DNA of 64,000 nt, from IMG/VR virus record IMGVR_UViG_3300023180_000036, positions 18,463 to 82,462 of that record; one strand, written 5' to 3'. A model generated the notes under the pieces. The model was not told the DNA's origin, did no database searches, and saw only the letters and a program-made list of their open reading frames with translations. The stretch comes from a virus. This document shows positions 1-64,000 of the stretch, piece by piece (the first letter of the stretch is position 1; each line of letters begins with the position of its first letter). The position numbers were made by a program, and so were the translations under genes.

Positions 1-228
1 CCTGGTATGATCGTAGGCGGGCTTCTTGGTAGCACAACACCAGGAGCACAAAGACAAAAGATTATAGGTTATAAAACCCAAGAAGTTTGTAATACTGTAT
101 ATCATCCTATAAATCAGCAAGTCAAGTCTCAAATAGTTCATTGGAAATATGGAAGTAAACGTGGTTACTTTTATAGTAATCAGAAACACTTTGTAGGTCA
201 GACCGTAATGGTTGATGTGGATATGTAA
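1..228 (+). CDS. C-terminal part of a glycine-zipper-like envelope protein (partial)
   Basis: The reading frame is open to the left edge of the window, so the gene is probably truncated; an ATG at 7 has no visible ribosome binding site. The start of the fragment, GGLLGSTTPG, looks like the end of a glycine-zipper segment. The rest (one Cys, then alternating polar and aromatic residues ending in VGQTVMVDVDM) resembles the beta-rich tail of bacterial glycine-zipper or 17-kDa-antigen-type surface proteins. I infer an envelope-associated protein, which would agree with the exported-protein genes at the other end of the window, but the fragment is too short for certainty. Confidence 0.4.
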   Translation, partial: PGMIVGGLLGSTTPGAQRQKIIGYKTQEVCNTVYHPINQQVKSQIVHWKYGSKRGYFYSNQKHFVGQTVMVDVDM

Positions 229-242
229 TAAAGGTTTATATC

Positions 243-416
243 ATGAGAAACGTGAATACACAGAATACTTTTTCTGTTGATAATGATGGTCACATTCGTC
301 TTAAAACAAGCTCGACACCCAAAGATATGGGCATCCAAAACGGAGATACATTTGCAGTTTTAATAATTGAAGGCGAAGCCGTTTTAGTGAGAATGGAATT
401 AGAATTGAAAGAGTAA
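243..416 (+). CDS. small AbrB-fold-like hypothetical protein, 57 aa
   Basis: Short frame starting ATG after an AAAGG-type site (about 231-235) and ending TAATG, so it is translationally coupled to the next gene by one shared base. The segment TPKDMGIQNGDTFAVLIIEG resembles the swapped-hairpin (AbrB/SpoVT) pattern, with a proline-leading helix, a GD turn and a hydrophobic strand. A second small protein at 45266-45445 has a similar GWDEGDTLLW element. DNA binding is possible by analogy only; no function is assigned. Confidence 0.5.
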   Translation: MRNVNTQNTFSVDNDGHIRLKTSSTPKDMGIQNGDTFAVLIIEGEAVLVRMELELKE

Positions 417-661
417 TGAAAGAATCTAATTTAAAATCTCGTAAATTAATTTTTCTAAAAGATATAATTGAAACCAAAGTTCGTAAAGAACAAGAGTTGG
501 CTTATTATCAGAAAAAACTTGAAGAATTAAAAGAAAAAATGAACTATCTTCGTCATGATATTGACTTGACTAATACTATCATTAATATTATTGAAGAAGA
601 AAAAATTATTGATTTTAAAGAGCAAATGGAAGAAAGATTGCTTCTAAAGGATGATAAATAA
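416..661 (+). CDS. small coiled-coil hypothetical protein, 81 aa
   Basis: Highly charged Lys/Glu-rich protein. The central part (roughly residues 17-65) has heptad-like spacing of Leu/Ile/Tyr residues and is very likely a coiled coil. It starts inside the TAATG overlap with the upstream gene and overlaps the next frame by 11 bases, so all belong to one transcription unit. Family not recognised. Confidence 0.6.
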   Translation: MKESNLKSRKLIFLKDIIETKVRKEQELAYYQKKLEELKEKMNYLRHDIDLTNTIINIIEEEKIIDFKEQMEERLLLKDDK

Positions 662-854
662 AGTGACGTGTAATAATCACCATTTATTTTTTGAACCATT
701 AAAAAATGGTCACTTTAAAGCAGTTGATACATGGTGTGGGTATAAGATAAATCAAAAAATTTGGTATTGTTCAGATAAATGTAAAGATAAAGGCATTGAA
801 GGATCACCTAAAGGATATATATCATCTGATGACGAACCTATAATGAACGATTAA
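651..854 (+). CDS. small Cys-containing hypothetical protein, 67 aa
   Basis: Begins within the end of the preceding gene. Cysteines at about residues 7, 29, 40 and 44 (the last pair in YCSDKC), with His9-His10 nearby, could make a small metal-binding site, but the spacing is not a classical zinc ribbon. Not recognised. Its operon position among unknown small genes suggests an accessory host-takeover role; this is inference. Confidence 0.55.
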   Translation: MINKVTCNNHHLFFEPLKNGHFKAVDTWCGYKINQKIWYCSDKCKDKGIEGSPKGYISSDDEPIMND

Positions 855-864
855 AGGAAATTAT

Positions 865-1167
865 ATGAGTAAACTTCCATATGCATTTAAAAGAGATTTA
901 CAAAATTTAATTCAAGCTCACAGATTGGATAATATCTGTGGAAAACCAACTTACTTATTAGCGGATTATATAATGAAACAAATCGAAGCTTTTCAAAGTC
1001 AACATATTGAACCTAGAAATTGGTGGAATGATATAAATAGTAATGTACCATCCCCTGTTTTTGAAAAAGGTTATCCTTCATATGAAGCGGTAAATAAAGA
1101 TCAGCCGGTTCAAGAAAGATATCATGAATATATGGGAAGAATGTTAAAGGAAAATGCAGATGAGTGA
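865..1167 (+). CDS. hypothetical protein, 100 aa
   Basis: Well-formed gene with an AAAGGA site at about 854-859. The protein is rich in aromatic residues and has no signal peptide. The first 45 residues look helical (LPYAFKRDLQNLIQAH...YIMKQIEAF), followed by a proline/tryptophan-rich loop. A TATAAATA sequence at 1032-1039 lies inside the gene and could serve downstream late transcription, though in such AT-rich DNA it may be chance. Family not recognised. Confidence 0.6.
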   Translation: MSKLPYAFKRDLQNLIQAHRLDNICGKPTYLLADYIMKQIEAFQSQHIEPRNWWNDINSNVPSPVFEKGYPSYEAVNKDQPVQERYHEYMGRMLKENADE

Positions 1168-1420
1168 TATTTTTGATTTTGGTTTTACAGCAGTAGATGA
1201 ATCTGAACTAGAAGCTGTACAAGCTCTTGGTGCAACTGCTAAAGATGTAGAGGAAAAAGCTTCTACTACGCAAGACAAACTTGATAAGTTGTATAACGCT
1301 ATTATCCCGCTTTTAAATAATCTTAAAGCAAATCCAGAAAAAGAATATATTCTCTGGCCGAATCGGTTATCAAAAGTAGAAGCCTTTGAAACACATTTAA
1401 CAGATATATACAATTCATAA
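1160..1420 (+). CDS. conserved T4-like marine phage protein (MSDIFDFGF family), 86 aa
   Basis: I place the start at 1160 rather than 1154, because AAAGGA at 1146-1151 is then 8 bases away and the protein begins MSDIFDFGFTAVDE. The N-terminal FDFGFTAVDE and C-terminal IIPLLNNL...NPEKEYILWPNRL match, from memory, a small protein common in T4-like cyanophages. Middle residues (about 22-55) form an amphipathic helix or coiled coil. Its function is unknown in the family. It overlaps the preceding stop codon by eight bases. Confidence 0.65.
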   Translation: MSDIFDFGFTAVDESELEAVQALGATAKDVEEKASTTQDKLDKLYNAIIPLLNNLKANPEKEYILWPNRLSKVEAFETHLTDIYNS

Positions 1421-1456
1421 AATTATAAGTTATTTATTTTATTAGATTCTTTTTTG

Positions 1457-1485
1457 TTTACATTTCATACAAAATGTAGTATGTT
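1457..1485 (+). promoter_or_regulatory. early-type promoter, TTTACA-17-TATGTT
   Basis: TTTACA at 1457-1462 and TATGTT at 1480-1485 are separated by exactly 17 bases. This is the same architecture as the promoters at 2204, 48356 and 48678 but without the AGGGG block. It should drive the metalloprotease-like gene beginning at 1514. Confidence 0.7.
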
Positions 1486-1513
1486 ATAAGTGTAGGCAAT
1501 GAAAGGATCTATA

Positions 1514-2155
1514 ATGCAGATTATTAACTCACATCAGAAAGCGCTTTACAATCATCTAAAACAAAAAGGATGGAATCATGAAGTTATAAGCGCTTATCTT
1601 AAATATGAGAGAAATAAAAAATCCATTATTCATACTAAAAGAATTACTCTTGGTACAGATTCTCAAAAAACAAAAACATATAAAGCCGAATGGGCTTTTG
1701 AAGCAAAGTGTAAGAACGATATTATAGACTTTGATGATTTAAAAGAAGCCGAAAAATTTATGAAACGAGTCATAAATTCAAAAACTTGGCTTCAACTTTG
1801 CGGCGGATTGGGACGTAGAATACCAATATTAGAAACAAACGGGTTTCGTGGTAAAACAGCAGGACGTGCCTTTGTAAATAAGATACAGCTTTGTCCTAAA
1901 AATGGAATGAATTCATATACCTTATTACACGAACTTGCACATGTGGCTGGGTATATGCATCACGATGTAGGATTTCGCATTTGCCTTCTTAAATTAGTGT
2001 CTCGTTTTATAGGTAGAAAGCCTGCTGATGAATTAAAGAAACAATTCAAAGCTCTGAAACTAAAAGTTACTATTAGTAATCATATTAAATCTCCTGAACA
2101 GTGGCTCAAAACATATGAAAGATTAGAAAATGCAAGGGCTGCTCGAGCAGCCTAA
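1514..2155 (+). CDS. putative zinc metalloprotease-like protein (HEXXH), 213 aa
   Basis: Contains HELAHVAGYMHHD at about residues 139-151, a HEXXHXXGXXH-type zinc site (two His plus Glu, and a third His in the right place), in an otherwise unrecognised basic protein. An ATG at 1514 is preferred over 1499 because AAAGGA at 1502-1507 precedes it. The upstream TTTACA/TATGTT promoter makes it an early gene with its own transcription start. Candidate roles are processing or inactivation of a host protein, but the substrate is unknown. No signal peptide, so it would act in the cytoplasm. Some HEXXH matches in phages are structural, not catalytic. Confidence 0.6.
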   Translation: MQIINSHQKALYNHLKQKGWNHEVISAYLKYERNKKSIIHTKRITLGTDSQKTKTYKAEWAFEAKCKNDIIDFDDLKEAEKFMKRVINSKTWLQLCGGLGRRIPILETNGFRGKTAGRAFVNKIQLCPKNGMNSYTLLHELAHVAGYMHHDVGFRICLLKLVSRFIGRKPADELKKQFKALKLKVTISNHIKSPEQWLKTYERLENARAARAA

Positions 2156-2198
2156 TACTTTTGTATATGGAAAGATAATGAGTATAGGTATACATTTT

Positions 2199-2232
2199 AG
2201 GGGTTTACAAACCATTAAAAATGTGATATGTT
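2199..2232 (+). promoter_or_regulatory. early promoter with AGGGG block (AGGGGTTTACAA ... TATGTT)
   Basis: TTTAGGGGTTTACAA leads into TTTACA at 2204-2209, then 17 bases, then TATGTT at 2227-2232. The same composite is found upstream of 48414, 48739, 58494 and, reversed, the minus-strand gene at 27072-27410. It drives the HAD gene at 2258. Confidence 0.85.
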
Positions 2233-2257
2233 CAAAATATAAAGAAAGGAATAAAGT

Positions 2258-2845
2258 ATGATTAACAATATGAATAAGATAATCTTAACAGATTGCGATG
2301 GAGTTCTCATGAACTGGGAATTTGCTTTTAATCTTTGGATGAAACATAAAGGTTATTCAGTCGCTCCAGGTAAAGAAAATGCTTATGATATGGGCGAGCG
2401 TTATGATTTAGATAATCAAACTAAAAAATTAGTTGTTCAAACTTTTAATGAATCCGCAGCTATTGGTTTTCTACCTCCCCTACGTGATGCAATGTATTAT
2501 GTAGATTTACTTCATCGTAAACATGGATTTACTTTTCATATGATTACATCATTATCTCTTGATCCATCAGCTCAAGCTCTTCGGATTGAAAATACTAAAA
2601 AACTATTTGGTGAAACAGCATTTAGTAGTTTTTCTTTTGCAGATACTGGTGCTGATAAAGATGATGTTTTGGAACCATATAGAGATACTGGATATATTTG
2701 GCTTGAAGATAAAACAGAAAATGCCGAACTTGGAGATCGGCTCGGATTAGAAAGCATTCTTATTGAACATGGTCATAATATGAATAATAAACAATTCCCT
2801 TTAATGAAAAACTGGAGAGATTTATATGAATATGTCACTGTCTGA
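2258..2845 (+). CDS. HAD-superfamily phosphatase / 5'-nucleotidase-like protein
   Basis: HAD motif I is clear (LTDCDGVL, nucleophile Asp12 and acid Asp14). Motif II is the Ser/Thr after a hydrophobic strand in FHMITSLSL (about residue 94). The late acidic motif is YIWLEDK (about 149-154), with a Lys before it. The length of 195 residues fits the small 5'(3')-deoxyribonucleotidase or phosphatase class that marine phages often carry. It is expressed from its own early promoter with a good AAAGAAAGGA site. A role in nucleotide turnover during takeover is plausible, but the substrate cannot be read from sequence. Confidence 0.75.
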   Translation: MINNMNKIILTDCDGVLMNWEFAFNLWMKHKGYSVAPGKENAYDMGERYDLDNQTKKLVVQTFNESAAIGFLPPLRDAMYYVDLLHRKHGFTFHMITSLSLDPSAQALRIENTKKLFGETAFSSFSFADTGADKDDVLEPYRDTGYIWLEDKTENAELGDRLGLESILIEHGHNMNNKQFPLMKNWRDLYEYVTV

Positions 2846-3038
2846 ACTATTAGTTTTAAGATCCGAGTATGAAGACTTGGCAAGAAATTTTGATGTTGCT
2901 GAGGATAAGCGTCATGGAGTTATAAATAGCTTAGAGTGGTTTAAACGATATGGTAATCGCAAAAACAGATTTAGAAATGGCTATGATAGAGCAATAGAAA
3001 TATGTAATGTCATGCTGAAAGAAATTAAAAGGGAATAG
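2826..3038 (+). CDS. hypothetical protein, 70 aa
   Basis: Overlaps the HAD gene by 20 bases and is coupled to it. It is a basic, probably all-helical protein with Arg/Lys-rich stretches (WFKRYGNRKNRFRNGY) that could contact nucleic acid. No family recognised. A late-promoter motif lies inside it at 2931-2938. Confidence 0.5.
   Translation: MNMSLSELLVLRSEYEDLARNFDVAEDKRHGVINSLEWFKRYGNRKNRFRNGYDRAIEICNVMLKEIKRE
2931..2938 (+). promoter_or_regulatory. possible T4-type late promoter TATAAATA
   Basis: An exact TATAAATA lies about 100 bases upstream of the virion-protein genes beginning at 3041. The position within a coding sequence lowers certainty, but those structural genes have no other visible promoter. 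Confidence 0.45.
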
Positions 3039-3040
3039 GA

Positions 3041-3721
3041 ATGCCATCAAAGTCAGTCCTTATAGCACGAGCTTTTAGTAAAACAGGGGTCTTATCTACA
3101 GTTATAGATTCGGCTCCTTCCTTGTCATATGGAGATAATAATGTTTTATCTTTAATAGATTCTTCATATGTTTCAAGTAGGGCCCCGGCGGGTTATACTG
3201 ATGGTGACGTCTTGTTGTTAATAGATTCGGCTTATGTTACGGCTCGAGCTCCAGCCGGTGGTGGAAGTTCTATAACTACGTACGCTAATCTTGCTGCCTT
3301 TCCTTCAACTGGAAATACACTTTCAGATCAAGGATATGATGAAGAAACGGATACTTTATACATATGGAACGGGACTCAGTGGCTGGATATAAATAGACAA
3401 ACAGTGTTTTCTTATTACTTAGTAAATGCTGGAAATTTCACTGGACCAAAAGAAGGCACTCAAACGATAACACCTAACAACAATATTACGCTCGTTAATC
3501 TTGCGGCTTCAATAGATGCCGAGGTTGGATCCGCTGTGATATTTGATGTTGAAAAAAATGATTCTGCGGTTCAAACATTTACAATACCTTCAGGTCAAAC
3601 TGAAATAAACGCAAACTTTAATTCAAACATAACCTTTACAAACACCGATAATATATCAGTTGATATAACTTCCGGAAGCGCAAAGGATCTGGTCGTAAAA
3701 ATAAACTATAAGGAAACATAA
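3041..3721 (+). CDS. putative virion/tail-fibre protein, 226 aa
   Basis: The N-terminal half carries two near-copies of LIDSSYVSSRAPAG / LIDSAYVTARAPAG (about residues 37-80), the DSxYVxxR element also seen in the fibre-like proteins at 8490 and 15824. A low-complexity hinge follows (GGGSS), then a domain with DEETDTLYIWNGTQWL that is typical of phage fibre subunits, and a beta-rich C-terminus. This composition indicates a structural protein, probably a tail fibre or baseplate appendage. It is followed after two bases by another structural gene. Confidence 0.6.
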   Translation: MPSKSVLIARAFSKTGVLSTVIDSAPSLSYGDNNVLSLIDSSYVSSRAPAGYTDGDVLLLIDSAYVTARAPAGGGSSITTYANLAAFPSTGNTLSDQGYDEETDTLYIWNGTQWLDINRQTVFSYYLVNAGNFTGPKEGTQTITPNNNITLVNLAASIDAEVGSAVIFDVEKNDSAVQTFTIPSGQTEINANFNSNITFTNTDNISVDITSGSAKDLVVKINYKET

Positions 3722-3723
3722 AA

Positions 3724-5094
3724 ATGGCAGTTACAGTTACAGATAACTCACTTAGTACAAACGCTAGGTATGTAGTTTATTCTGGAAGTACGGTAGCAGA
3801 CGATGCTCAGACAATTCTACTTGGTATCAAAGATGCACTTGTTAATCTAGGATGGACTAAATGGGATAATGCTGGAGCAAATGCAGTGCTGGGTACAGCT
3901 GCTGATGCAAAAATCATTATGAGAAAAGAAACTTACGATAACGCGAGTTCTGGCCACTATAAGTACATGATACTTAGGTTGAGTTCAACGGGATCGGCTC
4001 ATACTCTTAAGATAGCATATGCTGCTGATCACTCAAATAATGCGTCTTATAACAGTTGGGTAAACATAGCATATAACAGAACATCGTTTAATGACAATGA
4101 AGGCAAAGCTATTACTTTATCATTTTTATCAGGAGGATCCATTTGGATATTTGTCGAAGATCATTCTATTGTTTTTAAGTTTACGGGAACTGGATTCACT
4201 GAAGCCACTCAGGGTTCATGTTTATATTTTGGAGAGTATGAGAAAATATTTGGAGAAGCCTGTGATGCTTCTACTGGTTACATACACAATGGCGTTGCTA
4301 TAGACGGAAATGATTTTGTGACTCGTACTGGAACATTTGGCTATTATAATGGTATATGGGCAAATGGGTCTTACGGTGGATCAGCCTCTGGCTATGTTGG
4401 ATATGTAAATCCAAAACTAGCCGGTACCGGTGGAGGTTTTGGGTCTCAGTTTGCTTTAACAGAATATCCACAAGCAGCTGGTTCTACATATACTATTTTG
4501 CGCGCCGGTCAGGCGAATTGGAATGCTCCATTAGCTTCGACTTCAGCCACTGATGCTGATGGTATACTTGATTATACCCGAGCACATCTGGGATGGTTAG
4601 GATGGATAGGACATGTGGCCCCGGCGCACATATCTAACTTAGCAACGGTAATTGATGGTTCCCAATCCCAAAGCGTTCCTCAAACGGATATGTTTACTTC
4701 TGGATATTGGAGATACACTACTACTCCAGTGGAAGAGATAGCACAATTTTTGCCCAATCCTTCTAGCCCGTCATCAATAGCTCTATATGAACCTGTGATT
4801 TCTTCTGGAACTGTTAATTATAATCATCTTACCTCTTCCAGCGCTCATTCATATGATAGCTACAGTTCTAGTTCACAAAGAAGAGGATTTGCTATACATG
4901 GAAAGCTTTTAGGTTTTAGAATGTCTGCAGGTCAACCGCCTACTGAATCAGGGGGCTATCAGTTTTTAGATACCGGAACTATACCTTTAGACGCCGATGG
5001 TTACTATAGTGCTTCTGGTACACCTACTTCATGTTGGGCAATTCCAATATTTAACGGTACTAGAGCAAGCGCGTGCATATGGGTTAAGAAATGA
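3724..5094 (+). CDS. putative virion structural protein (tail/receptor-binding type), 456 aa
   Basis: Rich in Ser, Thr, Gly and aromatic residues, and predicted beta throughout. It begins MAVTVTDNSLSTNARYVVYSG and has no signal peptide or catalytic motif. The C-terminal segment (FQFLDTGTIP-like, then a CWAIPIFN...CIWVKK end) looks like a trimeric receptor-binding head. It sits in a cluster of four structural genes and overlaps the next by ATGA. Called structural from composition and context; the exact counterpart in T4 is unclear. Confidence 0.55.
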   Translation: MAVTVTDNSLSTNARYVVYSGSTVADDAQTILLGIKDALVNLGWTKWDNAGANAVLGTAADAKIIMRKETYDNASSGHYKYMILRLSSTGSAHTLKIAYAADHSNNASYNSWVNIAYNRTSFNDNEGKAITLSFLSGGSIWIFVEDHSIVFKFTGTGFTEATQGSCLYFGEYEKIFGEACDASTGYIHNGVAIDGNDFVTRTGTFGYYNGIWANGSYGGSASGYVGYVNPKLAGTGGGFGSQFALTEYPQAAGSTYTILRAGQANWNAPLASTSATDADGILDYTRAHLGWLGWIGHVAPAHISNLATVIDGSQSQSVPQTDMFTSGYWRYTTTPVEEIAQFLPNPSSPSSIALYEPVISSGTVNYNHLTSSSAHSYDSYSSSSQRRGFAIHGKLLGFRMSAGQPPTESGGYQFLDTGTIPLDADGYYSASGTPTSCWAIPIFNGTRASACIWVKK

Positions 5095-5534
5095 CTTTAG
5101 CAAATAATCCAACACCTGATTCAATAGGTACTGGGGATTTTTATTTTGATTCAGCTGGAGATATTGTTGAAGCTAATACCGATTTAGTTTCGGCTATATC
5201 TCTTTCTTCTACATCATCCACAGGATCTTTAGAATTTTCAAACATATCTTCATCCAATCCAAAAACTGGATTTAACAATACGGAAATATTAGAAGCACAA
5301 TCTATAACATCAACCTCGTCTACAGGAGTTTTAGAATACGCAAACATATCTTCATCCAATCCAAAAACTGGATTTAACAACACAGATATATTTGAAATTC
5401 AATCTGTATCATCTCATACGCCTACTGCTATTATTACACAAGCAGAAATAAAAGCAAATAATCCAATTACTGGATTCGGCACTTCTGGTGTGGATCCAAA
5501 AATAATTAAATACGAAATGACAATAAGGATATAA
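5091..5534 (+). CDS. repeat-containing putative structural protein, 147 aa
   Basis: Two tandem copies of a 34-residue unit (about residues 40-107), each with SSTGxLE(F/Y)xNISSSNPKTGFNNT, and a diverged third copy near the end (NNPITGFG). The unit looks like a short beta hairpin repeat of a fibre or decoration protein. The ATGA overlap with the upstream gene indicates coupled synthesis. No known family named. Confidence 0.55.
   Translation: MTLANNPTPDSIGTGDFYFDSAGDIVEANTDLVSAISLSSTSSTGSLEFSNISSSNPKTGFNNTEILEAQSITSTSSTGVLEYANISSSNPKTGFNNTDIFEIQSVSSHTPTAIITQAEIKANNPITGFGTSGVDPKIIKYEMTIRI
5241..5380 (+). repeat. 38-bp direct repeat, copies at 5241-5278 and 5343-5380
   Basis: The 38-base sequence starting AACATATCTTCATCCAATCC occurs twice, exactly 102 bases apart, so the copies keep the reading frame and encode ANISSSNPKTGFNN-type residues. 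Near identity at the DNA level suggests recent duplication or gene conversion within the structural gene. Confidence 0.85.
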
Positions 5535-5539
5535 AACAA

Positions 5540-5836
5540 ATGTCTGAAGAATTACTTGCTACTTTAAAAGTACAAATGAAACACCTCATAGATGAAGCTT
5601 GTGATATCTATATGTTTAACATTTCAACAGATACACACAGCAGAATTAGAATGAAAGCCGCTCAAGATTTTAATAGTAGAATTTGGCTTTTACATTTCGA
5701 TGAATCAAATGCTTGGATTGCTTCAACAGGAGCTCCCGCAAATAATGCTGATCATTATACGCAGGTCGCTTTGTGGGAGAATCTTCCAGTTGAAAAAATG
5801 GTTCCTCCTGTTGAAATAAGCGAAGACTCTGCATAA
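5540..5836 (+). CDS. hypothetical protein, 98 aa (possible fibre accessory)
   Basis: Soluble, no repeats. The N-terminal half is helical; there is a central WLLHFDESNAWIASTGAPAN and an acidic tail. It is the last gene of the structural cluster, next to repeat-rich fibre-like genes, so a fibre chaperone is one option. That is inference from position only. Confidence 0.45.
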   Translation: MSEELLATLKVQMKHLIDEACDIYMFNISTDTHSRIRMKAAQDFNSRIWLLHFDESNAWIASTGAPANNADHYTQVALWENLPVEKMVPPVEISEDSA

Positions 5837-5862
5837 ATAACCAAAGCTTAATTATTTTTTTA

Positions 5863-5870
5863 TATAAATA
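5863..5870 (+). promoter_or_regulatory. T4-type late promoter TATAAATA (gp13 operon)
   Basis: TATAAATA with a T-rich upstream flank (TTTTTTTA), about 30 bases before the gp13 start. Recognition by the gp55 late sigma together with the gp45 clamp is expected from T4; both proteins are encoded in this window. Confidence 0.85.
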
Positions 5871-5901
5871 GTAGCAAATACTATTTAATAGGAAAGTTAT
5901 A

Positions 5902-6657
5902 ATGGCTGCAGTTACATCAAGAGATGAATTATCCGAATATTGTTTAAGAAGGCTTGGCGCTCCAGTTATAGAGATAAACGTTGATCCAGATCAAGTTGAA
6001 GATAGAATAGATGAAGCCCTTGAATTTTTTCAAGAGTTTCATTCTGATGCTACACTGCGTACTTATTTCAAACATCTTATAACAGAAACAGATGTAGAAA
6101 ACGAGTACATTACAATGCCTAATAATATAGACATTGTTTCTAAACTTTTTCCCGTTTCAAGTTCTAGTAATAACAGCATTGATATGTTCAGTGTTAAGTA
6201 TCAAATGATGCTTAATGATATTACTGATCTTCAAAACTTTGCTGGTGATCTTGCGTATTATACTCAACTACAGCAATATTTAACTTTGATTGATATGAAG
6301 TTAAATGGTTTGCCTCAAGTACAATTTTCCAGACATCAGAACAGACTTTATATTTTTGGAGATTTTAATGATAAAGATATAAAAGCTGGAGACTATATTG
6401 TGGCTGAAGTATATCAGATAATTGATCCAGATACACATACCAATGTTTACAATGATAAGTTTATCAAAGCGTATAGTACCGCACTTATCAAGAGACAATG
6501 GGGTGCTAATCTTTTAAAGTTTGAAGGAATGCAACTACCCGGTGGTGTGATGTTAAACGGGCGGCAGATTTATGAAGATGCAATGCAAGACATTGAAAAA
6601 CTTGAAGAGAATATACGCCTAGAGCATGAAATGCCAGCAGACTTTTTTGTAGGATAA
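5902..6657 (+). CDS. 13: neck protein gp13
   Basis: T4-like head-completion/neck protein; in T4, gp13 and gp14 form the collar that closes the packaged head and docks the tail. The N-terminal SRDELSEYCLRRLGAPVIEINV and DRIDEALEFFQEFHSD are hallmark of the marine T4-like gp13 family. At 251 residues it is somewhat shorter than T4 gp13 (about 309). It is first in a late operon, three bases ahead of gp14, in the canonical 13-14-15 order. Confidence 0.9.
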   Translation: MAAVTSRDELSEYCLRRLGAPVIEINVDPDQVEDRIDEALEFFQEFHSDATLRTYFKHLITETDVENEYITMPNNIDIVSKLFPVSSSSNNSIDMFSVKYQMMLNDITDLQNFAGDLAYYTQLQQYLTLIDMKLNGLPQVQFSRHQNRLYIFGDFNDKDIKAGDYIVAEVYQIIDPDTHTNVYNDKFIKAYSTALIKRQWGANLLKFEGMQLPGGVMLNGRQIYEDAMQDIEKLEENIRLEHEMPADFFVG

Positions 6658-6660
6658 TAG

Positions 6661-7623
6661 ATGGCTCTTAATCATTATTTTAATCAGAAAGCCAAAAATG
6701 AACAAAATCTCTATGAAGATATAATCATAGAGAGTCTAAAAATATACGGTCAAGATGTATATTATTTGCCTCGTGAGATAGTAAACGAAAATGATATATT
6801 TGGTGAAGATGTCCCATCTAAATTTTCTTCAGCTTATAAAATAGAAATGTATATAGAAAATACAGAAGGATTTGACGGAGAAGGTGATCTATTTACCAAA
6901 TTTGGTGTTGAAATAAGAGATGCTGCTACATTTATAGTTTCCAGAAAGAGATGGACTAATGTAGTTGGCCAAATGAACAATAAAATAGAAAGTATTAGAC
7001 CTAGAGAAGGTGATCTAATTTATCTTACTCTTACAAATAAACTATTTGAAATTATGCATGTTGAACACGAACAGCCTTTTTACCAACTAAGCAATCTTCC
7101 TACATTTAAATTAAGATGCGAGCTATTTACATACAGTGATGAAAGACTTGATACAAACGTTGATGTAATTGATAATATAGAAAAATTAGGCTATAATCTT
7201 AAACTGCTTATGAATCAAGGTGTTGATAGTATTAATTCTCGTTACTCATATGACTTTATGGAAGGTGAATTTGTTCAACAAACTCTATCAAATGGTAAAG
7301 TTCTCACAGCTGAAGTTCTTGAATATAATCAACAATTAAATTATGTTGTAGTTTCTCATATAAGCACAAGTGATGGTAGCTACGGAATGTTTGTTCCTGG
7401 AACTATAACTAATACAAGAGAAAGAAATATATCAGGTGCTCTTGCATTTGTTGGTGATTCTTCAATACAAGTTGAAAGAACACTTATTAGTATAAATGAA
7501 AATATTTACGGTGATAGTAGTTTTGCACAAAATGATGTATTTGATACAACCGAAAATTCATTTGCATTAGATTTCCTAGACTTTTCTGAAACTAACCCAT
7601 TTGGTGATCCAGAGGATTTATAA
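6661..7623 (+). CDS. 14: neck protein gp14
   Basis: Partner of gp13 in the neck. The opening NHYFNQKAKNEQNLYEDIIIESLKIYGQDVYYLPR, read in pieces, matches the gp14 family, as do FVSRKRW-like and RPREGDLIYL elements around residues 97-120. The 320-residue length is close to marine homologues. Its stop overlaps the gp15 start (TAATG). No internal irregularity seen. Confidence 0.9.
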   Translation: MALNHYFNQKAKNEQNLYEDIIIESLKIYGQDVYYLPREIVNENDIFGEDVPSKFSSAYKIEMYIENTEGFDGEGDLFTKFGVEIRDAATFIVSRKRWTNVVGQMNNKIESIRPREGDLIYLTLTNKLFEIMHVEHEQPFYQLSNLPTFKLRCELFTYSDERLDTNVDVIDNIEKLGYNLKLLMNQGVDSINSRYSYDFMEGEFVQQTLSNGKVLTAEVLEYNQQLNYVVVSHISTSDGSYGMFVPGTITNTRERNISGALAFVGDSSIQVERTLISINENIYGDSSFAQNDVFDTTENSFALDFLDFSETNPFGDPEDL

Positions 7624-8474
7624 TGTTTACATATTTTTACCATCAGAGAATAAGAAAGTCAGTAGCTTTATTTGGAACCCTTTTTAATAACATTTATGTT
7701 ATTCGTAAAGATAAAACTGGAAAATCAATTAGTCAAATTAAAGTGCCTTTAGCATATGCACCAAGAGAAAAATATTTAGAAAGAATTAGAACAAATCCAG
7801 ATTTAAGAAATAATTCTCAGATTGCTCTTAAACTTCCTAGAATGTCATTTGAAATTACAAGTATTGGATATGACCCAGAAAGAAAACTTCCTAAATTAAA
7901 TAATTATCATAGAGGTATTACTAATACAACAAGGGATAAGTTTTTTTCTCCAAGTCCATATCAGATTACTTTTCAATTAAATATTTTTTCTAAAAATCAA
8001 GACGATGCCTTACAAATAGTTGAGCAGATTCTTCCTTACTTTAATCCTCAATATACTATTAGTATTAAACCTTTTAATGATGCTCATTCTGATATAGTTG
8101 AAGATGTTCCTGTTACAATACAGGGTGTAAATTTTAGTGATGATTTTGAAGGAACGCTTGAAAATAGAAGAACAATTATTTATACATTAGATTTTGGAAT
8201 GTCTGTTAACTTTTACGGTCCAATTGATCCTCAATCAATTGTTCGTCGTGTGGATACTACCATACATCAAGCTGTAGATTTCAGTGTTACCGATGATCCA
8301 AAATTAGAAAGAATTATTACCACACCGAATCCTATTGAAGTTAATCCAGATAGTGATTATGGATTTGACACAACATTAGACGTATATGATAATGAACCAG
8401 AAGTTATATTATCATCACTATATGTCGAAGATGATTATGTATTATCAGGTTATGTAGACTCTTCGGGTGCATAA
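7623..8474 (+). CDS. 15: tail sheath stabiliser / tail completion protein gp15
   Basis: Begins MFTYFYHQRIRKSVALFGTL, with the strongly conserved LPRMSFEITSIGYDPERKLP region at about residues 76-96, diagnostic for T4-like gp15. In T4 a gp15 hexamer caps the tail and joins it to the neck. 283 residues, near T4 size. The acidic C-terminal tail contains DSxYV-like elements similar to nearby fibre proteins. Confidence 0.9.
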   Translation: MFTYFYHQRIRKSVALFGTLFNNIYVIRKDKTGKSISQIKVPLAYAPREKYLERIRTNPDLRNNSQIALKLPRMSFEITSIGYDPERKLPKLNNYHRGITNTTRDKFFSPSPYQITFQLNIFSKNQDDALQIVEQILPYFNPQYTISIKPFNDAHSDIVEDVPVTIQGVNFSDDFEGTLENRRTIIYTLDFGMSVNFYGPIDPQSIVRRVDTTIHQAVDFSVTDDPKLERIITTPNPIEVNPDSDYGFDTTLDVYDNEPEVILSSLYVEDDYVLSGYVDSSGA

Positions 8475-8489
8475 AAACAGGAGATAGAA

Positions 8490-9569
8490 ATGCCAATTGT
8501 TCTTAGAAACAGTAAAAACTCTGCTCTAACACACTCGGAGCTTGACGGAAACTTTACGGATCTTGATACTCGAGTTAATTCAAAAGCAGATTCATCTACT
8601 ATTACAGGAATAGTAGATCAAGATTATATTAGAAATAGACAGATTACATATTTGGATTCTGTTGATATTACATCAAGGATTACATCACTTATTGATTCTA
8701 ATTATATACAAACAAGACAAAATACTTATGATAATGCAGATGTTAATACTCACTTAAATCTTGGTAATGCTGCTCCTAATCAAATTCTTAGTTGGACAGG
8801 TGCAGACTTTGATTGGATTAATCAGACATCAGGAACTGGTGGAGGAATTGATTCTGCTGTAGTTATTAATATTGTAGATTCAGCATATATTCAAGCTAGA
8901 CAACAGACAGCAGTAACTTATACAAATTCAGATGTTGACACTCATCTAAACACAAGCACCGCAAGCGCAAATGAAATTTTAAGTTGGACTGGTACTGATT
9001 ATGATTGGGTAGCACAGTCGGGTGGTGGTAGCGGATTGGATTCTGCGGGTGTTGCTTCTTATTTGAATGGAGGTTGGAACTTTCATCTTATTCCTGATAC
9101 AAATTCTACTTATGATATCGGCAGCGCAGAATATAAGGTAAGACACTTATATTTAAGTGATAATAGTTTATATTTCGACTCTGGTCAGACTAGTATAGGA
9201 TTTGAAACTATAGGAACTAGTAAAAATCTTAAATTTAATAATAATGTAGTAAAAGAAGCATCTCATACCGAAGAAGCAGGCGGACCAGTTGATATAAGTA
9301 AAACAAACCATTTTGTTACTACAGGAGCTACATATGACCTTCCAAATGGAGAGTATGTAGGACAAGAATTAAAATTCTGGCATAAAACACAAGGCGGAAC
9401 AAACATAGTTAGAGTGAATGTGCTTAATGCAAAATGGAGAAATGGTGGTGGAGTACTAAGTACTATTCCTAATATGTTATGGGATCAAGATAAAACAAAT
9501 ACTGCATGCTATGGCTGCATCTGGGATGGTGAAGCTTGGATTATTGGAGAAGGTTCATTAGGAGCATAA
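8490..9569 (+). CDS. fibre-like virion protein inserted between gp15 and gp16
   Basis: Starts MPIVLRNSKNSALTHSELDGNFTDLD, the LxxxELDxNF entry motif common in marine phage fibres. It carries repeated DSxYIxxRQ units (about residues 40-145), two copies of LSWTGxDxDW, Gly/Ser linkers and a beta-rich C-terminal domain (residues about 215-359). In T4, genes 15 and 16 are adjacent, so this is an insertion of an adhesin gene into the packaging operon. A virion fibre or whisker role is likely; the receptor is unknown. Confidence 0.65.
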   Translation: MPIVLRNSKNSALTHSELDGNFTDLDTRVNSKADSSTITGIVDQDYIRNRQITYLDSVDITSRITSLIDSNYIQTRQNTYDNADVNTHLNLGNAAPNQILSWTGADFDWINQTSGTGGGIDSAVVINIVDSAYIQARQQTAVTYTNSDVDTHLNTSTASANEILSWTGTDYDWVAQSGGGSGLDSAGVASYLNGGWNFHLIPDTNSTYDIGSAEYKVRHLYLSDNSLYFDSGQTSIGFETIGTSKNLKFNNNVVKEASHTEEAGGPVDISKTNHFVTTGATYDLPNGEYVGQELKFWHKTQGGTNIVRVNVLNAKWRNGGGVLSTIPNMLWDQDKTNTACYGCIWDGEAWIIGEGSLGA

Positions 9570-9570
9570 C

Positions 9571-9939
9571 GTGAGTGAAGATAGAGTAGATGATGACTTC
9601 GAATATTCAAGAAGAACTTATTATGATCTAATAGAAAAAGGTCAGGGTGCTCTTGAAGAGATGATGGAAGTCGCTAAGCAACTGGAACATCCCAGAGCAT
9701 TTGAAGTTGTATCTGGGATGATTAAAAATATATCAGACGTAAATGATAGACTTATGGATCTTCATAAGAAAAAGAAAGATTATTTAAAAAAAGACGAACC
9801 TAAACAGGTTGAAGGAACAACCAATAATAATCTTTTTGTTGGTTCTACCGTAGAACTGCAACGTATGCTTCAAGATATGAATAAAAAACAAGATAATGTA
9901 ATTGATATTACGGACAGATTAAGAGATGAATCAGAGTGA
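9571..9939 (+). CDS. 16: terminase small subunit gp16
   Basis: GTG start at 9571, preceded by AGGAG at 9560-9564. The 122-residue acidic, helical protein (DDDFEYSRRTYYDLIEKG, then AFEVVSGMIK and a mid-protein coiled coil) fits T4-like gp16, which regulates the gp17 packaging motor and recognises DNA. It overlaps gp17 by 14 bases, as expected for this pair. Confidence 0.85.
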   Translation: MSEDRVDDDFEYSRRTYYDLIEKGQGALEEMMEVAKQLEHPRAFEVVSGMIKNISDVNDRLMDLHKKKKDYLKKDEPKQVEGTTNNNLFVGSTVELQRMLQDMNKKQDNVIDITDRLRDESE

Positions 9940-11518
9940 AAGTTACCTCGGTAACCCAAACGTAAAACGTGATGGTATTGTTCAGCAGTGGACTCAAGAA
10001 CAGATAAATGAGTATGTAAAGTGTTCTCAAGATTCTTCATACTTTGCAAAAAATTACTGTAAAATTATATCGCTTGATAAAGGATTAGTGCCTTTTATTT
10101 TATATCCATATCAAGAGAAAATGTTTAAACATTTTAATGATAATAGATTTTCAATAGTTCTTGCTTGTCGGCAATCGGGTAAATCTATTTCTTCTGTTGC
10201 TTATTTGCTTTGGTTTGCATTATTTCATCCCGAAAAAACTATTGCAATTATGGCAAATAAAGGTGCTACTGCAAGAGAAATGCTTAGTAGAATTACTCTT
10301 ATGCTTGAAAACTTACCGTTCTTTTTACAACCTGGATGTAAAGCACTTAATAAAGGATCTATAGAATTTAGTAATAATTCAAGAATAGTTGCAGCTGCTA
10401 CATCTGGTTCTTCTATTCGTGGTATGTCTGTTAATCTTTTATATCTTGATGAATTTGCTTTTGTGGAACGAGCAAATGAATTTTATACTTCAACATATCC
10501 TGTTGTTTCATCTGGTAAAGATACAAAAGTAATTATTACCTCCACTGCTAATGGTATTGGTAATGTATTTCATAAGATATGGGAAGGTGCTACTCAAGGA
10601 GTTAATGAATATAAATCATTTAGAGTAGATTGGTGGGATGTTCCTGGAAGAGATAAAGAATGGGCAAAGCAAACTATTGCTAATACCTCTCAGTTACAGT
10701 TTGATCAAGAATTTGGAAATACATTCTTCGGCACAGGAGATACTCTTATTGGTGCTGAAACTTTATTATCTTTAAGAAGAAAAGATCCTATCCAAATAAC
10801 AAAGGAAGGTGTTAAAATATATGAAAAACCTGTAAAAGGTCATCAATACATTATGACTGTAGATGTTGCAAAGGGTAGAGGTCAAGATTATTCGACTTTT
10901 AATTTACTCGATGTGACGGCTAATCCATTTAAACAGGTTGCAGTCTATCGCAACAATACTATTTCTCCATTACTCTACCCAAATATTATTTATAAATTTG
11001 CAACCTCTTATAATGAAGCTATGGTGGTAATTGAATCAAATGATGCAGGACAAGTTGTCTGTAATGGTCTATACCACGAATTAGAATATGAAAATATGTT
11101 TGTTGAGTCAACCGTAAAAGCTAATTCTCTTGGATTACTTATGACTAGAAAAGTTAAACGTATTGGTTGTTCTTCTTTTAAAGATTTGTTGGAAAACCAA
11201 AAAATAGAAATAGTCGATGAAAATACTATACTTGAAATATCTACATTTGTTGCAAAAGGTCAGTCATATGAAGCATCTCAAGGTAATCACGATGATTTAG
11301 TAATGAATTTTATTATGTTTAGTTATTTTAGCGGAACAATATTTTTTAATGAAATAACAGATATTAACATTAAAAAAATGATGTTTGAAGAAAGAATGAA
11401 AGAAATTGAAGATGATATATTACCATTTGGATTTATAGATGATGGATTAGATCAGCAACCACAATATGATCCAGAAAGAGAAGGATGGGCTGTTGAGTAT
11501 AGTCATGAAAACTTCTAA
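9926..11518 (+). CDS. 17: terminase large subunit gp17
   Basis: DNA-packaging ATPase and headful nuclease. Walker A-type ACRQSGKS at about residues 80-87 and Walker B LLYLDEFAF with Asp-Glu at 175-176 identify the motor domain. The C-terminal RNase H-fold nuclease is marked by MTVDVAKGRGQDYS and the late Asp pair in GNHDDLVMNF. 530 residues is within the usual T4-like range. There is no intron or inserted element. Confidence 0.97.
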   Translation: MNQSESYLGNPNVKRDGIVQQWTQEQINEYVKCSQDSSYFAKNYCKIISLDKGLVPFILYPYQEKMFKHFNDNRFSIVLACRQSGKSISSVAYLLWFALFHPEKTIAIMANKGATAREMLSRITLMLENLPFFLQPGCKALNKGSIEFSNNSRIVAAATSGSSIRGMSVNLLYLDEFAFVERANEFYTSTYPVVSSGKDTKVIITSTANGIGNVFHKIWEGATQGVNEYKSFRVDWWDVPGRDKEWAKQTIANTSQLQFDQEFGNTFFGTGDTLIGAETLLSLRRKDPIQITKEGVKIYEKPVKGHQYIMTVDVAKGRGQDYSTFNLLDVTANPFKQVAVYRNNTISPLLYPNIIYKFATSYNEAMVVIESNDAGQVVCNGLYHELEYENMFVESTVKANSLGLLMTRKVKRIGCSSFKDLLENQKIEIVDENTILEISTFVAKGQSYEASQGNHDDLVMNFIMFSYFSGTIFFNEITDINIKKMMFEERMKEIEDDILPFGFIDDGLDQQPQYDPEREGWAVEYSHENF

Positions 11519-11529
11519 ACTCATTTTTA

Positions 11530-11537
11530 TATAAATA
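11530..11537 (+). promoter_or_regulatory. T4-type late promoter TATAAATA (gp18)
   Basis: TATAAATA preceded by a T run (CATTTTTA), 69 bases before the tail sheath gene. The placement matches the need for heavy late expression of sheath and tube. Confidence 0.85.
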
Positions 11538-11605
11538 CTATTAATTGAAAAAAAACGTATTATGGAATAGCTTATAATTTACCAAAATGGAAAAAGGAAA
11601 GAGAC

Positions 11606-13660
11606 ATGGCTTTATATACAGCATCAGAGTCTCCGGCAATTATTACTCGTGAAGTTGACCTAACTAACGGAGTCCCAAACGTACCTACATCAACCGGGGT
11701 ATTAGTAGGAGATTTTCGCTGGGGTCCTGTAAATCAGCCGGTACTCGTTAACAACGAAGCAACTCTTGCAAGTAAATTTGGAAATCCTGATCAAGACGAA
11801 GATAGAGCAGTAGATTTCCTTAGTGCATCGAGTTACTTACAATATTCAGATGATCTTTATGTCATTAGAGCAATCACAAAATCTACAGCTACTGGCGGAG
11901 CACAAATTCCAGCAGTACTTACTGCAACAACCGCAAATGGTATTATTACTGCAGTTTCTGTAGCACCAAATGGCGGTTATACTTCTGAACCAACAGTTAC
12001 AATTTCAGCACCAGATTCTGGCGAAACTCCAGTATTTACTGTAGTTTATGACGCAGTAAATGATGAAATTGATTCAATTACTGTACTTAATGATTCAGAC
12101 GGTCAAGGTAATATTACCTATAGATACGATACTCCACCAGTATTTACAATTACTGGAGGCGGAAGAGAAACGGTTGCAATTAATGCATATGATGCCACAA
12201 ACACACCAGAAACATTACCTGTTGTAGAAAATCGTGATGGTTGGGATGCAGACAAATCAGGTCATGCAAACAACAATCATCTTACCATTGCTAAATGGCC
12301 TGGTGAACTAGGAAACTCATTAAAAGTTTGCTATTGTGGTGCTAATGATTCAGATTTCACTAACTGGACTTATACTGCAAGCGCTGGTCAAACAATTAAT
12401 TTAAGTTCATATTTTACTGGAGCTCCAGGAACATCACAATTTGCAGCCGATAGAGGTGCTTCAAATGATGAAGTTCATGTTGTTGTAATTGATGAAGATG
12501 GTGAATTTACTGGCGTTCCCAATAGAGTACTTGAAGTTTTCCCATTCTTATCTCTTGCATCAAATGCAAAAACAGAACAGGGTACGGTAAATTATGCACC
12601 TGATGTTGTTGCTAAAAGTTCAAGTTATATTTGGATTGCTAAAATGCCAGCAGCATTTGGTTCAAATGCAGGTACTGCAACAACTAATGGTAAAAATTAT
12701 GCAGGGCCCGGAGTTTTAACACATTCTACAAGTCTTGTAAATGGTTCAAATTCGGGAAGTATAAGTTCTGCTGAATATGCAACAGCATTTGCAACAGTAA
12801 ATGATCCAAATAATATATCTGTAGATTTCTTAATTGCTCCAGGTATGGGTAGTGCATCAGAACAACAAACTGTAGTAAACAATATGGTATCTATTGCAGA
12901 AAACGATAGAAAAGACTGTGTAGTTGTTACGTCTCCAAACAGAGCTGCAATAATAGGAAGTGCTAATCCTAGAACAGATATTATTGCTGCACAATCTAGT
13001 AATGTATTTACTCGTAGTTCATATCTATTTGCAGATTCAAATTATCTTAAGGTATATGATAAATTTAATGATAGATATATCTTCATACCTGCTGCAGCTT
13101 CAACTGCTGGTATTATGGCAGCTTCAGATAATGATACAGCACCTTGGTTTTCACCCGCTGGAACAAGAAGAGGAAGATACTTTGGTGTAACATCTCTGGC
13201 ATATAACCCAGATAAATCTGATAGAGATGAACTATATAAAGCTGGATTTAATCCAATTGCAAATATTCCAGGGCAAGGAATTACTTTATATGGTGATAAA
13301 ACTCATCTATCAAGACCTTCTGCATTTGATAGAATTAATGTTCGTAGATTGTTCCTTACTCTCGAAAGAGCAATATCTTCGGCCGCTCAAAATATTCTCT
13401 TTGAATTCAATGATGAATTTACAAGAGCTGAGTTTGTAAATATTGTAGAACCAGTTCTTAGAAATATTCAGGGCAGAAGAGGTATTACTGATTTTAAACT
13501 TGTGTGTGATGAAACTAATAATACACCAGAAATAGTTGACACAAATCAGTTCATAGCAAATATCTTCATTAAACCCGCAAGATCGATCAACTTCATTACT
13601 CTTAATTTTGTAGCGGTAAGATCTGGCGTTTCTTTTGAAGAAGTCGTCGGCGCAGTATAA
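11606..13660 (+). CDS. 18: tail sheath protein gp18
   Basis: Contractile tail sheath subunit. The N-terminus SPAIITREVDLTNGVPNVPT...GDFRWGPVNQPV is the conserved sheath start. The C-terminal third (DRINVRRLFLTLERAI, then FEFNDEFTRAEFVN) is the polymerising core. 684 residues, close to T4 gp18. Residues about 95-205 (Ala/Thr/Val-rich strands) form the variable outward domain. A GGAAAGAGAC site precedes ATG at 11606, and gp19 follows after 15 bases. Confidence 0.97.
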   Translation: MALYTASESPAIITREVDLTNGVPNVPTSTGVLVGDFRWGPVNQPVLVNNEATLASKFGNPDQDEDRAVDFLSASSYLQYSDDLYVIRAITKSTATGGAQIPAVLTATTANGIITAVSVAPNGGYTSEPTVTISAPDSGETPVFTVVYDAVNDEIDSITVLNDSDGQGNITYRYDTPPVFTITGGGRETVAINAYDATNTPETLPVVENRDGWDADKSGHANNNHLTIAKWPGELGNSLKVCYCGANDSDFTNWTYTASAGQTINLSSYFTGAPGTSQFAADRGASNDEVHVVVIDEDGEFTGVPNRVLEVFPFLSLASNAKTEQGTVNYAPDVVAKSSSYIWIAKMPAAFGSNAGTATTNGKNYAGPGVLTHSTSLVNGSNSGSISSAEYATAFATVNDPNNISVDFLIAPGMGSASEQQTVVNNMVSIAENDRKDCVVVTSPNRAAIIGSANPRTDIIAAQSSNVFTRSSYLFADSNYLKVYDKFNDRYIFIPAAASTAGIMAASDNDTAPWFSPAGTRRGRYFGVTSLAYNPDKSDRDELYKAGFNPIANIPGQGITLYGDKTHLSRPSAFDRINVRRLFLTLERAISSAAQNILFEFNDEFTRAEFVNIVEPVLRNIQGRRGITDFKLVCDETNNTPEIVDTNQFIANIFIKPARSINFITLNFVAVRSGVSFEEVVGAV

Positions 13661-13675
13661 TAGGGGTATATAAAA

Positions 13676-14221
13676 ATGGCAATTTTAGGCGTAAATGATT
13701 TTAAATCAAAACTTAGAGGTGGAGGCGCACGCCCAAATCTCTTTCAAGTAATATTAACTTTCCCGGCTTATGTTACCGGGGACGTTGAACTTGCATCATT
13801 CTTAATTAAAGCTGCTCAGATGCCGGCTTCAACTATGGGAACAATTCCAGTACCATATAGAGGGCGTCAATTGCAGATAGCTGGAGATAGAGTATTTGAG
13901 CCATGGACAGTTACTGTTATTAACGACACTGATTTTAAAATTAGACAGTCAATGGAACAGTGGATGAATGGTATAAATGCACATCAAGCAAATACTGGTC
14001 TTACTAATCCAGCAGATTATCAAGTTGATGCTGCAGTACAGCAGTTGGATAAAGATGCTTCTGTTCTATATGAATACAGATTTAGAGGTATTTTCCCAAC
14101 GGCAATTTCTTCAATTGATCTATCTTATGAAAATGTAGATACTATTGAAGAATTTGGTGTGGAGTTCCAACTTCAATATTGGGAGAGTATTACTCCTGAT
14201 GGGTCTACAGTAACTACTTAA
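13676..14221 (+). CDS. 19: tail tube protein gp19
   Basis: Inner tube subunit through which DNA is injected. MAILGVNDFKSKLRGGGARPNLFQV and the ASFLIKAAQMPASTMGTIPVPYRGR block are characteristic of T4-like gp19. 181 residues, near T4 length of 163. It is transcribed with gp18 and followed immediately by a strong terminator-like hairpin, which separates tail from head genes. Confidence 0.96.
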   Translation: MAILGVNDFKSKLRGGGARPNLFQVILTFPAYVTGDVELASFLIKAAQMPASTMGTIPVPYRGRQLQIAGDRVFEPWTVTVINDTDFKIRQSMEQWMNGINAHQANTGLTNPADYQVDAAVQQLDKDASVLYEYRFRGIFPTAISSIDLSYENVDTIEEFGVEFQLQYWESITPDGSTVTT

Positions 14222-14241
14222 AAGTTGAATAAATATAATTT

Positions 14242-14272
14242 GGTTAGGGGAAAAATTCCCCTAACCTTTATA
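14242..14272 (+). terminator. intrinsic terminator after gp19
   Basis: Perfect 11-bp inverted repeat GGTTAGGGGAA / TTCCCCTAACC (14242-14266) with a three-base loop, followed by TTTATAT. GC-rich compared with surroundings. Confidence 0.85.
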
Positions 14273-14288
14273 TAGTTAAAGGATAGTT

Positions 14289-15806
14289 ATGGCAGATAAT
14301 TCAATTAAGCTTTTTGGATTTGAAATCAAAAGGGCTAACTCATCTGAAAAAGCACAGCAGAAAATTAAATCGGTTGTTCCTCAAACCGATGATGATGGTG
14401 CTGGTTATATTACTGCTTCCGGTAGTCATTTTGGTCAATATTTAGATATAGACGGAAGTTCTGCAAAAGATAATTATCAGATGATAAGAAAATATCGTGG
14501 TGTTGCAGTACATCCAGAAGTAGATAATGCTATTGAAGATATTGTTAATGAAGCGATTGTTGGTGATGAAGATATAGAACCTATTAGTCTTACACTTGAA
14601 GATGTTGAATTTCCAGAAAATGTTAAAAAACAAATACAAGAAGAATTTGAAAATATTCTTGGTATGTTAAATTTTTCAGAAAACGGACACGATATATTTA
14701 GAAGATGGTATATTGATGGTAGATTATATCATCATTTAGTAGTTGATGAAAAAAATGAAAAAGCTGGAATACAGGACATTAGATTTATAGACGCTTTAAA
14801 AATTCGTAAAATGAAAGAGGTAAAAAAGAAAAAAGACCCTCTTACAAATGCGGATATTATAGAAAGTGTAAAAGAGTATTATGTTTATCAAGAAAGACCA
14901 GGTCAAGAAAGACAAGCAGTAAAGTTTACTCTTGATTCTATCAGTTATGTAACATCAGGACTATTAGATGAAACTCGTAAAAAAGTAGTATCTCATTTAC
15001 ATAAATGTATTAAACCAATTAATCAGTTAAGAATGATGGAAGACTCGCTTGTCATTTATAGACTTGCTAGAGCACCAGAACGTAGAATTTTTTATATTGA
15101 TGTAGGTAACTTACCAAAAGGTAAAGCTGAAGAATACATGAAAAATATTATGACCAAATATCGTAATAAATTAGTATATGACGCTCAAAATGGAGAACTA
15201 AGAGATGACCGTAAACATATGTCTATGTTGGAAGATTTTTGGTTACCTCGTAGAGAAGGTGGTAGAGGTACTGAAATCTCTACTTTACCAGGAGGAGAAA
15301 ATCTTGGTCAGATAGATGACATAGTTTATTTCCAAAAACGTGTTTATCGTGCATTAAACGTTCCTATTAATAGATTAGAACAGGAAGCACAATTTTCTCT
15401 CGGACGTTCAACAGAAATATCAAGAGACGAAGTTAAATTTCAAAAATTTATTGATAGACTTCGTAAAAAATTTAGTCACTTATTCTTAGGAATCTTAAAA
15501 AAACAGCTTATTTTAAAAAAGATCATTACCGACTCTGATTGGGATAATCACAAAATACATTTTAAAATTGATTATGCAAGAGATAATTATTTTGCAGAAT
15601 CTAAAGAAAGTGAAATATTAAAAGATCGAATTCAAACTCTTGATATGATGCAACAGTATGTTGGAGAATATTATACTAAAGATTGGGTTATGAGAAATGT
15701 TCTAAAGTTTACCGAAGAAGAAATGAAAGAAATGGAACAAGACGTAGATGATGAAAATCAAGAAAAAGCAGATGAGATAGATAATATTGAATCTGATAAC
15801 ACATAG
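14289..15806 (+). CDS. 20: portal protein gp20
   Basis: Dodecameric portal at the packaging vertex. Typical gp20 landmarks include YRGVAVHPEVDNAIEDIVNEAI (about residues 68-90), the RRIFYIDVGNLPKGKAEEY segment and the FWLPRREGGRGTEISTLPGG block (about 317-337). 505 residues, normal size. It starts just after the gp19 terminator; I do not see an exact TATAAATA directly ahead of it. Confidence 0.97.
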   Translation: MADNSIKLFGFEIKRANSSEKAQQKIKSVVPQTDDDGAGYITASGSHFGQYLDIDGSSAKDNYQMIRKYRGVAVHPEVDNAIEDIVNEAIVGDEDIEPISLTLEDVEFPENVKKQIQEEFENILGMLNFSENGHDIFRRWYIDGRLYHHLVVDEKNEKAGIQDIRFIDALKIRKMKEVKKKKDPLTNADIIESVKEYYVYQERPGQERQAVKFTLDSISYVTSGLLDETRKKVVSHLHKCIKPINQLRMMEDSLVIYRLARAPERRIFYIDVGNLPKGKAEEYMKNIMTKYRNKLVYDAQNGELRDDRKHMSMLEDFWLPRREGGRGTEISTLPGGENLGQIDDIVYFQKRVYRALNVPINRLEQEAQFSLGRSTEISRDEVKFQKFIDRLRKKFSHLFLGILKKQLILKKIITDSDWDNHKIHFKIDYARDNYFAESKESEILKDRIQTLDMMQQYVGEYYTKDWVMRNVLKFTEEEMKEMEQDVDDENQEKADEIDNIESDNT

Positions 15807-15823
15807 CTCAAAGTTTTTAGATA

Positions 15824-18800
15824 ATGTATGATTTAATAACCTATACAACAAATAAAGGGCAAAGTGGAACACTAGATCCGTCTAGTTCGCCAAGTATTAT
15901 AACAAGAACGATTGATTTTGATACAGTCTGGATTGATCTTTCTGTAGATTTAGAACAATCACCAAATCCAGAATATATTCGTGGTTGGTTTTTTGAACTT
16001 AATGAATTACCTGGATATAGTTTTTATCCAAATTCATCTGCAATTCAAACTGGATTAAATCCTCCAGAAAAAAGAATATTTACATCAAATCAGAAAATTA
16101 GATTATACATAGATTTAAATACTATGTTACAACTTGATGGTTTAAGACCTCATGACTTTGTTTTATCTACAGTTGTTGCAACATCAGAAGAAAATTTAAA
16201 AAGAGGAAATTGGATAGAAACTAATCGTTCCGATTTATTTTTTACCATATATGCAAATGGTAATCCTCCTGTGGAATTTTTGGATGTATTACCAGAAACT
16301 TTATTTGAATCAGATTTCGGAGAACCAACAAGAAGTCTTACTATAGACTCTGCCTATATTAATGGGATGAGGGTTGACTCTGCACATATTAGACACTTAG
16401 CATATGTAAATCTCTTAGAAGGCGATTCTGCTTATTTTACTAATGTTACAACTAATAAAATATTAACAGATTTGTTATCTGCAAATATTAATAGTGATAT
16501 ATCTATTTTATCTAATCTTAATATAGATTCTAATAAAATAATAGGTATAGGATCAGAAAATAGTGGTAATGTATTAGATTTAGACTATGATGAACCAACA
16601 GATAGAAATAATAGTATAGCTCTAACTTCAGTTCAATCTATTCATAATTTTTTAGATGTGAATAATAGTGAAGATAGTAATTATTGGGCTTTATATAATA
16701 ATTTAAATGCATATAGTGATTCAATTAATAGAAATAATGCAATATTTTTAATTGATGAAGATGGTACTGTTACAGCAAAAGCTATAAATGTAAATCAGTA
16801 TATTTTAGACAGTGATGGATTAAAATGGTCTAATGATAGTAATGCAAGAATATATTATGATAGTAATTTAAAATTATGGAAAATAGAACCTGGTTTATTT
16901 GAGATAGTAGATTCAGAACAAATTATTGAAAATAATCCTCTTTTATCTATTATATCAACTGGGAGAGACGGTCAGTTTTTATCTTTTGCAGAATCAGCAG
17001 AATCTTATTATTTAGATTATGCATTAAAAACCGGAAGATTTATAATAGATGAACAAACTTTGGCAGAGGAAAAAGATTATATTCCTGATACAGAATTAGA
17101 GTCTATGGATTCTAATGCTAAGTACATATATTATGATCGGTTTAGTAGATTTTCGCATCTTTATGATCAAGGAGTTACATTTCCACTTACTGATTCTGAT
17201 GCTCAACTTTTAGATTCTGATGCTCAAGTTTTAAGATATGATGAAACAACAAATTCAATATATGGCGATTTTGCTACAACGGCTTTTTCTGGAATTATAT
17301 CTCCTAAAAGATATGATACTTATAGAGTAAAAGCAACGTTTAATTCAACCACACCTACTGATTTTCCTATATTTTTAGTAGTTGCTCAATTAAAAATACG
17401 GGGAAAAGAATATACAATTAGTGCGTTCAGAAGACCTAAAGGAACTTTACAAACTTATGGAGATTATTTAGAAACTGGACAAATAATTACAGAACCTCCT
17501 TCATGGGGTTTAGTTTATAATTTTGGTCAAAAAGATGCATACTATTTTGATTTTGATTGGGTATCAAGAGGATCTGCACCGGCACCTGTTACACCAAATT
17601 TTGAAGGTGAAAGTACAAGCGATTGGGTTTCTTCTGGTCAGACAACTGTTTTTGCAGAAAAGGTTGGAAATGTAATAAGTGTTGTAACAAATCAGTTTGG
17701 TGATACTAATATTGAAAATTTTGAATTTAGAACTGGAATTGAATTAGATATTGAAAAAGCAATTGCTAACGGCAAAACTTTTCTTGCACCATTTTTAAAT
17801 GCAGAAACTTCTTATGGTTTTGGTGTTAAAGGGCAGAGTGGTGTTATTATATCAGATATAGCATTTGAAACAGAAGATCCTGAAAAGTATATATTTGATT
17901 TAAAAAATGATATAGTTTATACTTATATTTCCGAAAGAAATTTAACAGAAGGAAATTATCCTACAGTACCAGTTTTAGTTGAAAATGCGGGCTATTATGC
18001 TTTGGATAGTAGTGTTGGTGTTAGCGATATTATGAAAACAGGAAGATTCTTTTATAATGAAAGAACTAAGACACTATTTTGGAAAGATCCAGATAATACA
18101 TATAAACTTATACAGGAAGTAGATTTAAATAGAGACTTTTTAGGTAAATATATTGAACTAAGAGGCACAGGTTTAAATAATAATTCACCAGCATATCTTT
18201 ATATTAATAATGAACCTGATTATTTTGAATTTGATGAAAATCCAATTTTTTTAAATGGTTACCATGGCCATGGTAGAGGTTTGAATCTCACTATATTTGG
18301 AAATGATGGTACTAAAATTTCTTCTAATACTTATGATACTCATGGCGATTCTGCTAATTCCACATTACTAGCAGATGCTATAAACAATATGTCTAATGGT
18401 CAAATTGGAGCAATAACTTCTTATGACGCTTGGATTTCTAATGTAAATGATAAATTAAAAACTGCAGCATTAAGTCAAGGTTTAATGAAATTTTATAATG
18501 CACCAAAATTTCCAATTAGAAATCCCTATGCAGCAGTATTTCAAAAAACTGGAAGCGAAACTCCTAGATCACATGAAACAACTTCTGGAGATTCATCACT
18601 ATCACCACATGCAGATTTAAGTTTTCATATTACAAGAGGAACTTTCCATACTTATGGTCCAGAACAGCCAAATTCTTTATCGGCTTGGAATGGAAAAAAA
18701 GAAGCATGGATAGATGAAAACCATAATACAAAAATTAATCAAACTCTTATGCTTACAGAAGGTAGACGTAAGGGCATGGCTTTTGAGGAAACTTCTTTTA

Positions 18801-21800
18801 CTTCTACCGGTATTAATGAAGATAGTGCTAGAATATATCTTACTTCAGAAGAAGATTCTCAAAGAACATTAGTTATCAGAGTTGGAGATGATTTAAATGA
18901 TAAGATAGCATTTGAAGTTCCGGATATAGATGGTGTTTTACAGAACGGATTTATTAATTTTCATAGAGGAAATTTACATATAGTATATGATCAAACACCG
19001 CAATTAGGAGGTGATCTTGATGTACAAGACTTTAGAATTTATAAAGATTCATTAGCATTTGAATTATTCGATCTAGGCTATTCTTTAGGTAAAGGCGATA
19101 ATAGTATAGCTACAGCTTCACGTCAAAGCATCTTTAATTTTATAGATAAAAATGATAATGAAACGGATAATTTTTTTGGTATCTTTTCAAATAAAGAACC
19201 ACTAATAGAAGCAACTACTGTTAATGATGCAATATTTGCTGTTATGGAAGACGGTTCCGTTATATTTAATTTTGCTAATGCTGGAACAGGACCAACAGAA
19301 ATAGGCGGATCAACAGGTAGACAGACTGGGCTAACAACAGATGATGTACCAGAAGGACCTTCAGGATTAAATCTTTATTTTGATTCGGCAAGAGTTTTTC
19401 TTGCATTAAAATATGAAAATAATAATGCTAATACTTCATATGATGCTAACGGCGGTGGTATAGGTAATATCACAGTAGATCAAGCAAATAAAACCCTTAA
19501 ATTTGACGGCATTACTAATACTGACGGTTTGCCCGAAGGTTCTACTAATCTTTATTTTACTGATGAAAGAGCACAAGATGCAGTTGGTAGTATTATGTCT
19601 GGAGATGACGATATATCGGTTGTCTACGACGACGGAGCTAATACTATTGCAATAACATCAACACTTACTCAAGAAACAGTATTTGGATTACAGAGTAAGT
19701 ATTCTTTAACTTCTGCAGGCGGTGGTGCATTAGGTCAAGTTAAATTAAACATTGACTCAAACGGAATTCAAAGAAGTGAAATAGTAAATATTAGAGGCAC
19801 AAACGGAATTAATGTAAGTGGAGACTCAAATTATATTACAGTCGATGCTTCAGATTTAGTAAAAAATTATAATATTTTAAGTGATAACTTATCTAATGGT
19901 GCAGAATTAATTTTAAGAGAAACGGATATTAATAATAATGCAACAGATGATCAAGTAGCATTTATAGGAACTGAAGGTATTTCAATATCACAAACTAATG
20001 GTAATAGTATTACAATATCTGGAATTGATCTTCAAGCAGTAAGCAGAATAACAGCCACAGAAAACGGGAATCAAAAATTTATAACTTTAATTGATTCAAG
20101 TCCTGTTGCCGGAGTTACTACAACTAATTTATTAGTTACTGGAGCAAATGGTTTAGAAGTTGATGTAGATAGTAATGGAGCCGGTACAACTACTCTTGAT
20201 TTTAGTGCAGCTGCTTTACAAATTACTTCTACACTTCAAGCTGATAGTTATGAAAAAATTATTTTTACAGAAACTGATGCCGATGGAAACACTTCATCAC
20301 AATTTATAAGATTTGTAGGTGATGGTGGTATGAGTATTACCTCTAGAGGTCCACAAGGGACTGATGATGGACAAATAACTATAAGTGCAGCTAGTATGCA
20401 CCACCCCAATACTACCTACGTAACTAATTTTGCAACACCGATTTTAAATCCTACTAATATAGTCGATTTTAACTTAATACACGAAGGACCCGATAGTGGA
20501 GAAAATACAACACTAAAAATTAAATCTAAGGACGGAATTTTAGTAGAAGAATCGAATGGTGAACTGGTTATTGGTGCAATAGTCCAGATTGAACAAATTA
20601 ATAATGAAACAATATCTTTTGAAACTAATGGAGATAGTGGTATTTCTTTTGGTTCTACAACTTCATTTACTACAAATAGTTCAACATCAGAAACCATACA
20701 AGTTAATCATGGTGCTACAGGTTCTGGCACTACGGTTGCAACAAATAATAGTGGTCAAACAGTTATACAAAATATTACAGTTGATAAATTTGGTCATATA
20801 CAATCTACAAGTAATGCTACAGTAGCAGGTCAATATTTAATGAGTGCAACTGATGCTAATAATGATCCGGTTATTAGATTAGATACTCAAGCTAATGGAC
20901 AAAGTGGTTCTGCAGAAGATGTTATAATTGAAGGGCAGGGTGCGGTAAAAATTTCAGTTGGTACTGGTGGAACAGATAAAATTATAATAAGAGTTGATAG
21001 TAGTGATTTTGCAAATATAGCATTTAATGACTTAACTGATGGTAATTCGACTAACACATCAAATAGTAATACTGGCCATGATGTAACTCTTGGAAATCTT
21101 AATCACGTAGGACATGTTCCTGCATGGGACGGGACAAACTTTACAACGCGTAAACTAGCTTTCAACGGTCACGATATTACAGATCTGGATGTAGGTGGTG
21201 TGGCTTTTGAAGAAGTTTTAGCTTGGGTTGGACCAAATTATCCTGTTGGTGGAGGTCAAAATGCTTGGAGAAATGCAGCTCTAAGCGATTTACTTGATAT
21301 ACCATCCAGTATTGATGATTTAAGTGATGTAGATACAACTACAACAGCACCAACAAATGGTCAAGCACTAGTTTGGGATGGATCGAACTTTGTACCAGGT
21401 GATGTTGCAGCTTCGTTAGCTATGAATGATCTTACAGATGTTAGCACATCAAGCATAACTGATGGTCAAGTTTTGATTTATCAAAGTTCATCTTCTAGCT
21501 TCATTCCGGGTGATGCAGGAAATACTTACACCGCAGGTGATGGATTGGATCTATCTGTAAGCAACGAATTTAGTTTAGATATTAAAGCAAACATGGGTTT
21601 GGTTATTGATAATACAGAGTTATCAATTGACACTACTGTTAAAACCGATAATATACAAGCTCAAACAGCAAGTTCTTCAGTTACATTATCAAACTCTGGT
21701 GGAAATACTAAGTTAGAAATTACAAATGATGGTGGCTTAAATTTAAACGGAACCCTTGCTAATACATTTACGGTAAGTGCAGCAGGTGCTGTTGTTGCAG

Positions 21801-22090
21801 CTGATGATATATCAGCATTTTCAGATGAAAGATTGAAGACCGATGTTAAAACCATAGATAATGCATTATATCTTGTTAATAAATTAAGAGGTGTTTCATT
21901 TACTAAAAATAAAAAGAGTGGAATAGGCGTTATTGCTCAAGAGATAGAAAAAATAATACCTGAAGTTGTAAATACGGCAGAAGACGAAATGGGTACTAAA
22001 TCTGTTGCTTATGGTAATTTAGTAGGTGTTCTTATTGAAGCTATAAAAGAACTTTCTGAAAAAGTTGAAAAACTTGAAAGGAAAATATAA
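15824..22090 (+). CDS. giant tail-fibre protein with C-terminal S74 intramolecular chaperone, 2088 aa
   Basis: Very large beta-rich fibre with many DSxY/DSxxI elements, repeated EGxxNLYFTDxRA-type units around residues 1180-1260, and Asn/Gly/Thr repeats through the middle. The last ~90 residues, from SDERLKTDVKTIDNAL at about 2000 to a coiled coil at the end, are the peptidase S74 / endosialidase intramolecular chaperone. That domain trimerises the fibre and then cleaves itself off, at the Ser of SDERLK in this family. It lies between portal and head-core genes, an unusual site. The next gene begins on its last base (TAATG). Confidence 0.85.
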   Translation: MYDLITYTTNKGQSGTLDPSSSPSIITRTIDFDTVWIDLSVDLEQSPNPEYIRGWFFELNELPGYSFYPNSSAIQTGLNPPEKRIFTSNQKIRLYIDLNTMLQLDGLRPHDFVLSTVVATSEENLKRGNWIETNRSDLFFTIYANGNPPVEFLDVLPETLFESDFGEPTRSLTIDSAYINGMRVDSAHIRHLAYVNLLEGDSAYFTNVTTNKILTDLLSANINSDISILSNLNIDSNKIIGIGSENSGNVLDLDYDEPTDRNNSIALTSVQSIHNFLDVNNSEDSNYWALYNNLNAYSDSINRNNAIFLIDEDGTVTAKAINVNQYILDSDGLKWSNDSNARIYYDSNLKLWKIEPGLFEIVDSEQIIENNPLLSIISTGRDGQFLSFAESAESYYLDYALKTGRFIIDEQTLAEEKDYIPDTELESMDSNAKYIYYDRFSRFSHLYDQGVTFPLTDSDAQLLDSDAQVLRYDETTNSIYGDFATTAFSGIISPKRYDTYRVKATFNSTTPTDFPIFLVVAQLKIRGKEYTISAFRRPKGTLQTYGDYLETGQIITEPPSWGLVYNFGQKDAYYFDFDWVSRGSAPAPVTPNFEGESTSDWVSSGQTTVFAEKVGNVISVVTNQFGDTNIENFEFRTGIELDIEKAIANGKTFLAPFLNAETSYGFGVKGQSGVIISDIAFETEDPEKYIFDLKNDIVYTYISERNLTEGNYPTVPVLVENAGYYALDSSVGVSDIMKTGRFFYNERTKTLFWKDPDNTYKLIQEVDLNRDFLGKYIELRGTGLNNNSPAYLYINNEPDYFEFDENPIFLNGYHGHGRGLNLTIFGNDGTKISSNTYDTHGDSANSTLLADAINNMSNGQIGAITSYDAWISNVNDKLKTAALSQGLMKFYNAPKFPIRNPYAAVFQKTGSETPRSHETTSGDSSLSPHADLSFHITRGTFHTYGPEQPNSLSAWNGKKEAWIDENHNTKINQTLMLTEGRRKGMAFEETSFTSTGINEDSARIYLTSEEDSQRTLVIRVGDDLNDKIAFEVPDIDGVLQNGFINFHRGNLHIVYDQTPQLGGDLDVQDFRIYKDSLAFELFDLGYSLGKGDNSIATASRQSIFNFIDKNDNETDNFFGIFSNKEPLIEATTVNDAIFAVMEDGSVIFNFANAGTGPTEIGGSTGRQTGLTTDDVPEGPSGLNLYFDSARVFLALKYENNNANTSYDANGGGIGNITVDQANKTLKFDGITNTDGLPEGSTNLYFTDERAQDAVGSIMSGDDDISVVYDDGANTIAITSTLTQETVFGLQSKYSLTSAGGGALGQVKLNIDSNGIQRSEIVNIRGTNGINVSGDSNYITVDASDLVKNYNILSDNLSNGAELILRETDINNNATDDQVAFIGTEGISISQTNGNSITISGIDLQAVSRITATENGNQKFITLIDSSPVAGVTTTNLLVTGANGLEVDVDSNGAGTTTLDFSAAALQITSTLQADSYEKIIFTETDADGNTSSQFIRFVGDGGMSITSRGPQGTDDGQITISAASMHHPNTTYVTNFATPILNPTNIVDFNLIHEGPDSGENTTLKIKSKDGILVEESNGELVIGAIVQIEQINNETISFETNGDSGISFGSTTSFTTNSSTSETIQVNHGATGSGTTVATNNSGQTVIQNITVDKFGHIQSTSNATVAGQYLMSATDANNDPVIRLDTQANGQSGSAEDVIIEGQGAVKISVGTGGTDKIIIRVDSSDFANIAFNDLTDGNSTNTSNSNTGHDVTLGNLNHVGHVPAWDGTNFTTRKLAFNGHDITDLDVGGVAFEEVLAWVGPNYPVGGGQNAWRNAALSDLLDIPSSIDDLSDVDTTTTAPTNGQALVWDGSNFVPGDVAASLAMNDLTDVSTSSITDGQVLIYQSSSSSFIPGDAGNTYTAGDGLDLSVSNEFSLDIKANMGLVIDNTELSIDTTVKTDNIQAQTASSSVTLSNSGGNTKLEITNDGGLNLNGTLANTFTVSAAGAVVAADDISAFSDERLKTDVKTIDNALYLVNKLRGVSFTKNKKSGIGVIAQEIEKIIPEVVNTAEDEMGTKSVAYGNLVGVLIEAIKELSEKVEKLERKI

Positions 22091-23319
22091 TGCCATTTGT
22101 GCCAAGTACAGGAACACTATCATTTAATAATGACATAGAAGCTGTTTTTGAAGATCAGTCTCCGCCTACAATGAGTTTATCTGAATACTATAGAAATGGA
22201 ACAAATGTTCAAACTGCTGTCACAGCAGGAAACGTTGATACTAATACTGTAGTTACATCCGGTATTCCTACATCTGGTACAATTAGTTTTAGTGATTTTA
22301 GAAATCAAGGTTATGATCTACTAGTACAATCTGCTATTTATGATAGAAATAATACAAATATCACTCTGGGAACAGAGTTTACTTTTACCGTTCCTTCAGG
22401 AGTAACAGAAATATCTGCATTTTGTGTAGGAGCAGGTGGCGGCGGTGGAGGTAATGATGGTGTTTCTGGTCCAACATCTTCTGGAGGCGGCGGTGGAGGT
22501 GCTGTATGGGGACATTGGACAGTCTCGCCTGGTTCAGTTTTTTATTGTAATGTAGGCGTAGGCGGCTATGGAGGTTCTACTTCGCCAGGTATATCTAATG
22601 GAGGTAATGGAGGAGATACTTATATAAGACAAGGCACAACATACTTTTTAAGAGCATATGGTGGTGATGGCGGAATAACAAATTATGGATCAAATAATGT
22701 TATTAGTTATACCGGAGGTTCTGGAGGTTCATATACCGGAACACAACAAGGTGGTGGTGGTGTTGGGGGTGACGGAGGTGATGGTGTTTCTAACTCTGGC
22801 GGCGGCGGAGGTGGTGGTGCTGGTGGTTATGGTGGAGCAGGTTCGGGCACGGGAGGTGACGGACAAGCAGGTTTTGCAACTAGTACTACTCAAACAGATG
22901 GTGTAGGTGGCGCTGGTGCTGGAGGAGAACAGAGTAATAGTGGTTATGTAAGGGTTGTTTCAAGTGGTGGTGCTGTTGGTATATTTGGACAAGGTAATAG
23001 TGGATCAACAACCGGAAGTACTGATCCAAGAGTTTCATCTAGTAGACATGGATCTACATATTCAGCTGGATTTCCAGGTAATGTTTTAGTACCAGCTTCT
23101 GGTCTCGGATCTATTACCGTTGCAACAGGTCGTTCAATTACTAACAATTCAGGAAAAGCAGCATCACCTGGTGCAGGCGGCGGTGGTCTTGAAGATGATA
23201 CGTTAGGACTTGGCCAAGAGGGTGGAGATGGTGCTATAAGAATTGTTTGGGGTTATCAATCAGATGGTACTACACAAAGAAGATATCCTTCAGCTTTTGC
23301 TGTAGCAGGTGATTACTAA
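22090..23319 (+). CDS. glycine-rich tail adhesin-like protein, 409 aa
   Basis: The N-terminal region (about residues 1-90: FVPSTGTLSFNNDIEAVF ... SFSDFRNQ) resembles the fibre-attachment part of marine phage tail proteins. From about residue 115 to 300 it is dominated by long glycine runs (GAGGGGGG, GGGGGG, GGVGGDGGDG) alternating with short variable segments. This arrangement recalls gp38-type tip adhesins of T-even phages, in which polyglycine sandwiches present specificity loops. It directly follows the giant fibre gene and may cap that fibre. Receptor-binding is inferred. Confidence 0.6.
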   Translation: MPFVPSTGTLSFNNDIEAVFEDQSPPTMSLSEYYRNGTNVQTAVTAGNVDTNTVVTSGIPTSGTISFSDFRNQGYDLLVQSAIYDRNNTNITLGTEFTFTVPSGVTEISAFCVGAGGGGGGNDGVSGPTSSGGGGGGAVWGHWTVSPGSVFYCNVGVGGYGGSTSPGISNGGNGGDTYIRQGTTYFLRAYGGDGGITNYGSNNVISYTGGSGGSYTGTQQGGGGVGGDGGDGVSNSGGGGGGGAGGYGGAGSGTGGDGQAGFATSTTQTDGVGGAGAGGEQSNSGYVRVVSSGGAVGIFGQGNSGSTTGSTDPRVSSSRHGSTYSAGFPGNVLVPASGLGSITVATGRSITNNSGKAASPGAGGGGLEDDTLGLGQEGGDGAIRIVWGYQSDGTTQRRYPSAFAVAGDY

Positions 23320-23342
23320 ATAAAAGTCAAAAACCTAATTTA

Positions 23343-23350
23343 TATAAATA
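23343..23350 (+). promoter_or_regulatory. T4-type late promoter TATAAATA (head-core operon)
   Basis: TATAAATA in an AT-rich flank, 24 bases before the acidic core-protein gene that opens the prohead operon running to gp23. Confidence 0.85.
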
Positions 23351-23373
23351 ATCTAAAATATGGAGAAATAATT

Positions 23374-23682
23374 ATGAATGATGAATTAAATACAGAAGAT
23401 GATGAAATTGAAACCATTGATACAACAGCAGAAGAAGATATTAATACAGAAGAAGAATCTGAAATAGATCCTATAGAAGCAATGATATCAGCTATTGAAG
23501 ATAAGGATTTTATTAGTTCTTCAAATATTTTTAATGATCTAGTTTCTAGTAAAATGACAGATGCAATTGATAATAAAAGAATAGAAATAGCAGATAGAAT
23601 TTATAATAATGCACCTGAAGAAATTGATACAGAAGTAGATATGGAAATAGATAACGAAGTAGAAGAAGATGAAGTCGTTTAA
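23374..23682 (+). CDS. prohead core protein, gp67/gp68-like, 102 aa
   Basis: Extremely acidic N- and C-terminal tails (runs of Glu/Asp) flank a conserved core IEDKDFISSSNIFNDLVSSKMTDAIDNKRIEIAD (about residues 38-75). This core is shared with proteins that I know from T4-like cyanophages just upstream of gp21, where T4 has the small prohead core genes 67 and 68. Position and composition support a scaffold-core role. Which T4 gene it corresponds to is uncertain. Confidence 0.65.
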   Translation: MNDELNTEDDEIETIDTTAEEDINTEEESEIDPIEAMISAIEDKDFISSSNIFNDLVSSKMTDAIDNKRIEIADRIYNNAPEEIDTEVDMEIDNEVEEDEVV

Positions 23683-23863
23683 ACAATTAAAAGCCAATTT
23701 AGAAGAATCTAAAAAAATGAAAGTTAAAGGAATCTCTATAGAGATTGTTAAGGCTGGAAATAAATTTAAGGCTATGGTAGACGGAGATCATCTCGATACT
23801 TATGCTTCGGAAAAAGAAGCTGAAAAAATGGCGAAGGAATTCGTCAAGCAATATAAAGGATAG
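23669..23863 (+). CDS. small basic head-core-region protein, 64 aa
   Basis: Lies in the 67/68 position, overlapping the acidic core gene by 14 bases and ending just before gp21. The protein (MKSFKQLKANLEESKKMKVKG ... YASEKEAEKMAKEFVKQY) is lysine-rich with a beta-strand core and a terminal helix. A prohead core component is likely by position. Confidence 0.55.
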   Translation: MKSFKQLKANLEESKKMKVKGISIEIVKAGNKFKAMVDGDHLDTYASEKEAEKMAKEFVKQYKG

Positions 23864-23867
23864 AACT

Positions 23868-24563
23868 ATGAAGCTTATTGCGGAATATAACGATCATCAA
23901 TTATCTTATATTACTGAGGATACAGAATCAGGAAAGAAAAACTATGTGATTGAAGGTATCTTCGCACAAGCTGAAAGTAAGAATAGAAACGGCAGAATAT
24001 ATCCAAGAGAAATTTTGGAGTCTGCTGTACATAAATTTGCAACTGAACAGGTTGCAACTAAGAGAGCAGTTGGAGAACTGAATCATCCAGATGGTCCAAC
24101 TGTTAACTTAGATAAGGTTTCACATCGCATCACCGAACTTAATTGGGACGGTAATAATGTGATGGGAAAGGCGCTTATATTAGATACTCCAATGGGAAAC
24201 ATTGTAAAAGGTCTCCTCGATGGTGGTGTTCAACTAGGCGTTTCAACTCGTGGTATGGGAAGTCTTGAGAATCGTAATGGGACAATGTATGTTAAAGAAG
24301 ATTTTCATTTAGCAACTGTCGACATTGTACAAGATCCATCTGCTCCGCAAGCATTCGTTAATGGGATAATGGAAGGCGTAGAGTGGGTTTGGAACAATGG
24401 TGTGATTCAACCTCAGCACCTTATTGAAGAGGATGTTGAAGAAATTGAAGAAGAAACTCAGGATATTGAAGAAATTGAGACTGAAATTAGAAAAGCTCCG
24501 CGTGCTGACTTGCATTTAGTACAGGAACGTGAGTTTAAGAATTTCCTCTCGTTGCTCAAATAA
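23868..24563 (+). CDS. 21: prohead protease gp21
   Basis: Serine protease (family S77-like) that cleaves scaffold and capsid precursors during head maturation. The start at 23868 (AAAGGA at 23855-23860) gives 231 residues; an earlier in-frame ATG at 23802 would add an implausible lysine/arginine stretch overlapping the previous gene. Likely catalytic residues are His73 in ELNHPDG and Ser126 in LGVSTRGMG. The C-terminal acidic region (EEDVEEIEEE...) is typical of a removable propeptide. Confidence 0.93.
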   Translation: MKLIAEYNDHQLSYITEDTESGKKNYVIEGIFAQAESKNRNGRIYPREILESAVHKFATEQVATKRAVGELNHPDGPTVNLDKVSHRITELNWDGNNVMGKALILDTPMGNIVKGLLDGGVQLGVSTRGMGSLENRNGTMYVKEDFHLATVDIVQDPSAPQAFVNGIMEGVEWVWNNGVIQPQHLIEEDVEEIEEETQDIEEIETEIRKAPRADLHLVQEREFKNFLSLLK

Positions 24564-24577
24564 AAGAGGAGTCAAAC

Positions 24578-25660
24578 ATGACTGATCAAGTAAAAGACCA
24601 GGATATTGAACTCGATGAAGCAGCGGAAGTTGTGGATGAGGCTCATGATCCTAAGAATGCAGAAGCTCAATCTGTTGCATCAGTAGATGCTGCAGGTGAT
24701 GCGACTAAAGCTGCTCCAAAACGGAAAGGCGACAAGTCAAACTCAGAGCCAATGCCAAAAACAAAAGCCGGCATGGTTAACGCCATGTATAATAAAATGA
24801 ATAAGATGAAGAAAGAAGATCTGCAAGCATCTTATAAAAGCATGATGGGTGAAGAAATTGAACTCGAAGATGAGATCATTACTTCAGACCATTCACAGGA
24901 TCTGGAAGCGTTGATTGCAAACGAAGAAGGATTGGCTGAAGGCTTTAAACATAAAGCTGCTACTATTTTTGAAGCTGCTGTTAATTCTAAAGTACAAGAG
25001 TATGTTTCTGTTAAACAAGCAGAGATGGATGCTCAAATGGCGGAAAGAGTTGCTGCACTTGAAGAACAAATGGCAGTTGAAATCGAAGAAGGTCTCAACG
25101 AAACACGTGGAGAGCTTGTTGAAAAAATCGACAGCTATCTAAACTACGTTGTTGAAACTTGGATGGAAGAAAACAAGCTGGCTGTAGAAAAAGGCTTGAG
25201 AACTGAAATTGCAGAAACATTCATGAACAATCTGAAAGAACTGTTTACTGAATCTTATATTGAAGTTCCAGAATCCAAAATCGATCTAGTGGACGATCTT
25301 GTAGAACAAGTTGAAGAACTTGAAAAGCAATTGAATTCACAGACCGAGAAAAACATTTCAATGTCAGAATCTGTAAAATCAATGAAGAAAGAAATTTGCA
25401 TCCGCGAAGCTTCAAAAGATTTAGCAGAAACACAAGTTGAAAAGCTTAGAAATCTAGCTGAAAGCGTTGACTTTGATAACGAAGAAGATTTTATTTCAAA
25501 AATTGCAACACTTAAAGAATCATACTTTGGTCAAAAATCTACAAAGCCTGTAGATACACCAGTAGAAATGGTTAATGAAACTGTTGAAGAAGAAGAAATA
25601 GATGAAACTGAAATTTCAAGTAACATGAGTAGATACTTATCAGCTTTGAGAACACAATAA
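24578..25660 (+). CDS. 22: prohead scaffold protein gp22
   Basis: Major scaffold core. Almost entirely helical, Glu/Lys-rich, with long coiled coils (about residues 110-300) and a Met/Lys linker near 60-80. The T4-like order 21-22-23 and a GAGGAG site upstream support the call. 360 residues, longer than T4 gp22 (269) but in the range for marine relatives. It is expected to be degraded by gp21 before packaging. Confidence 0.92.
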   Translation: MTDQVKDQDIELDEAAEVVDEAHDPKNAEAQSVASVDAAGDATKAAPKRKGDKSNSEPMPKTKAGMVNAMYNKMNKMKKEDLQASYKSMMGEEIELEDEIITSDHSQDLEALIANEEGLAEGFKHKAATIFEAAVNSKVQEYVSVKQAEMDAQMAERVAALEEQMAVEIEEGLNETRGELVEKIDSYLNYVVETWMEENKLAVEKGLRTEIAETFMNNLKELFTESYIEVPESKIDLVDDLVEQVEELEKQLNSQTEKNISMSESVKSMKKEICIREASKDLAETQVEKLRNLAESVDFDNEEDFISKIATLKESYFGQKSTKPVDTPVEMVNETVEEEEIDETEISSNMSRYLSALRTQ

Positions 25661-25679
25661 TTTAAGGGGACAAAAGAAA

Positions 25680-27008
25680 ATGTCTAATACATATAAAAAT
25701 CTCACGGAGAAATGGGCACCAGTGCTCAATGAAGAATCAGCAGGTAGAATTGATGATTCTTACAGAAGATCAGTAACAGCTGTTGTTCTTGAAAACCAAG
25801 AAAAAGCTCTTGCTGAGCAACGTCAAGCTGAAGCTGGTTTCTTGGCAGAATCACCAGGAAACAATACTGGTTCAGTAGGTAACTGGGATCCAATCCTTAT
25901 TTCTCTTGTACGTCGTGCAATGCCAAATATGATGGCATATGATGTATGTGGTGTTCAGCCAATGACGGGCCCAACTGGTCTGATCTTCGCAATGAAGTCA
26001 CGCTATGGTGCTGGTTCAACAAGTTCAACTGAAGCACTCTTTAATGAAGCAGATACTACTTTCAGTGGTGATTCTTCAGCAACTCAAGGTTCAGCTGGAC
26101 CATCAGGTCTTTCTGGTGTAACAGATGCTGGTGCAGATAGTACACTAGATAACGACCGTGTAACCAATGGCTTTGGCGGTGGTATGCCAACAGCAGACGG
26201 CGAAGGACTTGGAACAACTAATCCTAACTTCAACGAAATGGGTTTCACCATTGAAAAAGCAACTGTTTCAGCGAAAACACGTGCGTTGAAAGCAGAGTAC
26301 AGCCTTGAGCTTGCACAAGACTTGAAAGCGATTCATGGTCTTGATGCAGAATCAGAGCTGGCAAATATTCTGTCAACTGAAATTCTTGCGGAAATTAACC
26401 GTGAAGTAATTCGCACAATCAACTCACAAGCTAAAACTGGTGCTTCTACATCACAAACTGCACTTAACGGCGTATTCGATCTTGCAAATGATGCAGACGG
26501 TCGTTGGTCAGTAGAGAAGTTCAAAGGTCTTATGGTACAAATCGAGCGTGAAGCAAATACTATTGCTAAAGAAACTCGGAGAGGCCGTGGTAACTTCATC
26601 ATTACATCTTCAGACGTAGCTTCTTGCTTGTCAGCAACAGGTATGCTTGACTATGCTCCGGCAATGTCAACAAACCTGAACGTAGATGACACAGGAAACA
26701 CATTTGCAGGTGTTCTTAACGGACGTACTCGTGTATATATCGACCCATATGCAACAACCGACTATGTAACCGTAGGTTATAAAGGTACTAATGCTTATGA
26801 TGCCGGTGTATTCTATTGCCCATATGTACCGCTTACAATGGTACGTGCAGTGGGTGAAAATGACTTCCAGCCAAAAATCGGGTTTAAAACTCGTTACGGC
26901 ATGGTATCAAACCCATTTGTTGGTTTAACACCTTCAAATGGTCTTGCTGCAGCGAAGTCTAACCAGTACTACCGCATCTTCCGCGTGGATAACATCCTTA
27001 ACGCATAA
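25680..27008 (+). CDS. 23: major capsid protein gp23
   Basis: T4-like major head protein. SVGNWDPILISLVRRAMPNMMAYDVCGVQPM in its parts (about residues 64-95) and the C-terminal YFRIFRV-like end are diagnostic. The N-terminal delta region ends in a probable gp21 site near Glu57 (GFLAE then SPG), similar in layout to T4. Codon use is noticeably more regular and less AT-biased than in neighbours, as expected for the most abundant protein. Followed by a strong terminator. Confidence 0.98.
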   Translation: MSNTYKNLTEKWAPVLNEESAGRIDDSYRRSVTAVVLENQEKALAEQRQAEAGFLAESPGNNTGSVGNWDPILISLVRRAMPNMMAYDVCGVQPMTGPTGLIFAMKSRYGAGSTSSTEALFNEADTTFSGDSSATQGSAGPSGLSGVTDAGADSTLDNDRVTNGFGGGMPTADGEGLGTTNPNFNEMGFTIEKATVSAKTRALKAEYSLELAQDLKAIHGLDAESELANILSTEILAEINREVIRTINSQAKTGASTSQTALNGVFDLANDADGRWSVEKFKGLMVQIEREANTIAKETRRGRGNFIITSSDVASCLSATGMLDYAPAMSTNLNVDDTGNTFAGVLNGRTRVYIDPYATTDYVTVGYKGTNAYDAGVFYCPYVPLTMVRAVGENDFQPKIGFKTRYGMVSNPFVGLTPSNGLAAAKSNQYYRIFRVDNILNA

Positions 27009-27018
27009 GATTATTAAT

Positions 27019-27044
27019 AAAAAAGGGAGGGGTTTAACCCTCCC
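27019..27044 (-). terminator. intrinsic terminator for the minus-strand gene
   Basis: Read on the minus strand: GGGAGGG, five-base loop, CCCTCCC-type arm, then six T. The arms are at 27025-27031 and 27038-27044, with the run of A (+ strand) at 27019-27024. Confidence 0.8.
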
Positions 27045-27048
27045 AACT

Positions 27049-27073
27049 AAGCTCCATTCGTGGGGCTTTTTTT
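27049..27073 (+). terminator. intrinsic terminator after gp23
   Basis: AAGCTCC / GGGGCTT stem (27049-27055 with 27062-27068, one G-T pair), six-base loop, ending in seven T (27067-27073). It terminates the capsid operon just before the convergent gene. Confidence 0.85.
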
Positions 27074-27410
27074 ATGATATCTTCTTTAACCAGTCTGACA
27101 TAATCTTTTCTGCCCACTTAGGATTTTTATTTTCTAAAATTTTAAGAGGTGAGCCATTGATACCGTCTTGTTTACGTGCTTCAACATATTCTTCAACAGT
27201 AAATGATTTACAAAGTTCTTTTACAAATTTTGCTTTTGTAATTGGCCCTTTATATTTGAACCGAGCAATAAATAGTTCTTTTGGCATACCTACACGTGAT
27301 GGGTGGCAGTTAGGAACAACTTGATCCCAGGTAGGTTGACCTTCATATGTACCTGTGTATTCAAGATACCCACCGTAATATGTAAACTTTGATTTATCAA
27401 ACTGTGTCAT
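27072..27410 (-). CDS. minus-strand early hypothetical protein, 112 aa
   Basis: The only convincing minus-strand gene. The protein begins MTQFDKSKFTYYGGYLEYTG, and contains WDQVVPNCHPSRVGMPKELFIARFKYKGP and a helical, Lys-rich C-terminus. No family recognised. It has a canonical AGGGG-type early promoter with the shared leader (GTAAGAGTAAATAGAATCGG), so it should be made immediately after infection, convergent to the late capsid operon. I infer an early host-takeover or regulatory protein. Confidence 0.8.
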   Translation of the reverse strand: MTQFDKSKFTYYGGYLEYTGTYEGQPTWDQVVPNCHPSRVGMPKELFIARFKYKGPITKAKFVKELCKSFTVEEYVEARKQDGINGSPLKILENKNPKWAEKIMSDWLKKIS

Positions 27411-27438
27411 TAGTTTCTCCGATTCTATTTACTCTTAC

Positions 27439-27472
27439 AAGATATACTAAAAATTGGTATTTGTAAACCCCT
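27439..27472 (-). promoter_or_regulatory. early promoter (minus strand), AGGGGTTTACAA-17-TATCTT
   Basis: On the minus strand, AGGGGTTTACAA, 17-base spacer, TATCTT. The downstream leader GTAAGAGTAAATAGAATCGG is identical to that of the promoter at 48351-48384 on the plus strand, and GGAGA supplies the ribosome binding site. Confidence 0.85.
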
Positions 27473-27491
27473 AAAATACACTTTTTATTAA

Positions 27492-27499
27492 TATAAATA
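27492..27499 (+). promoter_or_regulatory. T4-type late promoter TATAAATA
   Basis: TATAAATA about 25 bases upstream of the gp19-like structural gene. It lies back-to-back with the minus-strand early promoter in a 113-base intergenic region. Confidence 0.8.
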
Positions 27500-27523
27500 G
27501 ATATAACTTCAACGGAGATTGAT

Positions 27524-28021
27524 ATGGCTGATCTTACTGAAAATTTTAATTTTCTACAACCTAGCAACTTTAAAGTTGTTATTGACAGAAAAAATTATGG
27601 TAATTTGGAATTTTTTGCACAAAGAGTTGTACATCCTGGGGTAAATGTTACGGCTCCTATAGTACCTTATAGCCGTTTGCAAAGTATTTCTATACCCGGA
27701 GATACTCTTGGTGTTGATGATTTAGCATTTGATGTTCTTGTAGATGAAAATATGACAAGTTATACAGAAGTTTATAATTGGTTAGAAAGTCTTGTTGTGA
27801 CTCCTACAAGAAGTCGAGATAAAATTTTAGCTGAAGATCAAAATGTGGTAGATATAACACTTTCTATATTAAGCAGTCATAATAATGTAATTAAAAAAAT
27901 TAGATATATAGATTGTGTAGTAACAAATATAGGAACTCTTTTATTGGAAGCAGCCGCTACTGAAACACCAGTGGTTACATTTCCAGTAAACTTCAAAGTA
28001 TCATATTTTGAATTAGTATAG
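27524..28021 (+). CDS. gp19-like tail tube / baseplate-associated structural protein, 165 aa
   Basis: PSNFKVVIDRKNYGNLEFFAQ, then HPGVNV, IPYSRLQSISIPGDTLGVDDL and FDVLVDENMTSYTEVYNWL follow the same order of elements as T4-like tail tube proteins. This suggests a tube-fold paralogue, possibly a tail-tube initiator of the gp54/gp48 type. Expressed from its own late promoter but located ahead of recombination genes. The exact T4 counterpart is not certain. Confidence 0.6.
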   Translation: MADLTENFNFLQPSNFKVVIDRKNYGNLEFFAQRVVHPGVNVTAPIVPYSRLQSISIPGDTLGVDDLAFDVLVDENMTSYTEVYNWLESLVVTPTRSRDKILAEDQNVVDITLSILSSHNNVIKKIRYIDCVVTNIGTLLLEAAATETPVVTFPVNFKVSYFELV

Positions 28022-28054
28022 ATACTATTAATAAAATTTATTATGGAGACATAT

Positions 28055-28504
28055 GTGTTGAATCTTGAAAACATACTTAATGAATGGTCAAAAGATAGTG
28101 AAATAGATGAACACCACTTAGATAGATCATCTATACAAATAGCAAAACTTCATTCAAAATATTTACAGTATCTTTCAATAGCAAAATTACAATTGAAAAA
28201 AACTGAACTAAATCAAAAAATTCTACTTAAAGATAAATGGCTTTATTATACAAATAAAATGTCACAAGAAGAAATGGATGAAAGAGGTTGGGATTATGAT
28301 CCATATAATGGTGTTAAAGTTATGAAAGGTGATATGAATCACATTTATGATTCAGATATAGATATACAAGCAAGTGAAGAAAAGATTACTTATTATAAAA
28401 CTTTAGTTGAAACTTTAACAGAAATTGTTTCTAATATTAATTGGAAACACCAGACAATAAGTAATATTATAAAATGGAAACAATTTGAAGCTGGTGGTTT
28501 TTAG
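28055..28504 (+). CDS. uvsY: recombination mediator UvsY
   Basis: Loads UvsX recombinase onto gp32-coated single-stranded DNA. Helical, charged; NLENILNEWSKDSEID...IQIAKLHSKYL and the mid-protein KMSQEEMDERGWDYDPYNG are typical of marine T4-like UvsY. I prefer a GTG start at 28055, six bases after GGAG at 28045-28048; an in-frame ATG at 28043 has no ribosome site. The stop shares one base with the uvsW GTG start. Confidence 0.85.
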   Translation: MLNLENILNEWSKDSEIDEHHLDRSSIQIAKLHSKYLQYLSIAKLQLKKTELNQKILLKDKWLYYTNKMSQEEMDERGWDYDPYNGVKVMKGDMNHIYDSDIDIQASEEKITYYKTLVETLTEIVSNINWKHQTISNIIKWKQFEAGGF

Positions 28505-30012
28505 TGGATATAGTTAAAATACAAAAGAAAGATCATGCAAATATGATTATTGGATGTGATTGGGGTATTGCTCAAGAATTATCTGATTATTTTTCTTTCT
28601 TTGTTCCTGGTTATAAATTTATGCCTTTATATAAAAATAAGGTATGGGACGGCAAAATAAGATTATTTAATGTAAATAATTGTGAACTTTCTTGTGGTCT
28701 TATATCTTATGTAAAAGATTTTTGTGAAAAAAGAAATTATCAATTAGAATATGAAGAAAGCCAATTTGGATTACCTGAATCATATAATGAAATAAATCCA
28801 AATGATATAATGAATTTTATAAAAAATCTTAATCTAAAAAGTAAAGGTGAATCTATTTCTATTAGAGATTACCAATTTAATGCAATATGCGAAGGATTAA
28901 AAAGAAAAAGATCAATACTTTTATCTCCTACAGGATCTGGAAAATCTTTAATTTTATATTGTTTATCTAAATATTGGTTACAAATGCTAACAGATGGTTG
29001 GAAATATCCAAGAGCGGGAAGAGTATTAATCATTGTTCCGACAACATCTTTAGTAGAACAAATGTATGGTGATTTTATAGATTATGGACAAAAACCAGAA
29101 GGTATGCATAAAATATACTCTGGTAAAGATAAAGATTTTGAAAGTGCTATTTGTATAAGTACATGGCAATCAATATATAAAATGCCAGCTGCCTGGTTTG
29201 ATCAGTTTGGTATGGTTTTAGGAGATGAATGTCATGGATTTAAATCAAAATCTCTTACAAATATAATGAATAAATGTAGACTTGCTGAATATAGATTTGG
29301 TACTACAGGCACATTAGATGGAACACAAACTCATCAACTTGTATTAGAAGGTCTTTTTGGCAAGGTAATGAAAGTTACTACAACCAAGACTCTACAAGAT
29401 AATCAGACACTTGCAGATTTAGAAATTTTTATGATACAACTTCAGTATAGCGAAGAAATTAAAAAACAAATAGTAGGATTACAATATCAAGATGAAATAG
29501 ACTATATTGTTAAATATGAACAAAGAAATAAGTTTATAAGGAATCTTGCTTTAGATCAAAAAGGTAATACATTAGTTTTATTTCAGTTTGTTGAAAAACA
29601 TGGAAAACCTCTTTTTGATTTAATAAATACTAAAGCTAAAGAAGGTAGAAAAGTATTTTTTGTAAGTGGTGCTACTGAAACTTCTGATAGAGAAGCTATT
29701 AGAAAAATAACAGAAGGACAAAAAGATGCTATCATTGTTGCTAGTCTTGGTACTTTTAGTACTGGCATTAACATACGGAATTTGCACAATATTATTTTTG
29801 CAAGTCCTTCAAAGTCACAAATCAAGGTCCTACAGTCTATTGGTAGGGGACTTCGGAAATCGGAAGATGGATCAAATACTAGACTCTATGATATAGCTGA
29901 CGATTTTAAATATAAATCGAGAAAAAATTATGCACTTTTGCATAGCGAAGAAAGATTAAAAATTTATAAAAAAGAAAAATTTAATTTTAAATTCTATAAG
30001 GTTCCAATATGA
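28504..30012 (+). CDS. uvsW: DNA helicase UvsW
   Basis: Superfamily 2 helicase that unwinds R-loops and recombination intermediates and helps switch replication from origin to recombination mode. GTG start. Walker A SPTGSGKS (141-148), DECH box (241-244), and helicase motifs near GTTGTLDGT and ASLGTFSTGINIRNL, then QSIGRGLRK (motif VI). 502 residues, equal to T4 UvsW in size. It overlaps the next gene by four bases (ATGA). Confidence 0.95.
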   Translation: MDIVKIQKKDHANMIIGCDWGIAQELSDYFSFFVPGYKFMPLYKNKVWDGKIRLFNVNNCELSCGLISYVKDFCEKRNYQLEYEESQFGLPESYNEINPNDIMNFIKNLNLKSKGESISIRDYQFNAICEGLKRKRSILLSPTGSGKSLILYCLSKYWLQMLTDGWKYPRAGRVLIIVPTTSLVEQMYGDFIDYGQKPEGMHKIYSGKDKDFESAICISTWQSIYKMPAAWFDQFGMVLGDECHGFKSKSLTNIMNKCRLAEYRFGTTGTLDGTQTHQLVLEGLFGKVMKVTTTKTLQDNQTLADLEIFMIQLQYSEEIKKQIVGLQYQDEIDYIVKYEQRNKFIRNLALDQKGNTLVLFQFVEKHGKPLFDLINTKAKEGRKVFFVSGATETSDREAIRKITEGQKDAIIVASLGTFSTGINIRNLHNIIFASPSKSQIKVLQSIGRGLRKSEDGSNTRLYDIADDFKYKSRKNYALLHSEERLKIYKKEKFNFKFYKVPI

Positions 30013-30431
30013 TTGACATAAACAACGTTAAACAAATAAAACTTTCAGATGGTTCGGAAATTATTTGCGAAATAATGGAAGAACTCGAAGAAGATATTGT
30101 TGTTCGCTGTGCTTTTAGAATAGCAAGAATTGATTTAGATGTAGAAAGAAGTTATTATATGTTTAAACCTTGGATGACATATGTAGAAGAACCTGATCAT
30201 TTCGTAACAATTAATTTATATCATTTACTTGCCGCTACAATTCCATCCAAAGAAATTTTAGAACAATATGAAAATGCTATAGAAAAAATTAATGAAGCAC
30301 GAAATGAAAAACAAGATAATATAATCCAAGCTTCAACTAAAGAAGTAAAAGATCAGATTACAGTAAAACACGATTCAGAATCTGATAATGTATTAAAATT
30401 CAATTTTGTGGATAAAACTAAATTACATTAG
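30009..30431 (+). CDS. conserved T4-like phage protein, Sm-like N-terminal fold, 140 aa
   Basis: The N-terminal ~80 residues (VKQIKLSDGSEIICEIMEE ... YYMFKPWMTYVEEP) resemble the small beta-barrel (LSm-like) proteins encoded next to uvsW/gp55 in T4-like cyanophages. The C-terminal 50 residues are charged and probably disordered. Function unknown. A rightward and a leftward promoter follow within 150 bases. Confidence 0.6.
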   Translation: MIDINNVKQIKLSDGSEIICEIMEELEEDIVVRCAFRIARIDLDVERSYYMFKPWMTYVEEPDHFVTINLYHLLAATIPSKEILEQYENAIEKINEARNEKQDNIIQASTKEVKDQITVKHDSESDNVLKFNFVDKTKLH

Positions 30432-30461
30432 TATTCCCTATCCTCAACTAAGTACTCTTTT

Positions 30462-30490
30462 ATTATATACTAGATTCGGGTAGCTGTAAA
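30462..30490 (-). promoter_or_regulatory. divergent promoter (minus strand), TTTACA-17-TATAAT
   Basis: On the minus strand, TTTACA (30490 to 30485), exactly 17 bases, then TATAAT (30467 to 30462). It faces leftward into the 3' ends of the 30009 gene and uvsW, so any transcript would be antisense. No convincing open reading frame follows on that strand. Confidence 0.65.
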
Positions 30491-30532
30491 CAAAAAAATA
30501 TTGCAATTTTAAATAAATTAGTTGTTTACAGC
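30483..30532. repeat. 11-bp perfect inverted repeat around two divergent -35 boxes
   Basis: GCTGTAAACAA at 30483-30493 and its exact complement TTGTTTACAGC at 30522-30532, 28 bases apart. Each arm contains the TTTACA of one of the two divergent promoters, so the dyad may be a binding site for a regulator as well as a pair of -35 elements. Confidence 0.85.
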
Positions 30533-30553
30533 CATCTTGTATTAGTTTATAAT
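30525..30553 (+). promoter_or_regulatory. middle/early promoter of gp55, TTTACA-17-TATAAT
   Basis: TTTACA 30525-30530, 17-base spacer, TATAAT 30548-30553. An AAAAGG site precedes the gp55 ATG at 30577. Host sigma-70-type recognition is expected. Confidence 0.9.
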
Positions 30554-30576
30554 ATATAGGTAAAAGGTTTATATTT

Positions 30577-31173
30577 ATGGTAAAGAAAACAAAAAACGTA
30601 CACTATATTAATAATTCAGAATTTTCTCTGGCTATTGTTGATTATGTTAAAAAAGTTACTGTGGCAAAGGAAAGCAATGAAACTTTGCCTGTTGTCCCAG
30701 ATTATATAGCTAAAAGCTTTTTACAAATTGCTGAAAATTTATCCCATAAATCCAATTTTATTAGATATACATATCGTGAAGAAATGGTAATGGATGCAGT
30801 TGAAAACTGTTTAAAAGCAATAGAAAATTATGATATAAATGCAACAACAAGATCAGGTAAACCAAATGCTTTTGCTTATTTCACTCAAATTATATGGTAT
30901 GCTTTTTTACGAAGAATTACAAAAGAAAAGAAACAACAAGATATTAAAGAAAAATATTTAGCACAATCAGGAATTGATGCTTTCCTAGTAACAGAACTTG
31001 GTACAACAGACCCATCATCTCAAGTGGCTAATCACTTTATAGATACATTAAAAGATAGAATTGATAAAGTAAAAGCTTATGATACAGAAATTAAAACCTT
31101 TTCAAAGAAAATAAAAAATAAAAAGAAAAGAGCAATTAATGTAGACTCTGATTTATCGGATTTTTTGGAATAA
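30577..31173 (+). CDS. 55: late-transcription sigma factor gp55
   Basis: T4-like gp55 binds host RNA polymerase and recognises TATAAATA late promoters, which recur throughout this window. Conserved blocks: YREEMVMDAVENCLKAIENYD (about 66-87) and AFAYFTQIIWYAFLRRITKEKKQQ (about 101-124), a minimal sigma region 2. The C-terminal 35 residues are Lys-rich with a final acidic-hydrophobic tail (SDLSDFLE), comparable to the clamp-binding end of T4 gp55. 198 residues (T4: 185). Confidence 0.93.
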   Translation: MVKKTKNVHYINNSEFSLAIVDYVKKVTVAKESNETLPVVPDYIAKSFLQIAENLSHKSNFIRYTYREEMVMDAVENCLKAIENYDINATTRSGKPNAFAYFTQIIWYAFLRRITKEKKQQDIKEKYLAQSGIDAFLVTELGTTDPSSQVANHFIDTLKDRIDKVKAYDTEIKTFSKKIKNKKKRAINVDSDLSDFLE

Positions 31174-31180
31174 TATATAA

Positions 31181-32242
31181 ATGAAAATAGCAGTATTAAA
31201 TGATACTCATTGCGGTATCAGGAATAGTTCTGATGTGTTTTTAAATAATGCAGCAGATTTTTATGAAAACATCTTTTTCCCATATTGTAAAGAAAATGAT
31301 ATTAAGCAAATTATTCATCTTGGTGATTATTATGATCATCGTAAATTTGTTAATTTTAGGGCGTTAAATCATAATAGGAAACATTTTTTATCACATCTAC
31401 GTGATTATGGTATGACTATGGATATTATACCTGGTAATCATGATACCTATTATAAAAATACAAACGATTTAAATAGCCTAAAAGAACTACTCGGCCATTT
31501 TATGAACGAAATTAATATTATTATGGACCCACGTGTTCTTGAATACGGCTCACTTAAAATTGCAATGTTACCCTGGATTACCCAAGAGAATTATGATAAA
31601 TCTATGGAATTTATTAAAAACTGTAAAGCTGATTGGCTGGGCGGGCATCTTGAATTAACAGGATTTGATCTTATGAGAGGAGTTGTAAATAAACATGGTA
31701 TGGATCACTCTGTTTTTTCAAGATTTGAAAAAGTTTTATCTGGTCATTTCCATACTAAATCACATAAAGATAATGTAATTTATTTAGGAACACAAATGGA
31801 ATTTTTCTGGTCAGATGCTCATGATCCTAAATATTTTCATGTAATAGATACCGAAACAAGAGAAATGGAAGCTATTAGAAATCCATATACTTTATTTGAA
31901 AAAATAATATATGATGATTCAAAAAGGAATTATTCAGAATATAATGTAGATCATTTAGATTATAAATTTGTAAAAATAGTTGTAATTAATAAATCTGACC
32001 TCTTTACATTTGACCGTTTTATTGATAGAATACAAAATAGAAAGATTCATGAATTAAAAATTGCAGAAAACTTTAATGAGTTTATCGGAGAAAATGTTGA
32101 AGATGAAAATATCTCTTTAGAGGACACCGAAATGCTATTAGATAGTTATGTTGATGCAGTTGAAACTGATCTTGATAAAGATAAAATAAAAGTAAATATG
32201 AGAAAACTTTTAACAGAAGCACAGTCTATGGAAATAGTTTAA
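31181..32242 (+). CDS. 47: recombination endonuclease subunit gp47 (Mre11-like)
   Basis: Metallophosphoesterase nuclease partner of gp46. Metal-binding motifs are in order: NDTHCG (7-12), HLGDYYDHR (about 47-55), PGNHDTYY (about 87-94), GGHLE (about 153) and SGHFHTKS (about 188-195). 353 residues, near T4 (339). The complex resects DNA ends to feed UvsX-dependent recombination. Its stop shares two bases with a tiny basic gene and then gp46. Confidence 0.95.
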   Translation: MKIAVLNDTHCGIRNSSDVFLNNAADFYENIFFPYCKENDIKQIIHLGDYYDHRKFVNFRALNHNRKHFLSHLRDYGMTMDIIPGNHDTYYKNTNDLNSLKELLGHFMNEINIIMDPRVLEYGSLKIAMLPWITQENYDKSMEFIKNCKADWLGGHLELTGFDLMRGVVNKHGMDHSVFSRFEKVLSGHFHTKSHKDNVIYLGTQMEFFWSDAHDPKYFHVIDTETREMEAIRNPYTLFEKIIYDDSKRNYSEYNVDHLDYKFVKIVVINKSDLFTFDRFIDRIQNRKIHELKIAENFNEFIGENVEDENISLEDTEMLLDSYVDAVETDLDKDKIKVNMRKLLTEAQSMEIV

Positions 32243-32355
32243 TGCCAAAACGTGAAAAGATAAGCTGTTTATCAAAGAAATGGGAAAAAGCTTTTAAGAA
32301 AGCTGCCAAGAAAAAAGATAGACAAAAATCTAAAAAAGAAATAAGGCAGAGATAA
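32242..32355 (+). CDS. tiny basic protein between gp47 and gp46, 37 aa
   Basis: ATG within TAATG of the gp47 stop and a stop that itself forms TAATG with gp46, so it is perfectly nested between two partner genes. The peptide is about half Lys/Arg (MPKREKISCLSKKW..., then KKKDRQKSKKEIR) and would bind nucleic acid or an acidic protein. Exact coupling at both ends makes translation likely. Confidence 0.6.
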   Translation: MPKREKISCLSKKWEKAFKKAAKKKDRQKSKKEIRQR

Positions 32356-34073
32356 TGATTATTTTTAAATCTATTCGATATAAAAACTTTTTATCGACAG
32401 GTAATAATTGGACAAATATTAGTCTTAATAAATCAAAATCCACTCTTATAGTAGGGCAGAATGGTGCCGGAAAGTCAACAATTCTTGATGCTCTTTCTTT
32501 TGCTTTGTTTGGCAAGCCTCATCGTAATATTAATAAACCACAATTGGTTAATACAATTAATAATAAAGATAGTATTGTAGAAGTAGAATTTATTATAGGA
32601 AAGTCTATTTTTAAAGTTGTTCGTGGTATTAAACCGCAAATATTTGAAATATGGAAAAATGGTGAGATGATTAATCAATCTTCTCATGCCAAGGAGTACC
32701 AGAAGATCCTTGAACAAAACATTATTAAGCTTAATCATAAAAGCTTTCATCAAATTGTTGTGCTTGGTTCCTCTTCCTTTATTCCTTTCATGCAACTCCC
32801 TGCACAACATAGGAGAGATGTAATTGAGGATCTTCTGGACATTAATGTTTTTTCAAAGATGAACATTCTCATAAAAGAAAAAAATAGTATTTTAAAAGAA
32901 AAGTTAAAAGATAATTCATATCAATTAGATATATTAAATAACAAACTAGAATCTCAGAGAAAATATATCAGAGATATAACTCAAATAAATGAGGATGAGA
33001 TTAATGATAAAAAAGAAAAAATATCCGAAGTACAAAAGAACATCGAAGGATTACACCATTCAAATGCCGAATTTTCGAGTTTTATTCAAGACTCTGCCGA
33101 AAACACAAGAGATGCACTTAAAGAAGCCAATGATGAGAAACAGTCCATTCTGCACGATAAGGCTACTGCGACATCAACCATTAAGTCAATTGTTAAAGAA
33201 TCGAAATTTTATGAAAAGAATGATAACTGCCCGACGTGTTCGCAAGTCATAGATCCAGAACTTAAATCAAAAAAGATTGAAGAGTGTAAACATAATGCAC
33301 TTGATATCAAAAAACAGATGGATTTACTTGAAGAAAAAAATAAAGAATTAACAGAAAGATTGGAATATTGGAATATACAAACAGAAAAAATTCGTGATTT
33401 TCAATCTAAGATAAATGGTAATAATCAAACCATAGAATCTTTACTTTCTCAAATACAAAGTTTAAATAAGGATATTGAAAGATTAAGTTCCAGAGAAGGC
33501 GATATAGGTGAAGCCAACGAAGAACTTAATAATATGATTGAAGAAAGAAATAATTTAATGGAATTTAAATTAGAACTTAATGAAGAATATTCTTATAATA
33601 ATGTTATGGCAGAAATGCTTAAAGATACGGGTATTAAAACTAAAGTCATTAAACAATACATACCTGTTATCAATAAACTCGTGAATCAATATCTTCAAGT
33701 TCTTGATTTCTTTGTTCATTTTAATTTAGATGAAAGTTTCCAAGAAACTATTAGATCCCGTCATAGAGATGCTTTTTCATATGATTCTTTTTCTGAAGGA
33801 GAAAAACAAAGAATAGATCTTGCATTATTATTTACTTGGCGCATGATAGCCAAAATGAAAAATTCTGTAGCCACTAATTTACTTATATTAGATGAAACTT
33901 TTGATTCATCTTTAGATCATGATGGTGTAGATAATCTTATGAAAATCCTACATACTCTTGATGATGATACAAATGTTTTTGTTATATCTCATAAAGGAGA
34001 AATACTTGATGGAAAATTTGAAGAAAAGCTGGAGTTTAGAAAAGAGAAAAACTTCAGTAAGATGGTGGCATAA
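32355..34073 (+). CDS. 46: recombination endonuclease subunit gp46 (Rad50/SbcC-like)
   Basis: SMC-like ATPase. Walker A GQNGAGKS (34-41), long coiled coils on both sides of a CPTC zinc-hook motif (about residue 294), ABC signature SEGEKQRIDLALLF and Walker B NLLILDETFD near the C-terminus. 572 residues, equal to T4 gp46 within a few percent. Functions with gp47 in end resection and host DNA degradation. TAATG overlap with the next gene. Confidence 0.96.
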   Translation: MIIFKSIRYKNFLSTGNNWTNISLNKSKSTLIVGQNGAGKSTILDALSFALFGKPHRNINKPQLVNTINNKDSIVEVEFIIGKSIFKVVRGIKPQIFEIWKNGEMINQSSHAKEYQKILEQNIIKLNHKSFHQIVVLGSSSFIPFMQLPAQHRRDVIEDLLDINVFSKMNILIKEKNSILKEKLKDNSYQLDILNNKLESQRKYIRDITQINEDEINDKKEKISEVQKNIEGLHHSNAEFSSFIQDSAENTRDALKEANDEKQSILHDKATATSTIKSIVKESKFYEKNDNCPTCSQVIDPELKSKKIEECKHNALDIKKQMDLLEEKNKELTERLEYWNIQTEKIRDFQSKINGNNQTIESLLSQIQSLNKDIERLSSREGDIGEANEELNNMIEERNNLMEFKLELNEEYSYNNVMAEMLKDTGIKTKVIKQYIPVINKLVNQYLQVLDFFVHFNLDESFQETIRSRHRDAFSYDSFSEGEKQRIDLALLFTWRMIAKMKNSVATNLLILDETFDSSLDHDGVDNLMKILHTLDDDTNVFVISHKGEILDGKFEEKLEFRKEKNFSKMVA

Positions 34074-35272
34074 TGCCAAATATTGAAATAACAACCAAAC
34101 CTACAGGTAGAAGCCCAGAAAATAAATATTTTTTAGGAGAAAAAACAAAACATCTTGATTTAACTAGACCCAAATATAATAAAATTGGAAATTTAGAAGA
34201 TTATGAAGTAATGCGTATGAGAATGGATCTTATGGACTATTCTCACAATCTTGTATTTTATACTGCCGGTTTATGTTTTCGTGTAGAAACTAATGATGAT
34301 AGACACGCACAGTTTGTTCGTAATATGTTTCCAGTAGTAGATAATCCTTTACAATACACTGCCGATTGGACAATTATTCATAATACGGAAATGGTAGTTG
34401 ATAAACCATATATCTATGTTAATTTAGATGAACATGTTATGTTAATTTGTGGTACTACATTTTTAGGAGAAATTAAAAAAGGTATCTTTGGTATTATTAG
34501 TTTTGAATTACCAGAAAAAGATATTCTACCTATGCATTGTAGTGCATTTACATATAATGATACAACTAATCTTATGTTTGGATTAAGTGGTACTGGTAAA
34601 ACCACATTAAGTAGTGATCCAGAATATAAACTAATTAGTGATGATGAAGTTTACTGGGATGATACTGGCATTCATATGGTAGAAACGGGCTGCTATGCTA
34701 AAAGTGAAGGTCTGACTCCAGAAACTCATCATACTATTTTTTATGCTGTTGAAGATGCTAGAAAAAAAGAATGTTTAGTAATAGAAAATCCTGGTGTATC
34801 AAATGCTAGATTAAGTTATCCTATAACTTCTGTTGAAAATGCATATTATAGTAATGAAGATTTTGGTCACCCAGATAATATATTTTTCTTAACTATGGAT
34901 GCAACTGGTACCTTTCCACCAGTATCTAAGATTGATGATAAGGCAGTAAAGCGTTTCTTTGAAACGGGTTATACCAGTCAAATGCCAGGTACTGAAGCAG
35001 GATCTGAAGAAATAAAACCATTATTTAGCCCATGCTATGGATCACCATTTATGCCGAGAGCAGTAAAAGAGTATAGTGATTTATTAATGAAAAAGGTTCG
35101 GAAACACGAATGTAATGTTTATTTAATCAACACTGGTATGGATACTAATGGTAATAGATATGCTTTAGATTTTACTCGTAAAACAGTAAAGACTGCAATA
35201 GATATAGGTTATAGTATTAATAATGATATACCTAATATGTTAGAAAAATTAATTGATAGATATGGAAAATAA
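34073..35272 (+). CDS. pckA: phosphoenolpyruvate carboxykinase (ATP) homologue, 399 aa
   Basis: Bacterial enzymes convert oxaloacetate plus ATP to PEP, CO2 and ADP. Family features here: TGRSPENKY (Arg13, oxaloacetate loop), GEIKKGIF (Lys135-Lys136), MHCSAF (His155), FGLSGTGKTTLS (169-180, kinase P-loop), LISDDEVYW (Asp190-Asp191) and ARLSYPI (Arg246). The Lys/His/Asp set of Mn ligands and both key arginines are therefore kept. The chain is about 130 residues shorter than typical (~530): roughly 50 N-terminal residues and the C-terminal adenine-contacting segment (PGV...DPRNTY-type) are missing. It is wedged between gp46 and gp45. Activity is unproven; it could be a nucleotide-dependent enzyme of altered specificity. 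Confidence 0.88.
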   Translation: MPNIEITTKPTGRSPENKYFLGEKTKHLDLTRPKYNKIGNLEDYEVMRMRMDLMDYSHNLVFYTAGLCFRVETNDDRHAQFVRNMFPVVDNPLQYTADWTIIHNTEMVVDKPYIYVNLDEHVMLICGTTFLGEIKKGIFGIISFELPEKDILPMHCSAFTYNDTTNLMFGLSGTGKTTLSSDPEYKLISDDEVYWDDTGIHMVETGCYAKSEGLTPETHHTIFYAVEDARKKECLVIENPGVSNARLSYPITSVENAYYSNEDFGHPDNIFFLTMDATGTFPPVSKIDDKAVKRFFETGYTSQMPGTEAGSEEIKPLFSPCYGSPFMPRAVKEYSDLLMKKVRKHECNVYLINTGMDTNGNRYALDFTRKTVKTAIDIGYSINNDIPNMLEKLIDRYGK

Positions 35273-35275
35273 TTG

Positions 35276-35304
35276 TTTACTATATTAGAAAAATATGATA
35301 TAAT
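35276..35304 (+). promoter_or_regulatory. promoter TTTACT-17-TATAAT (gp45)
   Basis: TTTACT 35276-35281, 17-base spacer, TATAAT 35299-35304. It begins four bases after the PEP carboxykinase stop and gives the clamp gene its own start. Confidence 0.85.
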
Positions 35305-35337
35305 TAGCTATGTTTTATGAAATGGAGAAAAATTATA

Positions 35338-36012
35338 ATGGAACTTAGTGAATCAACACTTTCGGTGTTAAAGAATTATGCTTCAATAAATTCAAATTTA
35401 GTTATTAATGAAGGCAATACACTTCAAACTATCTCTGAAGCAAAAAATATTCTTTCTAAGGCTGAAATTAAGGAAACCTTTCCAAGAACATTTGGTATTT
35501 ATGATCTAAATGAATTTTTGGGTGTCCTTGGTTTGGTAGATTCGCCACGGCTTAATTTTGAACAAGATTATGTTATTATTGGAGATTCTACTGGAAGATC
35601 AAAGATAAAATATTTTTATTCTGATACTGAAATATTAACTTCTCCTTCAAAAGAAGTAAAAATGCCAGATACAGATATAAGGTTTACTCTTGACGGAGAT
35701 ACTTTAAATAAAGTAAAAAGAGCAGCATCTGCTCTTGGTCATGGTGAATTACATGTGAGACCTAGTGGATCAAGTGTAAGTTTAGTTGTTACATCAGGTG
35801 AAAATGCTACTGCAAATAGTTTTTCTATTGATGTGGAAGGTAGTTCTAACACTGATAAATACAATTTTATTTTTAATATTTCTAATTTAAAAATTGATCA
35901 AGGAGATTATGAAGTAGAAATTTCTTCAAAACTAATTTCTAAATTTACTAAAAGTACTGGTGATCTTATGTACTGGATTGCCCTTGAAAAGACATCAACA
36001 TACGGAGAATAA
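35338..36012 (+). CDS. 45: sliding clamp gp45
   Basis: Trimeric clamp for gp43 polymerase; also the mobile activator of late transcription with gp55. ATG at 35338 follows GGAG at 35324-35327 and gives MELSESTLSVLKNYASIN, the usual start; an upstream ATG at 35317 lies before the ribosome site. YDLNEFLGVLGL, MPDTDIRFTL and the C-terminal YWIALEK agree with T4-like clamps. 224 residues, near T4 (228). Confidence 0.95.
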   Translation: MELSESTLSVLKNYASINSNLVINEGNTLQTISEAKNILSKAEIKETFPRTFGIYDLNEFLGVLGLVDSPRLNFEQDYVIIGDSTGRSKIKYFYSDTEILTSPSKEVKMPDTDIRFTLDGDTLNKVKRAASALGHGELHVRPSGSSVSLVVTSGENATANSFSIDVEGSSNTDKYNFIFNISNLKIDQGDYEVEISSKLISKFTKSTGDLMYWIALEKTSTYGE

Positions 36013-36015
36013 TAA

Positions 36016-36216
36016 ATGTCTGATAAAGAAGATCAAAAACGAGCAATGGAACTTTTGAATCAAATTGCCCGTAGTTCAATTGCTATTATTGATACTATTA
36101 CACAACGTGGCGGTTTTCGTGGAGAAGAATTGTCTACTATTGGTAACCTACGTGACCAGTGTACACAAGGTGTGCAAGTTGTAGAAAATTGGAAACAAGA
36201 ACAAGCCGAAGATTAA
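36016..36216 (+). CDS. small helical hypothetical protein, 66 aa
   Basis: Located between clamp and clamp-loader genes with GGAGA upstream. All-helical: AMELLNQIARSSIAIIDTIT, a Gly-rich turn, and IGNLRDQCTQGVQVVENW. In T4 the 45/44 junction has no such gene. Function unknown; position suggests a replication accessory role. Confidence 0.55.
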   Translation: MSDKEDQKRAMELLNQIARSSIAIIDTITQRGGFRGEELSTIGNLRDQCTQGVQVVENWKQEQAED

Positions 36217-36238
36217 TATTTAAGGATATTATTATATT

Positions 36239-37177
36239 ATGAACAGTGATTTTTTGTGGGTAGAAAAATATCGCCCAGCAACTATTGAAGATACTATCCT
36301 AACACCTAATCTAAAAACTATTTTTCAAAATATTATCAAGTCCGGTGAATTGCCTAATATGCTTTTTTCTGGGACTGCCGGTCTTGGTAAAACAACTGTA
36401 GCTAAAGCATTATGTAATGAATTAGAACTTGATTACATTTTAGTTAACGGTTCAGAAGAAGGCAATATTGATACTCTTAGAACTAAGATAAAACAATTTG
36501 CTTCTTCTGTTTCCCTGCAAGGCGGGTATAAAGTAGTCATTCTCGATGAGGCTGATTATTTGAACCCCCAGAGCACCCAACCTGCTTTGCGGGGATTCAT
36601 AGAAGAATTTTCAAATAATTGTAGATTTATTCTTACTTGTAATTTTAAGAATAGAATTATTGAACCACTTCATTCGAGATGTTCTGTTTATGAGTTTAAT
36701 ACATCTAAAAAAGATATGGCCCCTTTGGCTGCTCAAATGCTATCTCGACTTCAAACCATTTTAAAGAAAGAAAATGTAGAATTTGAAAATAAAATTTTAG
36801 CTGAGCTCATTATGAAATATGGTCCAGATTGGAGACGTATTCTAAATGAAGTCCAAAGATATTCCATTGGTGGAAAAATTGATTCTGGTATTCTTATCAA
36901 TATTGGCGATCAATCTTATAAGAGTCTTATGGATTTTCTTAAGAATAAAGACTTTAAGAAAATGCGATCATGGGTTGTAAATAATATTGATACAGATGCA
37001 TCATCAATCTTCCGTGGTATATATGATAGAATGACAGATCATATAAAGCCACAATCTATACCAGCACTTGTTCTTATCTTAGCTGATTATCAATATAAAA
37101 ATGCTTTTGTTGCAGATCACGAATTAAACGTAGTAGCCTGTATGACTGAAATAATGGCTAACGTGGAGTTTACATAG
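36239..37177 (+). CDS. 44: clamp loader large subunit gp44
   Basis: AAA+ ATPase that opens and loads gp45. VEKYRP (8-13), Walker [11 protein letters not shown] (44-53), DEAD Walker B (101-104), and the SRC arginine-finger motif ([11 protein letters not shown]). 312 residues, matching T4 (319). It works with gp62, encoded about 2 kb downstream rather than adjacent, because guaC and other genes intervene. Confidence 0.96.
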
Positions 37178-37178
37178 A

Positions 37179-38327
37179 ATGATTTTGGATAATGAATTAA
37201 AACTTGATTATAGTGATGTTTTAATTAGACCTAAAAGAAGCACACTCGGATCACGTAAAGAAGTAGATTTAAATAGAAAGTTTACTTTTGCTAATTTGGG
37301 TGGGGCTAGAGAAAGTTCATATGATTATGATGGTGTTCCTATCATGGCAGCTAATATGGACGGTGTTGGTACTATGGAAATGGCTGATGAATTAAGTGAG
37401 CATTATAATATGTTTACTTGTCTTGTTAAGACATATAGCGCCGAAGAACTTATAGATTTTTTTAATCCAAGAGTTGACTTACGAACAGAATTTGTTGCCA
37501 TGAGTATTGGCATTACAAAAGCTGACAAAGAAAAGCTTGCTCAAGTTTATAACAAAACTCAAAGAAATCTGAAATATCTTTGTGTGGATGTGGCAAACGG
37601 ATATAGTGAGCGTTTTGTGCAGTTTATTAAGTTTCTTAGAGAACATTATCCTTTTCTTGTAATTATTGCAGGTAATGTAGTTACTGCAGATCAAACACAG
37701 GAGTTAATCTTAAATGGCGCTGATATTGTTAAAGTTGGTATTGGTCCTGGTAGCGTATGCACTACTAGGATACAGACTGGAGTGGGATATCCGCAACTTA
37801 GTGCGGTTATCGAATGTGCAGACGCAGCACATGGATTGGGTGGCCATATCATTGCTGATGGTGGTTGTACTTGTCCTGGTGATGTTGCTAAAGCCTTTGC
37901 TGCTGGTGCCGACTTTGTAATGCTAGGCGGTATGCTTGCAGGACACGATGAAGGCGGCGGTGAAATAATTACTAAGTACTATCAAAGCAACGAACTAAGA
38001 CCAGAACGTGATGATGGAATGAATGGAGAAATTCCTGAAAAAAATTGGTTTGAAGAAGTTATTAAAGAAAAGAAATTTGTTCAATTTTATGGTATGAGTA
38101 GTAAAGCTGCAAATGATAAACATTTTGGTGGTTTAAAGGAATATCGATCATCTGAAGGAAGAGAAGTTTTAATTCCATATCGTGGATCAGTTAAAAACAC
38201 CACTCAAGATATATTGGGTGGTATTCGATCTACATGTACATATGTAGGAGCAAGAAAATTAAAACAGCTAAGTAAGTGTACTACCTTTGTAAGATGTACA
38301 AATCAATTTAATAAAGTGTATGCTTAG
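37179..38327 (+). CDS. guaC: GMP reductase
   Basis: Converts GMP to IMP with NADPH. Very strong family match: [39 protein letters not shown] with the catalytic Cys194, [35 protein letters not shown], and [15 protein letters not shown]. At 382 residues it is longer than E. coli GuaC (347) owing mainly to an insertion at about 261-290. It begins one base after gp44. Expected effect is redirecting the guanylate pool toward adenylate. It could have been acquired from a bacterial host; codon use looks like neighbouring phage genes. Confidence 0.93.
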
Positions 38328-38329
38328 TA

Positions 38330-38358
38330 TTTACTTTTCTTTAAATATAGGTTATAAT
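38330..38358 (+). promoter_or_regulatory. promoter TTTACT-17-TATAAT
   Basis: TTTACT 38330-38335, 17 bases, TATAAT 38353-38358. Transcription would be expected at about 38365, just inside the annotated start of the next gene, so it may mainly serve dexA and downstream genes, or start slightly earlier. Confidence 0.7.
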
Positions 38359-38359
38359 A

Positions 38360-38575
38360 ATGAGTGAGTTTACATCATCATATCAATCTCTTAAAGGCAG
38401 TTTACTCAGAACTTTAGTTTATACTATTGGGCATTTTTTTATTGCAATAACCTGTCTTATGCTTATATCAGATGTACCTCTTTGGATAGCAGCTACAGAC
38501 GCTGTAGTAGAACCTCTTGCAAATGCAGTATGGTTTTATTTTTTAGATAGATTGTGGATAGCAAAGAATGACTGA
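38360..38575 (+). CDS. small membrane protein, DUF2061-like, 71 aa
   Basis: Two predicted membrane segments: SLLRTLVYTIGHFFIAITCLML and IAATDAVVEPLANAVWFYFL, with YFLDRLWI at the end. The SLxRTxxYxxxH...EPxxNxVxYFxxxRxW pattern is that of the DUF2061 family. Inner-membrane location expected; function unknown. Overlaps a tiny membrane-type frame downstream by eight bases. Confidence 0.65.
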   Translation: MSEFTSSYQSLKGSLLRTLVYTIGHFFIAITCLMLISDVPLWIAATDAVVEPLANAVWFYFLDRLWIAKND

Positions 38576-38678
38576 AATTATTTTATATAACATATTATTC
38601 TGGGTACCATATTATTGGATTTGTGCCCTACCTCAACGTATATTTCAAAAACAAATAGATGAGACTATAAATGACTAA
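38568..38678 (+). CDS. tiny membrane-type peptide, 36 aa
   Basis: ATG overlapping the end of the DUF2061-like gene and stop overlapping the dexA start, so it is fully nested. Hydrophobic N-terminal half (IILYNILFWVPYYWICAL) followed by a basic/polar tail. Gap-filling with both-end overlap suggests it is real, but it is too short to classify. Confidence 0.45.
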   Translation: MTEIILYNILFWVPYYWICALPQRIFQKQIDETIND

Positions 38679-39258
38679 TTCTTTAATATTTGACTTTGAA
38701 ACATTATCTACAGATAGATATAATGGTGTAGTTGTTTCTTTAGCAATTCTTAAATTTTCAGAAGATAATTTTACAATTAATACTGGTTATACTTTTTCTG
38801 AATTAGTTAATTCTGCAAAACTTTTAAAGTTTGATGTTCAAGACCAAGTTAAAAACTATAATAGGGTAATAGATAAAAAAACTTTGGAATGGTGGAATGA
38901 ACAAGGAACTGAAGCAAAGAAACAGATAATTCCATCAGACAGAGATAAATCAATTAATGAACTTTATGACTTTTTTATATCAGTATCCGACAATAATACT
39001 GATAAAGTATATACAAGAGGTAATAATTTTGATCCTATTATATTTGAAAATATTATGGACCAATTACATAAACCACAACCATATAGATTTTGGCAATTAA
39101 GAGATACCAGATCAATTATAGAAGGTCTATCTTGGGGCAGCGGATTAAGAAATAATTTTATACCTGAGGGATGTGAAGATTTTATTCATCATAATCCTAT
39201 TCATGATATTGCTATAGATGTTATGAGAATACAAGCTTTAGTGAGGGCTATTTCGTGA
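38671..39258 (+). CDS. dexA: DexA-like exonuclease A
   Basis: 3'-5' DEDD exonuclease resembling T4 DexA. Exo I IFDFETLST (6-14), the TLEWWNEQG segment that T4 has as STIEWWKNQS, FWQLRDTRS, and Exo III HNPIHDIAIDVMRIQ near the end. 195 residues against 227 in T4. Likely degrades single-stranded or host DNA. Overlaps gp62 by GTGA. Confidence 0.85.
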   Translation: MTNSLIFDFETLSTDRYNGVVVSLAILKFSEDNFTINTGYTFSELVNSAKLLKFDVQDQVKNYNRVIDKKTLEWWNEQGTEAKKQIIPSDRDKSINELYDFFISVSDNNTDKVYTRGNNFDPIIFENIMDQLHKPQPYRFWQLRDTRSIIEGLSWGSGLRNNFIPEGCEDFIHHNPIHDIAIDVMRIQALVRAIS

Positions 39259-39635
39259 ATCACTTTGATTATTTAAATAGTATTAATTATTCTAAAGAAA
39301 ATATAATGAAAGATAATTTGGATGAAAAAGCATATAATTCATTCATGGTTAATCGTGGATTATCTTATTTTAATGATACTGTTATATATGCCAATGAAAT
39401 GAATATGAATGCTCATATAGATTCAAAAATGCAATATGACTTCCTTAGAACTCTCATTAGAAAACGTAAAAGATTTTCTAAATGGACCAAAGAGGATAAA
39501 AACTTAGATGTTGACTTAATAAAAGAATATTACGGATATTCTAAAGAAAAAGCATATCAAGTGCTTCCTTTACTTACAAAAGAACAAATGGATTATATTA
39601 GTAAGAAGATGAGTAAAGGTGGCAAAAAACCGTAA
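39255..39635 (+). CDS. 62: clamp loader small subunit gp62
   Basis: GTG start in a GTGA overlap. FDYLNSINYSKENI, MVNRGLSYFNDTVIYANEMNM and RKRKRFSKW follow the marine T4-like gp62 pattern. 126 residues (T4: 187), as usual for this branch. Forms the loader with gp44. Confidence 0.88.
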   Translation: MNHFDYLNSINYSKENIMKDNLDEKAYNSFMVNRGLSYFNDTVIYANEMNMNAHIDSKMQYDFLRTLIRKRKRFSKWTKEDKNLDVDLIKEYYGYSKEKAYQVLPLLTKEQMDYISKKMSKGGKKP

Positions 39636-39646
39636 ATATAAGTTAT

Positions 39647-39654
39647 TATAAATA
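39647..39654 (+). promoter_or_regulatory. T4-type late promoter TATAAATA (regA)
   Basis: TATAAATA 48 bases upstream of regA. A late promoter on a translational repressor of early genes would raise RegA late in infection. Confidence 0.7.
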
Positions 39655-39701
39655 GAAATATCATGATATAACTATAATAATAATTTACGTGAGTTGAAGA
39701 T

Positions 39702-40118
39702 ATGAATGAAGTCAATAATGAATTAGTGAAATGGACTCCAGAAACTATGCTGGAAGTTTCTCTAAATGAACCTGATGATTTTTTAAAGGTCAGAGAAACA
39801 CTCACCCGTATAGGGGTTGCATCTCGAAAAGAAAAAAAACTATTTCAGTCTTGTCATATATTACATAAACAAGGCAGATACTTTATAGTTCATTTTAAAG
39901 AACTATTTTTATTAGATGGTAAAAAATCTAATTTAGAAGAAGGCGATATTGCTAGAAGAAATACGATCGCTACTCTTATGTCAGACTGGGGCTTAGTAAC
40001 AATTCAAGAAGAAAGTAAAGCGCAGCCTTTATCCCCATTAAGACAAATTAAAATTATCCCATTTAAAGATAAACAAGAATGGGAGCTATGTCCAAAATAT
40101 AATATTGGAAGAAAATAG
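39702..40118 (+). CDS. regA: translational repressor RegA
   Basis: RNA-binding repressor that blocks ribosome access on early mRNAs in T4. EVSLNEPDDFLKVRETLTRIGV, the TFKESCHILHKQGR-like LFQSCHILHKQGRYFIVHFKE in parts, and ARRNTIATLMSDWGLV are typical. 138 residues (T4: 122). Follows gp62 as in T4. A terminator and new promoter follow. Confidence 0.92.
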   Translation: MNEVNNELVKWTPETMLEVSLNEPDDFLKVRETLTRIGVASRKEKKLFQSCHILHKQGRYFIVHFKELFLLDGKKSNLEEGDIARRNTIATLMSDWGLVTIQEESKAQPLSPLRQIKIIPFKDKQEWELCPKYNIGRK

Positions 40119-40124
40119 AATATC

Positions 40125-40152
40125 AGCTATTCATTAAAGTAATAGCTTATTT
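40125..40152 (+). terminator. intrinsic terminator after regA
   Basis: AGCTATT (40125-40131) and AATAGCT (40141-40147) form a perfect 7-bp stem with a nine-base loop, followed by TATTTTTA. Confidence 0.65.
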
Positions 40153-40153
40153 T

Positions 40154-40161
40154 TATAAATA
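40154..40161 (+). promoter_or_regulatory. T4-type late promoter TATAAATA (hsp20 operon)
   Basis: TATAAATA within TTTTTATAAATAATAG, directly after the regA terminator and 60 bases before the hsp20 start. Confidence 0.8.
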
Positions 40162-40192
40162 ATAGTGGATGCCAGAAATGGGTCCACTATTA
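40160..40192. repeat. 10-bp perfect dyad overlapping the hsp20 late promoter
   Basis: TAATAGTGGA (40160-40169) and TCCACTATTA (40183-40192) with a 13-base spacer. The left arm overlaps the end of the late box and the expected start site, so an operator on DNA is more likely than a leader hairpin from this promoter. Confidence 0.65.
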
Positions 40193-40220
40193 ATTCTTGC
40201 TTGACAAAAAGGAGAAAACA

Positions 40221-40694
40221 ATGACAGGCATACAAACACTTTTTCCACGTTCATCTTTTGTTGGTTTTGATCATCTATTTAATGAGTTAGAATACACAGC
40301 TAAACATTCAAAAGATCATTACCCCCCACATAATATTATTAAAACAGATGAAAACGATTATTTAATCGAGCTTGCTGTTGCAGGGTTTTCCAAAGATGAA
40401 CTAACAGTTGAAGTTAAAGATAGAACTTTAACAGTAACAGGAGAACACGAATCAAGAGGTCGTGAGTTTATACATCGTGGTATTAGCACGAAAAAGTTTA
40501 AGCGCACGTTCCGGCTGTCAGAGCACGTACACGTACACGGAGCAGATATTCAGGACGGTATTCTTGCAATAGAATTGAAGTACGTCGTTCCTGAAGAAAT
40601 GCGTCCTCGTAAAATTACAATTGGAAAATTTAACGAGGTCGAACATGACACAAGCAGTACTGGTAGCGCACAGCTACTTAACGAAAACAGCTGA
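40221..40694 (+). CDS. hsp20: small heat-shock protein Hsp20 (IbpA-like)
   Basis: ATG at 40221 after AAGGAG; 157 residues. The alpha-crystallin domain spans about residues 35-130: PPHNIIKTDENDYLIELAVAGFSKDEL, the LTVTGEHE strand, and GILAIELKY. A holdase that T4-like marine phages commonly carry, thought to protect virion assembly. Its last 50 bases overlap the DUF1127 gene in another frame. Confidence 0.93.
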   Translation: MTGIQTLFPRSSFVGFDHLFNELEYTAKHSKDHYPPHNIIKTDENDYLIELAVAGFSKDELTVEVKDRTLTVTGEHESRGREFIHRGISTKKFKRTFRLSEHVHVHGADIQDGILAIELKYVVPEEMRPRKITIGKFNEVEHDTSSTGSAQLLNENS

Positions 40695-40872
40695 ACTGTT
40701 AATTGAGTTCTTTAAATCATTAAAACAAGCACGTAAACTAAACAAACTACAGCGCCAAACATACAACGAATTGATGGCTTTGTCTGATAAGGATTTAAAC
40801 GATATCGGAATCCATAGAGGTGATATTAGATATATCGCTTATCAGAATCAAAACCTGAAAGGGTGGGTATAA
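40645..40872 (+). CDS. DUF1127-family small protein, 75 aa
   Basis: ATG at 40645 after ACGAGG. The C-terminal half, YNELMALSDKDLNDIGIHRGDI, is the DUF1127 signature, a domain very common in Alphaproteobacteria, where members have been tied to stress responses and RNA handling. The hydrophobic N-terminal helix is AVLVAHSYLTKTAELLIEFF. It overlaps hsp20 by 50 bases and ends in TAATG with the next gene, so the three are one unit. Confidence 0.8.
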   Translation: MTQAVLVAHSYLTKTAELLIEFFKSLKQARKLNKLQRQTYNELMALSDKDLNDIGIHRGDIRYIAYQNQNLKGWV

Positions 40873-41072
40873 TGGTGGCACAAGTAACCCACATTTGGTG
40901 GTCACTTAGACAAGAACTGGTTTCAATGCTTTCTTCAGCGTGGAAATCATTTAACCACTTTGCATTAGTAGTTGGTCACTCACGTGCCGCAACACATTTG
41001 GCTAGAATGGGATACCATGAACAAGCCAAGAATGTTATGATGGAATTAAAGAAGCTGCAAAATAATCGCTAA
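40872..41072 (+). CDS. small hypothetical protein coupled to DUF1127 gene, 66 aa
   Basis: Starts in the TAATG overlap. The N-terminal half is amphipathic and Trp-rich (THIWWSLRQELVSML). The C-terminal half, HSRAATHLARMGYHEQAKNVMMEL, looks like the ArAAxxLARMGxxxxAKxxM motif of small alphaproteobacterial proteins. Followed by a late promoter and hairpin. Function unknown. Confidence 0.55.
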   Translation: MVAQVTHIWWSLRQELVSMLSSAWKSFNHFALVVGHSRAATHLARMGYHEQAKNVMMELKKLQNNR

Positions 41073-41077
41073 TGTAT

Positions 41078-41085
41078 TATAAATA
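41078..41085 (+). promoter_or_regulatory. T4-type late promoter TATAAATA
   Basis: TATAAATA 85 bases before the gene at 41170. The expected leader contains a very stable hairpin at 41120-41137. Confidence 0.7.
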
Positions 41086-41119
41086 AAACTTTATAATCAG
41101 AAGGCTTTAGTTAGCTCAG

Positions 41120-41137
41120 GGGGCGGGAAACCGCCCC
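41120..41137 (+). promoter_or_regulatory. GC-rich hairpin with GAAA tetraloop in a leader
   Basis: GGGGCGG (41120-41126), GAAA loop, CCGCCCC (41131-41137): seven G-C pairs capped by a GNRA tetraloop. No T run follows, so it is not an ordinary terminator. It lies between the late promoter at 41078 and the start codon at 41170. Confidence 0.7.
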
Positions 41138-41169
41138 TCAGATCACACACAATCACAAGGAAAATAAAA

Positions 41170-41394
41170 ATGACAAATAAAAACCCATTTGAAATCAGAG
41201 CAGATATGCTCAAACTTGCAAAAGACTATATGGATCAACAGTATCATATGAATGTAGACTTTTGGAGACAACAGTTTGATACAAACAAAGCAACAGCTGA
41301 AGAATTTCAAAAAGCAATCCAAGAATATTATACAATGGATGATCTAATGGATAAAGCAAAAGAAATGTATTCTTTTGTTTCAAAGAAAGATTAA
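41170..41394 (+). CDS. conserved small T4-like marine phage protein, 74 aa
   Basis: NPFEIRADMLKLAKDYMDQQYHMNVDFW and the MDDLMDKAKEMYSFV end match, from memory, a small protein seen near gp43 in T4-like cyanophages. All helical, soluble. Function unknown. Late-type promoter upstream. Confidence 0.65.
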   Translation: MTNKNPFEIRADMLKLAKDYMDQQYHMNVDFWRQQFDTNKATAEEFQKAIQEYYTMDDLMDKAKEMYSFVSKKD

Positions 41395-41395
41395 T

Positions 41396-41548
41396 ATGAA
41401 AGGCTGGCTTAACTGGTGGCTATATTTAAGGAAAATGGGCTATCCTTTTTTCTACAGTATAGAATGGGCTTATTATAATAATAAGTACTGGCATCCAGAA
41501 GGTATTTGGCCATATGATATGAAAAAAAGACGTTTACAATCTTTCTAA
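41396..41548 (+). CDS. small aromatic-rich hypothetical protein, 50 aa
   Basis: Starts in ATTAATATG right after the previous stop. MKGWLNWWLYLRKMGYPFFY with many Trp/Tyr residues, then basic DMKKRRLQSF; one short membrane-associated helix is possible. The gp43 promoter lies within its 3' end. Confidence 0.5.
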   Translation: MKGWLNWWLYLRKMGYPFFYSIEWAYYNNKYWHPEGIWPYDMKKRRLQSF

Positions 41549-41561
41549 TTTATGATATAAT
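41533..41561 (+). promoter_or_regulatory. promoter of DNA polymerase gene, TTTACA-17-TATAAT
   Basis: TTTACA 41533-41538, 17-base spacer, TATAAT 41556-41561, followed by CTGGAGG ribosome site and the TTG start of gp43. Confidence 0.88.
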
Positions 41562-41585
41562 AATTCCAAACTGGAGGTTATTATT

Positions 41586-44168
41586 TTGAATTCATTCTAC
41601 ACTTCAGTGAACCGTTATGGCAATTCCATTCTTTATCGTGGATATTCACCTAACGGTTCACCTATTAATCAACGCTATAAATTTAAACCAAAATTTTGGT
41701 TACCATCTAAAAATCCAACAGAGATAAAATCCTTTGATGGTACGAATATTGCACCAGTCGAATTTGAAAAAATGAGCGATGCTAAAGAATTTCTTGAGCA
41801 ATATTCGGAAATGGAAGGTGCAAAAATATATGGCACCCGTAATTATATTCATCAGTTTATTACAGAAAAATTTCCTGATGATATTAAATTTAATCCAAAA
41901 AATACAAATGTAGTTAATTTTGATATAGAAGTTGCTTCTGATGATGGTTTCCCTACACCAGAAGCTGCAGCTTATCCTATTATATCAATTGCGCTTAAAT
42001 CTAGTAAATCTTCCATATATCAAGTATGGGGTTTAGATAATTATGATCCGTCTAAAACTGAAATTAATTTAGATGGTGGACAAATCCAATATCATCAATT
42101 TAATTCAGAAGAAGCCATGATGGTTTCGTTTCTAACATACTGGACTAAAAATTATCCAGATATTATAACTGGCTGGAATACCAGATTTTTTGACATACCG
42201 TATCTCGTTAATCGGATCAAGATTATTGGAACACAGGAAGCTGCTAATAAATTATCACCGTGGAAACTTGTTAATGAAAGAAATACCACAATCATGGGTC
42301 GACCACAGGTTAACCATGAAATTGTTGGTATTCAACAAGCCGACTATCTTGAATTATTTAAAAAGTTTGGATACTCATATGGTACTCAAGAATCGTATAG
42401 ATTAGATCATGTTGCAAATACGGTACTTGGAGAAAAGAAATTATCTTATGAAGAACATGGTAATCTTTATACTTTATATAAACAAGATCATCAAAAATTT
42501 ATTGACTATAATATTAGAGATGTACAACTAATTGATAAAATGGATGCCAAGATGGGTCTTATTAATCTGGCTATGACTATGGCATATAGGGCTGGAACTA
42601 ATTTATCTGATACTTTTGGCACGACTTCAATTTGGGAATCTATCCTTTATCGCAGATTACTTTCTAAAAATATTGTTTCTCCTATTGAACAAATAAAAAG
42701 AGTTGCTTATGAAAATAATTCTAATCCCAATGTTATTGAAGGTGGTTATGTAAAAGATCCTCAAGTAGGAGCACACGATTGGGTAGTATCTTTTGATTTA
42801 AATTCTCTGTATCCAAATATTATTGTTCAATCTAACATATCACCGGAAACTATTATTCGCAATAAAACTTGGAGATTTTTCCCTCAAGGTGTTGATCATT
42901 ATCTAAACGGAGAAGATAAAATTGATGAAGAATTTTCTGTTTGTGCTAGTGGTGTTCCTTTTTCAAGAGAAAAACAGGGTATTATTCCAGAACTTATTGT
43001 GGATTATTATTCAGAAAGAACACAAATAAAGAAGAAAATGTTAGATGCAAAATCTCAGTATGAAAAAACAAAATCTTCATATCTCGAGTCTGAGATTAAT
43101 CAGCTAGAAAATAATCAGATGGCAATTAAAATTTTGCTTAATTCTCTTTATGGTGCTCTTGCTAATAAACACTTTAAATATTTTGATAATGCTCTTGCTG
43201 AAAGCGTAACTTTAACTGGTCAGCTTTCGATCAAGTGGGCGGAAAGAGCAATAAATGAAGAAATGAATAAAATCTTAAAAACAGAAAATACCGATTATGT
43301 TATAGCAATTGATACTGATTCTGTTTATATTAATTTTGGTCCTCTTATTGAAAAATTAAATCCTAAAGATCCCGTAAAAGCCATTGATAAATTATGTAAA
43401 GACCACTTTGAAAAAATTATTGCTATGGCATATGATAAACTATTTTACAGACTTAATGGTTATACTCCAAGAATGGAAATGGGTAGAGAAGTTATTGCAG
43501 ATCGTGGAATATGGACTGCTAAAAAACGCTATATACTTAACGTACATAATAACGAAGGAGTACAATACGCAGAACCTAAACTAAAAATGATGGGTATAGA
43601 AGCAATTAAATCTTCAACACCTCAAGTTGTAAGAGATAAATTCAGAGAAATATTTAAGATTATTATTAGTAGCACAGAAACGGAAACACGTAATTATATT
43701 AATAATTTTAAATCTGAATTTAAATCTTTACCTCCAGAAGCGGTCGCTTTTCCTAGAGGTGTTTCAGATATTAATAAATTTTCACATAATAAAAATATTT
43801 ATTGTAATTCTGCCCATTCTAAAAAATGGACAGAAGGTTCTAAACAAATAGATGTAAAAACAACACCTATTCATGTTCGTGGTGCTCTTTTATATAACTA
43901 TCATGTAAAAGATAAAGCTTTAGATAAAAAGTATATTATGATACAAAACGGAGAAAAAATTAAATTTACTTATATGAAACTTCCTAATCCTATTCGTGAA
44001 AATGTTATTTCTTTTCCAGATTATTTACCTGAAGAATTAAATTTACATAAATATGTGGACTATGATATGCAATTTGAAAAAACATTTATCGAACCTCTTA
44101 ACCCTATACTTGAAGCTGTAGGGTGGTCGGTAAAAGATGTTCAAACTTTGGAGGACTTTTTTGGATGA
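41586..44168 (+). CDS. 43: DNA polymerase gp43 (family B)
   Basis: TTG start at 41586 behind GGAGG (41573-41577) gives MNSFYTSVNRYGNS, aligned with the T4 gp43 start. The exonuclease domain has DIE (113-115), the TGWNTRFFDIPYL and YNIRDVQLID motifs. The polymerase domain has SFDLNSLYPN (about 402), KILLNSLYGALAN (about 520) and IDTDSVYIN (about 575). 860 residues, complete and uninterrupted, with no intein or split. TTG may limit its synthesis. Confidence 0.97.
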   Translation: MNSFYTSVNRYGNSILYRGYSPNGSPINQRYKFKPKFWLPSKNPTEIKSFDGTNIAPVEFEKMSDAKEFLEQYSEMEGAKIYGTRNYIHQFITEKFPDDIKFNPKNTNVVNFDIEVASDDGFPTPEAAAYPIISIALKSSKSSIYQVWGLDNYDPSKTEINLDGGQIQYHQFNSEEAMMVSFLTYWTKNYPDIITGWNTRFFDIPYLVNRIKIIGTQEAANKLSPWKLVNERNTTIMGRPQVNHEIVGIQQADYLELFKKFGYSYGTQESYRLDHVANTVLGEKKLSYEEHGNLYTLYKQDHQKFIDYNIRDVQLIDKMDAKMGLINLAMTMAYRAGTNLSDTFGTTSIWESILYRRLLSKNIVSPIEQIKRVAYENNSNPNVIEGGYVKDPQVGAHDWVVSFDLNSLYPNIIVQSNISPETIIRNKTWRFFPQGVDHYLNGEDKIDEEFSVCASGVPFSREKQGIIPELIVDYYSERTQIKKKMLDAKSQYEKTKSSYLESEINQLENNQMAIKILLNSLYGALANKHFKYFDNALAESVTLTGQLSIKWAERAINEEMNKILKTENTDYVIAIDTDSVYINFGPLIEKLNPKDPVKAIDKLCKDHFEKIIAMAYDKLFYRLNGYTPRMEMGREVIADRGIWTAKKRYILNVHNNEGVQYAEPKLKMMGIEAIKSSTPQVVRDKFREIFKIIISSTETETRNYINNFKSEFKSLPPEAVAFPRGVSDINKFSHNKNIYCNSAHSKKWTEGSKQIDVKTTPIHVRGALLYNYHVKDKALDKKYIMIQNGEKIKFTYMKLPNPIRENVISFPDYLPEELNLHKYVDYDMQFEKTFIEPLNPILEAVGWSVKDVQTLEDFFG

Positions 44169-44896
44169 TTAATTATGTTTTTGATGTGGATGGAACTCTT
44201 ACACCCAGTAGAATGAAAATGGATAAAGAGTTTCAAAAATTCTTTTTAGAATTTATAGAAAAAAACAACGTCTATCTTGTTACGGGTTCAGATTATATAA
44301 AAACGGTCGAACAGGTTGGTAAAGAGATATGTGAAAAAGTTATTAAATGCTATAACTGTTGCGGCAATAGTATTTGGCAGAATGGAGAAGAAATTTATAA
44401 GTCTGATTGGAAACTTTCAGAAGAAATTGTGGATTGGCTAAAAAAAGAATTAAAGAATAGTAAATTTAGTATAAGGACTGGAAATCATATAGAACAGAGA
44501 CCAGGCTTGGTAAATTTTAGTATTCTTGGTAGAAATGCTTCTTTTGAAGAAAGATTCATATATACACAATGGGACGATCAAATAGATGAAAGAATAACAA
44601 TTGCCAAAAAATTCAATCAGAGGTTTTCCTACTATAAAGCACAAGTTGCAGGAGAAACCGGAATTGATATTACTCAAATAGGAAATGATAAAAGTCAAGT
44701 TGCAAATCATATAGATGGTCCTATTGTATTTTTTGGTGATAAAATGAAAGCCGGTGGCAATGATTATCCTTTAGCATTAGAAGTTAAAATGAGACCAGAC
44801 TCTTGGAATCATGAAGTAAAAGACTGGAAAGAAACATATAAAATATTAACTAATTTATCATATAAAGGTTTACAAAAAGTCGAATATAATGTATAA
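44165..44896 (+). CDS. phosphomannomutase-like HAD protein (eukaryotic PMM type), 243 aa
   Basis: ATG at 44165 follows GGAGG near the end of gp43. FDVDGTLTPSR (6-16), VTGSDYIKTVEQVG, CCGNSIW, HIEQRPGLVNFSILGRNA, AGETGIDITQIGNDKSQVA and FFGDKMKAGGNDYPLAL reproduce the HAD-IIB phosphomannomutase family in order. Family members interconvert mannose-6- and mannose-1-phosphate. It fits with the downstream cupin and nucleotidyltransferase as the front of a sugar-activation cassette, though the true sugar is unknown. Confidence 0.8.
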   Translation: MINYVFDVDGTLTPSRMKMDKEFQKFFLEFIEKNNVYLVTGSDYIKTVEQVGKEICEKVIKCYNCCGNSIWQNGEEIYKSDWKLSEEIVDWLKKELKNSKFSIRTGNHIEQRPGLVNFSILGRNASFEERFIYTQWDDQIDERITIAKKFNQRFSYYKAQVAGETGIDITQIGNDKSQVANHIDGPIVFFGDKMKAGGNDYPLALEVKMRPDSWNHEVKDWKETYKILTNLSYKGLQKVEYNV

Positions 44897-44897
44897 T
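44869..44897 (+). promoter_or_regulatory. promoter TTTACA-17-TATAAT (cupin gene)
   Basis: TTTACA 44869-44874, 17 bases, TATAAT 44892-44897, inside the end of the phosphomannomutase-like gene and just ahead of the cupin gene at 44926. Confidence 0.8.
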
Positions 44898-44925
44898 ACT
44901 ATTAATATTATGAAAGATAAAAACA

Positions 44926-45285
44926 ATGAGTAAAGCAGGAAAAGTGTGGGGTGTAACAGAACTTATTGAAGCGAATGGTTCTTTAGAGTTTCATCGTATT
45001 CAAATGAATAAAGGAGGTGTTTGTTCTAAACATCTTCATGAGTTTAAATGGAATGGGTTCTATGTCGAAAAAGGTGTAATGTTGGTTCGTGTCTGGCAGA
45101 AGGATTATGATCTTGTGGACGAAACTATTTTATATGAAGGAGATTATACAAAAGTCAAACCAGGTCTTTATCATCAGTTTGAATGCCTAGAGTCCGGTGT
45201 TGCTTACGAACTCTATTGGGCTGAGTTTAATCATAACGATATTGTAAGAGAAACTGTAGGGTATAATGAAAAAAATAAAAAGTAA
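44926..45285 (+). CDS. cupin-domain protein, 119 aa
   Basis: Single beta-barrel cupin: SKHLHEFKWNGFYVEKGVMLV carries the first metal motif and PGLYHQFECLESG the second. Size and neighbours suggest a sugar-related cupin, for example an isomerase or mannose-6-phosphate isomerase-like protein, but the sequence does not prove a reaction. Its 3' end overlaps the next small gene by 20 bases. Confidence 0.7.
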   Translation: MSKAGKVWGVTELIEANGSLEFHRIQMNKGGVCSKHLHEFKWNGFYVEKGVMLVRVWQKDYDLVDETILYEGDYTKVKPGLYHQFECLESGVAYELYWAEFNHNDIVRETVGYNEKNKK

Positions 45286-45445
45286 TAGTTGGACTTTAGA
45301 AGTACAAGAAAATGGAAAAACTAAGGAACTATTTATTGAATTTCCTCCTGAAGCTCTTAGTCAAGTAGGCTGGGATGAAGGAGATACTTTACTTTGGGAA
45401 GAATTAACTGATGGTGTTTGGAGTATAACAAAGAAAGATGACTAA
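45266..45445 (+). CDS. small AbrB-like hypothetical protein, 59 aa
   Basis: ATG inside the end of the cupin gene. KELFIEFPPEALSQVGWDEG then DTLLWEEL and WSITKK follow the strand-helix-GD-strand order of swapped-hairpin proteins; similar short proteins occur in T4-like cyanophages. Its stop overlaps the nucleotidyltransferase start by eight bases. Confidence 0.6.
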   Translation: MKKIKSNSWTLEVQENGKTKELFIEFPPEALSQVGWDEGDTLLWEELTDGVWSITKKDD

Positions 45446-45860
45446 AATGAAAATCGGTTTAACGGCTAGTACATTTGATTTACTACACGCTGGTCATATA
45501 ATGATGTTAAGAGAAGCCAAATCAAAATGTGACTGGCTTATAGCAGCACTACAAGTAGATCCTTCATTAGATAGAAAAGAAAAAAATTCTCCCATACAAA
45601 CTATAGTTGAAAGACAAGCTCAACTTGAAGCAGTAAAGTATGTAGATGAAGTCATTATTTATTGTACTGAAAATGATCTTTTAGATATTATTAATATGTA
45701 CCCAATTGATATAAGAATACTTGGTGAAGAATATAGACAAAAAGATTTTACAGGTAAGGACGAATGCCGTAATCGTGGAATTGAACTATACTTTAATAAA
45801 AGAGATCATAGATTTAGCTCAAGCGGATTAAGATCAAGAGTTTGCGAAAATCATAAATAA
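45438..45860 (+). CDS. cytidylyltransferase-like nucleotidyltransferase, 140 aa
   Basis: TASTFDLLHAGHIMML (9-24) with HAGH is the HxGH nucleotide-binding motif; a C-terminal SSSGLRSRV resembles the SSTxxR motif. Size equals TagD/HldE-type cytidylyl- or adenylyltransferases, which activate a sugar or polyol phosphate with CTP or ATP. ATG at 45447 is an alternative start. Its place between the cupin and MazG supports a nucleotide-sugar role; substrate unknown. Confidence 0.75.
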   Translation: MTKMKIGLTASTFDLLHAGHIMMLREAKSKCDWLIAALQVDPSLDRKEKNSPIQTIVERQAQLEAVKYVDEVIIYCTENDLLDIINMYPIDIRILGEEYRQKDFTGKDECRNRGIELYFNKRDHRFSSSGLRSRVCENHK

Positions 45861-45863
45861 TAC

Positions 45864-45892
45864 TTTACATATCAGTAAAAATAGGATATAAT
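45864..45892 (+). promoter_or_regulatory. promoter TTTACA-17-TATAAT (MazG), predicted leaderless
   Basis: TTTACA 45864-45869, 17 bases, TATAAT 45887-45892. Counting seven bases from the -10 box gives a start at 45899, the A of the MazG ATG. Confidence 0.8.
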
Positions 45893-45898
45893 ATAAAA

Positions 45899-46192
45899 AT
45901 GAACTATGTAGAAAAAATTATTCAGTGGCATCATGATAGAAATCTTATTGAAGGTTCTACAGATAAAGACCAATATATGAAACTTATTCAAGAAATGGGT
46001 GAGCTATCGGACAGTATCTGTAAAAATAAAGACATTAGAGACGATTGTGGTGATATTATGGTTGTTCTAATTAATATTATGGAAAGAAACAATATAAGTT
46101 TTGAAGAATGTCTTGAAGTAGCCTATAATGATATTAAAGACCGTAAAGGTAGAATGGTGGATGGTGTGTTTATAAAGGAAGGTGATAATTAA
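45899..46192 (+). CDS. mazG: MazG-like nucleotide pyrophosphohydrolase, 97 aa
   Basis: Single-domain all-alpha NTP pyrophosphatase. IQEMGELSDSICKNKDIRDDCGDIMVVLINI, taken as helices, supplies the ExxE...ExxD-type metal site. Phage MazG proteins hydrolyse (d)NTPs and have been proposed to affect nucleotide pools. The transcript from the promoter immediately upstream would have no leader. TAATG coupling to the glycosyltransferase-like gene. Confidence 0.82.
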   Translation: MNYVEKIIQWHHDRNLIEGSTDKDQYMKLIQEMGELSDSICKNKDIRDDCGDIMVVLINIMERNNISFEECLEVAYNDIKDRKGRMVDGVFIKEGDN

Positions 46193-47127
46193 TGCAACCA
46201 AAATACCCAATCTATATAATTTCTAAGGGTAGAGCGGACTCACGTCTTACTTCAAAAACTCTTGAAGAAATGAGAGTACCATACAGAATTGTTATTGAAG
46301 ATAGTGAATATGATGATTATGCTAAAGGTATATCACCCGAAAAAATTATAACTCTGCCTACAGATTTTAGAGAAAATCCAAAGTATGCAATTCCAGATAA
46401 CAAAGGCAGAATTGGCGGTTCTATTCCTGCACGTAACTTTGTTTGGGAACATTCTATTAATGAAGGTCATAAGCGGCATTGGATTATGGATGATAATATT
46501 AAACATTTCTATAGATTACATAAGAATAGAAAAACTAAAGTAACCTCTGGAACTATTATTAGATTATGTGAAGATTTTACCGACCGATATACTAATGTAA
46601 AAATGTCTGGTATGAATTATCAATATTTTGCTCCAGCTTCTCAGAAAAAAAAGCCATATACACTTAATACCAGAATTTATTCTTGTATTCTATTATCTAA
46701 TGATTTGAAACATCGCTGGCGTGGTAAATACAATGAAGATACAGTTCTAAGTCTTGATATTCTAAAAGATGATTGGTGTACAATTTTATTTAATGCATTC
46801 TTATGTGGTAAAATTACAACTCTTGTTATGGGCGGTGGTAATACTGATAATGTGTATGTTGACGGAGACAATCGTTTACAGTTTGCACAAGCACTTGTAG
46901 AACAACATCCAGATCTGGTTAAAGTTGTACATAGATATAATAGATGGCATCACCATGTAGATTATAGTCCGTTTAAAAAGAATAAGCTTATCTATCGTGA
47001 TGACTATGTTATTAAAGGTGGTGTAAACGAACACGGTATGAAATTACATAAATTAACTATGGAACAATATAAAAAAGCAACTACAGAATTTGGAAACGCG
47101 GAGAACCCCTACTATGAGCAAACCTAA
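46192..47127 (+). CDS. TET-associated glycosyltransferase-like protein, 311 aa
   Basis: YPIYIISKGRADSRLTSKTL, PARNFVWEHSINEGHKRHWI with MDDNI (99-103, DxD-like metal site), LNTRIYSCILLSN, and HRWRGKYNEDTVLSLDIL with NEDT (181-184) match the phage GT-A family named TET-associated glycosyltransferases, predicted to glycosylate modified bases in DNA. No TET/JBP dioxygenase or base hydroxymethylase is visible in this window, so the acceptor is not known. It overlaps the next gene by 14 bases. Confidence 0.68.
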   Translation: MQPKYPIYIISKGRADSRLTSKTLEEMRVPYRIVIEDSEYDDYAKGISPEKIITLPTDFRENPKYAIPDNKGRIGGSIPARNFVWEHSINEGHKRHWIMDDNIKHFYRLHKNRKTKVTSGTIIRLCEDFTDRYTNVKMSGMNYQYFAPASQKKKPYTLNTRIYSCILLSNDLKHRWRGKYNEDTVLSLDILKDDWCTILFNAFLCGKITTLVMGGGNTDNVYVDGDNRLQFAQALVEQHPDLVKVVHRYNRWHHHVDYSPFKKNKLIYRDDYVIKGGVNEHGMKLHKLTMEQYKKATTEFGNAENPYYEQT

Positions 47128-47395
47128 AGGAGCTAACCTATTTGTATTAGACGGACAAGAAGATGATCTTGATCCTATGGGTTGGGATGATATGCCAGAA
47201 TTTGAACAAGAGAATAGAGAGGATTATGCTGCTCTTGTTATTAGATTTAGGACAGAGGAAGATTTAAAAGAATTTGCACAAAAGATTGGACAACCTAATC
47301 TTACTAAAAAATCACGTGGGACATTTTATCCTGCGGTAGAATTTAATGAGGCAAATCTTTTGCGTTGGATGGATGAAGAACAAATACCGAGCTGA
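47114..47395 (+). CDS. conserved small phage protein, 93 aa
   Basis: ATG at 47114 (MSKPKGANLFVLDGQ) is chosen over an earlier in-frame ATG at 47090 because GGAG at about 47100-47103 lies between them. The C-terminal ALVIRFRTEEDLKEFAQKIG followed by a basic KKSRGTFYP is a recurring small domain in phage proteins, often near base-modification or ParB-like genes. Function unknown. Confidence 0.6.
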   Translation: MSKPKGANLFVLDGQEDDLDPMGWDDMPEFEQENREDYAALVIRFRTEEDLKEFAQKIGQPNLTKKSRGTFYPAVEFNEANLLRWMDEEQIPS

Positions 47396-47397
47396 TT

Positions 47398-48336
47398 ATG
47401 CAAGTTTCTGCAACATTCTTTAAATCTATTTATGATAATAAGACTCATAAGAATATGAGTTTTTCTGATTTTTCACAGTTTGAAAAATTTTTATATAAGT
47501 TGTCAGAAAGAAAGTTAAAGGATAAAAAAGATGCTCAACTTATATCTCCAGCTTCATATATTGAAGATACAACCAGAGCAAATAAAAATGTGATAGACTG
47601 GGCTGGCTGGGCAGCTATGGATGTAGATGATCACGAGTTTAAAGGGGATTTAAAAAATGAGCTTATTCGTATATATGGTAAGTACTATTTCGTTTGCTAT
47701 AGTACTGCTAGCAGTCGAGAAAGTTTACCAAAGTTTCGTCTGGTCTTCCCACTTACAAAAAGAGTTAGATCAGATAATATCAGACATTTTTGGTACGCAC
47801 TCAACACACAACTTAAGGCTATCGGCGATGCGCAAACTAAAGATTTATCACGAATGTATTATATCCCTGGTTCGTACTCTGGCGCTTTCAACTTTATTTT
47901 TACTAACACTGGTGGTTCTTATATAGATCCAGAAGAACTGATGAGTGCTCATCCTTATCAGGAAAAGAAAACTGGAACATTCTTAGATAGATTACCAACA
48001 GAAATGCAAAAATCCATTATAGAATATCGTAAGAATAAAATGGAAAATAATAATGTCAATTGGACTAATTATGAAGATTGCCCATTTGTAAATAAGAATC
48101 TTATCAGAGATTTTAAAAATATAGCATATGTAGATAATACCGGAAGATATGCTATGGTTTATAAAATAATGGTTTCTATAGCAAGTAATGCAATTAAGAA
48201 ACAATATCCTATAAATACGTTTGAAATTGTAGAACTAATTAAACAACTTGATGCAGATACAGCAAAGAGATATGAAAATAGACCTCTTAATATAGAAGCT
48301 GATCGTGCTATAGAATATGCGTATAGAAATATTTAA
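47398..48336 (+). CDS. PrimPol/AEP-like primase candidate, 312 aa
   Basis: WAAMDVDDHEF (72-82) gives the paired Asp of an archaeo-eukaryotic primase motif I. CYSTASSRESLPKFRLVFPL at about 99-118 is the classic Ser-then-Lys/Arg-Phe-Arg block of viral PrimPols, and a downstream KDLSRMYYIPG supplies the third element. The C-terminal 100 residues look like a helical primase-associated domain. No T4 gp61-type primase is seen near gp41 here, so this could be the replicative primase. Assignment rests on motif spacing. Confidence 0.5.
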   Translation: MQVSATFFKSIYDNKTHKNMSFSDFSQFEKFLYKLSERKLKDKKDAQLISPASYIEDTTRANKNVIDWAGWAAMDVDDHEFKGDLKNELIRIYGKYYFVCYSTASSRESLPKFRLVFPLTKRVRSDNIRHFWYALNTQLKAIGDAQTKDLSRMYYIPGSYSGAFNFIFTNTGGSYIDPEELMSAHPYQEKKTGTFLDRLPTEMQKSIIEYRKNKMENNNVNWTNYEDCPFVNKNLIRDFKNIAYVDNTGRYAMVYKIMVSIASNAIKKQYPINTFEIVELIKQLDADTAKRYENRPLNIEADRAIEYAYRNI

Positions 48337-48350
48337 AAAAAATGTATTTT

Positions 48351-48384
48351 AGGGGTTTACAAGTGATGATTTTTAGTATATGTT
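48351..48384 (+). promoter_or_regulatory. early promoter with AGGGG block and shared leader
   Basis: TATTTTAGGGGTTTACAA with TTTACA 48356-48361, 17 bases, TATGTT 48379-48384, then GTAAGAGTAAATAGAATCGG and GGAGA. Promoter plus leader is nearly identical to the minus-strand copy at 27416-27472. Confidence 0.88.
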
Positions 48385-48413
48385 GTAAGAGTAAATAGAA
48401 TCGGAGACTTCTT

Positions 48414-48674
48414 ATGGCTTACTGGACTCACACAAATTCACCAATCGGCATTTTTACTGAAAAAGAGGTTGGCAATTGTTTTGAATACTCTATTAATGAT
48501 GATCCGATTACTTCATTTAATGAAGATTTTCCTCATAAAATCTGGGTCTGCAATGGATACCGTTACGGAACGGTAAAGAAAACCGTTGTAGTAATCTGTA
48601 TAGATGAAGACGAATACGGTCTCCCTGTGACACAAACGTGGCACATTAAAAATAATCGTATATATGCAAATTAG
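48414..48674 (+). CDS. early hypothetical protein, 86 aa
   Basis: Its own early promoter and shared leader mark it as immediate-early. The protein is beta-rich and acidic with three Cys (NCFEYS, WVCNGYRYG, VICIDEDEYG). Not recognised. Another early gene follows with its own promoter, a layout typical for host-takeover genes. Confidence 0.7.
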   Translation: MAYWTHTNSPIGIFTEKEVGNCFEYSINDDPITSFNEDFPHKIWVCNGYRYGTVKKTVVVICIDEDEYGLPVTQTWHIKNNRIYAN

Positions 48675-48706
48675 GGGTTTACAAACTCCTAAAAATATAG
48701 TATGTT
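48673..48706 (+). promoter_or_regulatory. early promoter with AGGGG block
   Basis: TTAGGGGTTTACAA with TTTACA 48678-48683, 17 bases, TATGTT 48701-48706. The leader includes AAGAGAATCGG as at 58470, then GGAAAGGAAC before ATG at 48739. Confidence 0.88.
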
Positions 48707-48738
48707 GATTATATAAAGAGAATCGGAAAGGAACTAAA

Positions 48739-49248
48739 ATGTCTAACGTTGCTACAAATCTTAAAAAAGTTGGAACTTATCTCGGATATTTTACAATTCA
48801 AAAACATACAACAAACGTAAATAATAACAAGCCTTCTCGTACTTATGAAAAGCTTGTATTTACAAAAGCCGATGGTATGGAAACTCGTGACTTTAAAGCC
48901 ATGGGTGATATTGTATATGGTATGTATGTTAACGGCGATCTTGTTAAGATTGGCAAAGCAGGTTCAACAAACGGTTGGGCTGGACGTATTAGTACCTATG
49001 GTGTTGATCCAAAAGGTGAAGCAACTAATCGTAAAATCATTACACATCTAAAAGAAGATTTTACATATGAAACTCGTGTAGAAGTATATGGCATTTCAGT
49101 TCCTCGTGTTCACTCAGAATATTTTTGCCCAGTAACACGTGAAACGGTTTCCATTGAACTTCCGCAAAACCATCAGGTAGAAACTCATTTAACTGCTGAA
49201 GCAGAAGCCGAGGGTGTTGATCTTATGTTCTGTACGCAAAAAGTTTAA
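48739..49248 (+). CDS. GIY-YIG-like nuclease-domain protein, 169 aa
   Basis: The segment VYGMYVNGDLVKIGKAGSTN then GWAGRISTYG (59-88) has the GIY-YIG layout: aromatic-hydrophobic strand pair, KIG, then Arg-x-x-x-Tyr. The surrounding residues are not a homing endonuclease DNA-binding domain. Strong early promoter and codon use less AT-biased than neighbours. Possible roles are host DNA degradation or modification-specific cleavage. Moderate certainty. Confidence 0.55.
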   Translation: MSNVATNLKKVGTYLGYFTIQKHTTNVNNNKPSRTYEKLVFTKADGMETRDFKAMGDIVYGMYVNGDLVKIGKAGSTNGWAGRISTYGVDPKGEATNRKIITHLKEDFTYETRVEVYGISVPRVHSEYFCPVTRETVSIELPQNHQVETHLTAEAEAEGVDLMFCTQKV

Positions 49249-49252
49249 TATA

Positions 49253-50434
49253 ATGAAAATATTCATAATTCCATATACATTCTATACTTATTTTTCTTTT
49301 AAAGAAAGAGTAAGTGGCGTTGATGAGAGTATGTTGAAACAGATAGAAGTTTTAAGAGAAAGAGGTCATGACGTAAAAGCATATACTATTTTTGGTAATC
49401 TACATGAATATTTAAATGATGTTTATTATTATGATGATAAAGTTCCTGAAATAGGAATAAAATCATATTTAAAAAGTACTAAAAATAGAAAAAAAATTGT
49501 AACAGATATTATAATTAAAATAAAAAAATTTAAACCTGATATAATTTTATCAAATGCATATTTTCAACGCGGTTTTTATAATGAATTACAAAAAATAAAT
49601 ATACCTATAATTTATATGTGTCACGCTGCACCCGGATTTTTATCAGATCTTATGTCTGCAAATAAATTATCAAGTTTCAGTGAAAGACATTCTATTTGCG
49701 CAATGTCGGAATATCATGCAAAAACTATAAAACAATTTTATGGCAGAAAAAGAAAAAACTGGGACTTTGAAGGTAAAATAAGTGCAGACTCAATAGTATT
49801 TTCTTCATATAGTAATAAAGAAAATGTATTGGGTTCTGACGGTATTGTTAGACATGTCTCTGCTGCAAATAAAGATAAACAGACTTTTTTGATACATGAC
49901 TTTTTAAGCAAAACAGATTTTAAAACCGAAGTATATACTACTTTAAATCATATGACTAAAGATAATGAAAAATTAAATTCTTATGTTGAAAAAGCATTTA
50001 AAAATTTTAATACTTCAGATAGATTAATCAATCTTGATATTGAACATAAAATCATTATGGAAAATATAGCAAAATCGGCGTGTTGTTTTGTAGGATTAGC
50101 ATATTATGATAGTTTTACAATTACCTCACTTGAAGCGCTTTCTCGTGGTATACCAATTATTGTAAAAGGGATAAAAAACTCACATCCTGCAAAAGAAATG
50201 GTAGAACCAGAATATCAAAAATATGTTCATATATACGAAAATAAAAAAGATTTTATTGATAAGGTAAAAGAGTTTTCAAATGTTACAATAGAAGAAAGAC
50301 ATCAAATTGCCAATTCTTGTTATAAAATTACTTCAAAAAATATGTATGGAAATAAATTAGAAAAGGCATTAAATAGTGCCGTACTTAAATTTAATAATAA
50401 AAATAGTTTACACTTAGAAAATTTTATGATATAA
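49253..50434 (+). CDS. GT-B glycosyltransferase (GT4-like), 393 aa
   Basis: ATG at 49253 (MKIFIIPYTFYTYFSF) with TAATATAATG just after the previous stop. Rossmann-like halves: KPDIILSNAYFQRGFYNEL and HAAPGFLSDL in the acceptor half, and YDSFTITSLEALSRGIPIIV (GT4 EX7E region) in the nucleotide-sugar half. Very AT-rich, with AAA/ATA codons more frequent than in nearby genes, suggesting a distinct source. Neighbouring UDP-uronate genes may supply its donor. Confidence 0.75.
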   Translation: MKIFIIPYTFYTYFSFKERVSGVDESMLKQIEVLRERGHDVKAYTIFGNLHEYLNDVYYYDDKVPEIGIKSYLKSTKNRKKIVTDIIIKIKKFKPDIILSNAYFQRGFYNELQKINIPIIYMCHAAPGFLSDLMSANKLSSFSERHSICAMSEYHAKTIKQFYGRKRKNWDFEGKISADSIVFSSYSNKENVLGSDGIVRHVSAANKDKQTFLIHDFLSKTDFKTEVYTTLNHMTKDNEKLNSYVEKAFKNFNTSDRLINLDIEHKIIMENIAKSACCFVGLAYYDSFTITSLEALSRGIPIIVKGIKNSHPAKEMVEPEYQKYVHIYENKKDFIDKVKEFSNVTIEERHQIANSCYKITSKNMYGNKLEKALNSAVLKFNNKNSLHLENFMI

Positions 50435-50435
50435 T
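50407..50435 (+). promoter_or_regulatory. promoter TTTACA-17-TATAAT (epimerase)
   Basis: TTTACA 50407-50412, 17 bases, TATAAT 50430-50435. The start region ATATAAGTGTAGAAGGAG resembles that after the promoter at 51436. Confidence 0.88.
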
Positions 50436-50457
50436 ATAAGTGTAGAAGGAGAAAAAT

Positions 50458-51414
50458 ATGTCACATATTACAGTAACTGGCGGCGCTGGTTTTATCGGTT
50501 ATCATCTTATTCAAAAATTAGTAGACGAAGGTCATACGGTTTCGGCATTTGATAACTTTAATGATTATTATGATGTTTCTTTAAAAGAAGATAGAGCAAA
50601 TAATTTAAAAAATCTTGGTGTTGAAGTAACACGTCTTGATCTAAAAGAAAAAGCACATTTAAAATTTTTTCTTGCTTCTACAAAACCTGATGTTGTTATT
50701 CACTTAGCTGCATACGCAGGTGTTCGTCATTCATTAGAAAATCCTCAAAAATATATTGATAATAATATCACTGGATCACAAAATTTAATAGAAGCTTGTA
50801 TAGAAAATAATATTGAAAATGTGGTATATGCATCTACATCATGTACCATGGCTGGAAATCCATTACCATGGAATGAAGATGAAAAAACTGGTTATCAACT
50901 AAACCCATACGGTTTTACTAAATCCACCAACGAATGCCAATTTATTTCAAGTAAAATTCCTAAAACCACCGGTCTTCGTTTCTTTACTGTTTATGGTCCT
51001 TGGGGCAGACCTGATATGGCTTTATTTGATTTTACAAAAAATATTATTGCTGGCAATGAAATTGAATTATTTAATTATGGTGATATGATTCGTGACTTCA
51101 CTTATATAGATGACATTGTAAGTGGTATTATTATTGTTGTTAATCAAACATTATCTGAAAATAATGAATTTAATGAAATATATAATATCGGTTATGGTGA
51201 ACAAGTAAAATTGGTTGACTTTGTTGATAATATTGAAAAACAATTAGATCGTAAAGCTAAACGTAAACTTGTACCAAAACATCCGGCAGATACTCAAGCA
51301 ACTTGGTCTGATACAACTAAACTACAAAAACTCGGATATAAACCTACTACACCAATTGAAGTTGGTGTAGAAAAATTTGTTTCCTGGTATAAACTATATT
51401 ATGGAGTAAACTAA
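50458..51414 (+). CDS. UDP-glucuronate 4-epimerase-like NAD-dependent epimerase
   Basis: Extended SDR. VTGGAGFIGYHLIQKL (5-20, NAD site), HLAAYAGVRHS, the STSCTMAG region and YGFTK (Tyr151, Lys155), with FTVYGPWGRPDMALFDF and RDFTYIDDIV placing it in the GalE/UDP-glucuronate 4-epimerase branch. Expected reaction is UDP-glucuronate to UDP-galacturonate, using the product of the dehydrogenase encoded next. 318 residues, normal size. Confidence 0.85.
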   Translation: MSHITVTGGAGFIGYHLIQKLVDEGHTVSAFDNFNDYYDVSLKEDRANNLKNLGVEVTRLDLKEKAHLKFFLASTKPDVVIHLAAYAGVRHSLENPQKYIDNNITGSQNLIEACIENNIENVVYASTSCTMAGNPLPWNEDEKTGYQLNPYGFTKSTNECQFISSKIPKTTGLRFFTVYGPWGRPDMALFDFTKNIIAGNEIELFNYGDMIRDFTYIDDIVSGIIIVVNQTLSENNEFNEIYNIGYGEQVKLVDFVDNIEKQLDRKAKRKLVPKHPADTQATWSDTTKLQKLGYKPTTPIEVGVEKFVSWYKLYYGVN

Positions 51415-51416
51415 TA

Positions 51417-51557
51417 ATGGATAGCGTAGAAAAACTTTACAAAAATGTTGCACTATATTATAATATAAGTGTAGAAGAATTATTGGATCGACTCACTAAA
51501 AACGGAGAACCTCTAATTCATAATTATTATAAGGAAGTGTATCCAAATGGGTTCTAA
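51417..51557 (+). CDS. small hypothetical protein, 46 aa
   Basis: Begins three bases after the epimerase and overlaps the dehydrogenase start by 11 bases. MDSVEKLYKNVALYYNISVE...ELLDRLTKNGEP is helical and acidic. The ugd promoter lies within it, so part of this frame could be only spacer. No family recognised. Confidence 0.4.
   Translation: MDSVEKLYKNVALYYNISVEELLDRLTKNGEPLIHNYYKEVYPNGF
51436..51464 (+). promoter_or_regulatory. promoter TTTACA-17-TATAAT (ugd)
   Basis: TTTACA 51436-51441, 17 bases, TATAAT 51459-51464, followed by ATAAGTGTAGAAG as at the epimerase promoter. Confidence 0.85.
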
Positions 51558-52386
51558 ACTAAGAATTGCTATTGTCGGTCATGGTTTTGTAGGAAAAGCC
51601 ATTGATCATGGGTTTAATGACTATAACTGCGATAAAATAATTATTGATCCAAAATATGGAAATAGTATTGATAATATTAAATCACTAGTAACAGATGTAG
51701 CTTTTGTTGCTGTTCCTACACCTATGGGAAAGAATGGAGAAATTGATTCATCTATTGTTGTTGAAACAGTAAAGAAACTTAAACAAAGAAGAACTGGTAT
51801 TATTGTAATCAAATCTACAGTAACTCCTGATATTATTAAGAGTCTTACTAATGGTTCTGGTTCAAGTACAAGAGTAGTTTACAATCCAGAATTTTTAACA
51901 GAGATAAATGCTAATTCTGATTTTATAAATCCTGATATGCATGTATTTGGAGGTCACAAAGAAACCACTCAAAGATTGGAAGAAATATATAGAGAGTATA
52001 GTTTATGTAAACCATGTCCAGTTTTTCATATGTCCGCTACGGAAGCAAGCTTTGTAAAATATGGACTTAATTGTTTTCTTGCTACAAAAGTTTTATGGTT
52101 TAATCAGTTCTATGATGTAATAGAAAAGTTTGGTGGTAATTTCGGTCACATTGTAAATGCTATTGGAACAGATCCTAGAATAGGAACATCCCACACCAGA
52201 GCACCAGGGTTTGATGGCAAAAGAGGGTTTGGAGGAGCTTGTTTCCCAAAAGATACAGCAGCATTTAATAATTTTTCAAATAAAGAATTTACGGTATTAA
52301 ATGAAGCAATTAAAGCAAACAATGAATATAGAAAAGAATACGAAAAAGATTCAAGAGAATTGGAACAAAACGTAAGCTATGCTTGA
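51547..52386 (+). CDS. ugd: UDP-glucose 6-dehydrogenase
   Basis: Oxidises UDP-glucose to UDP-glucuronate with NAD. IVGHGFVGKAID (9-20), AVPTPMGKNGEID, STVTPD, NPEFLTEINA, KYGLNCFLATKVLWFNQF, and GFGGACFPKD with catalytic Cys232. At 279 residues it is clearly shorter than bacterial Ugd (about 390-450), lacking much of the C-terminal UDP-binding domain, as in other compact phage versions. Pairs with the epimerase upstream. Confidence 0.87.
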   Translation: MGSKLRIAIVGHGFVGKAIDHGFNDYNCDKIIIDPKYGNSIDNIKSLVTDVAFVAVPTPMGKNGEIDSSIVVETVKKLKQRRTGIIVIKSTVTPDIIKSLTNGSGSSTRVVYNPEFLTEINANSDFINPDMHVFGGHKETTQRLEEIYREYSLCKPCPVFHMSATEASFVKYGLNCFLATKVLWFNQFYDVIEKFGGNFGHIVNAIGTDPRIGTSHTRAPGFDGKRGFGGACFPKDTAAFNNFSNKEFTVLNEAIKANNEYRKEYEKDSRELEQNVSYA

Positions 52387-52528
52387 ATTATTAATATATG
52401 CTATTGGTATATATCTGCTAATGATTATATTACAATTTTTATTTAAACCTATAATTACAATAGCAATTATTTTTATCATACTATTTTATTTACAAAAATA
52501 TGATATTTTTACTATCTATCTGTTGTAA
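52379..52528 (+). CDS. small two-helix membrane protein, 49 aa
   Basis: ATG overlaps the end of ugd by eight bases. Nearly all hydrophobic, with two probable membrane helices (LLIYAIGIYLLMIILQFLF and IITIAIIFIILFYL) around a Lys-Pro turn. Membrane-targeted small phage protein; function unknown. Confidence 0.55.
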   Translation: MLELLIYAIGIYLLMIILQFLFKPIITIAIIFIILFYLQKYDIFTIYLL

Positions 52529-52535
52529 TTTAGTT

Positions 52536-52541
52536 TATAAT
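52536..52541 (+). promoter_or_regulatory. -10 box of a probable uvsX promoter
   Basis: TAGTTTATAATATATA at 52531-52546 is almost the same as the gp55 promoter -10 region (30543-30558), but no good TTTACA lies 17 bases upstream. Suggests a factor-assisted or weaker middle promoter. Confidence 0.5.
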
Positions 52542-52573
52542 ATATAAATTAATACTATACAAAGGAGTATTGT

Positions 52574-53620
52574 ATGTCAATTATGGACAAACTCAAAAAG
52601 AACTCAAAGCTATCCCACACTTCAGTTCTTTCTGAGTCTAAATTTTTTACCGAAAAAGATATGGTTCCAACAGAAGTCCCTATGATTAATGTTGCATTAT
52701 CTGGTTCAGTAGATGGTGGGTTAGCACCAGGTCTTACAGTTCTTGCAGGACCTTCAAAACACTTTAAGACATCATTTGCATTACTTATGGCTGCAGCTTA
52801 TATGAAACATTATTCAGATGCAGTTATGCTATTTTATGATTCAGAATTTGGTTCACCTCAAACTTATTTTCAACAATTTGGAATTGATACATCTCGCGTA
52901 TTACACACGCCTATTACAAATGTTGAAGAATTAAAGTTCGATATTATTGGTCAACTTGAAGAACTTGATCGTGATGATAAAGTTGTTGTAGTTATTGATT
53001 CAATTGGAAACTTAGCATCTAAGAAAGAAATGGAAGATGCACTGAATGAAAAATCAGTTGCTGATATGTCAAGAGCAAAAGCACTTAAGGGTCTTTTCCG
53101 TATGACAACACCATATCTTGCCATGAAGAATATTCCGCTTCTTGCTGTTAACCATACTTATAAAGAAATTGGTCTGTTTCCGCGTGATATTGTTGGTGGT
53201 GGTACAGGTATTTACTACTCAGCAGATAATATCTGGATTCTCGGTAGGCAACAAGATAAGAAAGGTACAGAAATTCAAGGTTATCACTTTGTAATCAATG
53301 TGGAGAAATCACGATATGTTAAAGAAAAGTCTAAAATTCCTATCACTGTTAGTTGGGACGGTGGTGTACGTAATTTTTCTGGTTTACTCGATTGTGCTCT
53401 TGCCGGTGGTTATGTTACTAAACCTTCTAACGGTTGGTACGCTGCAGTTGATAGAGAAACTGGAGAAATCGGCGCCAAAGTCAGACATGAACAAACCTTA
53501 GAAAAAAAGTTTTGGGATCCTATTTTTGCGGAAACAGATTTCAAAGATTTTTTAAAGAAACAATATTCTATTGGTCATCAATCTTTGGTTGAGATGGATG
53601 ATATTGTGGCAGAAGAATAA
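52574..53620 (+). CDS. uvsX: UvsX RecA-like recombinase
   Basis: T4-like strand-exchange protein. Walker A GPSKHFKTS (59-67), VVVIDSIGNLA (Walker B, about 137-147), and AVNHTYKEIGLFPRDIVGG with the catalytic/DNA-binding loops. 348 residues (T4: 391). AAAGGAG site upstream; the stop shares one base with the next start. Functions with UvsY, UvsW and gp41. Confidence 0.96.
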   Translation: MSIMDKLKKNSKLSHTSVLSESKFFTEKDMVPTEVPMINVALSGSVDGGLAPGLTVLAGPSKHFKTSFALLMAAAYMKHYSDAVMLFYDSEFGSPQTYFQQFGIDTSRVLHTPITNVEELKFDIIGQLEELDRDDKVVVVIDSIGNLASKKEMEDALNEKSVADMSRAKALKGLFRMTTPYLAMKNIPLLAVNHTYKEIGLFPRDIVGGGTGIYYSADNIWILGRQQDKKGTEIQGYHFVINVEKSRYVKEKSKIPITVSWDGGVRNFSGLLDCALAGGYVTKPSNGWYAAVDRETGEIGAKVRHEQTLEKKFWDPIFAETDFKDFLKKQYSIGHQSLVEMDDIVAEE

Positions 53621-53931
53621 TGAAATATATAGAAAATAAAGATTATGAATTAATACCAGACGAAAATGGTGATGATGTATGGAATGTTAGAATACTTGAA
53701 GGTGAATTTAATGAAGTTGTAGTTAGATTTGGTTCTATTAGAATTGATGGTAAAAATGTAGATAATGAAGAAGATGTTAAACTATCCTTTGATTTTGATG
53801 TAATTACAACACCAGACGAAAATCTAACTCCAGAAAATATTGATTTACAATTGTTTGCTGGTGATATATTATTAAGCATAATAGAATCTTCTATAGAAAA
53901 TAAAGAAGAAGTACATTTTAAAGAGGTATAA
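53620..53931 (+). CDS. acidic hypothetical protein between uvsX and gp41, 103 aa
   Basis: Coupled to uvsX by TAATG. Acidic, with a beta-sandwich-like N-terminal part (DYELIPDENGDDVWNVRILE, then VVRFGSIRIDG) and helical end (AGDILLSIIESSIE). Similar small proteins occur at this site in T4-like cyanophages. Function unknown. Confidence 0.6.
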   Translation: MKYIENKDYELIPDENGDDVWNVRILEGEFNEVVVRFGSIRIDGKNVDNEEDVKLSFDFDVITTPDENLTPENIDLQLFAGDILLSIIESSIENKEEVHFKEV

Positions 53932-53935
53932 AAAT

Positions 53936-55312
53936 TTGAATACAAATATAGAACAAGTCGTTCTTAAAAATATCCTTACTAATGAAAAATACATGAGAAA
54001 GGTTCTTCCTTTCATTAAACCAGATTACTTTGAAGGCGTTTATAAAATGCTATTTAAACAAGCAGGAATGTTTGTTGCAAAGTATAATAAACTTCCTACA
54101 GCAGAAGCATTTAAAATAGAAATCGATCAATCAGATAATTTTAATGATGAACAATATAGACATGCTATTGAAATTATACCTAGTCTATTTGAAATGGAAA
54201 AATCCGACGAGACTTGGTTAAATGATACTACAGAAAAATGGTGTCAAGATCGTGCTTTATATAATGCTGTTATGGAATCAATCTCCATTATAGATGGAAA
54301 ACATCAGAGTCTTACAAAAAATGCTTTACCGGATATTCTCACGAAAGCGCTCGGAGTCTCATTCGACGCCAACATCGGTCACGACTATATTGAAAACTTT
54401 GAAGAACGATTCGAGTTCTACCACCGTGACGAGGAAAGATTACCTTTTGATCTTGACTACTTTAACAAAATTACAAAAGGAGGTATTCCAAACAAAAGTC
54501 TTAATGTCTGTCTTGCTGGTACTGGCGTTGGTAAATCTTTATTTATGTGCCACTGTGCTGCTGCTAATCTAAATCGGGGTAATAATGTTTTATATCTTAC
54601 TATGGAAATGGCAGAAGAAAGAATAGCAGAAAGAATAGATGCTAATTTACTTGATATACCTATTGATCAGTTAGAACATCTTAGTAAAGAAATGTTTGCT
54701 GAAAGAGTAAGAGGGCTTTCATCTAAAACTAATGGTAAGTTAATCATAAAAGAATATCCAACCGGATCTGCTCATTCTGGTCATTTTCGTGCCCTTTTAA
54801 ACGAATTAAAACTAAAGAAATCGTTCGAGCCTGATATTATATACATTGATTATCTTAATATTTGTGCATCAAGTAGAATGAAAGGAATGGGAGGTGCCAT
54901 TAATTCATACAACTACATTAAGGCAATTGCTGAAGAATTACGAGGTCTTGCGGTGGAGTTTGACTTACCGATCGTTACTGCAACGCAGACGACTAGGTCT
55001 GGTTATAGTAACTCGGATATTGGGCTTGAAGATACGTCCGAGTCTTTTGGATTACCCGCAACCGCGGACCTCATGTTCGCTCTTATCTCGACAGAAGAAC
55101 TTGAAGGAATGGGACAGCTTGCGGTAAAACAATTAAAGAATAGATATAACGATCCAACATATAAGAAAAGGTTTGTAATCGGGGTTGATAGATCAAAGAT
55201 GAGACTATTTGATGTTCACGAAGGAGAACAAACTCTAATAGATGATACTCCAGTATTTGATAAAACAAAAACTGGTATAAATGTAAAGAAATTTGAAGAT
55301 TTTAAATTATAG
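53936..55312 (+). CDS. 41: replicative DNA helicase gp41
   Basis: DnaB-like hexameric helicase. TTG start at 53936 with AGAGG upstream gives the expected N-terminal domain (LKNILTNEKYMRKVLPFI). Walker A AGTGVGKS (about 194-201), LYLTMEMAEERIAERID, DIIYIDYLNIC, and TATQTTRSG correspond to helicase motifs. 458 residues (T4: 475). It should act with a primase, possibly the 47398 protein. Confidence 0.95.
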   Translation: MNTNIEQVVLKNILTNEKYMRKVLPFIKPDYFEGVYKMLFKQAGMFVAKYNKLPTAEAFKIEIDQSDNFNDEQYRHAIEIIPSLFEMEKSDETWLNDTTEKWCQDRALYNAVMESISIIDGKHQSLTKNALPDILTKALGVSFDANIGHDYIENFEERFEFYHRDEERLPFDLDYFNKITKGGIPNKSLNVCLAGTGVGKSLFMCHCAAANLNRGNNVLYLTMEMAEERIAERIDANLLDIPIDQLEHLSKEMFAERVRGLSSKTNGKLIIKEYPTGSAHSGHFRALLNELKLKKSFEPDIIYIDYLNICASSRMKGMGGAINSYNYIKAIAEELRGLAVEFDLPIVTATQTTRSGYSNSDIGLEDTSESFGLPATADLMFALISTEELEGMGQLAVKQLKNRYNDPTYKKRFVIGVDRSKMRLFDVHEGEQTLIDDTPVFDKTKTGINVKKFEDFKL

Positions 55313-55321
55313 GAGTTAAAT

Positions 55322-55606
55322 ATGGCTAAAGGCAAAGGTGGTAAATCAAGCGGAAATATCTCTCAAGGTATTCATTCTAATATTTCTCAGAATACAAAAA
55401 GACTTATGAAACAGGGATATAAATCTTCTATTCATAGAGTTTTAAATCAACAGAAAGCTTTACTTCAAGGTAAAGATATTGTTGTAACTATTCCTAATCC
55501 GAATACCAATGAAACTAATAAACCTTTTATTCGGCAAAAAGTATCCGGTAAAAATTATTTAAATGCTCTTAAGAATCGTACATATGTAATGAAAGAAGTA
55601 CAATGA
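55322..55606 (+). CDS. conserved basic phage protein (PNPN/NETNKPFIR family), 94 aa
   Basis: Basic protein with KGKGGKSSGNIS at the start and VVTIPNPNTNETNKPFIRQK near the C-terminus, a block I recall from many unrelated tailed-phage proteins of about this size. Function is not established. GTGA/ATGA-type overlaps follow. Confidence 0.65.
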   Translation: MAKGKGGKSSGNISQGIHSNISQNTKRLMKQGYKSSIHRVLNQQKALLQGKDIVVTIPNPNTNETNKPFIRQKVSGKNYLNALKNRTYVMKEVQ

Positions 55607-55851
55607 ACTGGGAAGATTTTGAAGAAAAGGCCTTTTCGGAAGTTTTTAATCACTATATTAATTTAACAAATGATTTAGTTGAAGAAGATCAAGATCCCTT
55701 ACTGATTGCAGCTATACTTGTCACTACGGGTCTTAGCATGTATAGAACATTGTTAAATGAATACGATTATGATAAAATGGTAGAACAGATTAGTCTTTTT
55801 AAAGATGATATTACTAGTTTTGAACAAGCAAAGAAAGGCCAGTTACATTGA
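55603..55851 (+). CDS. small helical hypothetical protein, 82 aa
   Basis: ATGA overlap with the upstream gene and TTGA overlap with thyX. Helical and acidic (WEDFEEKAFSEVFNHYINLT, then LLIAAILVTTGLSMYRTLL). Conserved-looking in T4-like phages but unassigned. Confidence 0.6.
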   Translation: MNWEDFEEKAFSEVFNHYINLTNDLVEEDQDPLLIAAILVTTGLSMYRTLLNEYDYDKMVEQISLFKDDITSFEQAKKGQLH

Positions 55852-56537
55852 AAGTTAAACTTTTATCATATAGCCAACCAGCAGATCGTATTCATTCGGG
55901 AGAAGCTGGTTATGCTGGTTTACAAAATATTCAAGATTTAATTGCTTATTGTGCAAGAGTATCAAATCCAGGTAATCAAGCTAATACTAAAACAACTGCA
56001 AAATTACTTGATTACCTTGTTAAACATAAACATTGGTCACCTTTTGAAATGGCTTCTGCTACTCTTGAAATAGAAACTACAAGAGATATTGCAAGACAGT
56101 TTTTAAGACATAGATCATTTTCTTTTCAGGAATTTTCTCAAAGATATGCAGATCCTAATGATATGGGTAATGCATTTGTTATCCGTGAAGCAAGACTTCA
56201 AGATGAAAAAAATAGACAAAATAGTATTGAAACATCTGATACAGCCTTACAGGCTTGGTGGCATGCCCAACAAGAATTTTTAATTGAACATACTAAAAGA
56301 ATATATAAAGAAGCAAGAGAAAGGGGTATAGCAAAAGAACAGGCACGGGCAATTTTACCAGAAGGTAATACAGTTTCCCGTTTATATGCAAGTGGTACAA
56401 TTAGATCATGGATTCATTACATAGAGTTACGTTCCGCAAACGGGACTCAAAAAGAACATATGGATCTAGCTATAGGTATTGCAAAAGCAATCTCTAAGAT
56501 TTATCCTTCAGTAGAAAACTTTATTCAAGAGGAGTAA
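55848..56537 (+). CDS. thyX: flavin-dependent thymidylate synthase ThyX
   Basis: Makes dTMP from dUMP using FAD and folate. The ThyX motif RHRSFSFQEFSQRY (87-100) is intact, and TTRDIARQFL and the late GTIRSWIHYIELRSANGTQKE region complete the active site. TTG start in a TTGA overlap with AAAGG upstream. 229 residues, normal. It provides thymidylate for an AT-rich genome. Confidence 0.95.
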   Translation: MKVKLLSYSQPADRIHSGEAGYAGLQNIQDLIAYCARVSNPGNQANTKTTAKLLDYLVKHKHWSPFEMASATLEIETTRDIARQFLRHRSFSFQEFSQRYADPNDMGNAFVIREARLQDEKNRQNSIETSDTALQAWWHAQQEFLIEHTKRIYKEARERGIAKEQARAILPEGNTVSRLYASGTIRSWIHYIELRSANGTQKEHMDLAIGIAKAISKIYPSVENFIQEE

Positions 56538-56541
56538 TTTA

Positions 56542-56760
56542 ATGGGAAGAAAACTTTCAACTTATTATTCGGACCACGGTAAAGGTTACTGTGAAATACA
56601 TTTTGATTTCAAAGAAGAATATGGTTATATAAAGTATTTTGATAATAATGAAAAGCTATTTTTTGTTGAAGATTATAAAGGTAAATCAATGAGATATATT
56701 GAAGATGCTGCAGAAAACTGGGCTCTTGGTATAAAACTCTTAGAAGCGGATTATCATTGA
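56542..56760 (+). CDS. hypothetical protein, 72 aa
   Basis: Beta-rich with many aromatic residues (YCEIHFDFKEEYGYIKYFD, FFVEDYKGKSMRYIEDAAE). GAGGAG site. The shape resembles small phage proteins of unknown function. Confidence 0.55.
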   Translation: MGRKLSTYYSDHGKGYCEIHFDFKEEYGYIKYFDNNEKLFFVEDYKGKSMRYIEDAAENWALGIKLLEADYH

Positions 56761-56765
56761 CTTTT

Positions 56766-56933
56766 ATGGCGTTTCAAGGTAGTAAAGAAATAATCTGGCA
56801 TATAACATGTTCTTGTTGTAAGTTTTATTTTACTCTTCCCACTATGGAAGAAAATTATAGAATAGATAGGGGAAGTTTTTATTGTCCAAGCTGCGGAAAA
56901 AATCAAAGTGTAAAAATTATAAAAGAGGAATAA
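56766..56933 (+). CDS. small zinc-ribbon-like protein, 55 aa
   Basis: CSCC at residues 15-18 and CPSC at 40-43 (TCSCCKFYF ... FYCPSCGK) form a two-knuckle Cys4 zinc ribbon. An in-frame TTG at 56757 overlapping the preceding TGA is an alternative start. Ends directly before the phosphoribosyltransferase gene. Zinc ribbons of this size often bind nucleic acid or RNA polymerase; role unknown. Confidence 0.65.
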   Translation: MAFQGSKEIIWHITCSCCKFYFTLPTMEENYRIDRGSFYCPSCGKNQSVKIIKEE

Positions 56934-57356
56934 ATGCCACATAAAACTAATTCAGATTTATTTGAAGCTGGTGAATTTATAAGTCACGCTAAACTAAAAC
57001 TTAATTGGAAAATAGAATGTGATGCAATTAGACCAAAAGAATGGCATGTACTTGCTCAGATTATAAAAGAGTTTGAACCACAACCCTGGAGAAAAGCAGT
57101 AGGTATACCACGTGGTGGTATATCTTTAGGTAATGCACTTGATAAATATTCAACAAATAATCCTAATGATCCTATTCTAATTGCTGATGATGTATATACC
57201 ACTGGTACGAGTTTTAAAGAATTTATAAAAGAATTTTATCCTGATGTTGCAACAATACAGTGGTGTGTTTTTGCTAGAAAACCTACAGAAGGTAGAGTAA
57301 AGGCTTTATTTACAATGCCAGATAAAGGTAGACATGGCTTAAATTGGAGAAAATAA
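56934..57356 (+). CDS. phosphoribosyltransferase-like protein, 140 aa
   Basis: PRPP-binding motif ILIADDVYTTGTSF (81-94) and an earlier AVGIPRGGISLGNAL loop identify a type I phosphoribosyltransferase. Small size resembles purine or orotate PRTases without extra domains. Next to thyX, and with guaC and mazG elsewhere, it suggests nucleotide salvage. Exact base unknown. Confidence 0.75.
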   Translation: MPHKTNSDLFEAGEFISHAKLKLNWKIECDAIRPKEWHVLAQIIKEFEPQPWRKAVGIPRGGISLGNALDKYSTNNPNDPILIADDVYTTGTSFKEFIKEFYPDVATIQWCVFARKPTEGRVKALFTMPDKGRHGLNWRK

Positions 57357-57359
57357 ATT

Positions 57360-57917
57360 ATGAAATATTATAAATTAGAACCATCAGTTAAAAAATCAGT
57401 TATAGAATGGCATACATTTAAAAGAAAAGATGCTGACGGAAATAGTATTTTTCTTCGTAAAGAATTAGGGTGGAGATATGGTGCTTGGTTAATTAGAGTT
57501 CCAGAAACAGAAGATGAAATTAAAGAATTTCTTTCCGATAAAGGAGACTATGATTCAATTCAAGAATATCTTGCAGATTATTATGGAGAGGAAGATATTA
57601 TCACAGAAGAAACAAATTTGGAAGATTATCTTTTACCTAAGATAACAGATGAATTTGTAGATATAAGCGAAGACTATGAAGATGCTGAAATGCTAGAAAC
57701 ATGGGACGGCTGTTGGGAAGAATGGTCTCTTATTGGTGCAGAACTTCGTGGTATTTCAGAGGAACAACAGGAACAATGGGTTGAAGAAGCGGCCGCTGCA
57801 TATGATGAAGATTATGAAGATGGTGTAGAAGGTCTAGGTTGGCAGTTTATAGATTGTTTTTATGAAATGCATTGTAATCCAGAAATAACTCCATGTGATG
57901 AATATGGGAATACTTGA
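57360..57917 (+). CDS. acidic hypothetical protein, 185 aa
   Basis: Very acidic from about residue 50 on, with runs of Glu/Asp and many Trp/Tyr residues (CWEEWSLIGAELRG, EEAAAAYDEDYED). This charge pattern is shared by DNA-mimic or highly soluble regulatory proteins, but no family is recognised. Overlaps the methyltransferase-like gene by 14 bases. Confidence 0.55.
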   Translation: MKYYKLEPSVKKSVIEWHTFKRKDADGNSIFLRKELGWRYGAWLIRVPETEDEIKEFLSDKGDYDSIQEYLADYYGEEDIITEETNLEDYLLPKITDEFVDISEDYEDAEMLETWDGCWEEWSLIGAELRGISEEQQEQWVEEAAAAYDEDYEDGVEGLGWQFIDCFYEMHCNPEITPCDEYGNT

Positions 57918-58410
57918 TGTTTTAAAAGTGGTTGGTCGTAATGAAGAAAGTGACGAATGTTACACTCCAGTAGAACAGATAAAACCGCTACTAAATTATC
58001 TTGATAAAGATAAAACTTATTATGAACCCACTTCTGGTATATCTTCAAATATAGTACAAGCTTTTACCGATAACGGCTATAAAATGAAAGGAAGTAACGG
58101 TAAAGACTTTTTTACTTGTAATTCAGACGATGTTTATGATGGTATTATAACCAATCCCCCGTATAGTAAAAAAGATAAATTTATTAGACATTGTTATAAA
58201 TTAGAAAAACCTTTTGCATTACTTCTCCCGGTATCTTCATTTCAAGGAGTAAGAAGGGGCGCTCTTTTTAGTAAATATGGTATGTCTGCATTAGTATATA
58301 ATCATAGAGTTGATTTTACAGGCAATGGTAACCCACATTTTGGTGTAGCATGGTTTATTCATGGTTTTTTACCACCAAATCAAATATTTTGGATTGATAA
58401 TAAAATTTAA
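57904..58410 (+). CDS. DNA methyltransferase-like protein with NPPY motif, 168 aa
   Basis: DECYTPVEQIKPLL, YYEPTSGISSNI (a loose SAM motif), KDFF, and ITNPPYSKK (82-90) match small phage adenine-N6 methyltransferase-like proteins. The SAM-binding loop is not well conserved, so it may be catalytically altered. Several possible starts exist (57895, 57898, 57904); none has a strong ribosome site. Confidence 0.6.
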   Translation: MGILDVLKVVGRNEESDECYTPVEQIKPLLNYLDKDKTYYEPTSGISSNIVQAFTDNGYKMKGSNGKDFFTCNSDDVYDGIITNPPYSKKDKFIRHCYKLEKPFALLLPVSSFQGVRRGALFSKYGMSALVYNHRVDFTGNGNPHFGVAWFIHGFLPPNQIFWIDNKI

Positions 58411-58425
58411 AAAAAAATGTATTTT

Positions 58426-58459
58426 AGGGGTTTACAAACGAGTTTAAATATATTATATT
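58426..58459 (+). promoter_or_regulatory. early promoter with AGGGG block
   Basis: TGTATTTTAGGGGTTTACAA with TTTACA 58431-58436, 17 bases, TATATT 58454-58459; leader AAGAGAATCGG then TAGGAGACTT. Confidence 0.85.
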
Positions 58460-58493
58460 AATAATATAAAGAGAATCGGTTAGGAGACTTACT

Positions 58494-58910
58494 ATGGGTA
58501 CCGCATCAATGATCGGAGTTTATAATAAAGACGGATCAGTCACAGCATCTTACTGCCATTATGACGGCTATCTTTCTTATAACGGAAGACTTTTAGTTGA
58601 AACATATAACACAACAGAAGCCGCAAATGCAGTTGCAAATTGTGGTTATCTTTCAGGTTTAACTAATGATCTTGATAATGATCTTAAAGAAGCTGTACAT
58701 AAAAATGAAGAACCCCGAATTTATAATTCAGTTGATACCTTCCTAAAAGTTGGTGATCGTTATGCTGGAGCGGATTATCTTTATCTTTTTGATGGAAAAA
58801 CATGGCTCTATACCGATACATATGGTAACCGTAAAGACCGTAAGTTTAAAGAAGTCGAAGCAGATTTGGTAGATCATGATGCTCCCAAATTCAATCAGGT
58901 AGCAGTATAA
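58494..58910 (+). CDS. conserved early phage protein (MGTASMIGVYNKDGS family), 138 aa
   Basis: The N-terminus MGTASMIGVYNKDGSVTASY followed by HYDGYLSYNG is like a protein widespread in marine and other tailed phages (MGTRxxIGVxNxDGSV...HxDGYP). Two related-looking halves. Function unknown. Expressed from its own early promoter; the less AT-biased codons suggest high expression. Confidence 0.7.
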   Translation: MGTASMIGVYNKDGSVTASYCHYDGYLSYNGRLLVETYNTTEAANAVANCGYLSGLTNDLDNDLKEAVHKNEEPRIYNSVDTFLKVGDRYAGADYLYLFDGKTWLYTDTYGNRKDRKFKEVEADLVDHDAPKFNQVAV

Positions 58911-59467
58911 TGAAACTTAGTAATTTATTATCTGGTATTATAAACGGTATTACTGCAACAGCTATTATAGTTGTTGCAGGCACTCAACTCTATGCCAATG
59001 ATCATAGCTGGGATAAAAAACAAATAAGTAAAATCACAAATAATGATTTACATTGTCTCCAGCAAAATATTTTCTTTGAAGCAAGAAATCAAACAGTAAA
59101 GGGACAAGTTGCCGTAGCATGGGTAACACTCAATCGTTTAGATGATACTCGTTATCCAAATACAATTTGTGGAGTTGTAAAGCAAGCTAATCGTGATTCA
59201 AATGGTAATATCATTAAACATAAATGTCAGTTCAGTTGGTATTGCGACGGCAAATCGGATAAAATACCCAGTAATAAAATATCACAAAATGCTTGGAAAC
59301 AAGCTGGTATTGTAGCCGAGGTTGTTCTAATGGATAGAATGTCTGGATATATCTTTAAGGATCCTACTAAAGGTTCAACTATGTATCATGCCGATTGGGT
59401 ATCACCATACTGGAAAGTAAAGTATGATCAGGTAGCTTATATTGAAGACCATGTTTTCTACAAGTGA
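58910..59467 (+). CDS. cell-wall hydrolase (SleB/Hydrolase_2 type), probable endolysin, 185 aa
   Basis: An N-terminal hydrophobic segment (IINGITATAIIVVAGTQLY, about 10-28) acts as signal or signal-arrest. The catalytic part has LQQNIFFEARNQTVKGQVAVA with the active Glu, TLNRLDDTRYPNTICGVV and CQFSWYCDG, as in SleB-like amidase/transglycosylase domains. Candidate lysis enzyme that cleaves peptidoglycan. No holin is recognised beside it. Confidence 0.82.
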   Translation: MKLSNLLSGIINGITATAIIVVAGTQLYANDHSWDKKQISKITNNDLHCLQQNIFFEARNQTVKGQVAVAWVTLNRLDDTRYPNTICGVVKQANRDSNGNIIKHKCQFSWYCDGKSDKIPSNKISQNAWKQAGIVAEVVLMDRMSGYIFKDPTKGSTMYHADWVSPYWKVKYDQVAYIEDHVFYK

Positions 59468-59474
59468 GGAAAAA

Positions 59475-59759
59475 ATGAAAAATAAAATTGACTATCGTTT
59501 TAACGAAGAAAACTATATCAAGGAGTTTAAAGAATATATTGACGCTACTTATAGTCAACACTATTCTCAGAATAAATTCCAATCCACTGAAGTAATCATG
59601 GATCGTGGTCATGGTACAGGTTTCTGTATGGGAAATGTTGATAAATATTCCAATAGATATGGAAAGAAAGGTACTGCAGCAGATGCTCGTAAAGACCTTA
59701 TGAAAGTTTTACATTACGCTCTCCTTCAACTATATGTGCATGACAATGATCTTGGATAA
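59475..59759 (+). CDS. DUF3310-like small protein, 94 aa
   Basis: ATG at 59475 follows GAGGAAAA. YSQHYSQNKFQSTEVIMDRG then HGTGFCMGNVDKYSNRYGKKG and DLMKVLHYALLQL match the DUF3310 pattern, found in T7 gp1.7-like nucleotide kinases and in many phages. Kinase activity cannot be asserted here. Confidence 0.65.
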   Translation: MKNKIDYRFNEENYIKEFKEYIDATYSQHYSQNKFQSTEVIMDRGHGTGFCMGNVDKYSNRYGKKGTAADARKDLMKVLHYALLQLYVHDNDLG

Positions 59760-60072
59760 TCACGTTAATGAAATCTTTAAAGATAATATAAATATGATGG
59801 TACCATGGTATCTTATGGCTTCATATGCTTATTATGTAGAAGATGATCCGATCTTAACTGATAATTTTTTCGATAATATGGGTAAAAGAATCCTAGAAAA
59901 CTGGGAAAAAATTACACATTTTCATAAACACTATATCAGTAAAGACGAATTAAAAGCTGGAAGTTTTCTGGGAAAATATCCTAGCAGAGTTTCAGATTCT
60001 GTTAATGCTTTAAGAAAATATGGTTTTATTAAGAAAGAAAAGAAAGAAGTAACACTGGAAGATTTTTTCTAA
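59746..60072 (+). CDS. conserved phage protein (MVPWYLMASYAYY family), 108 aa
   Basis: NINMMVPWYLMASYAYYVED then DPILTDNFFDNMGKRILENW and HISKDELKAGSFLGKYP resemble a small protein widespread in T4-like cyanophages, reminiscent of the start of NAD-dependent DNA ligases (DDPxxxDxxYDxL). ATGs at 59734 and 59740 are alternatives. Function unknown. Confidence 0.65.
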   Translation: MILDNHVNEIFKDNINMMVPWYLMASYAYYVEDDPILTDNFFDNMGKRILENWEKITHFHKHYISKDELKAGSFLGKYPSRVSDSVNALRKYGFIKKEKKEVTLEDFF

Positions 60073-60264
60073 ATGAAACAAGAAATAATTAAATTTAAAA
60101 GTACAAATTATTATCGAAATAAAAAAAGAAATGAACTTGTACGAAAAAGATTAAAAATAAAATACCAGAAAAGGGCAGGCACTTATCTTCTGGATCCTAT
60201 GAATAAGAAAGAAGATAAAAACACACTTGAATTTAATATTGATTCTGATTATATTATGATGTAA
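60073..60264 (+). CDS. small basic hypothetical protein, 63 aa
   Basis: Immediately follows the previous stop. The N-terminal half is Lys/Arg-rich (YYRNKKRNELVRKRLKIKYQ) and the C-terminal half acidic. Could bind nucleic acid. Last protein gene before the tmRNA. Confidence 0.5.
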   Translation: MKQEIIKFKSTNYYRNKKRNELVRKRLKIKYQKRAGTYLLDPMNKKEDKNTLEFNIDSDYIMM

Positions 60265-60285
60265 CATATTTACTACAATAAAAAA

Positions 60286-60314
60286 TGATTAATAAATCTT
60301 ATAGTTATTAATCA
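60286..60314 (+). repeat. 10-bp inverted repeat ahead of the tmRNA
   Basis: TGATTAATAA (60286-60295) and TTATTAATCA (60305-60314) with a nine-base loop. AT-only stem without a T run. Two TATAAT boxes follow (60318-60323, 60328-60333), so it borders the likely tmRNA promoter. Confidence 0.6.
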
Positions 60315-60335
60315 TCATATAATACTATATAATCT

Positions 60336-60615
60336 GTAGACGTTATAAAGACTATATGGACCTGGGGGCGGCACCCAGCAGCTCCACCATAAACACTTGA
60401 TAGAGGACGCTCGAAAATTCTGGGAAGCAGATAGGGAAGTAGCTACCTGATTCTGTGGAGAAATTCAAGTGTTTATGATGGGGCTGAAATAGGATCGACA
60501 TGTATTCTAGTTTACAAAATACAAATGCAAACGATAACTTTGCACCATCTGGTTACGCACTAGCTGCATAACACAGGGGGTTGGCCACTTACCTAGCAAC
60601 AGAAATAGTGGCACA
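60336..60615 (+). ncRNA. ssrA: circularly permuted two-piece tmRNA (alphaproteobacterial type)
   Basis: The acceptor piece comes first: T-arm CTGGG / CCCAG (60362-60366, 60374-60378), acceptor strand CAGCTCC (60379-60385), discriminator A and encoded CCA (60387-60389). The coding piece begins GGGGCTG at 60480, which pairs with CAGCTCC over all seven positions (one G-U). The intervening segment is closed by a 13-bp helix, CATAAACACTTGA (60388-60400) with TCAAGTGTTTATG (60465-60477). The tag frame at 60527-60571 encodes ANDNFAPSGYALAA and then TAA, a standard ssrA-type tag ending ALAA. GCCACT/AGTGGC (60584-60589, 60607-60612) forms the 3' helix of the coding piece. Outer ends are approximate. 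Confidence 0.93.
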
Positions 60616-60649
60616 TTAATTTTAAAAATTCATTAAGGGAATAAAACAA

Positions 60650-61030
60650 ATGAAAATCGCAGCACTCACAGTAGCAGCAACAATTGCAGCAACATCAGTA
60701 TCAGCAATGGACCTTGGTTCAACAGGTCTTTCACTTAACACAGAAGTAGACGCATCATGGGATCTTGATGCTGATACGAATAACCTTCTCGTTACTCTTG
60801 AGCCAGAGTTGGGTTACAGCATTGTTGGTGTGAGCCTTACGGCTGGTATGGATCTTAATGTTTATCAGAATGAAGAATTTGTTCTTGGTGATCAGTTTGA
60901 CGCTCTTTCAATTGACTTTGGTGCGTCTTATCAAATTATGGAAGGCCTTTCCGCTTATGGTGAAACAACCTGGGACGTAGAAGCTAGTGAACTCGAAGCA
61001 TCAAAAGTTGGTGTTACTTTTTCATTCTAA
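60650..61030 (+). CDS. small outer-membrane beta-barrel-like protein with signal peptide, 126 aa
   Basis: MKIAALTVAATIAATSVSAM is a clean signal peptide with a likely cut after SVSA. The mature part has alternating hydrophobic/polar strands (LSLNTEVDASWDLDA, LLVTLEPELGYSIVGVSLTAGMD) and ends in GVTFSF, a C-terminal Phe as used by the BAM insertion signal. Looks like a porin-like fragment of host type. Codons are far less AT-biased than most of the window, suggesting high expression or recent acquisition. Possible receptor-masking role. Confidence 0.68.
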   Translation: MKIAALTVAATIAATSVSAMDLGSTGLSLNTEVDASWDLDADTNNLLVTLEPELGYSIVGVSLTAGMDLNVYQNEEFVLGDQFDALSIDFGASYQIMEGLSAYGETTWDVEASELEASKVGVTFSF

Positions 61031-61046
61031 TAAAATGAATTTCGAG

Positions 61047-61054
61047 TATAAATA
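61047..61054 (+). promoter_or_regulatory. T4-type late promoter TATAAATA
   Basis: TATAAATA after the barrel-protein stop and 80 bases before the next start; a terminator hairpin lies between promoter and gene. Confidence 0.75.
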
Positions 61055-61085
61055 GTATTATCGGGTTGTTACGAAATAAACACGT

Positions 61086-61112
61086 GAGGGGCCACGGTTA
61101 GCCCCTCTTTTT
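61086..61112 (+). terminator. intrinsic terminator / possible attenuator in a leader
   Basis: GAGGGGC (61086-61092) and GCCCCTC (61101-61107) with an eight-base loop, then TTTTT. It could end the upstream transcript or attenuate transcripts from the late promoter at 61047. Confidence 0.8.
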
Positions 61113-61133
61113 CGTTTAATGGAGGTAGCACTG

Positions 61134-61511
61134 ATGAAAAAGTTTATACTTATTTTAGCAGCTGCGATAGGCTTATCCATTCCAGCTTATGCGCAGCAGA
61201 CGGATCAATCTAGTGGCAGGGGAGTTTTAATTCAAGCTCCTTGTGATTATTATCCTGTCGTATTTGAAGTTCAGAGACAAAGTAACGAAAGATTGATGTT
61301 TGTAGGTAACGGAGCAATAAAGGAATCCACTAGTAACAAATACTTTAGAGGAGCTGTTGCTGTTTGGTGGAATATGGAAACAGAAAATGCTTCTATAACA
61401 ATTCAGTTTCCGGATGGTATGATATGTCTACTTTCTCCTGCTGGAAAATTTCAACCTTGGACTGGGTCACAGCCTTGGGAACCACCAAAAGAAAAGAAAC
61501 AAAGTTTCTAA
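61134..61511 (+). CDS. exported hypothetical protein, 125 aa
   Basis: ATG at 61134 with GGAGG at 61121-61125; an upstream in-frame start at 61119 would precede it. KKFILILAAAIGLSIPAYAQ is a signal peptide with cleavage after AYA. The mature protein has CDYYPVVFEVQ and ICLLSPAGKF, Trp-rich WTGSQPWEPP. Periplasmic location expected. Not recognised; similar exported small proteins follow. Confidence 0.65.
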   Translation: MKKFILILAAAIGLSIPAYAQQTDQSSGRGVLIQAPCDYYPVVFEVQRQSNERLMFVGNGAIKESTSNKYFRGAVAVWWNMETENASITIQFPDGMICLLSPAGKFQPWTGSQPWEPPKEKKQSF

Positions 61512-61512
61512 G

Positions 61513-61788
61513 ATGTTTCAGACAATATTTCTATACGCTATAATATCTTCACTTACTGGTGAACCAGAAACTTTTTATTTTAACGGTAAAGTTTTTCCTA
61601 ATCATATTGAGTGTACACACTTTTATTACACGTATGAAAGCAATATTAAAAACGGTATCTTGGAACACGCTACACGAAAATTTAATAGCGATGCTGCATT
61701 AGTACATGAAATCGGTTGTGTTACAAGAGAAGTTGATCAATTTTATAATGAAATCTATAAGAATAAAAGAGCACTGTACAGTAAATGA
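61513..61788 (+). CDS. small exported/paralogous hypothetical protein A, 91 aa
   Basis: MFQTIFLYAIISSLTGEPET with a short hydrophobic N-terminus, then NHIECTHFYY and a second Cys in HEIGCVTREV. It shares the order hydrophobic strand, (F/V)xxxxxC, helix, single Cys with the next two genes, so the three look like paralogues. ATGA overlap with gene B. Confidence 0.55.
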   Translation: MFQTIFLYAIISSLTGEPETFYFNGKVFPNHIECTHFYYTYESNIKNGILEHATRKFNSDAALVHEIGCVTREVDQFYNEIYKNKRALYSK

Positions 61789-62027
61789 AATGGTTAGTTG
61801 TAGTTTTATTTGCCACCATACACGGTGATGTGTATATCTTCACTGATCCACACTTTGAAGACAGAGAAAGTTGCATAGCAAGTATTTCTGATGCAGAACA
61901 AGCTCAGAAATATGTCGCAAAGTTAGTTATGGAATATAAAAGATTGATGCCTATTAGAGCATTAAACTGTGTTGATGAAGCTACCATAAATAAAATATTA
62001 AAAGACATGGATAAAGATAACGTATGA
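61785..62027 (+). CDS. small exported/paralogous hypothetical protein B, 80 aa
   Basis: KWLVVVLFATIHGDVYIFTD, then FEDRESCIASIS and a second Cys in RALNCVDEA. Same layout as neighbours A and C. ATGA overlaps at both ends, so synthesis is coupled. Function unknown; a disulfide between the two Cys is plausible if exported. Confidence 0.55.
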   Translation: MKWLVVVLFATIHGDVYIFTDPHFEDRESCIASISDAEQAQKYVAKLVMEYKRLMPIRALNCVDEATINKILKDMDKDNV

Positions 62028-62227
62028 AGTGGATACTAGTTTATATTGTTGTGGAAGGAACTACACCAGTAGCAGTAAACGCTATGGGTCCAGACCACAC
62101 GTTTGATTCTATGATAGATTGTTTTGCCAAAAGAGAACAACTTGCCTTAAAAGTAGGTGGAAAAGCCGGATATTATCCATCAAGAAAACAAGCAATCTGC
62201 ATTAAAATTGCGGATGAATCTATTTAA
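62024..62227 (+). CDS. small exported/paralogous hypothetical protein C, 67 aa
   Basis: KWILVYIVVEGTTPVAVNAM, then FDSMIDCFAKREQ and RKQAICIKIAD. Closest to gene B in layout (MKW start, FDxxxxC, C near the end). Last of a three-gene coupled set before the late promoter at 62231. Confidence 0.55.
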   Translation: MKWILVYIVVEGTTPVAVNAMGPDHTFDSMIDCFAKREQLALKVGGKAGYYPSRKQAICIKIADESI

Positions 62228-62230
62228 AAA

Positions 62231-62238
62231 TATAAATA
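62231..62238 (+). promoter_or_regulatory. T4-type late promoter TATAAATA
   Basis: TATAAATA in TAAAAATATAAATATATC, 30 bases before the Thr/Asn-repeat protein gene. Confidence 0.75.
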
Positions 62239-62267
62239 TATCTAAGAAACACTAAAAGGTAAACGAC

Positions 62268-63419
62268 ATGAGAAAGTTCTTGTTAAGCGCTTTCTTTGTT
62301 ATGACCGCTGCTATGGTTCAAGCACAGGTTGCTAATGATGCAGACGGTAATTTTGATAGTACTAGCTATGTAGAAACAAACAATGATAGTACTACAACCA
62401 CAAACAGTACTGTGACTACTGATAATACGAATACTAATGATACGACGATCACTAGTACAAACACGAATACAAATACAAACACGAATACTAGCACTATAGA
62501 TAGTACGACTACTTCTACAAATACGAACACTAATACTAGCACTATAGATAGTACAACAACATCGACAAACACTAATACCAATACGAGTACAATTACTAAT
62601 ACTACAGATAGTACTATCAATAGTACCAGTAATAATACTTCAAATATTACTACAACAACGGATAACACGAATACGAATACTAATACGAATACCTCAACTA
62701 TAACAAGTGATAATACGAACAATAATACAAACACTAATACCAATACGAGTACGTCTACTAATACAAACACTAACACGAATACCAATACGAGCACGTCCAC
62801 TAACACTAGTAATGTAACTACTGATAATACAAGTAGTAATACAAACACCAATACAAATACGAATAATTCTACAGTAAGTTCTACCAGTAATAATTCCAAT
62901 ACAAATACTAATACGAACACTAGCGATTCTACAGTTAATAGCACTTCAACAAGTGATAACACCAATAATAACATTAACACGAATAATTCTACAGTTACAC
63001 AAAAGATAGAATCACCACCACCGTCCGCTATTGCTCCTACTGTTATGGGAGGTGGAAATGATAACTGTACCGTAACTTGGTCGAGTGCTGTTCAAACACA
63101 GATAGTTGGTATGAGTGGTGGTGGTCATATTCGTGATATGAATTGTGAACGTCTTAAAAATTCCAAAACTCTTTATAATATGGGTATGAAAGTAGCTGCT
63201 GTTGCTTTGATGTGTCAAGATGAATCGGTTTATAGAGCTATGGAAATGGCTGGAACTCCTTGTCCCTTTAAAGGAAGTATAGGAACCGAAGCAAAAGCGT
63301 TGTGGGATAATAGTCCTGATATGCAACCAAAACCACAACTACCAGGAGAAGCTGCAAATGCACCGGCTAATGCCCTTATTGGTGGCGGTATACTGCTTAT
63401 CTTACTCGCTCTCCTCTAA
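62268..63419 (+). CDS. exported Thr/Asn-repeat protein with C-terminal membrane anchor, 383 aa
   Basis: The signal peptide KFLLSAFFVMTAAMVQAQ is followed by about 230 residues (roughly 25-245) of Asn/Thr/Ser dipeptide repeats such as NTNTNTSTIDSTTTS, resembling a stalk or beta-solenoid. The C-terminal domain has four Cys (DNCTVTW, DMNCERL, LMCQDE, TPCPFKG). The chain ends in the hydrophobic segment ALIGGGILLILLALL. Exported, probably anchored. Late promoter 30 bases upstream. Could be a virion-associated or envelope protein; not a recognised family. Confidence 0.75.
   Translation: MRKFLLSAFFVMTAAMVQAQVANDADGNFDSTSYVETNNDSTTTTNSTVTTDNTNTNDTTITSTNTNTNTNTNTSTIDSTTTSTNTNTNTSTIDSTTTSTNTNTNTSTITNTTDSTINSTSNNTSNITTTTDNTNTNTNTNTSTITSDNTNNNTNTNTNTSTSTNTNTNTNTNTSTSTNTSNVTTDNTSSNTNTNTNTNNSTVSSTSNNSNTNTNTNTSDSTVNSTSTSDNTNNNINTNNSTVTQKIESPPPSAIAPTVMGGGNDNCTVTWSSAVQTQIVGMSGGGHIRDMNCERLKNSKTLYNMGMKVAAVALMCQDESVYRAMEMAGTPCPFKGSIGTEAKALWDNSPDMQPKPQLPGEAANAPANALIGGGILLILLALL
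62400..63000 (+). repeat. degenerate short-period tandem repeat encoding NT/ST runs
   Basis: Imperfect repetition of 6- to 12-base units (ACNAATAC-type, AATACGAATAC) over about 600 bases. Third positions vary (ACA/ACG/ACT for Thr, AAT/AAC for Asn), so the protein is more regular than the DNA. Confidence 0.8.
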
Positions 63420-64000
63420 CGCTCAAGATCTAACGCAACAAGACATTGATATGGGAACACTGTATGGTGCTCCCTCCAATCCTGATGACCTATTAGAATA
63501 TACTGATCGCACATACATGGATCAGATTATAAACAATAATGTTACAGCATATACAAATGGTACTGGTAGGGATTGGCAAGCAACAACTGGTTGTTTGAAT
63601 GCTAGTACTGAAAATGGTGGTGATGGATCTTGGGGAGGAACAAGTAGTGGAAGTTGTGCTAACATTGGCACAAATGGAGACGGTGCTATACGCTTTGGAT
63701 GGAATAATACAGTAGTTTCTCAAACTCAAGATGTAATTAACGATGCATTAAAGATTGCAGGTATAAATGTTGTTGGGTACTTATGGCAATGGAAAGTTAA
63801 AAATTACAATGCTAATGATACCAGTACAAATCAAGTCAATAATCAAGACCCATTATATGTAAGAGTCATTGTTAAAGATAATGATGGAAATGTCCTTGAT
63901 GAAAGAGAGTGGGATTACTCATATTCAATAAGTGACTGGGAACAAAAAAATGGAATGCAGTGGTATGATCCTTTTTTAATGGGCGATAAAGTTGATACAC
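63358..64000 (+). CDS. exported protein with signal peptide, partial at the right edge
   Basis: The frame is open from ATG at 63358 (AGGAGA at 63343-63348; alternative ATG at 63370) to the window end. The predicted signal peptide MPLLVAVYCLSYSLSSNAQ is encoded in a frame that overlaps, by 62 bases, the membrane-anchor codons of the preceding repeat gene. Mature part: DIDMGTLYGAPSNPDDL, QATTGCLNASTENGG, and a region VRVIVKDNDGNVLDEREWDY resembling a beta-sandwich. Family not recognised. The paired layout suggests co-expression with the repeat protein. Confidence 0.72.
   Translation, partial: MHRLMPLLVAVYCLSYSLSSNAQDLTQQDIDMGTLYGAPSNPDDLLEYTDRTYMDQIINNNVTAYTNGTGRDWQATTGCLNASTENGGDGSWGGTSSGSCANIGTNGDGAIRFGWNNTVVSQTQDVINDALKIAGINVVGYLWQWKVKNYNANDTSTNQVNNQDPLYVRVIVKDNDGNVLDEREWDYSYSISDWEQKNGMQWYDPFLMGDKVDT

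Follow-up and report, generated by a model that had tools for sequence, protein, structure and literature searches.

The locus at positions 60336-60615 (+) of the window (the whole stretch of 64,000 nucleotides analyzed here, which runs from 18463 to 82462 in a virus record of 82,462 bases) raises the question of whether a virus encodes a working tmRNA of its own and, if so, how this RNA is built and what it contributes to infection. An earlier note had described the locus as a two-piece tmRNA in circularly permuted form, encoded by a phage and provided with an ssrA-like tag of 14 residues, and had named the lack of any match to permuted tmRNA models as an outcome that would speak against this reading. 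Both models of this kind matched the window above their curated gathering thresholds in cmscan searches, namely RF01849 (alpha_tmRNA) at 60295-60615 (+) with 84.6 bits (E=1.8e-21, gathering threshold 50) and RF04321 (tmRNA_permuted) at 60332-60571 (+) with 77.5 bits (threshold 47), and no further Rfam match at E<=1 was detected anywhere in the window. The gene was not detected by ARAGORN, and a BLASTN comparison of the window tmRNA with 50,697 phage records produced no match, as did the same comparison with the tmRNA of a relative; because tmRNA sequences diverge too fast for BLASTN, this empty result is not evidence of absence. The phage origin is borne out by the gene content of the contig, which encodes T4-like terminase, sheath, portal, gp23 head protein and DNA polymerase along with recombination and replication genes. 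Among named phages, the nearest ones include C48C1, for which no host is given, Melnitz (host OM43) and the SAR11 phages HTVC008M and Mosig, whose head proteins are 59-67% identical to that of the contig. Three other contigs carry the same tmRNA sequence together with an identical 130-aa neighbor protein.

Direct reading of the plus strand yields the permuted order. The acceptor piece, which is the tRNA-like 3' part of the molecule (60336-60389, also covered by the Rfam matches), ends with an encoded CCA (60387-60389) and lies upstream of the coding piece (60480-60615, with an approximate 3' end; direct reading and Rfam), which starts with GGGG; the two are separated by an intervening segment of 90 nt (60390-60479). 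The 3' strand of the acceptor stem, CAGCTCC (60379-60385), pairs with GGGGCTG (60480-60486) over 7 bp and includes the alanine identity pair G3-U70 (G60482-U60383), a G-U pair that is kept in 144 of 144 relatives. The 280-nt extent, the CCA, the seven-pair acceptor stem and the 13-bp helix reported in the earlier note were all recovered at these positions, and the identification of 60336-60615 as a circularly permuted two-piece tmRNA gene is confirmed at the level of sequence.

The remainder of the predicted fold is likewise that of a tmRNA. The T arm (CUGGG-GGCGGCA-CCCAG, 60362-60378) consists of a stem (60362-60366/60374-60378) and the loop GGCGGCA, and the T stem covaries in both of the spacing classes described below, as does the acceptor stem in the relatives. 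Helix H2 comprises a distal part, in which GTAGAC (60336-60341) pairs with GTTTAC (60510-60515), and a proximal part read from the sequence, in which UAUAU (60353-60357) pairs with AUGUA (60500-60504) and the core of which covaries among 76 short-class sequences. All 6 pairs of the distal helix are formed in 68 of the 69 unique sequences of the short class, with two-sided changes and 14 helix types, such as GUAGAC/GUUUAC, GAAGAU/GUCUUC, GUAGAU/GUCUAC, AUAGAC/GUCUAU and GUAUGC/GUAUAC. When the strands were dealt anew, complete pairing was obtained in 29.9 sequences on average (maximum 43), an excess that is partly built in because the register was picked for each sequence among a few neighboring positions, a freedom that the shuffles did not have; a fixed-register count agrees, with all six pairs at 100% in 76 aligned short-class sequences. 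Downstream of the tag, a predicted PK2-like 3' pseudoknot (60578-60612; S1 60578-60581/60591-60594, S2 60584-60589/60607-60612) has counterparts that combine S1 with an S2 of 5 bp or more in 65 of the 70 sequences of the short class and 59 of the 67 of the full class, and S2 occurs in many sequence types. Judging from these counts, which are drawn from related sequences rather than from independent events, the RNA structure in the relatives is under purifying selection.

The main departure from this plan is the absence of the pseudoknot PK1, which in a typical tmRNA lies between H2 and the tag. In the window, the distal 3' strand of H2 (GUUUAC) is followed by a linker of just 11 nt before the resume codon (60510-60526 for strand and linker), which leaves no room for PK1. 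Neither Rfam model requires this element, and the assignment of the window to tmRNA stands because PK1 is typical rather than defining and is absent in a few known tmRNAs. More than 100 permuted tmRNAs were retrieved from IMG/VR by scans for the tag start, and the distance between the conserved TCGAC and the resume codon in these genes is bimodal, with 26-29 nt in 82 sequences, the window included, against 57-70 nt in 69 and few values in between; the short class is inflated in these totals by the second scan, which required short spacing, and the first scan plus the neighbors of the window alone give 24 short against 71 full spacings. The coding piece of the short class is arranged in the order TCGAC, H2 proximal strand, H2 distal strand, 10-13 nt (mostly 11-12) and GCA. 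These remaining 10-13 nt cannot hold a pseudoknot, so that PK1 is absent throughout the class. An alternative fold with a pseudoknot inside the 27-nt span was considered and rejected, since the H2 distal helix, conserved with two-sided changes, uses part of that span.

In the full class, by comparison, 31-38 nt follow the distal helix wherever that helix was clear, and PK1-like stems such as CGUG/UACG and UUGACC/GGUCAA can be found. The presence of PK1 there rests on segment length, the published structure of the alphaproteobacterial RNA and the score of a general PK1 finder, which was only partly successful (mean 7.7 against 5.2 for shuffled sequences). Three tmRNAs with a spacing of 37 nt (L074, L091 and L100) likewise have just 11 nt after the distal helix and may represent a second, separate loss of PK1. 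By its predicted anatomy, the window is thus a member of a discrete PK1-free class of about 80 sequences. No report of such a class in phages was found in the literature within reach of our search, most subscription papers lying outside it. In three full-class genes (L012, L022 and L118), the tag and the bases that follow it are nearly letter-identical to window positions 60527-60586 and the 5' halves are those of the other class, which suggests recombination at the tag.

To our knowledge, the tmRNA of Oenococcus is neither permuted nor phage-borne, unlike that of the window. Lack of PK1 is shared between the window and the tmRNAs of Oenococcus oeni and a few others, a plastid among the known cases (PMC1168896). 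Phage two-piece tmRNAs were reported in 2022 by Buchholz and co-workers, who obtained 133 unique phage tmRNA structures, 53 of them two-piece and 50 of these aquatic, from 18,146 genomes and proposed rescue or degradation of host proteins as their roles (PMC9004378); a tmRNA database of 2025 lists 79 bacteriophage sequences of all forms (PMC11915505). Phage-encoded permuted tmRNAs as such are, then, already known, and more than 100 IMG/VR contigs carry them. The bacterial family RF01849 (e.g., Caulobacter) resembles the window in piece order, acceptor stem, T loop type, H2 and the tag start ANDN, but the PK1-bearing segment is missing from the window, and the alignment shows a gap in its place. 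The Pelagibacter phage Mosig EXVC030M (MT647606) is, like the source of the window, a T4-like marine myophage with an alpha-type permuted tmRNA (annotated SsrA) and a similar closing helix; it differs in its tag (GEDNFALAA), its PK1-sized spacing of 58 nt and its intervening segment of 43 nt. The Methylophilales phage Melnitz (MZ577097, PMC9004378) is also T4-like, with a head protein 61.8% identical and an alpha-type permuted tmRNA, but has the tag ANDNYVPVDYALAA, a PK1-sized spacing of 62 nt and an intervening segment of 142 nt with an unannotated ORF; PK1-sized spacing is found in HTVC008M as well. A glutamine riboswitch is reported near ssrA in Melnitz, whereas cmscan found none in the window.

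The comparison with Melnitz also bears on the host. In the earlier note, the permuted form, known from Alphaproteobacteria and a few other lineages, was taken to indicate the host group. As stated, this part of the reading is not supported, because Melnitz infects an OM43 methylotroph and still carries a tmRNA of the alphaproteobacterial type (PMC9004378); on this comparison, the type shows to which lineage the RNA belongs but is no proof of the host, which is not readable from it. The 82-kb record, a fragment when set against the genomes of relatives (about 141-156 kb), yielded no SmpB gene, and the phage tmRNA therefore probably needs the SmpB of the host.

The tag frame ANDNFAPSGYALAA (60527-60571, +) encodes 14 residues from the resume codon GCA (60527-60529) to the stop TAA (GCA AAC GAT AAC TTT GCA CCA TCT GGT TAC GCA CTA GCT GCA TAA), and thus combines an internal frame, a resume codon and a hydrophobic degron end. 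A degenerate search for ANDNFAPSGYA, in which serine codons were limited to TCN, found one match among 84,980 species genomes, a set outside which the host may lie. This match is located on a contig binned as Muricauda (NHBR02000136.1, L132) that bears its own permuted tmRNA and the ORFs of which read as clamp loader, sliding clamp, Hsp20 and dCTP deaminase-like proteins, which we take to be T4-like phage genes; the contig is probably a mis-binned phage contig. With its sole match on a phage contig, the tag of the window therefore looks phage-specific within the genomes searched. The codons for the last four residues, Ala-Leu-Ala-Ala (GCN CTA GCN' GC), are spanned by a small 3-bp hairpin (60557-60567, GCA 60557-60559/TGC 60565-60567), and in 83 of the 86 unique sequences the first two alanine codons of ALAA have third bases complementary to each other, against a mean of 29.1 and a maximum of 46 after shuffling.

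The intervening segment is closed by a 13-bp helix (60388-60400/60465-60477), which is present in the minimum-energy fold of the segment (z=-4.0, with none of 200 shuffles equally stable) and in that of the whole RNA (z=-3.65); positions 2-10 of this helix are 90-100% paired in the relatives, with many two-sided changes. The longest ORF within the 90 nt of the window, 17 codons from TTG, is not significant and was rejected as a nested gene, being attributed to chance; segments shorter than 100 nt show little excess of ORFs. Among the relatives, the length of the segment varies from 5 to several hundred bases, and in 27 of the 28 unique segments of 140-300 nt an ORF covers at least 70% of the segment (1.6 expected). 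Such nested ORFs occur in L059, L078, L094, L026, L028, L141, L222 and others, and at 46013-46345 in Melnitz (MZ577097), where the ORF is unannotated. The predicted proteins belong to several unrelated families; one matches Pfam DUF6356 (E 5e-12), another is near DUF2061 with a score just below the cut-off, and 287 viral-contig relatives exist for a family of 69 aa. The closest of these lie within tmRNA genes, and 69 of the 80 fetched relatives had no surrounding tmRNA by the test used. Ten ungapped comparisons of homologous nested ORFs gave low Ka/Ks values of about 0.04-0.5, the L072-L073 pair being left out as not usable. No literature report of such nesting of protein genes within permuted phage tmRNA genes was found. 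The gene immediately downstream of the tmRNA in the window (60650-61030) begins with MKIAALTVAATIAATSVSAMDLG, which is signal-peptide-like, and has no match in PHROGs.

Upstream of the acceptor piece, the relatives have a T4-type late-promoter motif. The exact TATAAATA, the position of which hardly varies, occurs in 33 of 77 genes of the short class (1.35 expected from shuffles) and in 34 of 68 genes of the full class (0.45 expected). In the short class, this motif lies approximately 4-5 bases before the distal strand of H2, so that transcription would begin near the 5' end of the mature acceptor piece. The window itself has, at about this place, TATATAAT (60326-60333, +), a degenerate copy of the motif and a weak promoter candidate, and no sigma-70 promoter match beyond chance was found in the stretch around it.

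Taken together, these features make it very probable that the locus encodes a functional phage tmRNA of the alphaproteobacterial, circularly permuted (two-piece) type, with the function being inferred. The gene order, the acceptor stem with its identity pair, the CCA, the T arm, H2, the tag frame, the 3' pseudoknot and the lack of space for PK1 are read from the sequence, whereas the mechanism is an extrapolation from the known pathway. A single transcript, probably initiated at a nearby upstream promoter of the phage late type, would be folded by the 13-bp helix such that the CCA end is next to the GGGG start; the 90-nt segment would then be excised by host RNase P and 3' trimming enzymes, and the two pieces would be held together by the acceptor stem and H2. 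Host alanyl-tRNA synthetase, EF-Tu and SmpB, none of which was found in the phage fragment, would employ this tmRNA during infection to free ribosomes that have stalled on broken mRNA and to add ANDNFAPSGYALAA, the LAA end of which would direct the product to host ClpXP. The likely benefit is that ribosomes and amino acids are kept circulating while mRNA is broken down.

Other roles appear considerably less probable. The phage tag could replace that of the host and give stalled products a different fate or a protease adaptor of the phage's choice. This idea, which the earlier note had raised as a phage-defined degron, draws on the absence of the exact tag from a cellular context in the genomes searched and on the wide variation of tags from phage to phage. 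The window tag, however, retains the ordinary -ALAA end and hence most likely feeds host ClpXP. An AA end is found in 64 of the 67 distinct phage tags, two of which are truncated at contig ends, and 54 have the LAA that ClpX recognizes, so that the fate of the products is probably unchanged and we regard re-tagging as unlikely. Somewhat less likely still is a decoy that titrates host SmpB or blocks host trans-translation and, lacking PK1, tags poorly. An RNA with a tRNA-like domain like that of mycobacteriophage DS6A inhibits tmRNA, and a decoy role has been proposed for the DS6A RNA, which consists of the tRNA-like domain only, but a decoy would have no need of the tag frame, alanine resume codon, LAA end, stop, H2 and 3' pseudoknot that are kept across about 80 short-class sequences. 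The least probable explanation is a host ssrA gained by imprecise excision and now decaying without function: ssrA genes are common integration sites and such an origin has been suggested for phage ssrA (PMC9004378), but the gene is complete, its structure is strongly constrained across relatives, the relatives have a phage-type promoter motif upstream and the gene content is T4-like.

The reading of the locus as a functional phage tmRNA thus retains the core of the earlier note and extends it to four points not covered there: the lack of PK1, the 3' pseudoknot, the precedents from published phages and the nested genes in relatives. PK1 has been described as the sole pseudoknot needed for tagging by E. 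coli tmRNA (reviewed in PMC3968760), whereas later work argues that it gives structural support only; a hairpin or single-stranded RNA is reported to be able to take its place (PMC3968760, PMC4236655). A natural and widespread PK1-less class in which the preceding helix covaries offers a direct test between the two views, and the natural loss fits the view of PK1 as replaceable. We tentatively propose, at somewhat less than even confidence, that marine phages evolved a minimal, PK1-free and efficiently tagging permuted tmRNA in which the intervening segment serves as a slot for small protein genes, a single transcript giving rise to a two-piece tmRNA as well as a nested mRNA; the window would then belong to the PK1-free members and have a slot devoid of a protein gene. 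The phage-specific tags and the nested genes of the relatives suggest that phages keep and rework trans-translation, beyond carrying a host copy. A short-class tmRNA is also carried by a viral contig of 236,751 bases with no match to T4-type gp23 (L163), and the short class may accordingly extend beyond T4-like phages.
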